Source: Chlorobiota bacterium
GTDB taxonomy: Bacteria > Bacteroidota > Bacteroidia > Flavobacteriales > Flavobacteriaceae
Length of the DNA stretch: 39,163 nt
Direction: 5' to 3'
Assembly: GCA_013153605.1 (NCBI GenBank)
Contig: JAADED010000077.1
Span: 1-39,163 of the forward strand
In this document: one piece after another, positions 1 through 39,163 of the stretch
How the letters are laid out: the number at the start of each line of letters is the position of its first letter
Numbering within the stretch: the first letter of the stretch is position 1
Translations under genes and position numbers: made by a program
Notes under the pieces: model-generated
The model's input: only the letters and a program-made list of their open reading frames with translations
The model's database searches: none
Told to the model about the DNA's origin: nothing

Positions 1-117
1 AAGCTCCACCTCCAGATGGTCCACTACGGACGCGAATATTCCCCCGCCCGCCAATGGGATTTGTCCAAAGATCCCATTACCTCGGCCATCTCCAAAGCAG
101 AAGGGAAGGGGGAGTGA
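1..117 (+). CDS. C-terminal tail of a gene entering from the left; possibly an HhH-GPD DNA glycosylase (Nth-like)
   Basis: An open frame from base 1 ends at a TGA at 115-117 and gives the last 38 residues of a protein. The segment GREYSPAR followed by a DPI about seven residues later can be laid over the end of endonuclease III-type glycosylases. In that family the same spacing reads G-R-x-x-C-x-A-R, six residues between the first two cysteines, then C-P-(I/L). In this alignment all four [4Fe-4S] cysteine positions are other residues (Ser, Leu, Asp, Ile), which would mean a cluster-less member. The match rests on a short stretch, so the identification is tentative. The 5' end lies outside the window, and codon use is normal for the region. 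Confidence 0.4.
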   Translation, partial: KLHLQMVHYGREYSPARQWDLSKDPITSAISKAEGKGE

Positions 118-165
118 GCGTTTTTTTGAATAATCAATTCATTTTTTCAGGTTCGCTAAGTTTAA

Positions 166-396
166 AAGCCAGGGTTCCGGAGGAGAGGATATGGCAATTT
201 TAATCGAAAATGTCATACCATATATATTATATATAAATTCCCGCTCCTCCATCACCACGCCCGGGTGGTGAATCATAAGTGGATTATGGCCACCTTCACC
301 GACGGCAAAGCCCGGGGCGAAATGCTTATCAAATACGAACCCGCCGGCCCGGATTCCATCCGGTTCGAAACGGCCGAAGCGGTGTTGTATCATTGA
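166..396 (+). pseudogene. Possible decayed gene remnant; no usable start
   Basis: Frame 1 is open from 166 to a TGA at 394-396. From about 241 it reads like real protein, with the stretch HHHARVVNHKWIMATF followed by a charged region ending FETAEAVLYH. Upstream, bases 181-240 are an AT-rich run containing tatatattatatata that does not look coding, and in-frame stops lie at 157-165. The only ATG in the protein-like part is at 286 and would give 36 residues. The simplest reading is the 3' end of a small gene whose front has been lost. I do not recognise the family. The opposite-strand open frame here has no protein-like features. No other feature is visible in bases 118-402. Confidence 0.3.
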
Positions 397-402
397 CGGG
401 CT

Positions 403-978
403 TCAAACCCGATCGGAGTGTAAAAGCGAGAAAATAATAAGGTATAAAACGGACGCGCGAATGCGGGGGTCTTTGAAATCCGCTTCGGAAGTGTGATCGA
501 TTAAGCGGCGCCATACGGCTTCCGGCGGCTCTTTACCCGTTATAAGGGTATCCACAGCGGAAATATAACGCTCCGCAAACCGACGTATCCTCCCGCGGGA
601 TTCGAAATAAGCGCGGCGCATGCAGGACAACAGGGCCAATTGGAGCTTGGGGGACAGAAGATATTCCCGCTCTTCCGGCGACAAGCGGGTTTTCAAAAAG
701 CGGATTATTTCCTCTCGGGAGGAATCCGGAAGACGGACCAACCGGACATAATCCTCTTTGGATGTGCCGGTCAAATAACCTTCTTCTATCAATAAATCTT
801 CCGTTCGCTTGATGACTTCCGCAAACGACATCTCTCGCGTGCCCGCCACAGGCAAGGCATAGGCCGAGCGGGGCAATTCTTTCTCCATACAAACGGACAG
901 CGTGCGGCGCCCGCGATCCGGTGCGCATGAGGTCAGAATAAATACCGGGAGGAAAAGAAACAAAAATACAGGTCTCAT
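403..978 (-). CDS. Predicted lipoprotein of unknown function (191 aa)
   Basis: The N-terminus is a short, strongly hydrophobic signal ending in the lipobox LTSC, so the mature protein should be lipid-anchored. The rest is helical and charged with no motif I recognise, and contains three further cysteines. A longer reading could begin at a TTG at 999, but the ATG at 978 places the signal peptide at the very start and is preferred. The gene is divergent from the DUF3857 pair with about 140 bases between them and has no neighbour downstream on its own strand. Export and lipidation are inferred from sequence; no role can be assigned. Confidence 0.7.
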   Translation of the reverse strand: MRPVFLFLFLPVFILTSCAPDRGRRTLSVCMEKELPRSAYALPVAGTREMSFAEVIKRTEDLLIEEGYLTGTSKEDYVRLVRLPDSSREEIIRFLKTRLSPEEREYLLSPKLQLALLSCMRRAYFESRGRIRRFAERYISAVDTLITGKEPPEAVWRRLIDHTSEADFKDPRIRASVLYLIIFSLLHSDRV

Positions 979-1117
979 TTCAAAAGGGAAGTTAAGCAAA
1001 TAAATTCTTTCGAAAAAAGCGGATTCCGATAAGCCGGGAGTTTCCGTTGAAGGAGGGAAATCATAAAATTTTCCAATTAAGGCCGGGCTTTTTCATAATT
1101 AATTATTATTTTTGAAT

Positions 1118-3013
1118 ATGAAAACCCGCCTTTTGTTCGGATGGATCATCGGATTCCTTTGGGGCACGGCCGGAACCTTCGCCCAACTTCCGCTTGAAGC
1201 CGATACCCTTTTTCCCCAAGCCGATGCGGTGGTATTGGAGCATCATACCGAAGTGGATTGGGCGCCCCGCAAAATGACCGTCCGCCGCAAATTCCGTGTC
1301 CTCATCCGGCGACGCGACGGCGACCGATTGGCCCGGGTGGTTCTTTTTTACAACCCCCGCGTGAAGATCAAAAAAGTAAACCTGGTATTTTATCATCGCA
1401 ACAGCAAACGCCGCATTCCGCTCAAAGACTTCGACGATCTGGCCGCTTCGGGCACCCACACCCTTTATACCGACGACCGTGTCAAATATTACCGCTATAC
1501 TCCTCCCGATTATCCCTATTTGATGGAATTGGAAACCGAAATCGTGTCGGAAAACACGGCCTTCATTCCGTCGTGGCATCCCTATGCCCGGTCCCGATTT
1601 CCGGTAGTCTCATCGGAATATGTATTGAATTTTCCGCCCGAAGATTCCATTCATTTTTCGATCCACATACCCTCCTCTTTTACGGTTACGCAAACCCGCG
1701 AACCCGGCCGGGTGAAGTTGGCGCTACGAAACGCTCCTCCCATGCCTCCCGAACCTTACGGATTGCCTCCTCATAAGCGGTTGCCCCGAGCGAACTTCCG
1801 GCCCGCCGAATTTTATTTGGCGGGACTCCACGGGACGGCCCGTACTTGGACGGATTTCGGCCGCTGGGCATACAACACCCTGTTCGACCCGCCGTCGGAA
1901 CCCACGGAAGAAATCGCCCGCATCGCGCGGCAACTCACCCGCCCTTATTCCCGAACCGAAGACAAAGTGCGCGCCATTTACGATTACGTGCAAAAAAATA
2001 TGCGCTACGTGAGCATCCAAGTGGATTTGGGCGGATGGAAACCCATGCCGGCCGCGGAAGTTCACCGCCTCAAATACGGCGATTGCAAGGGCCTGACCGC
2101 TTATACGCGCGCATTGCTCAAAGCCGCGGGCATTCCTTCATACGTCACCTTGGTTTATGCCCACTCCTCTTATCCCCGGGATGTGAACGAACGCCTGCCC
2201 GGCTTCCAAGGTAACCATACGATTCTATGCGTCCCTTCGGAAAAGGACACCATTTGGCTGGAAACCACCTCCGCTTATTTGCCCGCGGGATATTTGGGCG
2301 ATTTCACTTCGGACCGTAAGGTGATCGTAATCGAACCCGACGGCGCACGCATCGTACGCACCCCTTCCCTGAAGACGGAAAACAACCGGGAAGAAACCCG
2401 CGCCGTTTGGCATATTTCCGAAGACTTATCCGCCCGCGGGCGGGTGCACATACACTCCCAAGGCCTCGAAATGGAAAACCGCATGGCCCGCTTTTACAAG
2501 CTCAAACCGGATGACAGGCTCCGCGCCTACATGGAATTTTATGACTTACCGGGATTAAAAATCTCGAACATCCGCCAAAAACGGGATACCCTCCGCCCCG
2601 TATTCGACGAAGATTTTCAAGCCGAATTGCCCCGCATTTTACGACGGGCGGGAAATTCCTATCTCCTGACTCCCCTTTTGGCCCGGTCGCCCGAAATACC
2701 TCCCAAAGACGAAGAACGCCGCGACTCCGTTTATATTCCATGGGGACGGGTCCGCATGCTGACCGAAACTTACCGCTTGCCCCGGGATTGGAAAATCGAA
2801 TTCCTCCCCGCGCCCGTGGAGTTGGAAACGCCTTTCGGCCGTTATACGCGAAAATTTACCTATCACCCCGACGGAAAAATCATTTTCGAACGTTCGCTCC
2901 TACTCCGTCCCGGCATGTTTCCGCCCTCCATGTATGAGGACTTCCGCCGTTTTCTCAAAAAAATACGCAAAGAAGACCGAAATCCCGTGATCATAAAACC
3001 CCTTTCGCCATGA
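1118..3013 (+). CDS. Secreted DUF3857 / transglutaminase-like protein (631 aa)
   Basis: This is a large exported protein typical of Bacteroidota, combining an N-terminal DUF3857 domain (about residues 50-220) with a transglutaminase-like papain-fold domain (about 265-385) and a C-terminal beta-rich region. A signal peptide is visible (residues 1-24, ending FAQ). In the papain-fold core the cysteine lies in YGDCKGLT (Cys323) and the histidine in GNHT (His367). The third position of the usual triad is Glu382 in WLETT rather than the common Asp. The protein may therefore be active as a peptidase or transglutaminase, but the substrate is unknown. The ATG at 1118 is chosen over an in-frame TTG at 1112. 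The gene overlaps the next by 4 bases (ATGA), so the two are coupled. Confidence 0.88.
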   Translation: MKTRLLFGWIIGFLWGTAGTFAQLPLEADTLFPQADAVVLEHHTEVDWAPRKMTVRRKFRVLIRRRDGDRLARVVLFYNPRVKIKKVNLVFYHRNSKRRIPLKDFDDLAASGTHTLYTDDRVKYYRYTPPDYPYLMELETEIVSENTAFIPSWHPYARSRFPVVSSEYVLNFPPEDSIHFSIHIPSSFTVTQTREPGRVKLALRNAPPMPPEPYGLPPHKRLPRANFRPAEFYLAGLHGTARTWTDFGRWAYNTLFDPPSEPTEEIARIARQLTRPYSRTEDKVRAIYDYVQKNMRYVSIQVDLGGWKPMPAAEVHRLKYGDCKGLTAYTRALLKAAGIPSYVTLVYAHSSYPRDVNERLPGFQGNHTILCVPSEKDTIWLETTSAYLPAGYLGDFTSDRKVIVIEPDGARIVRTPSLKTENNREETRAVWHISEDLSARGRVHIHSQGLEMENRMARFYKLKPDDRLRAYMEFYDLPGLKISNIRQKRDTLRPVFDEDFQAELPRILRRAGNSYLLTPLLARSPEIPPKDEERRDSVYIPWGRVRMLTETYRLPRDWKIEFLPAPVELETPFGRYTRKFTYHPDGKIIFERSLLLRPGMFPPSMYEDFRRFLKKIRKEDRNPVIIKPLSP

Positions 3014-5046
3014 AACGAATCTTCTTTTGGCTTGCCCTGACGACCGGTTGGTTCCTCCACGCACAAACCGTGGAATTCGGCAAAGTGAGCCGCACCGATT
3101 TCGATACTTCCGGAGTCGGTGATCATCCGGCGGTGATGTTACACAAAAAATACGAGCTCAAAATCGAACCCGACGAAAAAGAGGGATTAATCGCCCGAAT
3201 CCAAGTGCACGAACGCATTCGTATCCAAAACCGCGAAGGATTCGACCATGCCGAAAAACACATCCTCCTTTATCATACCAGGGACCAAAGAGAAAAAGTT
3301 ACCGGGCTCAAAGGTTTTACTTACCGTTTGGAAAACGGAAAAATCCAAAAAATCAAGCTGGACAAAAAAGACATCTACCGCGAACAAACGGACGACAATC
3401 TCGAAACCGTCAAATTTTCCATGCCCGGCGTCCGAGAAGGAAGTATCGTGGAATGGTCCTATAAGCTCGTAACGCCTTTCCTGAATTTGTTGGACGAAAT
3501 CGAATTGCAGGAATACATTCCCCTTCAAAATCTGGAGGTGGATCTGTACATTCCCGAATACGTACATTATCAATTTTATACCAAAGGTTATTTACCCGTT
3601 CACTTTAGCACCGCCAAAAAAACCAAAAGTGCCACGCTCTTTATCAGCCCCATGGATTTGATCCGCCGATTGAATTATTCGGATGCCGATGCCGCTTACG
3701 TAAAAATAGGGGGATTAATGCAAGAATATCAACCGCGCATGAGCTCGCCCCAGCCCGTTACCCTGGATTACGAAGAAACCCGGTATTCGCTTCGCAAAAA
3801 GAACGTACCCGCCATGCGGCGCGAACCTTATTCGGGCAATCCCGATAATTTTAAATCGGGAGTGGTGCCGGAATTGAAATTTTTTAAATACGACCAACGC
3901 ATCATCCCCGTGACGTTGAGCTGGGATCAAATGGCGGAGAAATTTTACGAGAGCGAAACGGGAAAATCCCTGAAAAAACAAAAGTATTTGCAAGACAGCC
4001 TTCGCGCCGTGCTGGCCCGTCAGCCCCGCGACACCTTGGTAGCCATACTCGAATGGGTTAAAAACAACATCCGCTGGAACGGGAAACGCCGGGGCAAAAT
4101 CGACGTAAAACACGCCTTTAAAAAAGGATCCGGCAATGCTTTCGAAGTGAATTTGAATTTGGTCAACATGTTGCGGGCGGCCGGATATGAAGCCTATCCC
4201 GTATTTATTTCCACCGAATCCCACGGCATTATGCTCTTTCCCGGGTGGCGGATGATCAACCACGTGCTGGCGGGCGTCAAAAAAGGAGACCGATACGTCC
4301 TCCTGGATGCTACCGACCGGTTCGGAGCCCCCGACGTATTGCCCGACGAAGATCTCAATTTTTACGGGCAAGTATTTAAAGATGAAGGAAAAGCCGAAAT
4401 GGTGGAGCTCTTTCCGTCCAAACCCGCCTTGTATCATACGCAGTGGAAATTGCAATGGGAAGGCGAGGGGATGCTGAAAGGATTGGGCACCGCCGTACTC
4501 ACCCGCCATTTCGCCCGAGCCGAGCGGGAAAGCCTGGCCGATGCCACCGACCGGGAAAAATTTATCCGACAAAAATACTCCGAACTCGATATCGAACGCT
4601 CGCGCATCAACGCAGCCGACAAATACCACCTTCCGTTGCGCGAAATGTTTCAATTCAAAACCGACGTGTATATACGCCAAGCCGGAGACCGTCTGTTCGT
4701 TAATCCCTTTTTGAGCGAAGCGGTGTCGGAATCGCCCTTTACTTCGCCCGAACGGATGATCCCCGTCATTTTCCACTATCCGTTCATCGTGACCAAACAA
4801 TCGGAAATTCCCGTACCTCCCGGATACGAAATAGAGCACTTGCCGCCGGAAACAAATTTCGAATCCAAAGAGGCGGGATTATCATACAAGATGACGGTCG
4901 AACGCCAAGGAGACAAGGTGGTGATGAAAACCTATTTCGAAAACCGCTTGCCCGTGATTCCCGCGAATCGGTACCCGGCCTTACGGGATTTTTGGCATAA
5001 AATGGTACAAGCCGAAACCGACCAAATCGTTTTCAAACGCAAATAA
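3010..5046 (+). CDS. Secreted DUF3857 / transglutaminase-like protein with altered catalytic site (678 aa)
   Basis: This is a second DUF3857 protein, coupled to the first by a 4-base overlap. It has a signal peptide (residues 1-18, ending LHAQ), a DUF3857 domain (about 50-240), a transglutaminase-like domain (about 330-440) and a C-terminal DUF3858-like beta region. The segment aligned with the catalytic cysteine reads GSGNAFEVN, with Ala377 where active homologues carry Cys. His418 (INHVL) and Asp433 (LLDATD) are kept. The Cys-to-small-residue change recurs in this family in Bacteroidota, so it suggests a binding or structural role rather than a sequencing error. Pairing with an intact-Cys homologue suggests the two act together at the envelope; this is inference. 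Confidence 0.88.
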   Translation: MKRIFFWLALTTGWFLHAQTVEFGKVSRTDFDTSGVGDHPAVMLHKKYELKIEPDEKEGLIARIQVHERIRIQNREGFDHAEKHILLYHTRDQREKVTGLKGFTYRLENGKIQKIKLDKKDIYREQTDDNLETVKFSMPGVREGSIVEWSYKLVTPFLNLLDEIELQEYIPLQNLEVDLYIPEYVHYQFYTKGYLPVHFSTAKKTKSATLFISPMDLIRRLNYSDADAAYVKIGGLMQEYQPRMSSPQPVTLDYEETRYSLRKKNVPAMRREPYSGNPDNFKSGVVPELKFFKYDQRIIPVTLSWDQMAEKFYESETGKSLKKQKYLQDSLRAVLARQPRDTLVAILEWVKNNIRWNGKRRGKIDVKHAFKKGSGNAFEVNLNLVNMLRAAGYEAYPVFISTESHGIMLFPGWRMINHVLAGVKKGDRYVLLDATDRFGAPDVLPDEDLNFYGQVFKDEGKAEMVELFPSKPALYHTQWKLQWEGEGMLKGLGTAVLTRHFARAERESLADATDREKFIRQKYSELDIERSRINAADKYHLPLREMFQFKTDVYIRQAGDRLFVNPFLSEAVSESPFTSPERMIPVIFHYPFIVTKQSEIPVPPGYEIEHLPPETNFESKEAGLSYKMTVERQGDKVVMKTYFENRLPVIPANRYPALRDFWHKMVQAETDQIVFKRK

Positions 5047-5389
5047 GTTCGAAGTTTTCCCTTTTGGGCAATTTTAAAAAAAGAACCAAAAAATCACGCC
5101 GGGCCTTCGGTTATTCGACAAGCTCATAAGAGGCAAGTTCTGGCACCGGTCGGTGAACCAGTTTGTTGTGAGCCTGTGGAACAGCCGATCCACCGGGTTG
5201 GGAATTCGGAATAGCAACGCCGCTTCGCCCGCAAAAGTCATTTTTACGAAATATTCAGTGATGGGTGCCCCTATTATTTCGATGCGCAAAGGCGTTACGG
5301 CAAGAGCATGCGCAAGGATTTTTGAGGAATTCTGTCACCTCAAGTGCGGACGAGTATTCCCAAAGCGCCCGATTGGGTAAAAATTAAAT
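5047..5389. other. Gene-free stretch downstream of the DUF3857 pair, possibly holding decayed coding sequence
   Basis: No convincing gene is found between 5046 and the terminator at 5390. Fragments in two plus-strand frames look mildly protein-like: one reads about 75 residues from 5153, and another contains YYFDAQRRYGKSMRKDF and is then broken by a stop. Neither has a signal, a conserved motif or a sensible start. They could be remnants of one frameshifted gene or chance. Bases 5420-5618 are AT-rich and contain nothing I can name. Confidence 0.35.
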
Positions 5390-5419
5390 GCCTTCGGTTC
5401 CGGCCGAGGGCGTTTTTTT
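5390..5419 (+). terminator. Rho-independent terminator
   Basis: An 8-base-pair stem (GCCTTCGG with CCGAGGGC, one G-T pair) closes a 6-base loop at 5390-5411 and is followed by seven T's at 5413-5419. It lies about 340 bases after the DUF3857 pair, so it ends either that transcript or a lost gene in between. Confidence 0.7.
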
Positions 5420-5618
5420 GGAAAAAATTTTTGGAAAGCGCGAATAAAATTCATTACACGTCCATTTTGATGTATTCATAAAAATCTCCCGGGGTTCACA
5501 CGCAGGAAAAAACGTTTTTTACAACCAATTTTCATATTTTCAAACATATTTGATTTGTAAGGATATACCCGTTTTTAAATGTTTAGATGCATTTATGTGC
5601 GTAAATAAACGCTTATGA

Positions 5619-5651
5619 ACCGACTGGGGCGAAAAGGGCGTCATACCTTTG
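5619..5651 (+). promoter_or_regulatory. Bacteroidota-type promoter for the short ssb
   Basis: TACCTTTG at 5644-5651 is an exact match to the Bacteroidota -7 element TAnnTTTG. A weak -33 region lies around 5623-5627. The predicted start near 5658 would leave a leader of about 70 bases, which can fold because TCGCC...GGCGA and CGCCG...CGGCG pairings overlap between 5661 and 5690. Confidence 0.6.
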
Positions 5652-5726
5652 CGGTGTAAATCGCCGAACGGGGGCGAATCTCTCCGGCGGTTTTATGAGA
5701 TGAAAAATTTTTAAAAATCGTGCGAT

Positions 5727-6059
5727 ATGAAAAATCAAGTGAGTTTGATCGGTTACGTAGGTTTGGATCCCGAGATCCGCAAAATGAGCAACGGCCAAAA
5801 AATGGCCCGCTTGAACCTGGCCACCAAAGAGGTGTATTATAATCGCGAAGGCGAACGCACCGAGCATACCGCCTGGCATAAGGTGGTGGCTTGGGGCCGC
5901 CATGCCGAAATCATCGACCGCTACGTGCGCAAAGGGCGACTGTTGGGTGTGGACGGCAAACTGGCCTACCGGGAATACACCACGCCCGAAGGCGAAAAAC
6001 GGCGCATAGCCGAAATCCGGGTGGAAAACCTCCAATTGCTCGACCGCAAAGAAGCCTGA
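5727..6059 (+). CDS. ssb: Short single-stranded DNA-binding protein (110 aa)
   Basis: This is a single OB-fold SSB domain filling the whole protein, with the family landmarks IGYVGLDPE near the start, AWHKVVAWG in the middle and the final strand VENLQLL. It binds ssDNA, presumably as a tetramer. It stops right after the OB fold and lacks the flexible linker and acidic tip (DDDLPF type) used by replicative SSBs to recruit partner enzymes. The longer paralogue at 23894-24367 has that tip. Short extra SSBs are common in Bacteroidota and may serve DNA uptake, repair or recombination; which one applies here is not shown. The gene has its own promoter and stands alone, convergent with the OmpA-like gene. 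Confidence 0.92.
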   Translation: MKNQVSLIGYVGLDPEIRKMSNGQKMARLNLATKEVYYNREGERTEHTAWHKVVAWGRHAEIIDRYVRKGRLLGVDGKLAYREYTTPEGEKRRIAEIRVENLQLLDRKEA

Positions 6060-6061
6060 AC

Positions 6062-6092
6062 AAAAAGGGGGAAAGCCGTAGGGCCTTCCCCC
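6062..6092 (-). terminator. Terminator of the OmpA-like gene
   Basis: On the minus strand a GGGGGAAGGCC arm pairs with GGCTTTCCCCC (one mismatch, short loop) at 6092-6067 and is followed by five T's. It lies directly after the stop of the minus-strand gene at 6119. The same hairpin may end the plus-strand ssb transcript less efficiently. Confidence 0.72.
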
Positions 6093-6118
6093 GTATCCTG
6101 CGGGATGAAGGATGAGAG

Positions 6119-6955
6119 TTATTCCTCCACTTGCTTCATCAGGCTGAGGAATTGGTCCAAATCGGGCATGAGGATGATTTCGGTACGGCGGTTGAGGCGA
6201 CGCCCTTCTTCGGTATCGTTGGGCGCTTTGGGATTCCACTCGCCCCGACCGCCGGCCGTCATCCGTTTGGGATCCACGCCGAATTTATGTTGAAGGCGGC
6301 GCGTGATGGCCGTTGCCCGAAGGACACTCAAGTCCCAGTTGTCTTTGATACAATTGGTACGAATGGGCACGTTGTCCGTATTGCCCACGATGAGGATTTC
6401 GTAATCGGGATGGGCGTTGATGATTTTGGCGATTTTGGCCAATACTTTGTCGGCTTGGGGATTGATCCGCGTACTGCCCGATTTGAACAGCATCTTATCC
6501 GAGAGGGAAATAAACACCACACCTTTTTGCACTTTGATGTCCAAATCCTCGTCGTCGGGATTCACGTCGGCCACCGATTTGGTGAGTTGTTCTTTTAATA
6601 CGCGGTTGAGTGAATCCTGGCGGTGGTAAATTTCCACCAAAGAGCGGATATATTCGTTGGCGCTGTTGATTTTTTCGATCAGGTTTTGGATGTTCACATT
6701 GCCTTGCTGGTTGAGGCTGATACATTTGTCCAGCGCCTTTTGGAGCCCGGCATTACTGCTCTCCAACGCTTTGATGCGGGAGCGGAGCTTTTCGTTGTCC
6801 ACTTTACATTCCATGTAATTTTGGCGGAACTTCTTGTAATTCTTATCCGCTTGTTCGTAGCGGGCCAGTGCTTCGCGGTATTTTTTCTTGGATACGCACG
6901 AGGAGGTGCCGGCCACCAGCACCGTCGCCATCAACAACCACACAAATCGTTTCAT
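6119..6955 (-). CDS. OmpA-family lipoprotein with coiled coil (278 aa)
   Basis: This is an outer-membrane lipoprotein that should hold the outer membrane to peptidoglycan. The signal peptide ends in the lipobox GTSSC. Residues about 25-130 are heptad-like and charged (a probable coiled coil with a KIN/SANEYI segment). The last 130 residues form an OmpA C-terminal domain with the peptidoglycan-binding pattern GNTDNVPI, NWDLSVLRA and GEWNPKAPNDTEEGRRLNRR. The open frame extends to 7294, but the signal peptide fixes the start at the ATG at 6955. The gene is divergent from fabD with 145 bases between them and has its own terminator. Confidence 0.9.
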   Translation of the reverse strand: MKRFVWLLMATVLVAGTSSCVSKKKYREALARYEQADKNYKKFRQNYMECKVDNEKLRSRIKALESSNAGLQKALDKCISLNQQGNVNIQNLIEKINSANEYIRSLVEIYHRQDSLNRVLKEQLTKSVADVNPDDEDLDIKVQKGVVFISLSDKMLFKSGSTRINPQADKVLAKIAKIINAHPDYEILIVGNTDNVPIRTNCIKDNWDLSVLRATAITRRLQHKFGVDPKRMTAGGRGEWNPKAPNDTEEGRRLNRRTEIILMPDLDQFLSLMKQVEE

Positions 6956-7100
6956 GGGAAATCCGGTTTTTAGGGCAAAGTTACGTTTTCCGCCGCTCAA
7001 ATCCCACCGCCGCCGGTTTCGGCCGCCAAACAGGGAAGAGGCGGTTCTTCCGTAAAACGCGAACGCGCCAAAAATATTATCTTGCGACCAAAACGGGCTT

Positions 7101-7979
7101 ATGAAAAAGGCATACCTCTTTCCCGGCCAGGGATCCCAATTTCCCGGCATGGGCAAGGATTTGTACGAACAATCGGCCGAAGCGCGGGAGCTCTTTCGCC
7201 GGGCCGACGAGATATTGGGATTCCCCCTGACGGAAATCATGTTCGAAGGAAGCGACGAAGATTTGCGCCAAACCAAAATCACCCAACCGGCCATTTTCGT
7301 TCACAGCGTGGTGGCCGCCCGCACGGCGGGCGATGCTTTCCGCCCCGATATGTTGGCCGGACATTCGTTGGGAGAATTTTCGGCCCTCACGGCGGGAGGG
7401 GCCCTGAGTTTTGAAGACGGATTGCGTCTGGTATTGCGGCGGGCATTGGCCATGCAAAAAGCCACCGAAATGCAACCCTCCACCATGGCGGCCGTCATCG
7501 GGCTGGACGATGAAACGGTGGAAAAAATATGTGCCGAAACCCCGGGCGTGGTGGTTCCCGCCAATTACAACGCTCCGGGACAACTCGTGATTTCGGGCGA
7601 AAAAGAAGCGGTGGAACGGGCGGCCGAAAAGCTTAAAGAAGCCGGCGCCCGGCGGGTGGTCATGCTGAACGTGGGCGGCGCGTTTCATTCTCCCCTCATG
7701 GAACCCGCTCGAAAGGAGCTGGCCGAAGCCATCGAGCAAACCCCTTTTCATACGCCGGTGGCTCCCGTGTATCAAAACGTGACCGCCACTCCCGAAACCG
7801 ATCCCGAAAAAATCAAACGCAACCTCATCGCCCAGCTTACTTCGCCCGTGCGGTGGACCCAAACCGTTCGCCGCATGATTGCCGACGGAGCCTCCGAATT
7901 TTACGAAGTGGGCCCGGGCAACGTGCTGTTGGGCCTCCTCCGCCGCATCGACCGAAGCGTCAAAGGGCAAAAACTCTGA
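7101..7979 (+). CDS. fabD: Malonyl-CoA:ACP transacylase
   Basis: FabD moves malonyl groups from CoA to acyl carrier protein, the entry step of type II fatty acid synthesis in the cytosol. The protein begins with the oxyanion-hole motif PGQGSQFPGMG (residues about 8-18). It carries the nucleophile in GHSLGEFSA (Ser89) and the catalytic histidine in GGAFHSPLM (His196). At 292 residues it has the usual single-domain length. It is transcribed alone on the plus strand, divergent from the OmpA-like gene and ending 5 bases before the stop of convergent gpsA. A poor -7-like box, TATCTTGC, lies about 15 bases before the ATG. Confidence 0.97.
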   Translation: MKKAYLFPGQGSQFPGMGKDLYEQSAEARELFRRADEILGFPLTEIMFEGSDEDLRQTKITQPAIFVHSVVAARTAGDAFRPDMLAGHSLGEFSALTAGGALSFEDGLRLVLRRALAMQKATEMQPSTMAAVIGLDDETVEKICAETPGVVVPANYNAPGQLVISGEKEAVERAAEKLKEAGARRVVMLNVGGAFHSPLMEPARKELAEAIEQTPFHTPVAPVYQNVTATPETDPEKIKRNLIAQLTSPVRWTQTVRRMIADGASEFYEVGPGNVLLGLLRRIDRSVKGQKL

Positions 7980-7984
7980 CGCCA

Positions 7985-8983
7985 TCAATCCAATTCGGCG
8001 GTCAGGGCGCGCATGACTTCCTTGGCGGGCTTTTGGCGGTACAAAATATCGTACATGGCCGCTATGATGGGAATGCGCGCCTTGCCTTTTTTTTCGTTAA
8101 TCAAATAGGCGCTTTTGGTGGCGTAATACCCTTCGGCCACCATGGTCATTTCCATCATGGCCGATTTGACGGTGTAGCCTTTGCCGATCATGTTGCCGAA
8201 CAGCCGGTTGCGGCTGAAGGTGGAATAAGCGGTTACCAATAAATCGCCCAGGTAGGCCGACCGCATGATGTTACGCTTTTTTTTGTCCACGTTTTTTTTG
8301 ATAAACCTTCTCATCTCGCGAATGGCGTTGGACACCAGAACCGCCTGAAAGTTGTCTCCGTATCCCAAGCCGTGGGCCACGCCCGCCGCAATGGCATAAA
8401 TATTTTTAAGCACAGCCGCCCACTCGATGCCGTGCACGTCTTTGCTAAGAGTGGTTTTGATGTAATGAGATTCCAGGAGCGAAGCCAACCGCCGGGCATG
8501 TTCCTTCTTTCCCGCCGCCACGGTCAGATAGGAAAGCCGCTCCATGGCTACCTCTTCGGCATGGCACGGTCCTGCAATCACGCCCAGCCGCTCGGGGGGC
8601 ATGCCGTAGCGGGCTTCCAAATATTCACCCAGGATCATGAGGTTTTCGGGAATAATGCCTTTGACGGCCGAAAACACCACTTTATCTTCCAGAGGTTCGG
8701 TGATTTTGTCCAATTCGGGCTTGAGAAAAGCCGACGGAATGGCCACGATCAAATAATCGGCATGGCGAACAATCTCATTGATGTCGTTGCTGAGTTTGAG
8801 CTTGGAAATGTCGAACTCGATTTGGGGGATGTATTTGGGATTATGCTTATGCTCCAGAATATATCCCAAGGTATAGGGCGTGCGGATATACCAACCGATT
8901 TCGTCCGTATTTTCCGACAACATTTTCACGATGGCGGTGGCCCAGCTACCGTTGCCGAGCACGCCCACGCGGATTTTTTCCAT
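7985..8983 (-). CDS. gpsA: Glycerol-3-phosphate dehydrogenase [NAD(P)+]
   Basis: GpsA reduces dihydroxyacetone phosphate to sn-glycerol-3-phosphate for phospholipid synthesis. The N-terminal Rossmann fold begins VGVLGNGSWATA. A second conserved block reads SAVKGI, and the C-terminal catalytic domain contains EWAAVLKNIYAIAAG with the expected active-site lysine near residue 195. The length of 332 residues is standard. The gene lies 60 bases after the YiiX-like gene on the same strand, so it may extend that operon, and it converges on fabD. fabD and gpsA side by side both feed membrane lipid synthesis. Confidence 0.96.
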   Translation of the reverse strand: MEKIRVGVLGNGSWATAIVKMLSENTDEIGWYIRTPYTLGYILEHKHNPKYIPQIEFDISKLKLSNDINEIVRHADYLIVAIPSAFLKPELDKITEPLEDKVVFSAVKGIIPENLMILGEYLEARYGMPPERLGVIAGPCHAEEVAMERLSYLTVAAGKKEHARRLASLLESHYIKTTLSKDVHGIEWAAVLKNIYAIAAGVAHGLGYGDNFQAVLVSNAIREMRRFIKKNVDKKKRNIMRSAYLGDLLVTAYSTFSRNRLFGNMIGKGYTVKSAMMEMTMVAEGYYATKSAYLINEKKGKARIPIIAAMYDILYRQKPAKEVMRALTAELD

Positions 8984-9043
8984 AACGGCGTTTTTCCCAA
9001 ATTAGAAAAAAAAGACGGATTAAAAAATGACCGCTTCGGCTCC

Positions 9044-9664
9044 TCAATAGGTGGCGTACTTTATTTTCAGAAGAGGACTTCGGGAATAGGCGGCGGGATT
9101 GCTTCCCGGCACACCCTGGGGAATGTCCCTACCCAAACGGCGGAAATACTCGACCCATACGGAATCGTAGCGGCCGGTGCGCAAGTTTTTGAAATTCATG
9201 GGCTCCAAAGGAAAAAGAGGTTTCCCCTCCGAATCCAGGAATACGTCATGGACCAATTCGGAACAATAATATTTGTCGTTACGGGGGAGAAAACTTTCGT
9301 CATAAGGTTTGCCTTTGAGCGAAAGAGCCCTTTCAACGGCCGAAGGTATATGTTGGCGATAGGGGCGGCGGAGGCGGCCCACCAAAATGCGCGGACTGCG
9401 GGCCAGGAAGGTGTCCAAGGGCGTGAGGGTGACCCCGTCGTAGGCTTCGATCACGTAAATGTTTCGCCCGCGACGGTAAATGATGCCCATATGCGATACG
9501 GGTTTTCCTTGGTACCCCCGGGTGGATCCTTCGATGGCCTCACACAGCGGGCAATCCAAATCCTGAAAAATCAAATCGCCCGTGCGGTAACGAAACCCGG
9601 TTTGACATGCTCCCGCCATAAGAAAAATCAGGGCCAAAATGCCCCGGCCAAGAATTTTATTCAT
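9044..9664 (-). CDS. YiiX/YebB-like permuted NlpC/P60 family lipoprotein (206 aa)
   Basis: This is a predicted lipid-anchored cysteine peptidase or amidase of the permuted papain-fold group that includes YiiX and YebB. The lipobox is MAGAC (Cys20). In this group histidine precedes cysteine in sequence, as seen here: His58 in SHMGI and Cys134 in YYCSELV. The motif YRTGDLIFQD after the signal is also typical. Substrates of this group are mostly unproven; lipid or peptidoglycan amide bonds are the usual guesses. The start overlaps the rpe stop by 4 bases (ATGA), so the two are translated together. Confidence 0.82.
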   Translation of the reverse strand: MNKILGRGILALIFLMAGACQTGFRYRTGDLIFQDLDCPLCEAIEGSTRGYQGKPVSHMGIIYRRGRNIYVIEAYDGVTLTPLDTFLARSPRILVGRLRRPYRQHIPSAVERALSLKGKPYDESFLPRNDKYYCSELVHDVFLDSEGKPLFPLEPMNFKNLRTGRYDSVWVEYFRRLGRDIPQGVPGSNPAAYSRSPLLKIKYATY

Positions 9665-10314
9665 TGCCCCGCCCGATTGAGAATGCGGATGGCTTCGAGA
9701 GGCGAAGGGTGCCCGAACACATAGCTTCCCGCCACCAATACGTCGGCACCGGCTTGCACGGCCACCGAAGCCGTCTCGGCATTGATTCCCCCGTCGATTT
9801 CAATCAAACAGGCGGGATTCTTTTCCCGAATCAGGGCCTTGAGGCGGCGAACTTTGTCCAACACTTGGGGAATAAACGCCTGACCCCCGAACCCCGGATT
9901 CACCGACATTACGAGCACGGTATCCACAAAAGGAATAATTTCTTCCACACAGGCAACCGGCGTGGCGGGATTAAGGGCCACTCCCGCTTTGATGCCTTTG
10001 TCCCGTATGCGTTGCACCGTGCGATGCAAATGGACGTCGGCTTCGCAATGGACCGTGATTTGATCGGCACCGGCGGCGGCAAAAGCATCCGTATATTGCG
10101 AGGGTTCCACGATCATTAAATGCACGTCGAAAAATTTCTCCGAATAAGGACGCAATGCCTTCACCACCGGCATCCCGAAGGTAAGGTTGGGCACAAACCG
10201 GCCGTCCATCACGTCCCAATGGATCCATTGGGCCTCACTGCGGTTCAATAAATCCACCGCTTGGCGTAAACACGAAAAATCGGCCGACAAAACGGAAGGA
10301 GCGACTATGGCCAT
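9661..10314 (-). CDS. rpe: Ribulose-phosphate 3-epimerase
   Basis: Rpe interconverts ribulose-5-phosphate and xylulose-5-phosphate in the pentose phosphate pathway. The TIM-barrel landmarks are present: APSVLSADF at the start, HWDVMDGRFVPN with the metal/acid Asp34 and Asp37, FDVHLMI, VNPGFGGQAF for phosphate binding and EIDGGI with the second catalytic Asp. The length of 217 residues is normal. It is the first gene of a two-gene (possibly three-gene) minus-strand operon and has a -7 element about 22 bases upstream. Confidence 0.97.
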   Translation of the reverse strand: MAIVAPSVLSADFSCLRQAVDLLNRSEAQWIHWDVMDGRFVPNLTFGMPVVKALRPYSEKFFDVHLMIVEPSQYTDAFAAAGADQITVHCEADVHLHRTVQRIRDKGIKAGVALNPATPVACVEEIIPFVDTVLVMSVNPGFGGQAFIPQVLDKVRRLKALIREKNPACLIEIDGGINAETASVAVQAGADVLVAGSYVFGHPSPLEAIRILNRAGQ

Positions 10315-10335
10315 GGGTGCGGAATTGATAGATTA

Positions 10336-10343
10336 CAAAGATA
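10336..10343 (-). promoter_or_regulatory. -7 element upstream of rpe
   Basis: The minus strand reads TATCTTTG here, an exact TAnnTTTG match 22 bases before the rpe ATG. I could not place a clear -33 box at the usual distance. A second TATCTTTG faces the other way at 10404-10411, making this a divergent promoter region. Confidence 0.55.
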
Positions 10344-10386
10344 CACAAAAACCTTTCGGAGCGAAAAAAGGACAAATATCAGTATT

Positions 10387-10411
10387 TGTAACCTTTGTTA
10401 CATTATCTTTG
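10387..10411 (+). promoter_or_regulatory. Promoter and inverted-repeat operator upstream of the DUF4395 gene
   Basis: TATCTTTG at 10404-10411 is an exact -7 element placed 18 bases before the ATG at 10430. Immediately before it, 10387-10402 is a perfect inverted repeat TGTAAC-CTTT-GTTACA lying in the spacer between the -33 and -7 regions, where a bound regulator would affect transcription. A related palindrome sits at the EF-hand gene promoter (30501-30516). Confidence 0.55.
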
Positions 10412-10429
10412 TGCCGAAAATTCATTTAC

Positions 10430-10903
10430 ATGAAAAACAATCGAAGTTGTCCGGTGGGATACGGACAAACGGACGAACACCTGTCCCGCGCTTATGCGGG
10501 CTTAACGGCATTGTTGTTAATTCCGGTCATGCTAACGGGCCGACAATGGATTCTCTATATTTTGGCCGCGGACTTTATGCTACGGGTCATGGGCGGCATC
10601 CGGGCGGGTTTGTTTTGCATCCCCCTTTCGACCCTACTCTCCAAACTCGGGGTGGAACCGCGCCCGGTGAATGCCGAACCCAAAAAATTTGCGGTCAAAA
10701 CGGGGCTGGCGTTCACCCTGTTGGCTTTGGCGGCCCGGTTGGCGGGATGGGACACGGCCTATTATGTGATTCTTTCCCTATTCCTCCTGGCCGCGGCGGC
10801 CGACGCATTGACGGGGTTTTGTCTCGCTTGCCGGATTTACGCCTTGTGGAGCGGAGTTAAGAAAAAATCCTCCCCTTCCGACGAAGGAATCTTCAAATCC
10901 TGA
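10430..10903 (+). CDS. DUF4395 membrane protein (157 aa)
   Basis: This is an integral membrane protein of the DUF4395 family, with about four hydrophobic helices. It begins with the family's CP motif (SCPVGYGQTDEHLSRAYAG) and ends with the paired cysteines of GFCLACRIY. The two cysteine sites suggest redox or sulfur chemistry. Family members often sit near thioredoxin-, rhodanese- or sulfur-related genes, but none is present here. The ATG at 10430 follows a clear promoter; the open frame extends further upstream through the promoter and is rejected there. The tail after residue 140 is charged (KKKSSPSDE). Confidence 0.82.
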   Translation: MKNNRSCPVGYGQTDEHLSRAYAGLTALLLIPVMLTGRQWILYILAADFMLRVMGGIRAGLFCIPLSTLLSKLGVEPRPVNAEPKKFAVKTGLAFTLLALAARLAGWDTAYYVILSLFLLAAAADALTGFCLACRIYALWSGVKKKSSPSDEGIFKS

Positions 10904-10961
10904 CACCCGTTCGCCCGACGATACGAGGCGATCTCTTACATTTTTTATAAATTAACCGCTA

Positions 10962-10988
10962 CGATTCGAATCCCCGGGTTTCGGATCG
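10962..10988. repeat. Imperfect 27-base palindrome before the radical SAM gene
   Basis: CGATTCGAATCCC at 10962-10974 mirrors GGGTTTCGGATCG at 10976-10988, with 11 of 13 positions complementary around a single central base. It lies 58 bases after the DUF4395 stop and 30 bases before the radical SAM start. No T-run follows it, so it is more likely an operator or leader structure than a terminator. Confidence 0.4.
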
Positions 10989-11018
10989 GAATTTAATGAG
11001 GGTTTAGAACGGGCACCG

Positions 11019-12080
11019 GTGAAAAAATGGCGAAATTTTTTGGCGAAGCAATGGCGGAAGAAGAAAAAGTTCTTCGTCTATCATCTGTTGAAATGGAATG
11101 CCCGCATCCGCAACCATCGCCTCAAATTTCTGGCTTTATGGCTGATGCACGTCACGGGACGCCGGTATTTTGCGGTGAATTTCGACCCCGTGTTGGCATG
11201 CAACCTCCGGTGCAAGATGTGCTATTTTTCGGACAAAGAAAAAGCCAAAACCCTTAAAGGAATTTTTCCCGAAAAGGATTTGGCCCTCTGGGCCGAACGA
11301 AGTTTGCCTCGGGCATTGAAATTACAAATCGGATGCGGTGCCGAGCCCACCCTGTATCCGGCCTTGGACAAAGTCATTGCATTGGGCAAAGCCTACGGCG
11401 TGCCCCATATTTCGCTCACCACCAACGCCCAAACGGTCACCTACGATCGATTGCGCCGCTGGGCGGAAGCGGGACTGGACGAAATCACCGTATCGCTCCA
11501 CGGGGTAAAAGAACCTACCTACACCTATTTTATGGACGGGGCACGGTACGAGCATTTTCATCGTGCCCTCGAAGCGGTCACCCGCCTCAAACAAATTTAT
11601 CCTGATTTCGTATTACGCGTCAACTACACTTTTAACGAAGATAATTTCGACGAACTGGAGGATTTTTTTCGCGTGTTCGGAAAATATGCGGTGGACGTGC
11701 TCCAGCTTCGTCCCATTCAAAAATTGGGTCGTACCGCCTACCGTCGGTTCGATTTGGGAAATATCCTTCCCCGATATGACGATTTCATTCGCCGGTTTCG
11801 CCGCGAAGCGGAATCCCGTGGCGTGGTATTAATGGCTCCGGCTTCGGCCGGGGAATTAACCTCGGAAAGCAAAAGCAGTGTGGTGTACGACTATACCTTC
11901 TTTTACGTGTCGCCCGATCATTTTTGGAAAAAAGATTACGACTGGAAAAACGAACCCCTCGAGGCTTACATGAAACGCATCAGCTGGGGACGGCAATTAT
12001 TGAAACCCGTACTTTTGTCGGAAAAAGAAATCGCCGGACTCCTCCGTAAACAAAATTTGAATTACGAAGTCACCCTATAG
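11019..12080 (+). CDS. Radical SAM protein of unknown substrate (353 aa)
   Basis: A radical S-adenosylmethionine enzyme is indicated by CNLRCKMC (Cys61, Cys65, Cys68), the CxxxCxxC ligand set of the SAM-binding [4Fe-4S] cluster, inside a partial TIM barrel. The later motifs QIGCGAEPTLYP (the SAM-contacting GGEP-like motif, here GAEP), SLTTNAQ and ITVSLHG fit the family. The C-terminal third has no cysteine cluster, so a SPASM or twitch domain is absent. The N-terminus is unusually basic and aromatic (KKWRNFLAKQWRKKKKFF), which might touch membrane or nucleic acid. The start is GTG at 11019, since no suitable in-frame ATG lies nearby. The gene is alone between DUF4395 and a convergent acyl-CoA dehydrogenase, so context gives no substrate. 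Confidence 0.87.
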   Translation: MKKWRNFLAKQWRKKKKFFVYHLLKWNARIRNHRLKFLALWLMHVTGRRYFAVNFDPVLACNLRCKMCYFSDKEKAKTLKGIFPEKDLALWAERSLPRALKLQIGCGAEPTLYPALDKVIALGKAYGVPHISLTTNAQTVTYDRLRRWAEAGLDEITVSLHGVKEPTYTYFMDGARYEHFHRALEAVTRLKQIYPDFVLRVNYTFNEDNFDELEDFFRVFGKYAVDVLQLRPIQKLGRTAYRRFDLGNILPRYDDFIRRFRREAESRGVVLMAPASAGELTSESKSSVVYDYTFFYVSPDHFWKKDYDWKNEPLEAYMKRISWGRQLLKPVLLSEKEIAGLLRKQNLNYEVTL

Positions 12081-12094
12081 TTTTCTCTCACGCG

Positions 12095-13309
12095 TTACTT
12101 CTTGTCTTTCTTATCTTTAGGTTTATCGTAGCAACGAAATGCCTGAATCCCCGTGATGTCGTGTCCCGTAATAAGGAGGTGGATGTCGTGTGTACCCTCG
12201 TAGGTGATCACCGACTCCAGGTTCATCATGTGCCGCATCAGGGGATATTCGCCCGTTATTCCCATGGCGCCCAGGATTTGGCGCGCCTGACGCACGATGT
12301 CCCAAGCGATGTAGGTATTGTTGCGTTTGGCCATGGAGATTTGAGCGGGCGTGGCTTTGCCTTCGTTCATGAGAGTGCCCAGCCGCCAAGCCAGAAGCTG
12401 GCCTTTGGTGATTTCGGTAATCATTTCGGCCAATTTTTTCTGTTGCAACTGATACGAGGCAATGGGTCGTCCGAACTGAATGCGTTGCAATGCATAGCGG
12501 AGGGCGGTGTCGTATGCGTCCATGGCGGCACCCAGCGTACCCCAGGCAATGCCGTAGCGGGCCGAATCCAAACACATCAGCGGCGACCGCAATCCGTCGG
12601 TCCCGGGCAACAGGTTCTCTTTAGGCACTTTCACGTTATCGAAAATAAGTTCGCCCGTGGCCGAAGTGCGCAACGACCATTTGTTTTTGGTTTCGGGCGT
12701 GGAAAATCCTTCCATGCCCCGCTCCAGGATGAGTCCCTTAATGCGGCCTTGCTCGTTCTTGGCCCACACGATGGCTATGTCGGCGAAGGGGGCGTTGGAA
12801 ATCCACATTTTGGCGCCGTTAAGGAGGTAATAATCCCCTTCGTCCGTAAATCGGGATTCCATGCTTCCGGGATCGGAGCCGTGGTTGGGTTCGGTAAGGC
12901 CGAAACAGCCGATGAGTTCGCCGGTGGCCAATTTGGGAAGATACTTGCGCTTTTGCTCTTCGGTGCCGAATTTCCAAATCGGATACATCACCAGCGAAGA
13001 TTGCACCGAAGCGGTGGACCGTATGCCCGAATCGCCGCGCTCCAATTCTTGCATGATCAGGCCGTAGGAAATATAATCCATGCCCGCACCCCCGTATTCT
13101 TCGGGAATGAAAGGGCCGAAGGCGCCGATTTCGCCCAACCCTTTGATCAGATGCATGGGAAATTCGGCCTTTTGGGCATATTCTTCGATAATGGGAGTTA
13201 CTTCCCGCTTCACCCACTCGCGCGTGGCTTCGCGGACCAGTTTATGTTCTTCGCTTAACAGATCATCCACCAAATAATAATCGGGGTGTTGAAATTGGTC
13301 GGTTGCCAT
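12095..13309 (-). CDS. gcdH: Glutaryl-CoA dehydrogenase (acyl-CoA dehydrogenase family)
   Basis: This is an FAD enzyme expected to oxidise and decarboxylate glutaryl-CoA to crotonyl-CoA in lysine and tryptophan breakdown. The assignment to this branch of the acyl-CoA dehydrogenases rests on IRSTASVQSSLVM, containing the arginine (Arg97) that contacts the substrate's distal carboxylate. It also rests on the C-terminal YEGTHDIH with the catalytic base Glu371, followed by GHDITGIQAF. The length of 404 residues fits. No other glutarate-pathway gene is in the window. It converges on the radical SAM gene with 14 bases between stops and is divergent from the DUF937 gene. Confidence 0.88.
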   Translation of the reverse strand: MATDQFQHPDYYLVDDLLSEEHKLVREATREWVKREVTPIIEEYAQKAEFPMHLIKGLGEIGAFGPFIPEEYGGAGMDYISYGLIMQELERGDSGIRSTASVQSSLVMYPIWKFGTEEQKRKYLPKLATGELIGCFGLTEPNHGSDPGSMESRFTDEGDYYLLNGAKMWISNAPFADIAIVWAKNEQGRIKGLILERGMEGFSTPETKNKWSLRTSATGELIFDNVKVPKENLLPGTDGLRSPLMCLDSARYGIAWGTLGAAMDAYDTALRYALQRIQFGRPIASYQLQQKKLAEMITEITKGQLLAWRLGTLMNEGKATPAQISMAKRNNTYIAWDIVRQARQILGAMGITGEYPLMRHMMNLESVITYEGTHDIHLLITGHDITGIQAFRCYDKPKDKKDKK

Positions 13310-13375
13310 AAGAGTTGCTTTGTTGCAAATATGAAAAAATATAAGGGAAAGGAAAATGTCCTCTGCCCTCCGTCC

Positions 13376-13393
13376 ACTCCCCGGAGGGGGAGT
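13376..13393. repeat. Short inverted repeat between divergent genes
   Basis: ACTCCCC (13376-13382) pairs with GGGGAGT (13387-13393) around a four-base GGAG loop. It lies in the 134-base region between the gcdH and DUF937 starts, in a GC-rich patch unlike the AT-rich flanks. It could be a dispersed intergenic repeat or a weak hairpin. No T-run follows. Confidence 0.35.
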
Positions 13394-13443
13394 TTGGAGA
13401 AATTTTTGTAAATTGCTAACGTATATTAAAAAACCCTAGTCTT

Positions 13444-14043
13444 ATGTCCGGAATTTTCGATTTACTCCAAGGCCCTATGGGCGAAGTGATTATGGACGGT
13501 ATCAGCTCCCAGCTGGGCACCGACAAGTCCAAAGCCCAATCGGCCTTATCCTCGGCAATCCCCATGTTGATGGGGGCACTCAAGCGTAACGCTTCCGACC
13601 CGTCCAAAGCCTCAGGCCTGTTCGAAGCGTTGATGAGCAAACACGACGGCAGCATCCTGGAACAAGCGGCCGACATTTTCGGAGGCGGATTCGTTAACGA
13701 AGAAGTGGTGGAAGACGGAGATAAAATCCTGGGCCACGTGCTGGGCGAGAAAAAAGAAACCATCGCTTTGGCGCTGAGCAAAAAACACGGCCTCGACATG
13801 AATTCGGCCATGAACCTTCTCAAAATGGCGGCTCCGGTCGTGATGGGAATGCTGGGCAAGCAAGCCCGCGAAAAACAAGTACAACAACCCACCGACTTAA
13901 CGAATATTATCGGAAGCATGCTGGGCGGCCACTCACAAGCCCGCGAAGACATGAGCCTGGTGGAACGCCTCCTGGACCAGGACGGCGACGGAAGCATTAT
14001 CGACGATCTGTTCAATATGGGCCGCAAGTTTTTCGGCCGTTAA
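13444..14043 (+). CDS. DUF937 domain protein (199 aa)
   Basis: The protein starts with the DUF937 pattern GIFDLLQGPMGEVI and is built of helical repeats rich in Met, Gly and Ala, including AIPMLMGALKRNA and MAAPVVMGMLGKQAR, which look like two copies of the same unit. It ends with an acidic segment, LDQDGDGSIIDDLFNMG, resembling a single EF-hand loop followed by a short basic tail. There is no signal peptide, so it is probably cytosolic. The family has no settled function. The gene stands alone, with a strong terminator 30 bases after its stop. Confidence 0.85.
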   Translation: MSGIFDLLQGPMGEVIMDGISSQLGTDKSKAQSALSSAIPMLMGALKRNASDPSKASGLFEALMSKHDGSILEQAADIFGGGFVNEEVVEDGDKILGHVLGEKKETIALALSKKHGLDMNSAMNLLKMAAPVVMGMLGKQAREKQVQQPTDLTNIIGSMLGGHSQAREDMSLVERLLDQDGDGSIIDDLFNMGRKFFGR

Positions 14044-14072
14044 CCGCTTCGAGCATTTCGTTCGTTCAAAAG

Positions 14073-14097
14073 CCCGGAATCAATTTCCGGGTTTTTT
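14073..14097 (+). terminator. Rho-independent terminator after the DUF937 gene
   Basis: CCCGGAA (14073-14079) pairs with TTCCGGG (14085-14091) around a five-base loop and is followed directly by six T's and further AT-rich sequence. Confidence 0.85.
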
Positions 14098-14181
14098 ATT
14101 TTCAACTCTTCTTTTTTATTTTTTCGGATATCCGCCCCGTTCGAAACAGGCGGAAAGAATGCGTTGATTTTGACAAAAGTC

Positions 14182-14213
14182 ATGTTTCTTTAACGTGTGG
14201 TGAGGTACTTTTG
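14182..14213 (+). promoter_or_regulatory. Promoter of the sdhCAB operon
   Basis: TACTTTTG at 14206-14213 matches TAnnTTTG exactly. A T-rich -33 candidate (GTTTCTT, from 14184) lies about 18 bases upstream. Transcription should start near 14220, close before the sdhC ATG at 14237. Confidence 0.65.
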
Positions 14214-14236
14214 ATTTTACAGAAAAGCAGAGTCTT

Positions 14237-14863
14237 ATGTTAAAAACATCCGTTGCCAAAAAAATAACCATGGCCTTGTCGGGATTATTCCTGGTGGTGT
14301 TTGTCCTCATCCACCTGGGCATCAACCTCACCCTCATTTATCCCGGCAAGGAGGCCTTTGAAAAAGCCGTGCATTTCATGGCCACCAATCCCTTCATCCG
14401 CATCATGGAGCCCATTCTCTTTTTTGCCTTTATTTATCATATTTTGATGGGCATCTATTTGGAACTCACCAATCGGAGCAAGCGGACGGTGGGATACGAA
14501 ATGTACGACGGCGCGGCCGTGGCTTCGTGGGCATCGCGCAACATGATTTGGACGGGGTTGTTCATCCTCCTTTTCCTCATCGTCCATTTTTACAACTACT
14601 ACATTCCTTTCAAAAGCGGACATGTGGAGGACCATTACACCCTGGTGACGAGTTTATTCGACAAGTGGTATTACACCCTCTTTTACATCCTGGCATTCAT
14701 TGCGTTGGGATTACACTTGAGCCACGGCGTGCAATCGGCGTTTCAGAGCTTGGGCTATCCGCGCGAAAAATGCTATCGCTGGGTAAAAATTTGCGGATAT
14801 GTGATTGCATGGACGGTGGCTTTGGGTTTTTCGGCCATTGCCCTTTATTTCTACTTCAATTAA
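14237..14863 (+). CDS. sdhC: Succinate dehydrogenase cytochrome b subunit (type B, 208 aa)
   Basis: This is the membrane anchor of complex II of the b558 type, a single five-helix subunit that replaces separate SdhC and SdhD. Five hydrophobic helices are visible. Histidines positioned in helices and suited to bind two hemes are His26 (IHLGIN), His68 (IYHILMG), His117 (IVHFYNYY) and His160/His163 (GLHLSHG). The enzyme passes electrons between succinate and menaquinone at the inner membrane. It is the first gene of the operon, with a promoter just upstream and sdhA starting 12 bases after its stop. Confidence 0.95.
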   Translation: MLKTSVAKKITMALSGLFLVVFVLIHLGINLTLIYPGKEAFEKAVHFMATNPFIRIMEPILFFAFIYHILMGIYLELTNRSKRTVGYEMYDGAAVASWASRNMIWTGLFILLFLIVHFYNYYIPFKSGHVEDHYTLVTSLFDKWYYTLFYILAFIALGLHLSHGVQSAFQSLGYPREKCYRWVKICGYVIAWTVALGFSAIALYFYFN

Positions 14864-14875
14864 AAAACAAGCATT

Positions 14876-16933
14876 ATGACGACCATTCAATATCGAGAAG
14901 GCAAACCGCTTAAGGCGCGCATCCCCGAAGGGCATCTTTCGGAAAAATGGACCCGCTTTAAGGATCAAATCCGCCTGGTGAGTCCGGCCAATAAACGCAA
15001 GCTGGACGTGATTGTGGTGGGTACCGGCCTGGCGGGTGCTTCGGCGGCGGCCTCTTTGGCCGAATTGGGGTACAATGTGAAGGCCTTTGCCTTTCAGGAT
15101 TCGCCCCGGCGAGCCCATTCCATCGCCGCCCAGGGAGGGATCAACGCCTCCAAAAACTATCAAAACGACGGCGATTCCGATTGGCGCCTCTTTTACGACA
15201 CCATCAAAGGGGGCGATTACCGCTCGCGCGAAGCCAACGTGTATCGATTGGCCGAAGTGTCGGGCAACATCATCGACCAAGCCGTCATGCAAGGGGTGCC
15301 GTTCGCCCGCGAATACGGAGGATTGCTGGCCAACCGCTCGTTCGGCGGCGTGCTGGTATCCCGCACTTTTTACGCCAAAGGTCAAACGGGCCAACAATTG
15401 CTGTTGGGCGCATACGGGGCGCTAAACCGCCAAATCGCGCGGGGCAAGGTCAAAATGTATAACCGCCACGTGATGCTCGACCTGGTGGTGGTGGACGGTC
15501 ATGCCCGCGGCATCATCACCCGCAACCTGGTCACGGGCGAAATCGAGCGGCATTCGGCCCACGCGGTGGTGATCGCCTCGGGCGGATACAGCAACGTGTA
15601 CTTCCTCTCCACCAACGCCATGGGAAGCAACGCCACCGCCGCATGGAGGGCCCATCGCAAGGGAGCTTATTTCGCCAATCCGGCATTCGTCCAAATCCAC
15701 CCCACCTGTATTCCGCGAAGCAGTGAGCACCAATCCAAGCTCACCCTGATGTCGGAGTCTTTGCGAAACGACGGACGCGTGTGGGTGCCCAAAAAACTCG
15801 AAGACGTACATGCCATTCGCGAAGGGCGCAAAAAACCCACCGACATCCCCGAAGAAGATAGGGATTACTTCCTCGAACGCCGCTATCCGGCCTTCGGCAA
15901 CCTGGTGCCCCGCGACGTGGCTTCCCGCGCCATCAAAGAGCGATGTGATGCGGGATACGGAGTGAACAAAACGGGAGAAGCCGTATTCCTTGACTTTGCT
16001 TCGGCTATCGAACGCTACGGGCGCGAACAGGCCAACCTCCAGGGCATCCAAAATCCCACGCCCGAATTGATCAAAGAGCTGGGTAAAAAGGTGATCGAAG
16101 CCAAGTACGGCAACCTTTTCCAAATGTACGAAAAGATTACCGCCCAAAATCCTTACGAAACGCCCATGATGATCTACCCCGCCAACCACTACACCATGGG
16201 CGGTCTCTGGGTGGATTACGATTTGCGTTCCAATTTGCCGGGCCTGTTCGTCATCGGCGAGGCCAATTTCTCCGATCACGGTGCCAACCGCTTGGGCGCT
16301 TCGGCCCTCATGCAAGGATTGGCCGACGGTTACTTCATCCTCCCCTACACCATCGGCGACTACCTGGCCGATTATATCAAAGCGGGTCCCGTGCCCACGG
16401 ATACGCCCGAATTCGACGAAGCCGAAGAAATGGTGCGCAAGGAAATCGATTTCTTTATAAATAATAAAGGTAAGCACTCGGTGGATTACTTCCACCGCAA
16501 GTTGGGCAAAATCATGTGGGATAAAGTGGGTATGTCGCGCAATGCCAAAGGACTGCAAGAAGCCATCGAAGAAATTCGCGAATTGCGCCGCCGGTTCTGG
16601 AAGGAAGTATATGTCCCCGGCTCGGCCGACGAATTCAATCCCGAATTGGAAAAAGCCTTGTATGTGGGCGACTTCCTGGAACTGGGCGAACTGATGGCCT
16701 TGGACGCCTTGCACCGCAACGAGTCGTGTGGCGGCCATTTCCGCGAAGAATATCAAACCGAAGACGGCGAAGCCTTGCGCGACGACGAACATTACGCCTA
16801 CGTGGCGGCTTGGGAATATCCGGCTCCTCCTTACGAGCGTTACGAAAAGCCGGTATTCATGACCGATGCGATTCTCCATAAAGAACCGCTGGTATTCGAA
16901 TTCGTAACCCCTACCACCCGAAGCTATAAATAA
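14876..16933 (+). CDS. sdhA: Succinate dehydrogenase / fumarate reductase flavoprotein subunit
   Basis: This is the catalytic flavoprotein of complex II, oxidising succinate to fumarate. The FAD-binding dinucleotide fold reads [15 protein letters not shown] (residues about 48-62), and the covalent FAD attachment site is His81 in [12 protein letters not shown]. Substrate-site segments include [22 protein letters not shown] and [11 protein letters not shown]. The length of 685 residues and order C-A-B match the Bacteroidota/epsilonproteobacterial type-B enzyme. The gap to sdhB is 10 bases. Confidence 0.97.
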
Positions 16934-16943
16934 TCAGGAACCG

Positions 16944-17687
16944 ATGAAAATCAAATTGAAAGTTTGGCGACAAAAAAATCCCCGCGATAAAGGACGTTTC
17001 GTGGAATACGAACTGGACGGGGTGGACGGCGACATGTCGTTCCTCGAGATGCTGGACTATTTGAACGAAAAACTCATTGCCGAAGGCAAAGATCCCGTCG
17101 CGTTCGACCACGATTGCCGCGAAGGCATATGCGGCATGTGTTCGCTCTTTATCAACGGCCAAGCACACGGCCCCGACAAGCTCACCACCACATGCCAATT
17201 GCACATGCGGCGGTTCAAAGACGGCGACACCATCGTGATCGAGCCGTGGCGAGCCGATCCGTTCCCCGTAATCAAAGATTTGGTGGTGGACCGCAGTGCG
17301 TTCGACCGCATCCAGCAAGCGGGGGGCTATATTTCGGTGAACACCTCGGGGCGGCCGGTGGATGCCAACACCATTCCCATTCCCAAAAAAGACGCCGACC
17401 GCGCCTTCGACAGCGCCACCTGTATCGGATGCGGGGCATGCGTGGCTACGTGCAAAAACGCCTCGGCCATGCTGTTCGTGGCGGGACGGGTGGCCCATTT
17501 GGCCCGCCTCCCGCAAGGACGCATCGAAGCGGCCGATCGGGTTCGCAAAATGGTAGCGGCCATGGATGCCGAAGGATTCGGCAGCTGTACCAACACCGGG
17601 GCATGCGAAGTGGCTTGCCCCAAAGGCATCTCCCTGGCCGACATCGCCCTGCTGAACCGCGAATTCATCAAGGCGGAGTTGAGTTAA
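16944..17687 (+). CDS. sdhB: Succinate dehydrogenase / fumarate reductase iron-sulfur subunit
   Basis: This is the electron-transfer subunit of complex II. The ferredoxin domain carries the [2Fe-2S] ligands Cys58, Cys63, Cys66 and Cys84 (CREGICGMC and TTTC). The C-terminal domain has the [4Fe-4S] set [11 protein letters not shown] (Cys160, 163, 166, 170) and the [3Fe-4S] set in [13 protein letters not shown] (Cys215, 221, 225). All cluster ligands are present, so the protein should be functional. The gene ends the operon; a terminator follows 13 bases after the stop. Confidence 0.97.
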
Positions 17688-17699
17688 TACAAAAATTTG

Positions 17700-17732
17700 A
17701 AAAAAGGGTCGTCTCACCACGGCCCTTTTTTT
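17700..17732 (+). terminator. Terminator of sdhCAB
   Basis: AAAAAGGGTCGT and ACGGCCCTTTTTTT form a 12-pair stem with one T-G pair and a six-base loop. The closing T-run doubles as the transcript's U-tract. Confidence 0.88.
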
Positions 17733-17734
17733 AA

Positions 17735-18657
17735 ATCCCGGCCAGCAATTTTTTCCCGGGCTCTTTTTTAAAGAGTGGTCATAACATCCATAGGATCATC
17801 ACCGTAAGTGAAAAATCACTTATCCATGTATTTTTTACCGGAAAACAGGGTGTGTTCCATCAATTTCGCTCCGTCATTTTTAAAATTTCATAATAAGCGG
17901 AGGACCATAAGGCCGAACGGGTCCTATAAGAAACACGACAAATCGCCTAAGAATGGAAGCGAACGAAAAAATGCGTCCAAGGCGCAAATAGCGGCTCGAA
18001 ATAACCGAGAAACCTCGACGAAAGAGGTTCCTTCATACGATCCTTATAAAGAACTTAGGCCTATAAAAATCTTTTGGTTGCAAACCCAATGAGAGGATCA
18101 AATAAGGAGGCCCTTTTCGGAAAGATCATAACCAAAAACAATATCAAAACCGTTATAATTCCAAGGATTGTATCAAATAAAAAATACACTTCGATTTTTC
18201 TTTAAAAATGTAATTTGAAAAACAACCCCGTCATTTTCCAACTAAAAGCTTCAAAGAAAGCCGCGAAAATTTTATCAATCGTGGAAAAAGTCAATTTTCA
18301 ATACAACAAATAAGTTACAAAAACTTCTATCGATCGCGTATGGATGAAGCGGTTGTTGAGGTGTTTTAAATGGCTATGAAAATTTCTATTAGACCGAGCG
18401 AAAAACATATTCTCGCACCGCGCGATTGAGCGTACGCTATCGCTTCAAGGAAAAAATATGAAAGAGTTGGTTGAGGAAATTCAACGCAATGGAATTAAAA
18501 CTCGCACTTTTGACCCCTGGGGATCATATTAAAAATCCAAAGAGAGGAAGGAATCGAATGATGGAGACTGAATTGGAAATAAAGTGCTTTATCCATTTTT
18601 TCTTGGAGAAGGAATAATATATAATTATAGGCCCGGATTTTTTTATTTTTCCTTCAT
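17735..18657. other. AT-rich stretch with no convincing gene
   Basis: About 920 bases with much lower GC than the flanking genes and many stops in all frames. The longest plus-strand frame (17808-18092, GTG start) gives 94 residues rich in Lys, Asn and Ser with no recognisable pattern. From about 18390 another frame reads like a degraded protein end: LLDRAKNIFSHRAIERTLSL, then an ATG at 18458 and a tail containing VEEIQRNGIKTRTFDPWGSY before the stop at 18530-18532. A third frame gives a 19-residue peptide from 18559. The pattern suits remains of a foreign or worn-out gene. No terminal repeats or tRNA are seen. Confidence 0.45.
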
Positions 18658-18669
18658 TAAAAGAAACCT

Positions 18670-19980
18670 ATGCTCACTCGATTTAAACAAATAATTGCTT
18701 CCCGGCCGAACGATCGGCGCAAAAAATATTTGGTAGCCGTTTCGGGCGGGGCCGACAGCATGGTGCTTTTGGACTTGATGCGCAAAGCGGGATTGGACGT
18801 GGCGGCGGTGCATTGCAATTTCAAACTGAGAGGTCGGGAAAGCGACGAGGATGCGGAGTTCGTCCGGCAAATTACGTCGGAATGGGGGATTCCCCTTCAC
18901 CTGATCGAATGTCCCGCGGGTAAAGGAGGAAACCTCCAGGAAAGGGCGAGAGACCTTCGCTACCTGGTCTTCGACGAACTGGCCGACCGATACGGATACG
19001 ACCATATCCTTACGGCCCACCATGCCGACGATGCCGCGGAAACATTTCTGATTAATCTGGGAAGGGGAAGCGGCCTTCAAGGCTTGACGGGCATCGGAGA
19101 GAGCGGCCGCCTCAAACGCCCCCTCCTGGGGTTCACCCGCCGCGAAATCTTGGATTACGCCCGCAGGCACGGCATTCCCTGGCGTGAAGATTCGTCCAAC
19201 CGCTCCGATCGATATCTCCGCAATCGCATCAGGAACGAGTTGCTCCCCCTTTGGGTACAAATCGAACCGCGCATCTCCGGGTCATTGACCAAAACCATGG
19301 CTTTTCTCTCGGATTCGGCCCGGTTGGAAAAAGATTGGTTTTTGGACCAAAAAAACAAACACCTCCGCCAAGAGGGTGAAGACGAAATCCTCCCTCTCGA
19401 GGCCTTCGACCGGGATTACGCCCTGAGGTTATTTCTCTACCATTGGCTTACACCCCACGGATTCGACCCCGGCGAAGCCTGGCGCCTCACCCGTTCGGGT
19501 ACCGGCAAATATCTGGTGTCGGGAAATAAACGGCTGGTCAAACACGGGAACACCTTGATTTTGGGATCGATTCCCCCCGAACTTTCTCCGGCGGTCTTCT
19601 CGAAAATTCCCCGCGAAATCAATCGTCCCGTCCGTCTGAAATTTACATTCGGCCCGCGAGAACATTTTAACGATCGAGATATATATCAATCTCCTCCCCA
19701 TACCATATATGTGGATGCGGACAAATTCCAACCGCCCCTTACCGTGAGACCTTGGAAAGAAGGCGACCGCTTTCGTCCCATGGGCATGAAAGGTTCCAAA
19801 AAAGTGGCCGATCTATTGGCCGAACAAGGAGTGCCCCGGCATCGAAAAAACCAAACTTACATCCTCTTCAGCGGCAATACGCCCGTATGGATCATCGGCC
19901 ACCGGCCGGACGACAGGTTCAAAATCACCCCTTCCACCCGCCATGTATGGCGTATTGATTTATTAAAAGAAAGGAAATAA
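18670..19980 (+). CDS. tilS: tRNA(Ile)-lysidine synthase
   Basis: TilS attaches lysine to C34 of the CAU-anticodon isoleucine tRNA, changing its reading from AUG to AUA and its charging from methionine to isoleucine. The ATP-pyrophosphatase loop is SGGADSM (residues 25-31). The following conserved blocks AAVHCNFKLRGRESDEDAEF, TAHHADDAAETFLINLGRGSGLQGL and WREDSSNRSDRYLRNRIR are intact. The C-terminal domain ends with RPWKEGDRFRPMGMKGSKKV, the tRNA-binding TilS_C motif. A candidate substrate tRNA lies at 33912-33985. TilS heads a plus-strand run, with the next gene 21 bases downstream. Confidence 0.96.
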   Translation: MLTRFKQIIASRPNDRRKKYLVAVSGGADSMVLLDLMRKAGLDVAAVHCNFKLRGRESDEDAEFVRQITSEWGIPLHLIECPAGKGGNLQERARDLRYLVFDELADRYGYDHILTAHHADDAAETFLINLGRGSGLQGLTGIGESGRLKRPLLGFTRREILDYARRHGIPWREDSSNRSDRYLRNRIRNELLPLWVQIEPRISGSLTKTMAFLSDSARLEKDWFLDQKNKHLRQEGEDEILPLEAFDRDYALRLFLYHWLTPHGFDPGEAWRLTRSGTGKYLVSGNKRLVKHGNTLILGSIPPELSPAVFSKIPREINRPVRLKFTFGPREHFNDRDIYQSPPHTIYVDADKFQPPLTVRPWKEGDRFRPMGMKGSKKVADLLAEQGVPRHRKNQTYILFSGNTPVWIIGHRPDDRFKITPSTRHVWRIDLLKERK

Positions 19981-20001
19981 ATTTGTTAGAAAGCCAAAAC
20001 A

Positions 20002-20886
20002 ATGACAGGCGGATGGAAAACGATCTTCCGTCCCAACCGGAGAATGCAAGCGGGCATGCTTACCGCAGCTTTCTTGCTGTGGCTTTTGGCGGCCGGAATA
20101 TATGTGAAGCGAATGCGGTACGCAAAAACGGAAGCCACCTTTACCATCGACTCGACGGCCTCCCGCCGGTTGGATTCCCTTTTCGTATTGTATGACAGCC
20201 TCACCCGTCCGCGTCTTTATCCCTTCAATCCCAATTATATTTCGGATTACCGCGCATATGTATGGGGCATTCCCGATTCTTCATTGAAAAAAATTCGTGC
20301 TTATCGGGCTTCGGGCAAATATTTTCGCTCCAAAGAAGAATTCAAACGCATCGCCCGCCTACCCGATACGCTCTACGAACGGATGGCCCCTTATCTTCGC
20401 ATTCCCCGGTATGCATCCTCCCCGCGGGCATCCCGTTCTCCTTCTTCCTCCACCCGCCGTACGGATTTTATAAAATCTCTTCCTAAAAAAGACATCAATA
20501 CGGCCACGCGGGAAGAACTGATGAAAGTGTACGGCATAGGGCCCGTATTGTCGAACAGAATTATCAAATACCGCGAAAAATTGGGCGGTTTTACCATTCG
20601 CGAGCAATTACTGGACATCTATGCACTCACTCCCGAAGCCTACGAAAACTTATGGAAATATTTCGACATCAAAACGCCCAAACCCATATCCCGCACCATT
20701 AACGTGAACACCGCCCTCATGCAAGAGCTTCAGGAAAATCCTTACATCGATTTCGATTTGTCGGAAAAAATCGTGGAGTACCGCACCCTACACGGGCCGT
20801 TCCGAAGGTTGGAGGATTTGAAAAAGGTGCCCGGATTTCCGGCGGATAAATACAAAAGAATTGTTTTATATTTACGCTTAAAATAA
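20002..20886 (+). CDS. Membrane-anchored helix-hairpin-helix (ComEA-like) protein (294 aa)
   Basis: An N-terminal transmembrane helix (about residues 17-33) is followed by a short linker and repeated helix-hairpin-helix units of the ComEA type: NPNYISDYRAYVWGIPDSSL with KYFRSKEEFKRIA, then DINTATREELMKVYGIGPVL, then NVNTALMQELQENPYIDFDL with GPFRRLEDLKKVPGF. Such domains bind double-stranded DNA without sequence specificity, so the protein could hold DNA at the outer face of the inner membrane during uptake or repair. The second repeat has the canonical GIG hairpin; the others are less typical. It lies between tilS and an acyl-CoA dehydrogenase starting right at its stop codon, so the three are probably one transcript. 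Confidence 0.85.
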   Translation: MTGGWKTIFRPNRRMQAGMLTAAFLLWLLAAGIYVKRMRYAKTEATFTIDSTASRRLDSLFVLYDSLTRPRLYPFNPNYISDYRAYVWGIPDSSLKKIRAYRASGKYFRSKEEFKRIARLPDTLYERMAPYLRIPRYASSPRASRSPSSSTRRTDFIKSLPKKDINTATREELMKVYGIGPVLSNRIIKYREKLGGFTIREQLLDIYALTPEAYENLWKYFDIKTPKPISRTINVNTALMQELQENPYIDFDLSEKIVEYRTLHGPFRRLEDLKKVPGFPADKYKRIVLYLRLK

Positions 20887-22038
20887 ATGACTATGTGGCA
20901 ATTCGAACCCTCCGAGATCCAAACGCACATCGAAGAAGCGGCTTTGGATTTCGGGAAAAAATATATTTTGCCTTACTACAAAGAATGGGACGAAAAACAA
21001 ATTTTTCCGCGCAAGCTTTTTAAGGAATTGGGGAAAATGGGGTTTATGGGGGTGATTATCCCCGAAAAATACGGCGGTTCGGGATTGAGCTATCAGGAAT
21101 ACGTTACGGTGGTGGACGCCCTCTCCCGCATAGATCCCTCGATCGGGTTGTCGGTAGCGGCTCACAATTCGCTTTGCACCAACCATATATATGAATTCGG
21201 AAACGAAGAACAACGCATGCGCTGGCTTCCCAAATTGGCCTCGGGCGAATGGATCGGGGCTTGGTGTTTGACCGAGCACAATACGGGGTCGGATGCGGGA
21301 GCCATGAGCACTACGGCCAAAGAAGAAGGCGATTACTATATATTGAACGGCGCCAAAAACTTTATTACCCACGGAAAGAGCGCCGAAGTGTTGGTGGTCC
21401 TGGCCCGTACGGGCGAAAAAAATACCAAGAACAATGCCACCGCCTTCGTGGTGGAACGGGGCACTCCCGGCCTGTATGCGGGCAAAAAGGAAAACAAACT
21501 GGGCATGCGGGCATCGGAAACCGCCGAAGTGATTCTGGACAACGTCAAGGTGCCCAAAGAAAATATTCTGGGCAAAGTGGGCGAAGGATTCAAGCAAGCT
21601 CTCAAAATCCTGGACGGGGGGCGTATCTCCATAGGTGCCAATGCACTGGGCATAGCCAAGGGGGCATACCGGGCGGCCAAAAAATATGCCCAAGAACGCC
21701 ACCAGTTCGGACGGCCCATCGCCTCGTTCCAAGCCATCGCCTTTATGTTGGCCGACATGGCCACCGAAATCGACGCGGCCGAAATGCTCATCCGCCGGGC
21801 GGCTTATCTCAAGGACCAAGGCATACGCATGACCAAAGAAGGCGCCATGGCCAAGCTCTATGCCTCCGAAGCCAGCGTACGGATCGCCAACAATGCGGTG
21901 CAAATTTTCGGGGGATACGGATACACCAAAGATTTCCCGGTGGAAAAATTTTATCGCGACGCCAAGCTCACCACCATCGGCGAAGGAACCAGCGAAATCC
22001 AACGCCTGGTCATTTCACGGCAAATCCTCAAGGATTAA
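20887..22038 (+). CDS. Acyl-CoA dehydrogenase (short/branched-chain type, 383 aa)
   Basis: This is an FAD enzyme taking two hydrogens from short or branched acyl-CoA esters in beta-oxidation or amino acid breakdown. Signatures are WCLTEHNTGSDAGAM (FAD/substrate segment), the RHQFGRPIASFQAI helix and the end motif IGEGTSEIQRLVISRQIL. The last contains the catalytic base Glu366 at the position used by short-chain acyl-CoA dehydrogenases. It differs clearly from the glutaryl-CoA enzyme at 12095-13309. The exact chain length cannot be read from sequence. It begins immediately after the stop of the helix-hairpin-helix gene and overlaps the convergent gldD by 4 bases at the 3' ends. Confidence 0.94.
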   Translation: MTMWQFEPSEIQTHIEEAALDFGKKYILPYYKEWDEKQIFPRKLFKELGKMGFMGVIIPEKYGGSGLSYQEYVTVVDALSRIDPSIGLSVAAHNSLCTNHIYEFGNEEQRMRWLPKLASGEWIGAWCLTEHNTGSDAGAMSTTAKEEGDYYILNGAKNFITHGKSAEVLVVLARTGEKNTKNNATAFVVERGTPGLYAGKKENKLGMRASETAEVILDNVKVPKENILGKVGEGFKQALKILDGGRISIGANALGIAKGAYRAAKKYAQERHQFGRPIASFQAIAFMLADMATEIDAAEMLIRRAAYLKDQGIRMTKEGAMAKLYASEASVRIANNAVQIFGGYGYTKDFPVEKFYRDAKLTTIGEGTSEIQRLVISRQILKD

Positions 22039-22598
22039 TTCCGGGACGAAAGCCACTTCCAGCTTTCCACCAATCGTTTGACGTCCTTCTTTAAATATTC
22101 AAGCGGAGGGCGAATGCTATCGTAATTGGGTACGGCCCGGAAATAAAGCGAGGCGGTTACGAAATGACGGGTGCTGTCGGTAATTTGAATTTGAAGGGGC
22201 GAAGCGGCATTTCCCGTCACGTAATGGATGCGGGCGAACACGCTGTCCCGCGGATTGGCATAATCTTCATAAATAAATTCGTCGGCTTTGACCGCATGTT
22301 TATACGTAAGCTTTTCGGCATCGGTAAGGAGGCGGGTCAAATTGCCGCGCACGGGCGAATAGGTAAAGTGCAAGCGGGCTTTCATCAGGGGGTAATAGAG
22401 ATTGAAAGTGGAATCGGAAGTGATTTCGGGCCGCGCATGCACGGATTTGTCAAACGTAAAAGGAAAGGGCAAGCGGGCGGACTCATAAGCATGGGGCGGA
22501 TATTCGAGCCTCAAATAGGCTTCGGGTTTGGGCACCGACTCTTCACGCCGGCATGCACCCAGGGCAAACACAAGCCATATCAGATATCGCCATTTCAT
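22035..22598 (-). CDS. gldD: Gliding motility lipoprotein GldD
   Basis: GldD is an outer-membrane-associated lipoprotein required for gliding and linked to the type IX secretion machinery in Flavobacterium. The lipobox is LGAC (Cys16). The family start PKPEAYLRLEYPPHAYE is clear, as are a middle segment DSTFNLYYPLMKARLHFTY and an end segment DSIRPPLEYLKKDVKRLVESW. The length of 187 residues is normal. It is the last gene of the envC-to-gldD run and overlaps gldE by 4 bases. Whether the organism glides cannot be told from this window, because the gldKLMN core is not here and many non-gliding relatives keep gldD and gldE. Confidence 0.92.
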   Translation of the reverse strand: MKWRYLIWLVFALGACRREESVPKPEAYLRLEYPPHAYESARLPFPFTFDKSVHARPEITSDSTFNLYYPLMKARLHFTYSPVRGNLTRLLTDAEKLTYKHAVKADEFIYEDYANPRDSVFARIHYVTGNAASPLQIQITDSTRHFVTASLYFRAVPNYDSIRPPLEYLKKDVKRLVESWKWLSSRN

Positions 22599-23878
22599 GC
22601 CGTTTTTTTTACCAAAATTTTGTCGATGCGGTTTTTGTCCAATTCTTTTACGGTAAATTCAAATCCGTCGAAGCGAATGCGATCGTCCACCGAAGGAAAC
22701 ACGCCGTTGAGTTCCAATAAAAAACCCGCCAGACTTTCGGACGGTCCTTTGGCCTCTTCGAATTTTTCCACCGTCCCTTCATCCAAATTCAAGTATTTGT
22801 AAAAATCTTTCAGCGGCGTTTTACCTTCGAACAAATAGGCATTTTTACCCGTTTTTTTGTAGGGCAATGTTTCGCGGTCGTGTTCGTCCCGTATTTCTTC
22901 GCCCAACACTTCTTCGATCACGTCTTCGAGGGTGACCAGCCCCGAAGTGCCACCGTATTCGTCCACCACAATGGCCAGGTGCATGCGTTTATTCCGGAAA
23001 TCGCGAAGGAGGTCGTCCAATTTGATATTTTCGGGCACAAAAAAGGCGGGACGGATCAAGCGGGTCCAATCGAAGCGGGGTTTATCCAGATAAGGCAACA
23101 AATCTTTGGCAAACAAAATGCCGCGTATATGGTCGAGATCGCCGTGATACACGGGAATGCGGGAGAATCCTTTTTCTTTGATTTTTCGGATGATCGAAGG
23201 AAAATCTTCTTCGTCGGAGAGGGCGAATATGTCGAGGCGGGGTTTCATGATTTGTTTGGCTTCGGTATCGCCGAAGCGGAGAATGCCGCTGAGGATGCGT
23301 CGCTCGTCTTGGGTGGCTTCGTCGCGGGTGAGTTCGAAGACCTTGGACAAATCCTCACGGGAAAACAGTTGATGTTCGGCCCGGAGATGTTTTTCCAGTC
23401 GGCCGGTGATTTTCACCATGGGCACGATGAGGAAGTAAAACAGCTTTTGAAAAAACTTCATCAACGGCGCCGTGCGGCGGGCAAATGCCAAATCGTTGCG
23501 GGTGGCGAGTACTTTGGGTAAAATTTCTCCGAAAAAGAGAATGACCGAAGTAATCAACACCACCTCGATCAAAAACTCGGTCATGGGACTCATGTCCTTG
23601 ACCAGGCGGGATACCAAATAAGTGGCCAACACCACGATGGTGATGTTGATGAAGTTATTGGCCACGAGAATGGTGGCCAGCAATTTTTGGGGGCTTTTCA
23701 GCAATTTGTCGATGGACTTGCGGGCGGATTCATCCTCGCCGGTTCGGGGTTTTTCCTTCAGTTGAAAAAAAGCCACCTCCGACCCCGACACCAAGGCCGA
23801 CAAAAAGAGCAACAGCATCAAAATCAGGATATACCAAATCAGATGCCATCCCCCTAACGGTACGGTATCGCTTTCCAT
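22595..23878 (-). CDS. gldE: Gliding-associated GldE, CNNM/CBS/CorC_HlyC membrane protein
   Basis: GldE belongs to the hemolysin-like CNNM family. An N-terminal extension and membrane domain (about residues 1-200) contains [32 protein letters not shown] and [14 protein letters not shown]. Two CBS domains follow (about 210-330: [11 protein letters not shown] and [28 protein letters not shown] region), then a C-terminal CorC_HlyC domain ending near residue 425. Homologues are thought to move or sense Mg2+; in gliding bacteria GldE partners GldD. The neighbours gldD (4-base overlap) and ssb (15 bases upstream) support this identity over a generic hemolysin-like protein. Confidence 0.93.
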
Positions 23879-23893
23879 GGTTCAGATATGTGC

Positions 23894-24367
23894 TCAGAAG
23901 GGCAAGTCGTCGTCGCCGTTTTCGGGTTGAGAATTGCGGGTGGGTTGGTCTTCGGGAAGACTTTCCCGCTCGGTTTCCCCGTACGGGGAAGAATCGCGCC
24001 GGGCATGAGACGGCCCCTGACCGGCCGGCGGATGCTTGGGTGAAAGGAAAGTGAAATGTTGGACGTGAATTTCCGTATAATACTTCTTCACCCCGTCGGG
24101 TCCGGTATATTCGCGCGTACGGATTTTGCCTTCGATATAAATTTTATCTCCTTTTTTCAAATAACGCTTGAAGATTTCGGCAATTTGATTGCGAGCCACG
24201 ATCCGGTGCCATTCGGTGCGTTCCACCCGTTGACCGGAAGGGTCGCGATAGGTTTCGGAAGTGGCCAAAGGAAAACGGGCAATCACGGAACGGTCGTCGA
24301 AATAAAAAACATCCACATCTTTGCCTACGTTACCGATTAACATGACTTTATTGAGCGTACCATTCAT
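23894..24367 (-). CDS. ssb: Single-stranded DNA-binding protein, full length (157 aa)
   Basis: This is the likely replicative SSB. An OB fold occupies residues about 1-110 (MLIGNVGKDVD, VERTEWHRIVA, YIEGKIRTREYTG). A low-complexity linker rich in Gln, Pro, Arg and Ser follows. The end is DDDLPF, the acidic tip that recruits replication and repair enzymes. It lies 18 bases after mutY and 15 before gldE on the minus strand. mutY-ssb-gldE-gldD is a gene order known from Flavobacterium. The window contains a second, tip-less SSB at 5727-6059. Confidence 0.96.
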   Translation of the reverse strand: MNGTLNKVMLIGNVGKDVDVFYFDDRSVIARFPLATSETYRDPSGQRVERTEWHRIVARNQIAEIFKRYLKKGDKIYIEGKIRTREYTGPDGVKKYYTEIHVQHFTFLSPKHPPAGQGPSHARRDSSPYGETERESLPEDQPTRNSQPENGDDDLPF

Positions 24368-24385
24368 AATAATAAAACTAAAACA

Positions 24386-25450
24386 TTATTTCGGGTCAAA
24401 GTTAGACATATTTATCCAATCCTCCAAAAATTTGCGCAACACCACCGGAAAAGCAATATTCCGAAGAGATTCGATATCAACCCATTGGAACCCTTTCGGC
24501 ACCGAACGGGCTTCGATAAACCGGATCCTCAGCTTGCGGTGGGTCAGGATATGGGTTCTGCTGTCCACCGGAGGGGGTAAGGTCTCGCGGCTTCCGGTAA
24601 GGGCTTGCCAGCGGCGGTTCAATTCGCCGGATGTCAAGGGGCGGTCGCTTTCGATCAGCGGCAATTCGTACAATCCGCGCCAAATATCTTTTTCTGTTCT
24701 TTTTCGCACGGCCACTTTTCGATTCCGAACGACGGGAAAGTAATACATAAACCTCTCGCGGGGCGATTTACGCGGTTTTTTTACGGGTAATATTTCGACG
24801 GTGCCGTCGCTGTAAGCCGCACAATGGTAGCGCAACGGACAAGTGTCGCAATCGGGACGCCCCGGCACGCACCGGAGGGCGCCGAATTCCATCAGGGCCT
24901 GGTTGTGGCGGGCGGGATGGTCCGGGTCCAAAAGGGCGCGGGCCAAGTTTCCGAAATACTTTTTTCCCTCGGTCGTATTTACCGGCACGTCCGAGCCGTC
25001 CAAGCGGGCCAAAACGCGCAATACGTTCCCGTCCACCACCGCTTCCGGCCGGTCAAAAGCAAAAGAAGCCACGGCGGCCGCCGTATACGGACCGATTCCA
25101 GGCAAGCGGGCCAATTCCTCGGCGGTGCGGGGAAAGCGTCCTCCGTATTCTTCCGCGATAACACGGGCGGTACGCATCATCATATCTGCACGGCGGTAGT
25201 AGCCGAGGCCTTCCCACATTTTTTTGATTTCGTCTTCCGGCGCCCGGGCCAAAGCGAACACATTGGGATAACGGCGGATGAATTTTTCGTAATAGGGCAA
25301 TCCCTGATCCACCCTGGTTTGTTGGAGGATAATTTCCGACAACCAAATTTGATAGGGATCTTGGGTCCGGCGCCAGGGCAAATCCCGCGCGTTCCGCTCA
25401 TACCATTTTGCCAAAAGGCGGCGGATCGAAGGAAAATTTGCTTGGTTCAC
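24386..25450 (-). CDS. mutY: A/G-specific adenine glycosylase
   Basis: MutY removes adenine mispaired with guanine or 8-oxoguanine. The catalytic domain has WLSEIILQQTRVDQ with Glu39, the helix-hairpin-helix LPGIGPYTAAAVASFAF and the catalytic Asp140 in VVDGNV. The [4Fe-4S] cluster ligands are Cys194, Cys201, Cys204 and Cys210 (C-x6-C-x2-C-x5-C), all present. The C-terminal third is the NUDIX-like domain that recognises 8-oxoguanine. The length of 354 residues is normal. The start overlaps the stop of the upstream lipoprotein gene by 4 bases. Confidence 0.96.
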   Translation of the reverse strand: MNQANFPSIRRLLAKWYERNARDLPWRRTQDPYQIWLSEIILQQTRVDQGLPYYEKFIRRYPNVFALARAPEDEIKKMWEGLGYYRRADMMMRTARVIAEEYGGRFPRTAEELARLPGIGPYTAAAVASFAFDRPEAVVDGNVLRVLARLDGSDVPVNTTEGKKYFGNLARALLDPDHPARHNQALMEFGALRCVPGRPDCDTCPLRYHCAAYSDGTVEILPVKKPRKSPRERFMYYFPVVRNRKVAVRKRTEKDIWRGLYELPLIESDRPLTSGELNRRWQALTGSRETLPPPVDSRTHILTHRKLRIRFIEARSVPKGFQWVDIESLRNIAFPVVLRKFLEDWINMSNFDPK

Positions 25451-27729
25451 CGCGGTTTTCCGTAAATGATGATTTCCGAAGGCCGGTACCGCGTCACCAC
25501 ATACAGGTATCGGGGTTTGACCAAAAGCGAGGCATCGAAATCGCCCGCCAGCGGGGCGGCGTCTCGGGGAGTGCCCGCATACACGGTTTGGCCCGTGCGG
25601 TCCACCACGGTGAAATAAACTTTACCGCCCTCTTCATACAGCCGCGGCCGCATATAATCGCCCGGGGGAAGGCCCGTATCCCGTCCGTCCAGGAATACTT
25701 TACCTCCGCTTATTTCGAGCCGGTGTCCGGGCGTAAACGCGGCATCCGTTACGGGTCCCGCCGGTCCTTCCTTGCGGGTTATACGTCCCTTGACGTCGAT
25801 ACGCACCAAACGGCCCGAAGTGTCGATGGCGGCAAAAGTATTGCCGTAGCGGAACCACGGCGTGCGTACCGGAATTTTTTCTTTTACGCGAATACGGTCT
25901 TTTCCCCGGCGGTTGAGGATGCGCAAGGTGCCGTCGGGAAACCATACCAAAATATAATCCTTGGTACCGATACGGATGTGGCGAGGTGCATCGGCGGGCG
26001 GCCGGTCGTATTTGAGAGGTTTGAATCCTTTGACTTCTCGCCCCTTGAGGTCGAAAACCTTCAGGTAGCCGTCCGATGCCGCCATGAGGCGATAATTTTT
26101 GTTGCCCTCATAGTCGAATACGGCCAAGGGCGCTTCCACACGGAGGTGGAGGGGGAAAGGGGCCACGTATTTTCCGTGGATGTCGGCTACGTAGATGCCC
26201 GAGGGCGTGGCGAATACAAATTGGCGTTTGCCGTTTTTGTACATGTCCACCTGGCGAATTTCCCCCAACACCGGTCCGCCCGCATCTTTGGCCCACCGGC
26301 GCTTGCCTTTGGCCGTGACCAGCACGATGCGGTTTTGAGCATCCTGATATACCAATTCGTATTTGCCGCTCAAATGGTTGTACACCCAGCGGGGTTCCAA
26401 TTGAACGGAACCTCCGTCAAACCGGGCGATTTCTTTCCATCCCCCGGAAGCTACGGCTTCCCCTTCTTTTTTAAGGGCTGCAAAATGGATCACGGTTTTA
26501 TTGCCTTCCAAGTGATCGGAGGCGAAGAAACGTCCGGGTTCCATACGCGTAAGCTGATGCGTCAGGCGCTCGCTTCCGGTCAGGCGTGCCCATGCGGGTT
26601 TGCGGCCGTCCGTCTTGGCATCCCACAAGCGCACCAGCCGTTCCATGACCGCCCGATCGGAAGTCCATATCCACCCTTCGTCCAGGGGCCATACGTATTT
26701 GTAGGTCCGACGGCGGAGCAAGGGATAAAAGACGTTACCCGCGGTAGCACTGTCGGGAGTGAGAAAAATTTGATAATCGCCGGCGGTGAAGGCGGGTTGG
26801 AGTCGCTCGCGCAATTCCTTCGGTTGGGGGTCGAAAAAGGTAACCAGCACGTCTCCCTGCCAAATTCCCTTCAACGATTTCCACCGCTTGAGGGGCAAAG
26901 GGTCCTGGCGGTAGCCGGTATAGGTTTTGAAATCGGTCCAGGCTTTGTAAAAACGAGCGAAATCGTCGAAAGTGAGCGCCGTGAATTCCCGGGTTTCCGG
27001 CGGGAGGGGCGGCAAAACGGCTTCATAAGACATCACGGATTCCCATACTTCGGCCAACGAGCGGCCGTCCGGCTCGGTAACGGCCATTCCGGTATAGGCA
27101 TAATCGCCCGGATTTTCCACGTCCAACACCCATACGTCGCCCGAATGTTTGTGCAAATATTCGTGAGCGGTCAGATAGCGGGCTTCGCGGGGAACGCGGG
27201 CGGGAAACACCAGCCAATGGGCCGAAGCATCGGGATTGGCATAGCCGTCATAGGTGCGTGCCAACGAATCGGACAGAAACAGGTCGGGCAAATTGCGCAT
27301 CAGGTGCTCGGCCAACAGACGGTCGGACGTGAGGACGCCATAATCTTTCCGGTAAAAATGAAAATAATCCTTATCCCCCACCCGGCTTTTGAGGAGAAGT
27401 TCGCCTTGATAGTTCAAAGTATCGGCCGCGGGCAACGCCGGTCGTCCCGGCGCAAAAGTCACGGCCAGGCGCAAGCCGTTTCCCCTGTCGAAAAAGTGGT
27501 AGGCGGCCTCCTTTCCGAAGGGATATTTTCGAAACAATACCAAATCCGAGCGGTCAAACAAACGCCCTGTCAGGTAACCCGTATGTTTGCGAAAAAAGGC
27601 GGTATCCTCATGAATGCGGAGGATATATGCCGCCTGGTCGATATAGCGGGGATTATAATTTTTCGTCTCTTCTCCGCATCCGCTCCAAAACAACCATGCT
27701 ATCCATAACCAAGGAGAGAACCTTCTCAT
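25447..27729 (-). CDS. Large lipoprotein with probable beta-propeller C-terminus, function unknown (760 aa)
   Basis: I do not recognise a characterised family. The start chosen is the ATG at 27729, which gives a 4-base overlap with envC and puts the lipobox WSGC at residue 18; the open frame could begin five codons earlier. Residues about 25-390 are a mixed alpha/beta region with a DUF3352-like look (repeated G-R-x-F/L-S-D segments, FFDPQPKELRERLQPAFTAGD). Residues about 440-760 consist of blade-like repeats with strand-turn-strand patterns such as FVFATPSGIYVADIHGKYV, MAASDGYLKVFDLKGREVKG and WFPDGTLRILNRRGKDRI, typical of PQQ/WD-type propellers. Position between envC and mutY, overlapping both, suggests an envelope role. 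Confidence 0.8.
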   Translation of the reverse strand: MRRFSPWLWIAWLFWSGCGEETKNYNPRYIDQAAYILRIHEDTAFFRKHTGYLTGRLFDRSDLVLFRKYPFGKEAAYHFFDRGNGLRLAVTFAPGRPALPAADTLNYQGELLLKSRVGDKDYFHFYRKDYGVLTSDRLLAEHLMRNLPDLFLSDSLARTYDGYANPDASAHWLVFPARVPREARYLTAHEYLHKHSGDVWVLDVENPGDYAYTGMAVTEPDGRSLAEVWESVMSYEAVLPPLPPETREFTALTFDDFARFYKAWTDFKTYTGYRQDPLPLKRWKSLKGIWQGDVLVTFFDPQPKELRERLQPAFTAGDYQIFLTPDSATAGNVFYPLLRRRTYKYVWPLDEGWIWTSDRAVMERLVRLWDAKTDGRKPAWARLTGSERLTHQLTRMEPGRFFASDHLEGNKTVIHFAALKKEGEAVASGGWKEIARFDGGSVQLEPRWVYNHLSGKYELVYQDAQNRIVLVTAKGKRRWAKDAGGPVLGEIRQVDMYKNGKRQFVFATPSGIYVADIHGKYVAPFPLHLRVEAPLAVFDYEGNKNYRLMAASDGYLKVFDLKGREVKGFKPLKYDRPPADAPRHIRIGTKDYILVWFPDGTLRILNRRGKDRIRVKEKIPVRTPWFRYGNTFAAIDTSGRLVRIDVKGRITRKEGPAGPVTDAAFTPGHRLEISGGKVFLDGRDTGLPPGDYMRPRLYEEGGKVYFTVVDRTGQTVYAGTPRDAAPLAGDFDASLLVKPRYLYVVTRYRPSEIIIYGKPR

Positions 27730-28925
27730 TTTCTTGCCAACCATAATTCGGGATCCAATTTTTGGCGGTTTTGATAAATGCGAAATTTCAACACGCTGAT
27801 GTTCCCGTTCGCCGGGTCTTTGGCCACCTTGCCCACCACTTGACCGGTATGCACTTTTTGGCCTTTTTTCACGTACACTTCTTTGAGATTGCCGTACACG
27901 GTGATGTAATTTCCGTGCCGGATCAGGAGGGTTTGGTTTCCGCCGGGGATAATTTGAACCCCCATCACCTGGCCGTCGAATACGGCACGCACGGGTTCGT
28001 CGTCGGGCACGTTGATGTAAATCCCGCTGTTATAAACCATGATGTTTTTATAGACGGGATGAGGCCGACGCCCGAATCGGCGGGATACATAACCGCGTTT
28101 GACCGGCCACGGCAATTTGCCTTTGTTGGCCGAAAAGCGCGAAGCCAATTGTTTTCCTTCGGGCGTGAGAGCGAATCCCCCGCCTTTACCGCGGTTGGAG
28201 CGGGCGATTTCTTCTTCGATGCGTTTTTGAATCAAACGATCCACCCGCCGGGCCTCCCGTTGCATGGCACGGATGCGGGCCAGGTATTTGCGTTTTTGTT
28301 TTTTGAGGTCGGCCAGCATTTTTTCCAAACGCCCCTTTTCGGCCCGGAGCCGGCGTTGCTCGTCGGAAAGGACGGTGAGCATATTGTTCTTTTCCATCTT
28401 CTCGGTCTCCAAGCGCTTGAGGGCTTCTTTGAGGGCGGCCTCTTTCTTTTGGAGCTCGCGGGCTTTCTTTTTGACGAAATCTCCGTATTCCTTCACATAG
28501 CGCATTCGCCGCCAGGCCTGTCGGAAACTTTCGGATGATAATACGAAATACAATACTTTTTCCCGGCTGCCGAATTTATACATGCGCCGCACTGCTTGAG
28601 CGTAATTTTCGCGCAAACGGGCGATTTCATCTTCCAGCATGCGGACCGTGTCCTTTTTGCGGGCAATGCGGCGATCCAGAATGCGGATTTCCTTTTGCAA
28701 ATTATCGATCAGCTTTTGGCGTAACGCGATCTTGCGACGGGTGAGTTCGTAAGTTTGCAACAGGTTTTTCTCTTCCGAGCGTGTGCGTTTGAGATCGGCA
28801 TTGATGCGGTTGATTTCCCGCCGGAGGCGTTCGCGCTTTTTCTCCAATTCGGCACGTGTCTGTGCGCCGGCACGATACGGAAGCACGGCCAAACTCAGGC
28901 CCAATATGAAAAACAGAATGCGCAA
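27726..28925 (-). CDS. envC: EnvC-like coiled-coil protein with degenerate LytM (M23) domain (399 aa)
   Basis: This is an exported murein hydrolase activator. A signal peptide (residues 1-21, ending AGAQ) is followed by a long charged coiled coil (about 22-250) and a C-terminal LytM domain (about 275-395: SRRFGRRPHPVYK, VYNSGIYINV, GQVMGVQIIPGG, IRHGNYITVYGNL). In active M23 endopeptidases the zinc ligands are H-x3-D and H-x-H. Here the first reads N-S-G-I-Y and the last V-L-K-F, so the ligands are lost. As in E. coli EnvC, the protein should activate an amidase rather than cut peptidoglycan itself. The start codon is TTG at 28925; the next in-frame ATG is about 95 codons in and would lose the signal peptide. 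Confidence 0.87.
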   Translation of the reverse strand: MRILFFILGLSLAVLPYRAGAQTRAELEKKRERLRREINRINADLKRTRSEEKNLLQTYELTRRKIALRQKLIDNLQKEIRILDRRIARKKDTVRMLEDEIARLRENYAQAVRRMYKFGSREKVLYFVLSSESFRQAWRRMRYVKEYGDFVKKKARELQKKEAALKEALKRLETEKMEKNNMLTVLSDEQRRLRAEKGRLEKMLADLKKQKRKYLARIRAMQREARRVDRLIQKRIEEEIARSNRGKGGGFALTPEGKQLASRFSANKGKLPWPVKRGYVSRRFGRRPHPVYKNIMVYNSGIYINVPDDEPVRAVFDGQVMGVQIIPGGNQTLLIRHGNYITVYGNLKEVYVKKGQKVHTGQVVGKVAKDPANGNISVLKFRIYQNRQKLDPELWLARK

Positions 28926-28944
28926 AGGACAAACGGATTTGGAT

Positions 28945-28952
28945 GCAAGTTA
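28945..28952 (-). promoter_or_regulatory. Weak candidate promoter of the envC-gldD operon
   Basis: The minus strand reads TAACTTGC here, a one-mismatch copy of TAnnTTTG about 20 bases before the TTG start of envC. If correct, the leader is only some 13 bases. No clear -33 box was found. Confidence 0.3.
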
Positions 28953-29048
28953 CAAAAACGGATGCAATTGCGAAGACCCCTCCTCGCCCGGACGGACTTG
29001 ATTTTGACTGTAGATTTTTTCGGTCGATATTTTGGATGGATATCCCAA

Positions 29049-29071
29049 TAAAAAAGCCGCCCGAAGGCGGC
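29049..29071 (-). terminator. Terminator of the dodecin gene
   Basis: On the minus strand GCCGCC pairs with GGCGGC around a TTCG loop, a very stable tetraloop hairpin, followed directly by six T's. It lies 25 bases after the dodecin stop and upstream of the envC operon start. Confidence 0.88.
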
Positions 29072-29095
29072 CGTCCGCGGCAGGTATGCCGGGTA

Positions 29096-29296
29096 TTATT
29101 CCACTTCGAACGTAACCTTGAGGGTGACGCGGTATTCGGTGATTTTGCCGTCTTTGACCACTACGCTTTGATCTTGCACGTAAGCCGAACGGATGTTCTT
29201 CACCGTTTCGGAAGCTTTTTTCACGGCGTTGGCAGCCGCATCTTCCCAACTTTTGTCCGAGTTGGCCATCAATTCGATTACTTTGAGTACAGCCAT
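29096..29296 (-). CDS. Dodecin family flavin-storage protein (66 aa)
   Basis: Dodecin is a small protein forming a hollow 12-subunit shell that stores flavin or CoA and protects against flavin photochemistry. It has the whole family pattern: LKVIELMANSDKSWEDAA, a central helix ending VKNIRSAYVQ, and the closing strands YRVTLKVTFEVE. The flavin-stacking Trp of the family is present in KSWEDA. It has its own promoter and terminator and is therefore a single-gene unit. Confidence 0.93.
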   Translation of the reverse strand: MAVLKVIELMANSDKSWEDAAANAVKKASETVKNIRSAYVQDQSVVVKDGKITEYRVTLKVTFEVE

Positions 29297-29324
29297 GGTT
29301 CAAAATTTTTTAGGGGTTTGTTTT

Positions 29325-29332
29325 CAAATATA
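29325..29332 (-). promoter_or_regulatory. -7 element of the dodecin promoter
   Basis: The minus strand reads TATATTTG, an exact TAnnTTTG, 28 bases before the dodecin ATG. The whole promoter fits in the 44-base gap after the preceding gene and partly within its 3' end. Confidence 0.6.
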
Positions 29333-29340
29333 CAACATTT

Positions 29341-29913
29341 TTACGAACGATGCACTTCGCTTCGATTCCATTTGGCGGCCAGCGCCCGATAGGAAGTTTC
29401 GCGGTCGGGACGGGGGCGTCCGTAATAATGATCTGTCCACCGCCACCCTTTCATGTCCCGATTGACGCCGTAGAGGGGATCCAAAAAGCACACTTCGAAC
29501 AACAGGGTTTGAAACCGGGCCAACCATTGCTCTCTTTGGGGCCTGTCTTGGATGTAAGCCTTCAGGAACCGTTCCCGACCCGAAGCATCCGTTTGCCAAA
29601 ATCCCGCTTCGCGCGCACGGGCGCGAAAAGCGGCCAGTCCTCTTCGCAACAAACGTTTGGACCGCTCCGGCACACGGGGATCCGATAAATAGTCCTGCAA
29701 ATAACCGGGTAATCCCGCTTCTTTCCAGTCGCGCCAGGGGATATGGTCGGGCGGACAGGCGGCTTCGGCCACGGCAAGCCACCAGCGTATGCTTTGGTCC
29801 TCCTGTTCCGAGGAACGGCAGGCATGCAAAAAAGGGGGCAGGGTCCACCACAAGGTCCCCGCCCCTAACCAGCGAATAAATCTTCGTCGCGAAATTTTGG
29901 GTATGCCTCGCAT
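29341..29913 (-). CDS. Gluconate 2-dehydrogenase subunit 3-like Tat-exported protein (190 aa)
   Basis: The N-terminus SRRRFIRWLGAGTL is a twin-arginine signal, followed by a possible lipobox-like LHAC. The mature part matches the gluconate-2-dehydrogenase subunit 3 family in outline: an early WWLAVAEAACPPD, then helical sequence, then the end region LDPLYGVNRDMKGWRWTDH. In known enzymes this small subunit accompanies a GMC-type flavoprotein and a cytochrome c. Neither is in the window, so this is an orphan. The ATG at 29913 is chosen because it begins the signal; the open frame runs further upstream into the EF-hand gene. Only 7 bases separate it from the EF-hand gene stop, so both are probably co-transcribed. 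Confidence 0.78.
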   Translation of the reverse strand: MRGIPKISRRRFIRWLGAGTLWWTLPPFLHACRSSEQEDQSIRWWLAVAEAACPPDHIPWRDWKEAGLPGYLQDYLSDPRVPERSKRLLRRGLAAFRARAREAGFWQTDASGRERFLKAYIQDRPQREQWLARFQTLLFEVCFLDPLYGVNRDMKGWRWTDHYYGRPRPDRETSYRALAAKWNRSEVHRS

Positions 29914-29920
29914 AAAAGCC

Positions 29921-30481
29921 TCAGCCGGCACCTCCGCACTTACCGCCTCCGCATTTGCCCTCACCGCATTTGCCGGACTTGCCCCCGGCTTTGACTTCCT
30001 TGAATTCCTCCCAAGTGACGAATCCGTCGTCGTTGAGGTCAAATTCTTCGAACATTTTTTCATGACCTTTGGCAAACTCTTCGGGACTTACGTATCCGTC
30101 GCCGTCGGTGTCGAATTCTTCGGCCTTGCCGCATTCGTCTTTATCGAGCTTGCCGTCTTTGTTTTTGTCCTTTTCGGGGAATTCCTTCTCGAAATGGGCG
30201 GTAAATTCGGCTTTATCGAACTTGCCGTCGCCGTTGGTATCGATGGATTCGAAATGGGCTTTCAGCTTTTTGAGCTTGCGCGCATTTTTGTTTTCGTAGG
30301 CTTCGTCTTCTTCATGTTCTTCGGCTTCACGGGCTTCGCTTTCTTCATGCGCTTTCTCCACACGTTCGCTTTCGGCTTCCTTATGCGATTCCTTTTCTCC
30401 GCCGCCGTTACACGAAGCGGCCAAAATCCATAATCCCCAAACCATGAGGAAAATCCACAATGTCGATTGCACTTTTTTCAT
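29921..30481 (-). CDS. EF-hand lipoprotein with C-terminal repeated KCG motif (186 aa)
   Basis: The signal peptide ends in LAASC (Cys24), so the mature protein is probably lipid-anchored. A very charged Glu/Lys linker (about 29-70) leads to four EF-hand loops with good calcium ligands: DTNGDGKFDKAE (81-92), DKNKDGKLDKDE (105-116), DTDGDGYVSPEE (124-135) and DLNDDGFVTWEE (148-159). The last 16 residues are KCGEGKCGGGKCGGAG, three cysteines spaced exactly five apart (172, 177, 182). This tail resembles the EGKCG repeats of copper-related modified peptides (HvfA type), but no modifying enzyme is in the window. The gene has its own promoter with a palindrome and is followed by the Tat protein gene. 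Confidence 0.85.
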   Translation of the reverse strand: MKKVQSTLWIFLMVWGLWILAASCNGGGEKESHKEAESERVEKAHEESEAREAEEHEEDEAYENKNARKLKKLKAHFESIDTNGDGKFDKAEFTAHFEKEFPEKDKNKDGKLDKDECGKAEEFDTDGDGYVSPEEFAKGHEKMFEEFDLNDDGFVTWEEFKEVKAGGKSGKCGEGKCGGGKCGGAG

Positions 30482-30500
30482 ACATCCGGTTTTTGGTTGA

Positions 30501-30516
30501 TGTTACAAATGTAACA
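30501..30516 (-). promoter_or_regulatory. Promoter with overlapping perfect palindrome upstream of the EF-hand gene
   Basis: TGTTACA-AA-TGTAACA is a perfect inverted repeat with 7-base arms. Read on the minus strand it contains TACATTTG, an exact -7 element, about 25 bases before the ATG at 30481. A protein bound here would cover the promoter core, consistent with repression. The architecture is typical of dimeric regulators of the CRP/FNR type or similar; which one is unknown. Confidence 0.6.
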
Positions 30517-30534
30517 TTTTTTTGTTAATCGGGA

Positions 30535-32670
30535 TCAAGCCGCTTTTTCGCCGGGAGTGTTTTCTTTATGATCGCCCGACGAATCGTTTTCCTGGGCCTG
30601 AATGGCGGTCAGGAGAATGGTATTGTAAATATCGTCCACGGTGGCGCCGCGGCTCAAGTCGTTGACGGGTTTTTTGAGTCCCAAGAGCATGGGCCCGATG
30701 GCCAATGCGCCGGTTTCGCGTTGAACGGCTTTGTAGGTATTGTTGCCCGTGTTGAGGTCGGGGAAAATCATCACGGTGGCTTGTCCCGCCACGGGCGAGC
30801 CCGGCATCTTCTTTTGTCCCACTTCGGGATCCACGGCCGCATCGTACTGGATGGGGCCCTCCACCGGAATGTCGGGGCGTTTTTGGCGGACCAATTCGGT
30901 GGCTTTGCGCACCTTTTCCACTTCTTCGCCCTTACCCGATTCGCCTGAAGAGTAGCTGAGCATGGCCACCCGAGGTTCGATGCCGAATTTTTTGGCCGCA
31001 TCGGCGGTGGCTATGGCGATTTCCGATAGTTGCTCGGCATCGGGATTGGGCACGATGGCACAATCGGCAAAGGCGGACACCCGTTCGGGCAACGCCATAA
31101 AGAAAGTGGAAGTCACGAAATTGGCGCCCGGTTTGGTTTTGATCAATTGCAAGGCCGGTTTGATGGTATGGGCGGTGGTATGTACCGCTCCCGACACCAT
31201 GCCGTCGGCATCGCCTTCCCGTACCATCATGGTGCCGAAATAAGACGGATCTTGGGCCAAGTCGTAGGCCATGGCTTCGTTCACTCCCTTATGTTTGCGA
31301 AGCTCGTGGATTTTCTTGGCGTATTTGTCCAGCAAGGGCGATTCTTTGGGATCGATGATTTGCACTTTGTCCCAATCCAGATTGATGCCGTGGGTTTTGG
31401 CCACGTTCTTGACCTCTTTTTCGTTGCCCAACAATATGACGTCGGCCAAATCGCGGGAGGTAATCTTGCAAGCAGCCTTCAGGATGCGGGGCTCGGTGGC
31501 TTCGGGCAAGACGATGCGTTTTTTCTCTTTGGAAGCCATTTCTTCCAAATTGTAGAGGAACATGCTGGGAGTGACCCGCCTCGATTCGAAGTGGAACACT
31601 TTTTCCAAAATGACGTTTACGTCCACGTGCCGCTTAAAGAGACGGATGGAATGCATGATTTTTTTGGTGTCCTTTGGATGGATTTGGACGGGCATGGACT
31701 TAATTTGGGTGGCCACTTCGTAGGTTTGGGGCTTGACGCTGAGGATGGGTACGTTGTTGTTGGTTCCTTCGATAAGTTTGAGAATGGATTTGGCCGGAAT
31801 GAGCCCGCCCGACAATACGATCCCCGACACGTCGGGATAATGGTAGGATTTATCGGCCTGGAGGGCCGAAAGGATGATATCGCTCCGGTCGCCGGGTGTG
31901 ATTACCAAAGTGTGGGACTTGAGGTATTTGAGAAAATGCCGCATTTGCATGGCCCCCACGGCCACGTGCTTGATATGGCGTCCCAGGTTGTTTTCGCCGA
32001 ACAGCACCTTGGCGTCGAAATGGCGAATGATGTCGTAAATACCGGGATTGGCGAGGAATTCGTCGCGGGGAATGGCGGTGACGTATGTTTCGTCATTAAC
32101 GGCTTTTTTCAGCCGCTCGATCACGGCCTTGAGGTTTTTGGGCAAAATTTTGTTGGCGATCAAAGCCACCACCTCCACTTCGCGCTCGCGAAATCCGTCG
32201 TAGGCCAATTTCATGCTTCCGATAAACTCGTCCATGGTTTTGCCCTTGCCGCTTCCGATAATAATGGCGGGTATGGAAAGGTTGGACGCAATTTTAATGT
32301 TCATTTCGAATTCCACGATACTTCCCTCGCCGCTAAAATCGCTTCCCTCGATAATGATAAAATCGAACTTTTTCTCCAGCCGTTTGTATTTGCGTATGAT
32401 TTTTTCGAGGATTTTGTCATCCTTGTTTTCGTTGAGCAACCGCACGATTTCGGCCCGGGTGAGGCCGTAAGATTCCTCGTAAGATTGAGGAATTTTGAAA
32501 AATTCGAGCATCAGACGGATGTGGTTATCGGGCTTTTCGCCTCCGTCGATAATGGGCCGGAAGTATCCCACCTTGTCGGTGCGGGATTTGAGCTCGTTCA
32601 TCAACCCTATGCTCACGATGGATTTGCCACTATTGGGTTCGATAGTGGCGATATATAAAGCTTTGTTCAT
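30535..32670 (-). CDS. pta: Phosphate acetyltransferase, long form
   Basis: Pta interconverts acetyl-CoA and acetyl phosphate. This is the three-domain form (711 residues). It has an N-terminal P-loop domain related to dethiobiotin synthetase (IEPNSGKSIVSIGLM at about residue 10), a central DRTGG-type regulatory domain (about 215-330) and the C-terminal catalytic PTA_PTB domain. Landmarks of the last are LPEATEPRILKAA, MVREGDADGMVSGAVHTTAHT, MLSYSSGESGKG and FPDLNTGNNTYKAVQRETGA. No acetate kinase gene is adjacent in the window. The FKBP-like lipoprotein gene ends 12 bases upstream on the same strand, so pta may be second in an operon. Confidence 0.96.
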   Translation of the reverse strand: MNKALYIATIEPNSGKSIVSIGLMNELKSRTDKVGYFRPIIDGGEKPDNHIRLMLEFFKIPQSYEESYGLTRAEIVRLLNENKDDKILEKIIRKYKRLEKKFDFIIIEGSDFSGEGSIVEFEMNIKIASNLSIPAIIIGSGKGKTMDEFIGSMKLAYDGFREREVEVVALIANKILPKNLKAVIERLKKAVNDETYVTAIPRDEFLANPGIYDIIRHFDAKVLFGENNLGRHIKHVAVGAMQMRHFLKYLKSHTLVITPGDRSDIILSALQADKSYHYPDVSGIVLSGGLIPAKSILKLIEGTNNNVPILSVKPQTYEVATQIKSMPVQIHPKDTKKIMHSIRLFKRHVDVNVILEKVFHFESRRVTPSMFLYNLEEMASKEKKRIVLPEATEPRILKAACKITSRDLADVILLGNEKEVKNVAKTHGINLDWDKVQIIDPKESPLLDKYAKKIHELRKHKGVNEAMAYDLAQDPSYFGTMMVREGDADGMVSGAVHTTAHTIKPALQLIKTKPGANFVTSTFFMALPERVSAFADCAIVPNPDAEQLSEIAIATADAAKKFGIEPRVAMLSYSSGESGKGEEVEKVRKATELVRQKRPDIPVEGPIQYDAAVDPEVGQKKMPGSPVAGQATVMIFPDLNTGNNTYKAVQRETGALAIGPMLLGLKKPVNDLSRGATVDDIYNTILLTAIQAQENDSSGDHKENTPGEKAA

Positions 32671-32682
32671 TTTATGGAAAGT

Positions 32683-33609
32683 TTAATGCGTGTCGGCGTC
32701 CAGGTAGTTGGGTATGCCGTCGCCGTCGTCATCGTCGTTGGTCGGGTCGCCGTCACCGTTGGTGTCCTCGTATTTGGTGAGCAATCCGTCGCCGTCGTCA
32801 TCGGGATCCACGTAATCGGGGTGGGCGGGAATCCCGTATTTTTCTTCCAATTCCTTGTCGGTGTTGTCGTCGGTGGGGTCGCCGTTGCCGTTAAGATCTT
32901 CCAATACGTTGGGCACAAGATCATCGTCCAAATCGGTATTGACCACCAGCGTGCGGAAGTGCACGATCACGGGCGAGTAAGAAGACAACAAGGCCCCCGA
33001 TTCGCCCATAAACGCCAAATCGAATTGGGCCAGGCCCGAAGGCAGGAAAGCCACTCCCACACCCTTGCCTTCGAAAGTAACCGTCCCGTCGGGATTGGGG
33101 GTATAGGTACCACCTCGGAATTGAGGCAATACTTTGCGCAAACCCACCAGTCGTATGCCCGCCGAAGGATACCAGACGTTCATCCATACGGGCGAGAGTT
33201 CCGTGCGTTTGAAGACGGTTTCCAAATCGAAATTTTGGATTTCCACAGCCGCCAACACGTGGTCGGTGGTGGTGATGGAATCGGCGGTGCCGGGGGTTAC
33301 CGAAAGGTAATAAATGTCATACACCACCTCTTCGTCTTCGGGATCTTCCATTTGCACCACCAGGGCGTCGTCATACAAAGTGCGCTGGCCGGCATGCCGC
33401 ACCGGCTCGATAATCACCTTGCCGTAGGCATCCACGATGTAGGTATGGGTTTGCAAAAATTGAAGAATGGAATCCTTTTCGGCGGCATATTGTTCGGCCC
33501 TGTCGCGAGGCGTATATTCGATAAAAGGATCCTCCTTTTTACAAGTGGATGCCATAAAAAGAAGGACGAGGGATACAATGATCCCCCGTCGCCAATATTT
33601 GGATTTCAT
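32683..33609 (-). CDS. FKBP-like lipoprotein with calcium-binding C-terminal repeats (308 aa)
   Basis: This is a lipid-anchored protein (lipobox MASTC, Cys23) related to a Bacteroidota group annotated as FKBP-type peptidyl-prolyl isomerases. The central region (about 90-235) has family pieces YDIYYLSVTPGTADS, SPVWMNVWYPSAG, GGTYTPNPDGTVTF and GVGVAFLPSGLAQFD. The last 75 residues are Asp-rich thrombospondin type 3-like repeats (NTDLDDDLVPN, DPDDDGDGLLTKYED, DDDDGDGIPNYLDAD) that should bind calcium. The open frame extends 20 codons upstream, but the signal peptide sets the start at 33609. Isomerase activity is uncertain because the fold is divergent. It precedes pta by 12 bases, with a near-match -7 box (TACTTTAG) upstream. 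Confidence 0.82.
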   Translation of the reverse strand: MKSKYWRRGIIVSLVLLFMASTCKKEDPFIEYTPRDRAEQYAAEKDSILQFLQTHTYIVDAYGKVIIEPVRHAGQRTLYDDALVVQMEDPEDEEVVYDIYYLSVTPGTADSITTTDHVLAAVEIQNFDLETVFKRTELSPVWMNVWYPSAGIRLVGLRKVLPQFRGGTYTPNPDGTVTFEGKGVGVAFLPSGLAQFDLAFMGESGALLSSYSPVIVHFRTLVVNTDLDDDLVPNVLEDLNGNGDPTDDNTDKELEEKYGIPAHPDYVDPDDDGDGLLTKYEDTNGDGDPTNDDDDGDGIPNYLDADTH

Positions 33610-33702
33610 ATGCTTTTTGCGTCCTAAAGTATTAATAGTGTATTCTCTTTCATATTGATCGTCCATCATCTCCCCTCTCCACAGCCAAAAAATAGGGTAT
33701 AC

Positions 33703-33894
33703 TTATCTTGTTTTTTGGCGGGGTAAAAATCTTTTAAAATACCAATAAAATACCACTAGAGCCATTCCCACCAATACATATATGTAATCGTCAACCGGTA
33801 TTCCGGGAGGCGGAGGCGGACCGGGTTGTGCGTATACTCCATTGACTGCTATGACAGCGGCAATCAAAGACAAGAATTTTTTCATTTTTTTCAT
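33703..33894 (-). CDS. Small PID-CTERM-like protein (63 aa)
   Basis: This is a minimal exported protein: a signal peptide (residues 1-22, ending VYAQ), then PGPPPPPGIPVDD, then one hydrophobic helix (YIYVLVGMALVVFYWYF) and a basic end KRFLPRQKTR. This Pro-rich/PxD/helix/basic pattern is that of small Bacteroidota proteins carrying a PID-CTERM-type sorting tail, where GLPIDG is the usual core; here it reads GIPVDD. Almost nothing remains after the signal and tail are removed, so it may be a mature peptide or membrane tether. The start lies only 17 bases behind the tRNA at 33912, so it may share that transcript. Two in-frame ATGs (33894 and 33885) are possible starts. Confidence 0.72.
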   Translation of the reverse strand: MKKMKKFLSLIAAVIAVNGVYAQPGPPPPPGIPVDDYIYVLVGMALVVFYWYFKRFLPRQKTR

Positions 33895-33911
33895 GATTCT
33901 TTCCTTTTATG

Positions 33912-33985
33912 TGGACCCAGCAGGGCTCGAACCTGCGACCCCCTGATTATGAGTCAGGTGCTCTAACCGGCTGAGCTATGGGTCC
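33912..33985 (-). tRNA. tRNA with CAU anticodon, probably tRNA-Ile2
   Basis: A complete cloverleaf is readable on the minus strand. The acceptor stem GGACCCA pairs fully with TGGGTCC, the D-arm has AGCTCAG, and the anticodon stem CCTGA/TCAGG holds loop CTCATAA. The T-arm is GCAGG-TTCGAGC-CCTGC and the discriminator base is A. CCA is not encoded. The anticodon arm with GACTCATAATC resembles that of tRNA-Ile2, the TilS substrate, rather than elongator Met. Separation of Ile2, Met and fMet by eye is not certain, but initiator features (a mismatched first pair) are absent. Confidence 0.93.
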
Positions 33986-34023
33986 CCGTTCATGATGCAA
34001 AGGTAATAAAATTTTTTAATTAT

Positions 34024-34356
34024 TTATTGCGAATATTTCGATTTCCAATAAAAGGGAGAAAAATTTTCTCCTTTTTGAAGCCAATAATCCTGTGTAACAA
34101 TCTTCCCTTCAGGCGTTTTCAATCTTCTTTCATAAATCCAAATAGTCGGGTTAAAGATCAAATCCGTGACGCCTATAGTATAGGTTACGGGCTCGTCTTC
34201 CTTACGGCGCTTGTTTTCTTGCACCAGCACCTCAAAGCCGTTGAATTCCAACAGCTTTTTGAGAAATTCCACCCGCTCGGCATCGGCTTTCTTTTCGATA
34301 ATGGTTCCTCGCCTGCCGTCGATCTCTCCGAATATATGTTTTCCGGGCAAACTCAT
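34024..34356 (-). CDS. Small hypothetical protein at the end of the nuo operon (110 aa)
   Basis: I do not recognise the family. The protein starts MSLPGKHIFGEIDGRRGTII, has a helical middle with KKLLEFNGFEVLVQENKRR, then VTYTIGVTDLIFNPTIWIYERR and an end KGENFSPFYWKSKYSQ. It has no signal peptide or membrane helix and is probably a small alpha/beta cytosolic protein. It begins 11 bases after the nuoN stop, so it is the last gene of that operon, and a tRNA follows 38 bases after its stop. The close spacing suggests a tie to complex I or simple co-transcription. Confidence 0.75.
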   Translation of the reverse strand: MSLPGKHIFGEIDGRRGTIIEKKADAERVEFLKKLLEFNGFEVLVQENKRRKEDEPVTYTIGVTDLIFNPTIWIYERRLKTPEGKIVTQDYWLQKGENFSPFYWKSKYSQ

Positions 34357-34367
34357 TTTGGTAAATT

Positions 34368-35795
34368 TTACAAAATTTCACTCAATTTGGCGATATACTC
34401 GTACAGAGGGCTGTACAATCCGATCAATATCAAACCCAATGCCAAAATAACGAATCCGATTTTGGAATATAAATCGGTTTTGAAATAAGGAATGGGATTT
34501 TCGCTCCTACGCAAAAAGGCCGCACGAACCGGTAACAAGTAGTAATACAACGAGATGGTCACATTGACAACCGCGATGAATACCAGCCAGTAAAAACCTT
34601 TGGACGCGGCGGTGGAATAAAGGAAAAATTTACCGAAAAAGCCCGCCACCGGCGGAATACCCGCCAGGGAGAACAATGCCAGCATCAACAGAAGGCTCAA
34701 ACGCGGATTGGTCCGGTAGAGGCCTTCGTAGTCGTCGATGTTTTCCTTGCCGCTGTGCATGGCGATCACATGCACCACGCCGAAAGCGGCAACATTGCTG
34801 AAAATGTATATCAACAGGAAGTAAATCACCGTTTTAATACCCAATACGTTCCCGCCGATCACACCCAAGAGGATAAATCCGGCTTGGGCGATGGACGAAA
34901 AGGCCAAAAACCGCTTCATGTTTTGCTGGCGCAAGGCGAAAAGATTACCCACAAACATGGTTAACACCGCCAGGATATACAAGGCTATGGTCCAGGTTTG
35001 TTCATAACGGCGCAAGGTGATAAAGAGCAAAATCATCAGAATGTACACGGCGGCCCCTTTGGAAATCACCGACAGATAATTGGACACCACGGTGGGGGCA
35101 CCTTCGTACACGTCGGCCGTCCAGAAGTGGAACGGTACCAGCGAAATCTTAAAGGCGATTCCCGCCAGCAACATGGCAAAACCCACCAATTCCAGGAAGG
35201 GCATTTCGGCCGAAGCGCGGACCTGTTCGAAATAAATGCTTCCCGAGGTGGCGTAAATGAGAGAGATCCCGAACAACATAATGGCCGAAGCCATGGCCGC
35301 CAGCAAAACCATCTTCAAGGCCGCTTCGGCGGAGCGCTTGCGGTAAAATTCGAATGCCACCAAACCCGCCACCGGCATGGTGGAAAGCTCCAGGCCCAAA
35401 TAAAACATCAGGAAGTCGCCGGCCGAAATCATAAAAAAGAGTCCCAAAAGGGAGCTCCACATCAAGGCATAAAATTCGGAAACGAACCCCTTGGGAATCA
35501 ACTCTTTCTTTACCCATTCCACCGATTGCAACATAATCAGTCCCACACCCAGCATGAGGATGCTCTTGAAAAAGGCCACCAAGGGATAGGTGTTGAACGA
35601 GCCGCCGAACAATCGCCCCTCTTTGTCGAGCATAAAAAACGACGACACAAACACGGCGGCAAAAAGAAGGTGGGCCAAATGAATGATTCGGGACTTTTTG
35701 TCCTTACCCGTAAAAATATCGGCCAGCAATACCAAAAGAACGGCAAGCACCAGAAATATCTCGGTCTGCATCAAGGATAATTGTTGCCAATTCAT
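34368..35795 (-). CDS. nuoN: NADH-quinone oxidoreductase subunit N
   Basis: NuoN is one of the three antiporter-like membrane subunits of complex I that move protons. Some 14 hydrophobic helices run through 475 residues. The central signature is FKISLVPFHFWTADVYEGAPTVV followed by a lysine-bearing VISKGAAVYILM helix, and a later block reads FLAFSSIAQAGFILLG. The glutamate of the conserved proton channel is in FYLGLELSTMPVAGL. It follows nuoM by 12 bases. The gene order L-M-N matches the usual distal end of nuo operons. Confidence 0.95.
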   Translation of the reverse strand: MNWQQLSLMQTEIFLVLAVLLVLLADIFTGKDKKSRIIHLAHLLFAAVFVSSFFMLDKEGRLFGGSFNTYPLVAFFKSILMLGVGLIMLQSVEWVKKELIPKGFVSEFYALMWSSLLGLFFMISAGDFLMFYLGLELSTMPVAGLVAFEFYRKRSAEAALKMVLLAAMASAIMLFGISLIYATSGSIYFEQVRASAEMPFLELVGFAMLLAGIAFKISLVPFHFWTADVYEGAPTVVSNYLSVISKGAAVYILMILLFITLRRYEQTWTIALYILAVLTMFVGNLFALRQQNMKRFLAFSSIAQAGFILLGVIGGNVLGIKTVIYFLLIYIFSNVAAFGVVHVIAMHSGKENIDDYEGLYRTNPRLSLLLMLALFSLAGIPPVAGFFGKFFLYSTAASKGFYWLVFIAVVNVTISLYYYLLPVRAAFLRRSENPIPYFKTDLYSKIGFVILALGLILIGLYSPLYEYIAKLSEIL

Positions 35796-35807
35796 AGCGC
35801 CAGATTT

Positions 35808-37295
35808 TTACATAAAAGGTTTTAAAAAGTTTTCCACTCCGGGTTCGATGATTTTCAACCACCAGAAGGGCAAAATTCCGATCATGGTAATGAAGAAAAT
35901 CAGGATATACACCGCCATCTTTTCATACCAGAAAGCCCGGGGTACGTTTTTGTGTTCTTCCTTGGGAGGTCCCATGAGCATCATACCCACCACGCGCAAG
36001 ATATACACCGCGGTCACCACGATGGACGACACGGCCAATACGGTGAGGATTTGGCGGTAGCGGTCGCCGGTGAGGAAGCCGCCCATAAAAATGTTCATTT
36101 CGGCCACGAAGCCGCTGAATCCGGGCAAGCCCAAATTGGCCAAACCGGCAATCACATAGGCGGTGGCAATAAAGGGAATGATTTTCAGAAGCCCTCTCAT
36201 TTGGCGTACGTCGCGCGTGTGCGTGCGCCCGTAAATCATCCCGATAAGGGCAAAGAAAAGGGCCGTAATAAACCCGTGCGAAAGGGATTGCAACATGGCG
36301 CCGTTCCAAGCCACTTTATTGAGCATCAAAAGGGCGAACAGCACCAAGCCCAAATGGCTCACTGACGAATAGGCATTGATGTACTTCAAATCGGTTTGCT
36401 GAATGGCCGCATAAGCGCCGTACACCGTGCCGATCACCGCCAAAATCAGGAAAAAGTCCGTCCAAAAGAGGGTGCCTTGGGGCATCAGATACATGGCTAC
36501 GCGGAAAATCCCGTATCCGCCCAGTTTCATCAACACCCCCGCATGCAACATGGACACCGCCGTAGGGGCCGAAGAATGACCGTCGGGCGACCAGGTGTGG
36601 AAGGGAAAGAGCGCCCCGATGGTGCCGAACCCGATAAACGCCAGCGGGAAAAAGATTTTTTGCACATGGGGAGGAATGGACGCGTTTTTGGCGATTTCCA
36701 ATATATTAAATGTATAATGTCCGTCGGGGGAAGAATGGTAATATATACCCAAAATGGCCACCAATAACAGGGCCGAAGCCCCCATCAACATCAAAGTCAG
36801 CTTCATGGCGGCGTATTCGCGCGGACCGCTCCCCCAAATGCCGATAAGCAAATACATGGGAATCACGGCGATTTCATAAAACACGAACATGGTAAACAAA
36901 TCCAACGATATGAAGAATCCGAACACACCGGTGGCCAACATGATCAGGGAAATGAAAAATTCCTTGGGCAAATCTTCCACCTTCCACGACACGAAAATAC
37001 CGGCCAGCACGATAAGCGACGTCAACATAATCATCAAAACGGAAATGCCGTCCACTCCGATGCTGTAATGGATGTTCCAATCGGGAAACCAGACCGTATC
37101 GCGGGTAAAGAGCATCACGGCATCATTGCCGGCTTTGCGTTCGGCCAGGTATTTCCACACCAGGTGAAAGGCCATGGCGGTTTGGACGATAAATCCGGCC
37201 AATGCCACCAACCGCGCCTGCCTGAGGTTTTTGGTAAACACCAGAGCAAGCACGGTCAAAAGCGGCACCACCACGAACAAAGTCAATATATCCAT
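35808..37295 (-). CDS. nuoM: NADH-quinone oxidoreductase subunit M
   Basis: NuoM is the second antiporter-like subunit of complex I. It is an integral membrane protein of 495 residues with about 14 helices. Signature stretches are MFVFYEIAVIPMYLLIGIWG (channel glutamate), LFPFHTWSPDGHSSAPTAVS and MLHAGVLMKLGGYGIFR with the conserved lysine, and INAYSSVSHLGLVLFAL. It lies 12 bases after nuoL and 12 before nuoN on the minus strand. Confidence 0.96.
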   Translation of the reverse strand: MDILTLFVVVPLLTVLALVFTKNLRQARLVALAGFIVQTAMAFHLVWKYLAERKAGNDAVMLFTRDTVWFPDWNIHYSIGVDGISVLMIMLTSLIVLAGIFVSWKVEDLPKEFFISLIMLATGVFGFFISLDLFTMFVFYEIAVIPMYLLIGIWGSGPREYAAMKLTLMLMGASALLLVAILGIYYHSSPDGHYTFNILEIAKNASIPPHVQKIFFPLAFIGFGTIGALFPFHTWSPDGHSSAPTAVSMLHAGVLMKLGGYGIFRVAMYLMPQGTLFWTDFFLILAVIGTVYGAYAAIQQTDLKYINAYSSVSHLGLVLFALLMLNKVAWNGAMLQSLSHGFITALFFALIGMIYGRTHTRDVRQMRGLLKIIPFIATAYVIAGLANLGLPGFSGFVAEMNIFMGGFLTGDRYRQILTVLAVSSIVVTAVYILRVVGMMLMGPPKEEHKNVPRAFWYEKMAVYILIFFITMIGILPFWWLKIIEPGVENFLKPFM

Positions 37296-37307
37296 CGCGA
37301 TTTTGTT

Positions 37308-39163
37308 TTAATAATTGAAATAATAAAAGATCAAAATCAACATCACCACACCATACACGAACCAGATGGCATACTCTTGCAAACGGCCCGATTGGACCGG
37401 TTTGATTTTTTCGGCAATCCAACCCACCGTATAAGCTATGGAATTCATCATGCCGTCCACCACATGGCGGTCGAACCAGGCCGCGGGACGGGAAATTTTA
37501 TCGAAAATGATATTTTTGGTCACATACAGGTAGGCCTCGTCAATGTAGAATTTGTTCTTGGCCCATTCGTAACCCTTGCCGAAGGCGGCCGCCACCCGGG
37601 CGGGATAATCGGTGGGCTTGTAGTAAAAATAGTAAGCGGCCGCTATTCCCACCAATCCGATTAATATGGACCCCCACACCAGGGGACTGCCCCAATGGAT
37701 TTCGTAATGGAATACTTCGCGCGTGGGCGATACGTATTGGGAAAACGGCGTCAACGCCCAGCCTACGAAAAAGGTCAATACCGCCAAAATAATGAGAGGG
37801 GTGGTCATAAATTTGCTGTCTTCCTTGGGCGGATGCGCATATTCGCGTTTTTGGTTGTGGAATATGCGGAAATACAGGCGGAACATGTAAAAAGCCGTCA
37901 ATCCCGCCACCAGGAAGCCGGTCAGCCAAATCACTTTGTTAAACTCGAAAGCCGCATGGAGGATTTCGTCCTTGCTATAAAAACCGGCCAAAGGCGGAAT
38001 GCCCGAAATGGCCAAAGCGGCTATCAGAAACGTCCAACTGGTGACGGGTAAATATTTGTGCAAGCCGCCCATGTCCTTCATCAAATTGGAATGCACCGCA
38101 TGGATAATCACACCCGCGGCCAGGAACAAGAGCGCCTTGAACATGGCATGCGTAAACAGGTGGAACATGCCGGCCATATATCCCAACCCTTCGATTCCTT
38201 CAAATCCCGACACACCCAACGCCATCATCATGTAACCGATTTGCGACATGGTCGAATAAGCCAGCACGCGCTTGATATCTTCCTGTGTCAGGGCGATGAT
38301 GGCCGCGAAGAGCGCCGAAAACGCCCCCACCACCGCCACTACGCGCAAGGCGAAGGCATTGTCGAAATGGTAATACATGGGGAACAAACGGGCCACCAAA
38401 TACACGCCGGCCACCACCATGGTGGCGGCATGGATCAAGGCCGACACGGGCGTAGGACCTTCCATGGCGTCGGGCAACCAAATATGCAACGGAAACATGG
38501 CCGATTTTCCGGCGGCTCCGATAAAAATCAAAATCAAAGCCCACGTAACGGCCGACAAGCCCAGAAACACCGGAATTTGGTTTTCCGCGATTTTTTGAAT
38601 CAATTGTTCGATAAACGACAAATTATTTAAGGTTTCCAAATCCAAAGTGCGGGCATAGAAGGCGATCATCAAAATACCGATCAGGAAAAAGAAATCGGCA
38701 AAGCGCGTGACGATAAACGCCTTCTTGGCCGCCCGAATGGCCGAAGGTTTAATAAAATAATAACCGATCAAGAGGAAGGACGATACGCCCACCAACTCCC
38801 AGAAAATATAGATTTGAAATAAATTGGTGGCCAATACCAACGCCAACATGGAGAAGGAGAACAGGGACAAATAGGCGTAAAAGCGGGCGAAACCTTCGTC
38901 GCCGTGCATGTAGCCGCGGCTGTAAATATGCACCAGAAACGACACCGTGGTCACCACCACCAACATCATCACGCTGATGGGGTCCAATAAGATCCCCATA
39001 TCGATGGAGAGCGTGTCGCCGAAAGTCACCCAATGCATTTTGTAAGGAATGACGGGTTCGTATTTCCCTTGAGCCGGGCCCAGCACGATAAAATATTGCC
39101 AAGCCGCATACATGGACAACGCCCAGGAAATACCCATGGAAATCATCCCGATATATCCCGCAC
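37308..39163 (-). CDS. nuoL: NADH-quinone oxidoreductase subunit L (5' end outside the window)
   Basis: NuoL is the distal proton-pumping subunit of complex I, with a long lateral helix near its C-terminus. About 617 residues are visible; the frame is still open at the window edge (AGYIGMISMG), so roughly the first helix is missing. Signatures are YIFWELVGVSSFLLIGYYF, GAAGKSAMFPLHIWLPDAM followed by EGPTPVSALIHAATMVVAGV, and LAYSTMSQIGYMMMALG. The C-terminal 100 residues include KFYIDEAYLYVTKNIIFDKIS, the family's lateral helix region. The other nuo genes should lie upstream, beyond base 39163. Confidence 0.96.
   Translation of the reverse strand, partial: AGYIGMISMGISWALSMYAAWQYFIVLGPAQGKYEPVIPYKMHWVTFGDTLSIDMGILLDPISVMMLVVVTTVSFLVHIYSRGYMHGDEGFARFYAYLSLFSFSMLALVLATNLFQIYIFWELVGVSSFLLIGYYFIKPSAIRAAKKAFIVTRFADFFFLIGILMIAFYARTLDLETLNNLSFIEQLIQKIAENQIPVFLGLSAVTWALILIFIGAAGKSAMFPLHIWLPDAMEGPTPVSALIHAATMVVAGVYLVARLFPMYYHFDNAFALRVVAVVGAFSALFAAIIALTQEDIKRVLAYSTMSQIGYMMMALGVSGFEGIEGLGYMAGMFHLFTHAMFKALLFLAAGVIIHAVHSNLMKDMGGLHKYLPVTSWTFLIAALAISGIPPLAGFYSKDEILHAAFEFNKVIWLTGFLVAGLTAFYMFRLYFRIFHNQKREYAHPPKEDSKFMTTPLIILAVLTFFVGWALTPFSQYVSPTREVFHYEIHWGSPLVWGSILIGLVGIAAAYYFYYKPTDYPARVAAAFGKGYEWAKNKFYIDEAYLYVTKNIIFDKISRPAAWFDRHVVDGMMNSIAYTVGWIAEKIKPVQSGRLQEYAIWFVYGVVMLILIFYYFNY

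Follow-up and report, generated by a model that had tools for sequence, protein, structure and literature searches.

The window, the whole 39,163-nucleotide stretch of DNA that was analysed, contains on its minus strand an open reading frame (29921-30481) for a predicted EF-hand lipoprotein of 186 amino acids. Reading of the sequence identified a signal peptide with a lipobox-like cysteine (residues 1-24; 30410-30481), four EF-hand loops of 12 residues each (residues 81-92, 105-116, 124-135 and 148-159; 30206-30241, 30134-30169, 30077-30112 and 30005-30040, respectively) and a 16-residue C-terminal thiol tail, KCGEGKCGGGKCGGAG (residues 171-186; 29924-29971), all on the minus strand. Pfam matched EF-hand_5 (PF13202, E=5.3e-19), and EF-hand_1, _6, _7 and _8 also matched. 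The four loops and the tail with three cysteines five residues apart (Cys172, Cys177 and Cys182), both noted in the initial annotation, were thus confirmed. Cys24, which lies in the sequence AASC, a plausible, non-ideal lipobox by eye, is invariant in all eight genus orthologues described below, as is Cys117, which directly follows loop 2. Two known EF-hand types were considered and rejected. Lanmodulin is marked by loop prolines; these are absent here, and NF053806, the lanmodulin profile, reached 28.4 bits where its cut-off is 135. The score of 44.9 for XopAW, against a cut-off of 120, was taken as generic EF-hand similarity.

A structure model predicted from three sequences had a mean pLDDT of 69.9. 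The EF-hand core was modelled with confidence (pLDDT of 87-92 for ten-residue blocks from residues 71 to 160) and a long helix was predicted for residues 32-80, while the tail was predicted to be disordered (pLDDT <50 for residues 167-186).

The stop codon of the EF-hand gene is separated by 7 bases from a downstream gene on the same strand (29341-29913, minus strand) that encodes a Tat-like signal with a cysteine and a borderline match to Gluconate_2-dh3 (PF13618, 24.0 bits for a cut-off of 23.4). A gene whose Tat-like start is similar, as judged by eye, lies 3' of the EF-hand orthologue in five of the six congeners in which the position is visible; it is missing in G496, and the contig of G491 stops there. 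The one congener copy examined with PF13618 (G494) gave no match. No copper gene is located beside the EF-hand gene, which counts against the reading of its tail as a copper tag. Elsewhere in the window, a lipoprotein-like open reading frame (32683-33669, minus strand) ends in Asp-rich DDDGDG repeats that by eye have a calcium-binding, thrombospondin type 3-like appearance.

Conservation and distribution of the tail

Orthologues of the EF-hand lipoprotein were sought with the whole protein in 60 relatives. Matches with E <1e-30 were found in the window's genome and in seven of eight congeners, the latter at 45-54% identity; G495 yielded no match. All eight of these orthologues keep the tail at the C-terminal end. 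The initial description of an envelope protein, predicted to be a lipoprotein, that combines EF-hands with a thiol tail is thus supported. In the alignment, 11 of 13 columns of the core tail are invariant, compared with 30 of the 144 ungapped columns outside this core (Fisher p=6.5e-6). Comparison of tail codons for 28 sequence pairs at 11 fixed positions gave 174 identical codons, 134 synonymous differences and 0 non-synonymous differences, the zero being built in because the 11 positions were selected for invariance. The informative part of this comparison is the synonymous turnover behind a constant protein sequence, and together with retention of the tail in 8/8 orthologues it indicates that the tail is under selection. 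Two further EF-hand lipoprotein-like genes in G496 have no tail, which is therefore not general to EF-hand proteins in this lineage.

The motif KCGEGKC was present in 8 of 395 sampled Bacteroidota genomes and its reversed control in none; given also its retention among the orthologues, the tail is beyond chance. The related pattern KCGxGKCG occurred in 13/395 Flavobacteriales genomes, including the window's genome. The others comprised three genomes of another Flavobacteriales family, f56 (G499, G513 and G523); five with the motif in HvfA-like genes, namely G111, which contains PF05114, and G503, G568, G665 and G764, in which these genes have MNIO-like neighbours by eye; and four with an internal reductase motif (G505, G517, G527 and G534). 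A looser pattern matched in 119 of 395 Bacteroidota genomes, with the reversed control in 11 genomes among the matches listed. At 30 listed loci, 26 frames contained the motif, of which 23 carried the reductase motif, one was the NosL protein of the window's genome and two were short; at 12 additional places, two frames contained it, one internally and one in a frame of 56 amino acids. Among the loci read, no other tailed NosL, CxxCH or CusB-type protein was seen outside the genus and G513. Two candidate tails were discarded: MKCG[VIL]GKCGRC lies inside what is, by eye, an FAD/NAD-type reductase, and G495:C96 is a 63-amino-acid frame that overlaps longer frames.

The tail on NosL and other exported proteins

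The tail also ends other envelope proteins, an unexpected result that goes beyond the single-sequence view of the initial annotation. The NosL protein of the window's genome (contig 68), which was found with PF05573 and thus independently of the tail, ends in KCAPGKCGGGGKCG. Its PF05573 score was 21.4 bits for a cut-off of 24. Its gene belongs to a nos operon, in which NosD was identified with PF05048 (131.4 bits) and the remaining genes were named by eye. Reading of frames showed the same tail at the end of NosL-like lipoproteins in G491, G492, G495, G496, G497 and G498, that of G491 scoring 24.3 bits with PF05573 in a frame that included its neighbours. Both genus NosL proteins found by the tail-independent route (from the window's genome, G000, and from G491) are tailed; the other five are known through the tail pattern only, because PF05573 missed them. 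The tailed NosL proteins contain the motif CXXCXM, and their ends align on a common MKC..GKC..GKCG ending, including that of a tailed NosL from G513 of family f56 that is 27% identical to the NosL of the window's genome. Only one of two f56 NosL proteins is tailed, which counts against the tag reading set out below. In 32 other Flavobacteriaceae genomes, the last 25 residues of NosL contain no cysteine. We rejected the idea that the tail was recently copied from one gene to another: within a single genome, the EF-hand and NosL tails are encoded by DNA that, compared by eye, differs at synonymous sites. NosL is reported to bind Cu(I) with an affinity in the attomolar range, and CXXCXM is described for clade II NosL proteins (PMC6530538).

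The search behind these frames used the pattern CGxGKCG in 11 genomes; the reversed control matched once, in G492. In G493, G496, G497 and G498, the same kind of tail, with two or more cysteines, ends a CxxCH protein, which was named cytochrome c-like from this motif alone and for which Pfam gave no match and NCBIfam only weak ones. This protein was matched in eight of nine genus genomes. Its copy in G492 has a single KCG within a His/Arg-rich end, and the Cys tail is missing in three of the eight (G000, G491 and G494), with G494 ending His-rich. The copy in the window's genome (contig 31, L179:6985-7569) has a His/Met/Arg-rich end. The alternation of Cys-, His- and Met-rich ends, although seen in few sequences, is more easily reconciled with metal binding than with a single recognising enzyme. 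Outside the genus, the CxxCH search matched 16 genomes, and none of the 14 C-termini read has a cysteine in its last 30 residues; several of these matches are longer proteins whose ends are not strictly comparable.

A CusB-type adaptor is tailed in G491, one of nine genus genomes. It matched HlyD_D23 (208 bits) and the heavy-metal-binding domain (45.4 bits), and its gene has a multicopper oxidase gene on one side and, by eye, a TolC-like gene on the other. A second tailed EF-hand protein is present in G498, and G497 has a fragment of it where a contig begins, followed by DoxX (L094:57-742; PF07681, 67.8 bits). DoxX is a usual companion of bufferin genes; none was seen beside the G498 copy (L086). 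In G513, an EF-hand protein (L102:6280-6726) carries KCG units at both its N- and C-terminal ends. Whole-protein homology to f56 EF-hand proteins is not claimed, given that BLASTP yielded short matches only, the best (E=0.001) within the tail itself.

MNIO genes and readings of the tail

EGKCG-type cysteines are taken as a mark of MNIO-modified metallophores, and the initial annotation had proposed that the protein could be modified or metal-binding. The window's genome, a 96%-complete draft of 1.62 Mb in 97 contigs, gave 0 matches for either PF05114 (MNIO) or DUF2063 (PF09836). Of the outcomes that the initial annotation named as refuting, a genome lacking MNIO was thus observed as far as a draft of this completeness allows, whereas loss of the tail in close homologues was contradicted by its strong conservation. 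Nor did the tail co-occur with MNIO genes across the genus, with PF05114 absent from all nine draft genomes (80-98% completeness). In contrast, a profile search of 18 genomes found PF05114 in 7/7 Bacteroidota genomes that have KCGEGKC in HvfA-type proteins, the type being judged by eye and confirmed for one protein (NF050137, 57.1 bits). Modification of the tail by an MNIO-type enzyme is therefore unlikely. The HvfA profile NF050137 scored 11.6 bits for the tail alone, below its cut-off of 19.5, did not match the whole EF-hand lipoprotein up to E=0.1, and gave 15.0-18.4 bits or no match for the other tailed genus proteins. MNIO modification was accordingly dropped as the leading idea, and metal binding, the other half of the proposal, stays plausible. 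Cases without MNIO are known but uncommon: a published survey counts 67 of 2583 genomes as carrying Buf_EGKCG precursors but no MNIO gene (PMC12452194). PF05114 is also absent from G499 and G513 of family f56. In G499, a 99%-complete genome, an HvfA-like gene lies between a sigma-factor-like gene and DoxX (L104:6934-7861), and in its congener G523 the HvfA-like gene adjoins an MNIO-like gene (named by eye).

The reading that we prefer, and to which we give an even chance, is that the tail is a short C-terminal thiol tag on several exported proteins, most likely unmodified, that binds a soft metal, Cu(I) or one like it, outside the cytoplasm. The tag would be flexible, would consist of about three KCG units spaced by five residues, and would have been added to the C-termini of unrelated exported proteins in one Flavobacteriales genus: the EF-hand lipoprotein, NosL, the CxxCH protein, the second EF-hand protein and one CusB-type efflux adaptor. 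Each carrier would thereby possess a local site at which copper could be buffered or handed on, and the EF-hand lipoprotein would be anchored in the envelope and combine calcium binding with such a site, with a role such as envelope buffering. In favour of this reading we count the conservation of the tail and its recurrence on several families, the absence of PF05114 from the genus genomes, the NosL proteins without C-terminal cysteines in 32 other Flavobacteriaceae genomes and the varying ends of the CxxCH protein. Against it stand the single genome with a tailed CusB-type adaptor, the CxxCH protein with no Pfam match and with no Cys tail in three genomes, and the discovery of most tailed NosL proteins through the tail pattern itself. 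Family or context links two of the tailed families to copper, NosL through its nos operons and the CusB-type adaptor through its multicopper oxidase neighbour; metal binding by the tail, the choice of metal, the unmodified cysteines and the handover role are what we infer. A more far-reaching version, in which the KCG tag serves as a common relay and copper passes between tagged envelope proteins through unmodified Cu(I)-thiolate tails, possibly derived from HvfA after loss of MNIO, seems doubtful to us.

Of the rival explanations, it is unlikely that the tail acts as a signal for sorting, anchoring or disulphide cross-linking rather than as a metal site. That the tail forms the very end of several exported proteins of differing fold, and is predicted to be disordered in the EF-hand protein, is consistent with such a signal. 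Known C-terminal sorting signals, however, have a hydrophobic stretch, which the tail lacks, and the presence of two copper-protein families among the carriers also speaks against this idea. Less probable again is that the tail is the substrate tag of a different, unrecognised modifying enzyme: one short sequence common to unrelated proteins does look like a recognition tag, but the variable ends of the CxxCH protein fit metal binding better, and no candidate enzyme was found in a search that covered MNIO and DUF2063. We regard it as very improbable that the tail is a neutral or decaying remnant left by an HvfA-type precursor once its MNIO gene had been lost; the HvfA-like genes of G499, without PF05114, and of G523, beside an MNIO-like gene, would suit such a history, whereas purifying selection on the tail codons argues against neutrality, and the tail persists at the level of identity seen among the orthologues and is present on several families. 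Least credible of all is that an MNIO enzyme, absent from the assemblies or provided by a different organism, converts the tail to a thiooxazole-type metallophore. In favour of this, the KCGEGKCG units share the EGKCG context with HvfA-type precursors, and the window tail has three cysteines where modification of the FonA model substrate needed two repeats (PMC13097082); the PF05114, DUF2063 and NF050137 results all stand against it.

In this lineage, EGKCG-type units are kept under selection in genomes in which no MNIO gene was found, and one of the proteins that bear them is the copper chaperone of nitrous oxide reductase. Should the unmodified tails bind Cu(I), motif-based mining for metallophores would need a caveat, and short thiol tags would represent a testable route by which envelope proteins acquire a site for metal buffering or handover.

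Comparison with known systems

The combination of EF-hands with EGKCG units is itself not new, given that fusions with a short EGKCG domain ahead of two EF-hands, linked to MNIO, have been published (PMC12452194) and that EfhP is reported to have four EGKCG repeats (PMC11559002). Like the Buf_EGKCG|EF-hand_5 chimaeras, the window protein is exported and joins EF-hand_5 domains with EGKCG-type units. Its tail, however, is C-terminal to four EF-hand loops rather than N-terminal to two, and, in contrast to the MNIO-tied chimaeras, it is a predicted lipoprotein in a genome without a PF05114 match. The G513 EF-hand protein, with units at both ends, is intermediate between those chimaeras, with their N-terminal units, and the window protein, with its C-terminal tail.

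EGKCG peptides bind copper after modification by MNIO (PMC13097082); in FonA, the modification of two repeats corresponds to a mass loss of 8 Da, about 4 Da for each site. The window tail shares KCGxGKCG units with the HvfA-type precursors, or oxazolin/captophorins, of that source (NF050137 and NF050188) and differs from them in being short and below the NF050137 cut-off, in ending a folded protein and in lacking MNIO. Cysteine metallophore modules are likewise joined to exported or membrane domains where bufferins are fused to cytochrome c or MerC; these fusions use DUF2282 or Buf2 domains (PMC12452194), whereas here KCG units are found on NosL, CusB-type, EF-hand and CxxCH proteins. The tailed NosL proteins resemble clade II NosL in their nos operons and CXXCXM motif and differ from the NosL described there (PMC6530538) in bearing an additional KCG tail.

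In the open-licence literature we found no description of the KCG tail, nor of NosL or any other copper lipoprotein that ends in a Cys tail. As far as that literature shows, retention of the tail with no detectable MNIO gene is new, as are the C-terminal position of the KCG tail on an EF-hand protein and the sharing of one short tail over several families that include NosL and a CusB-type adaptor.
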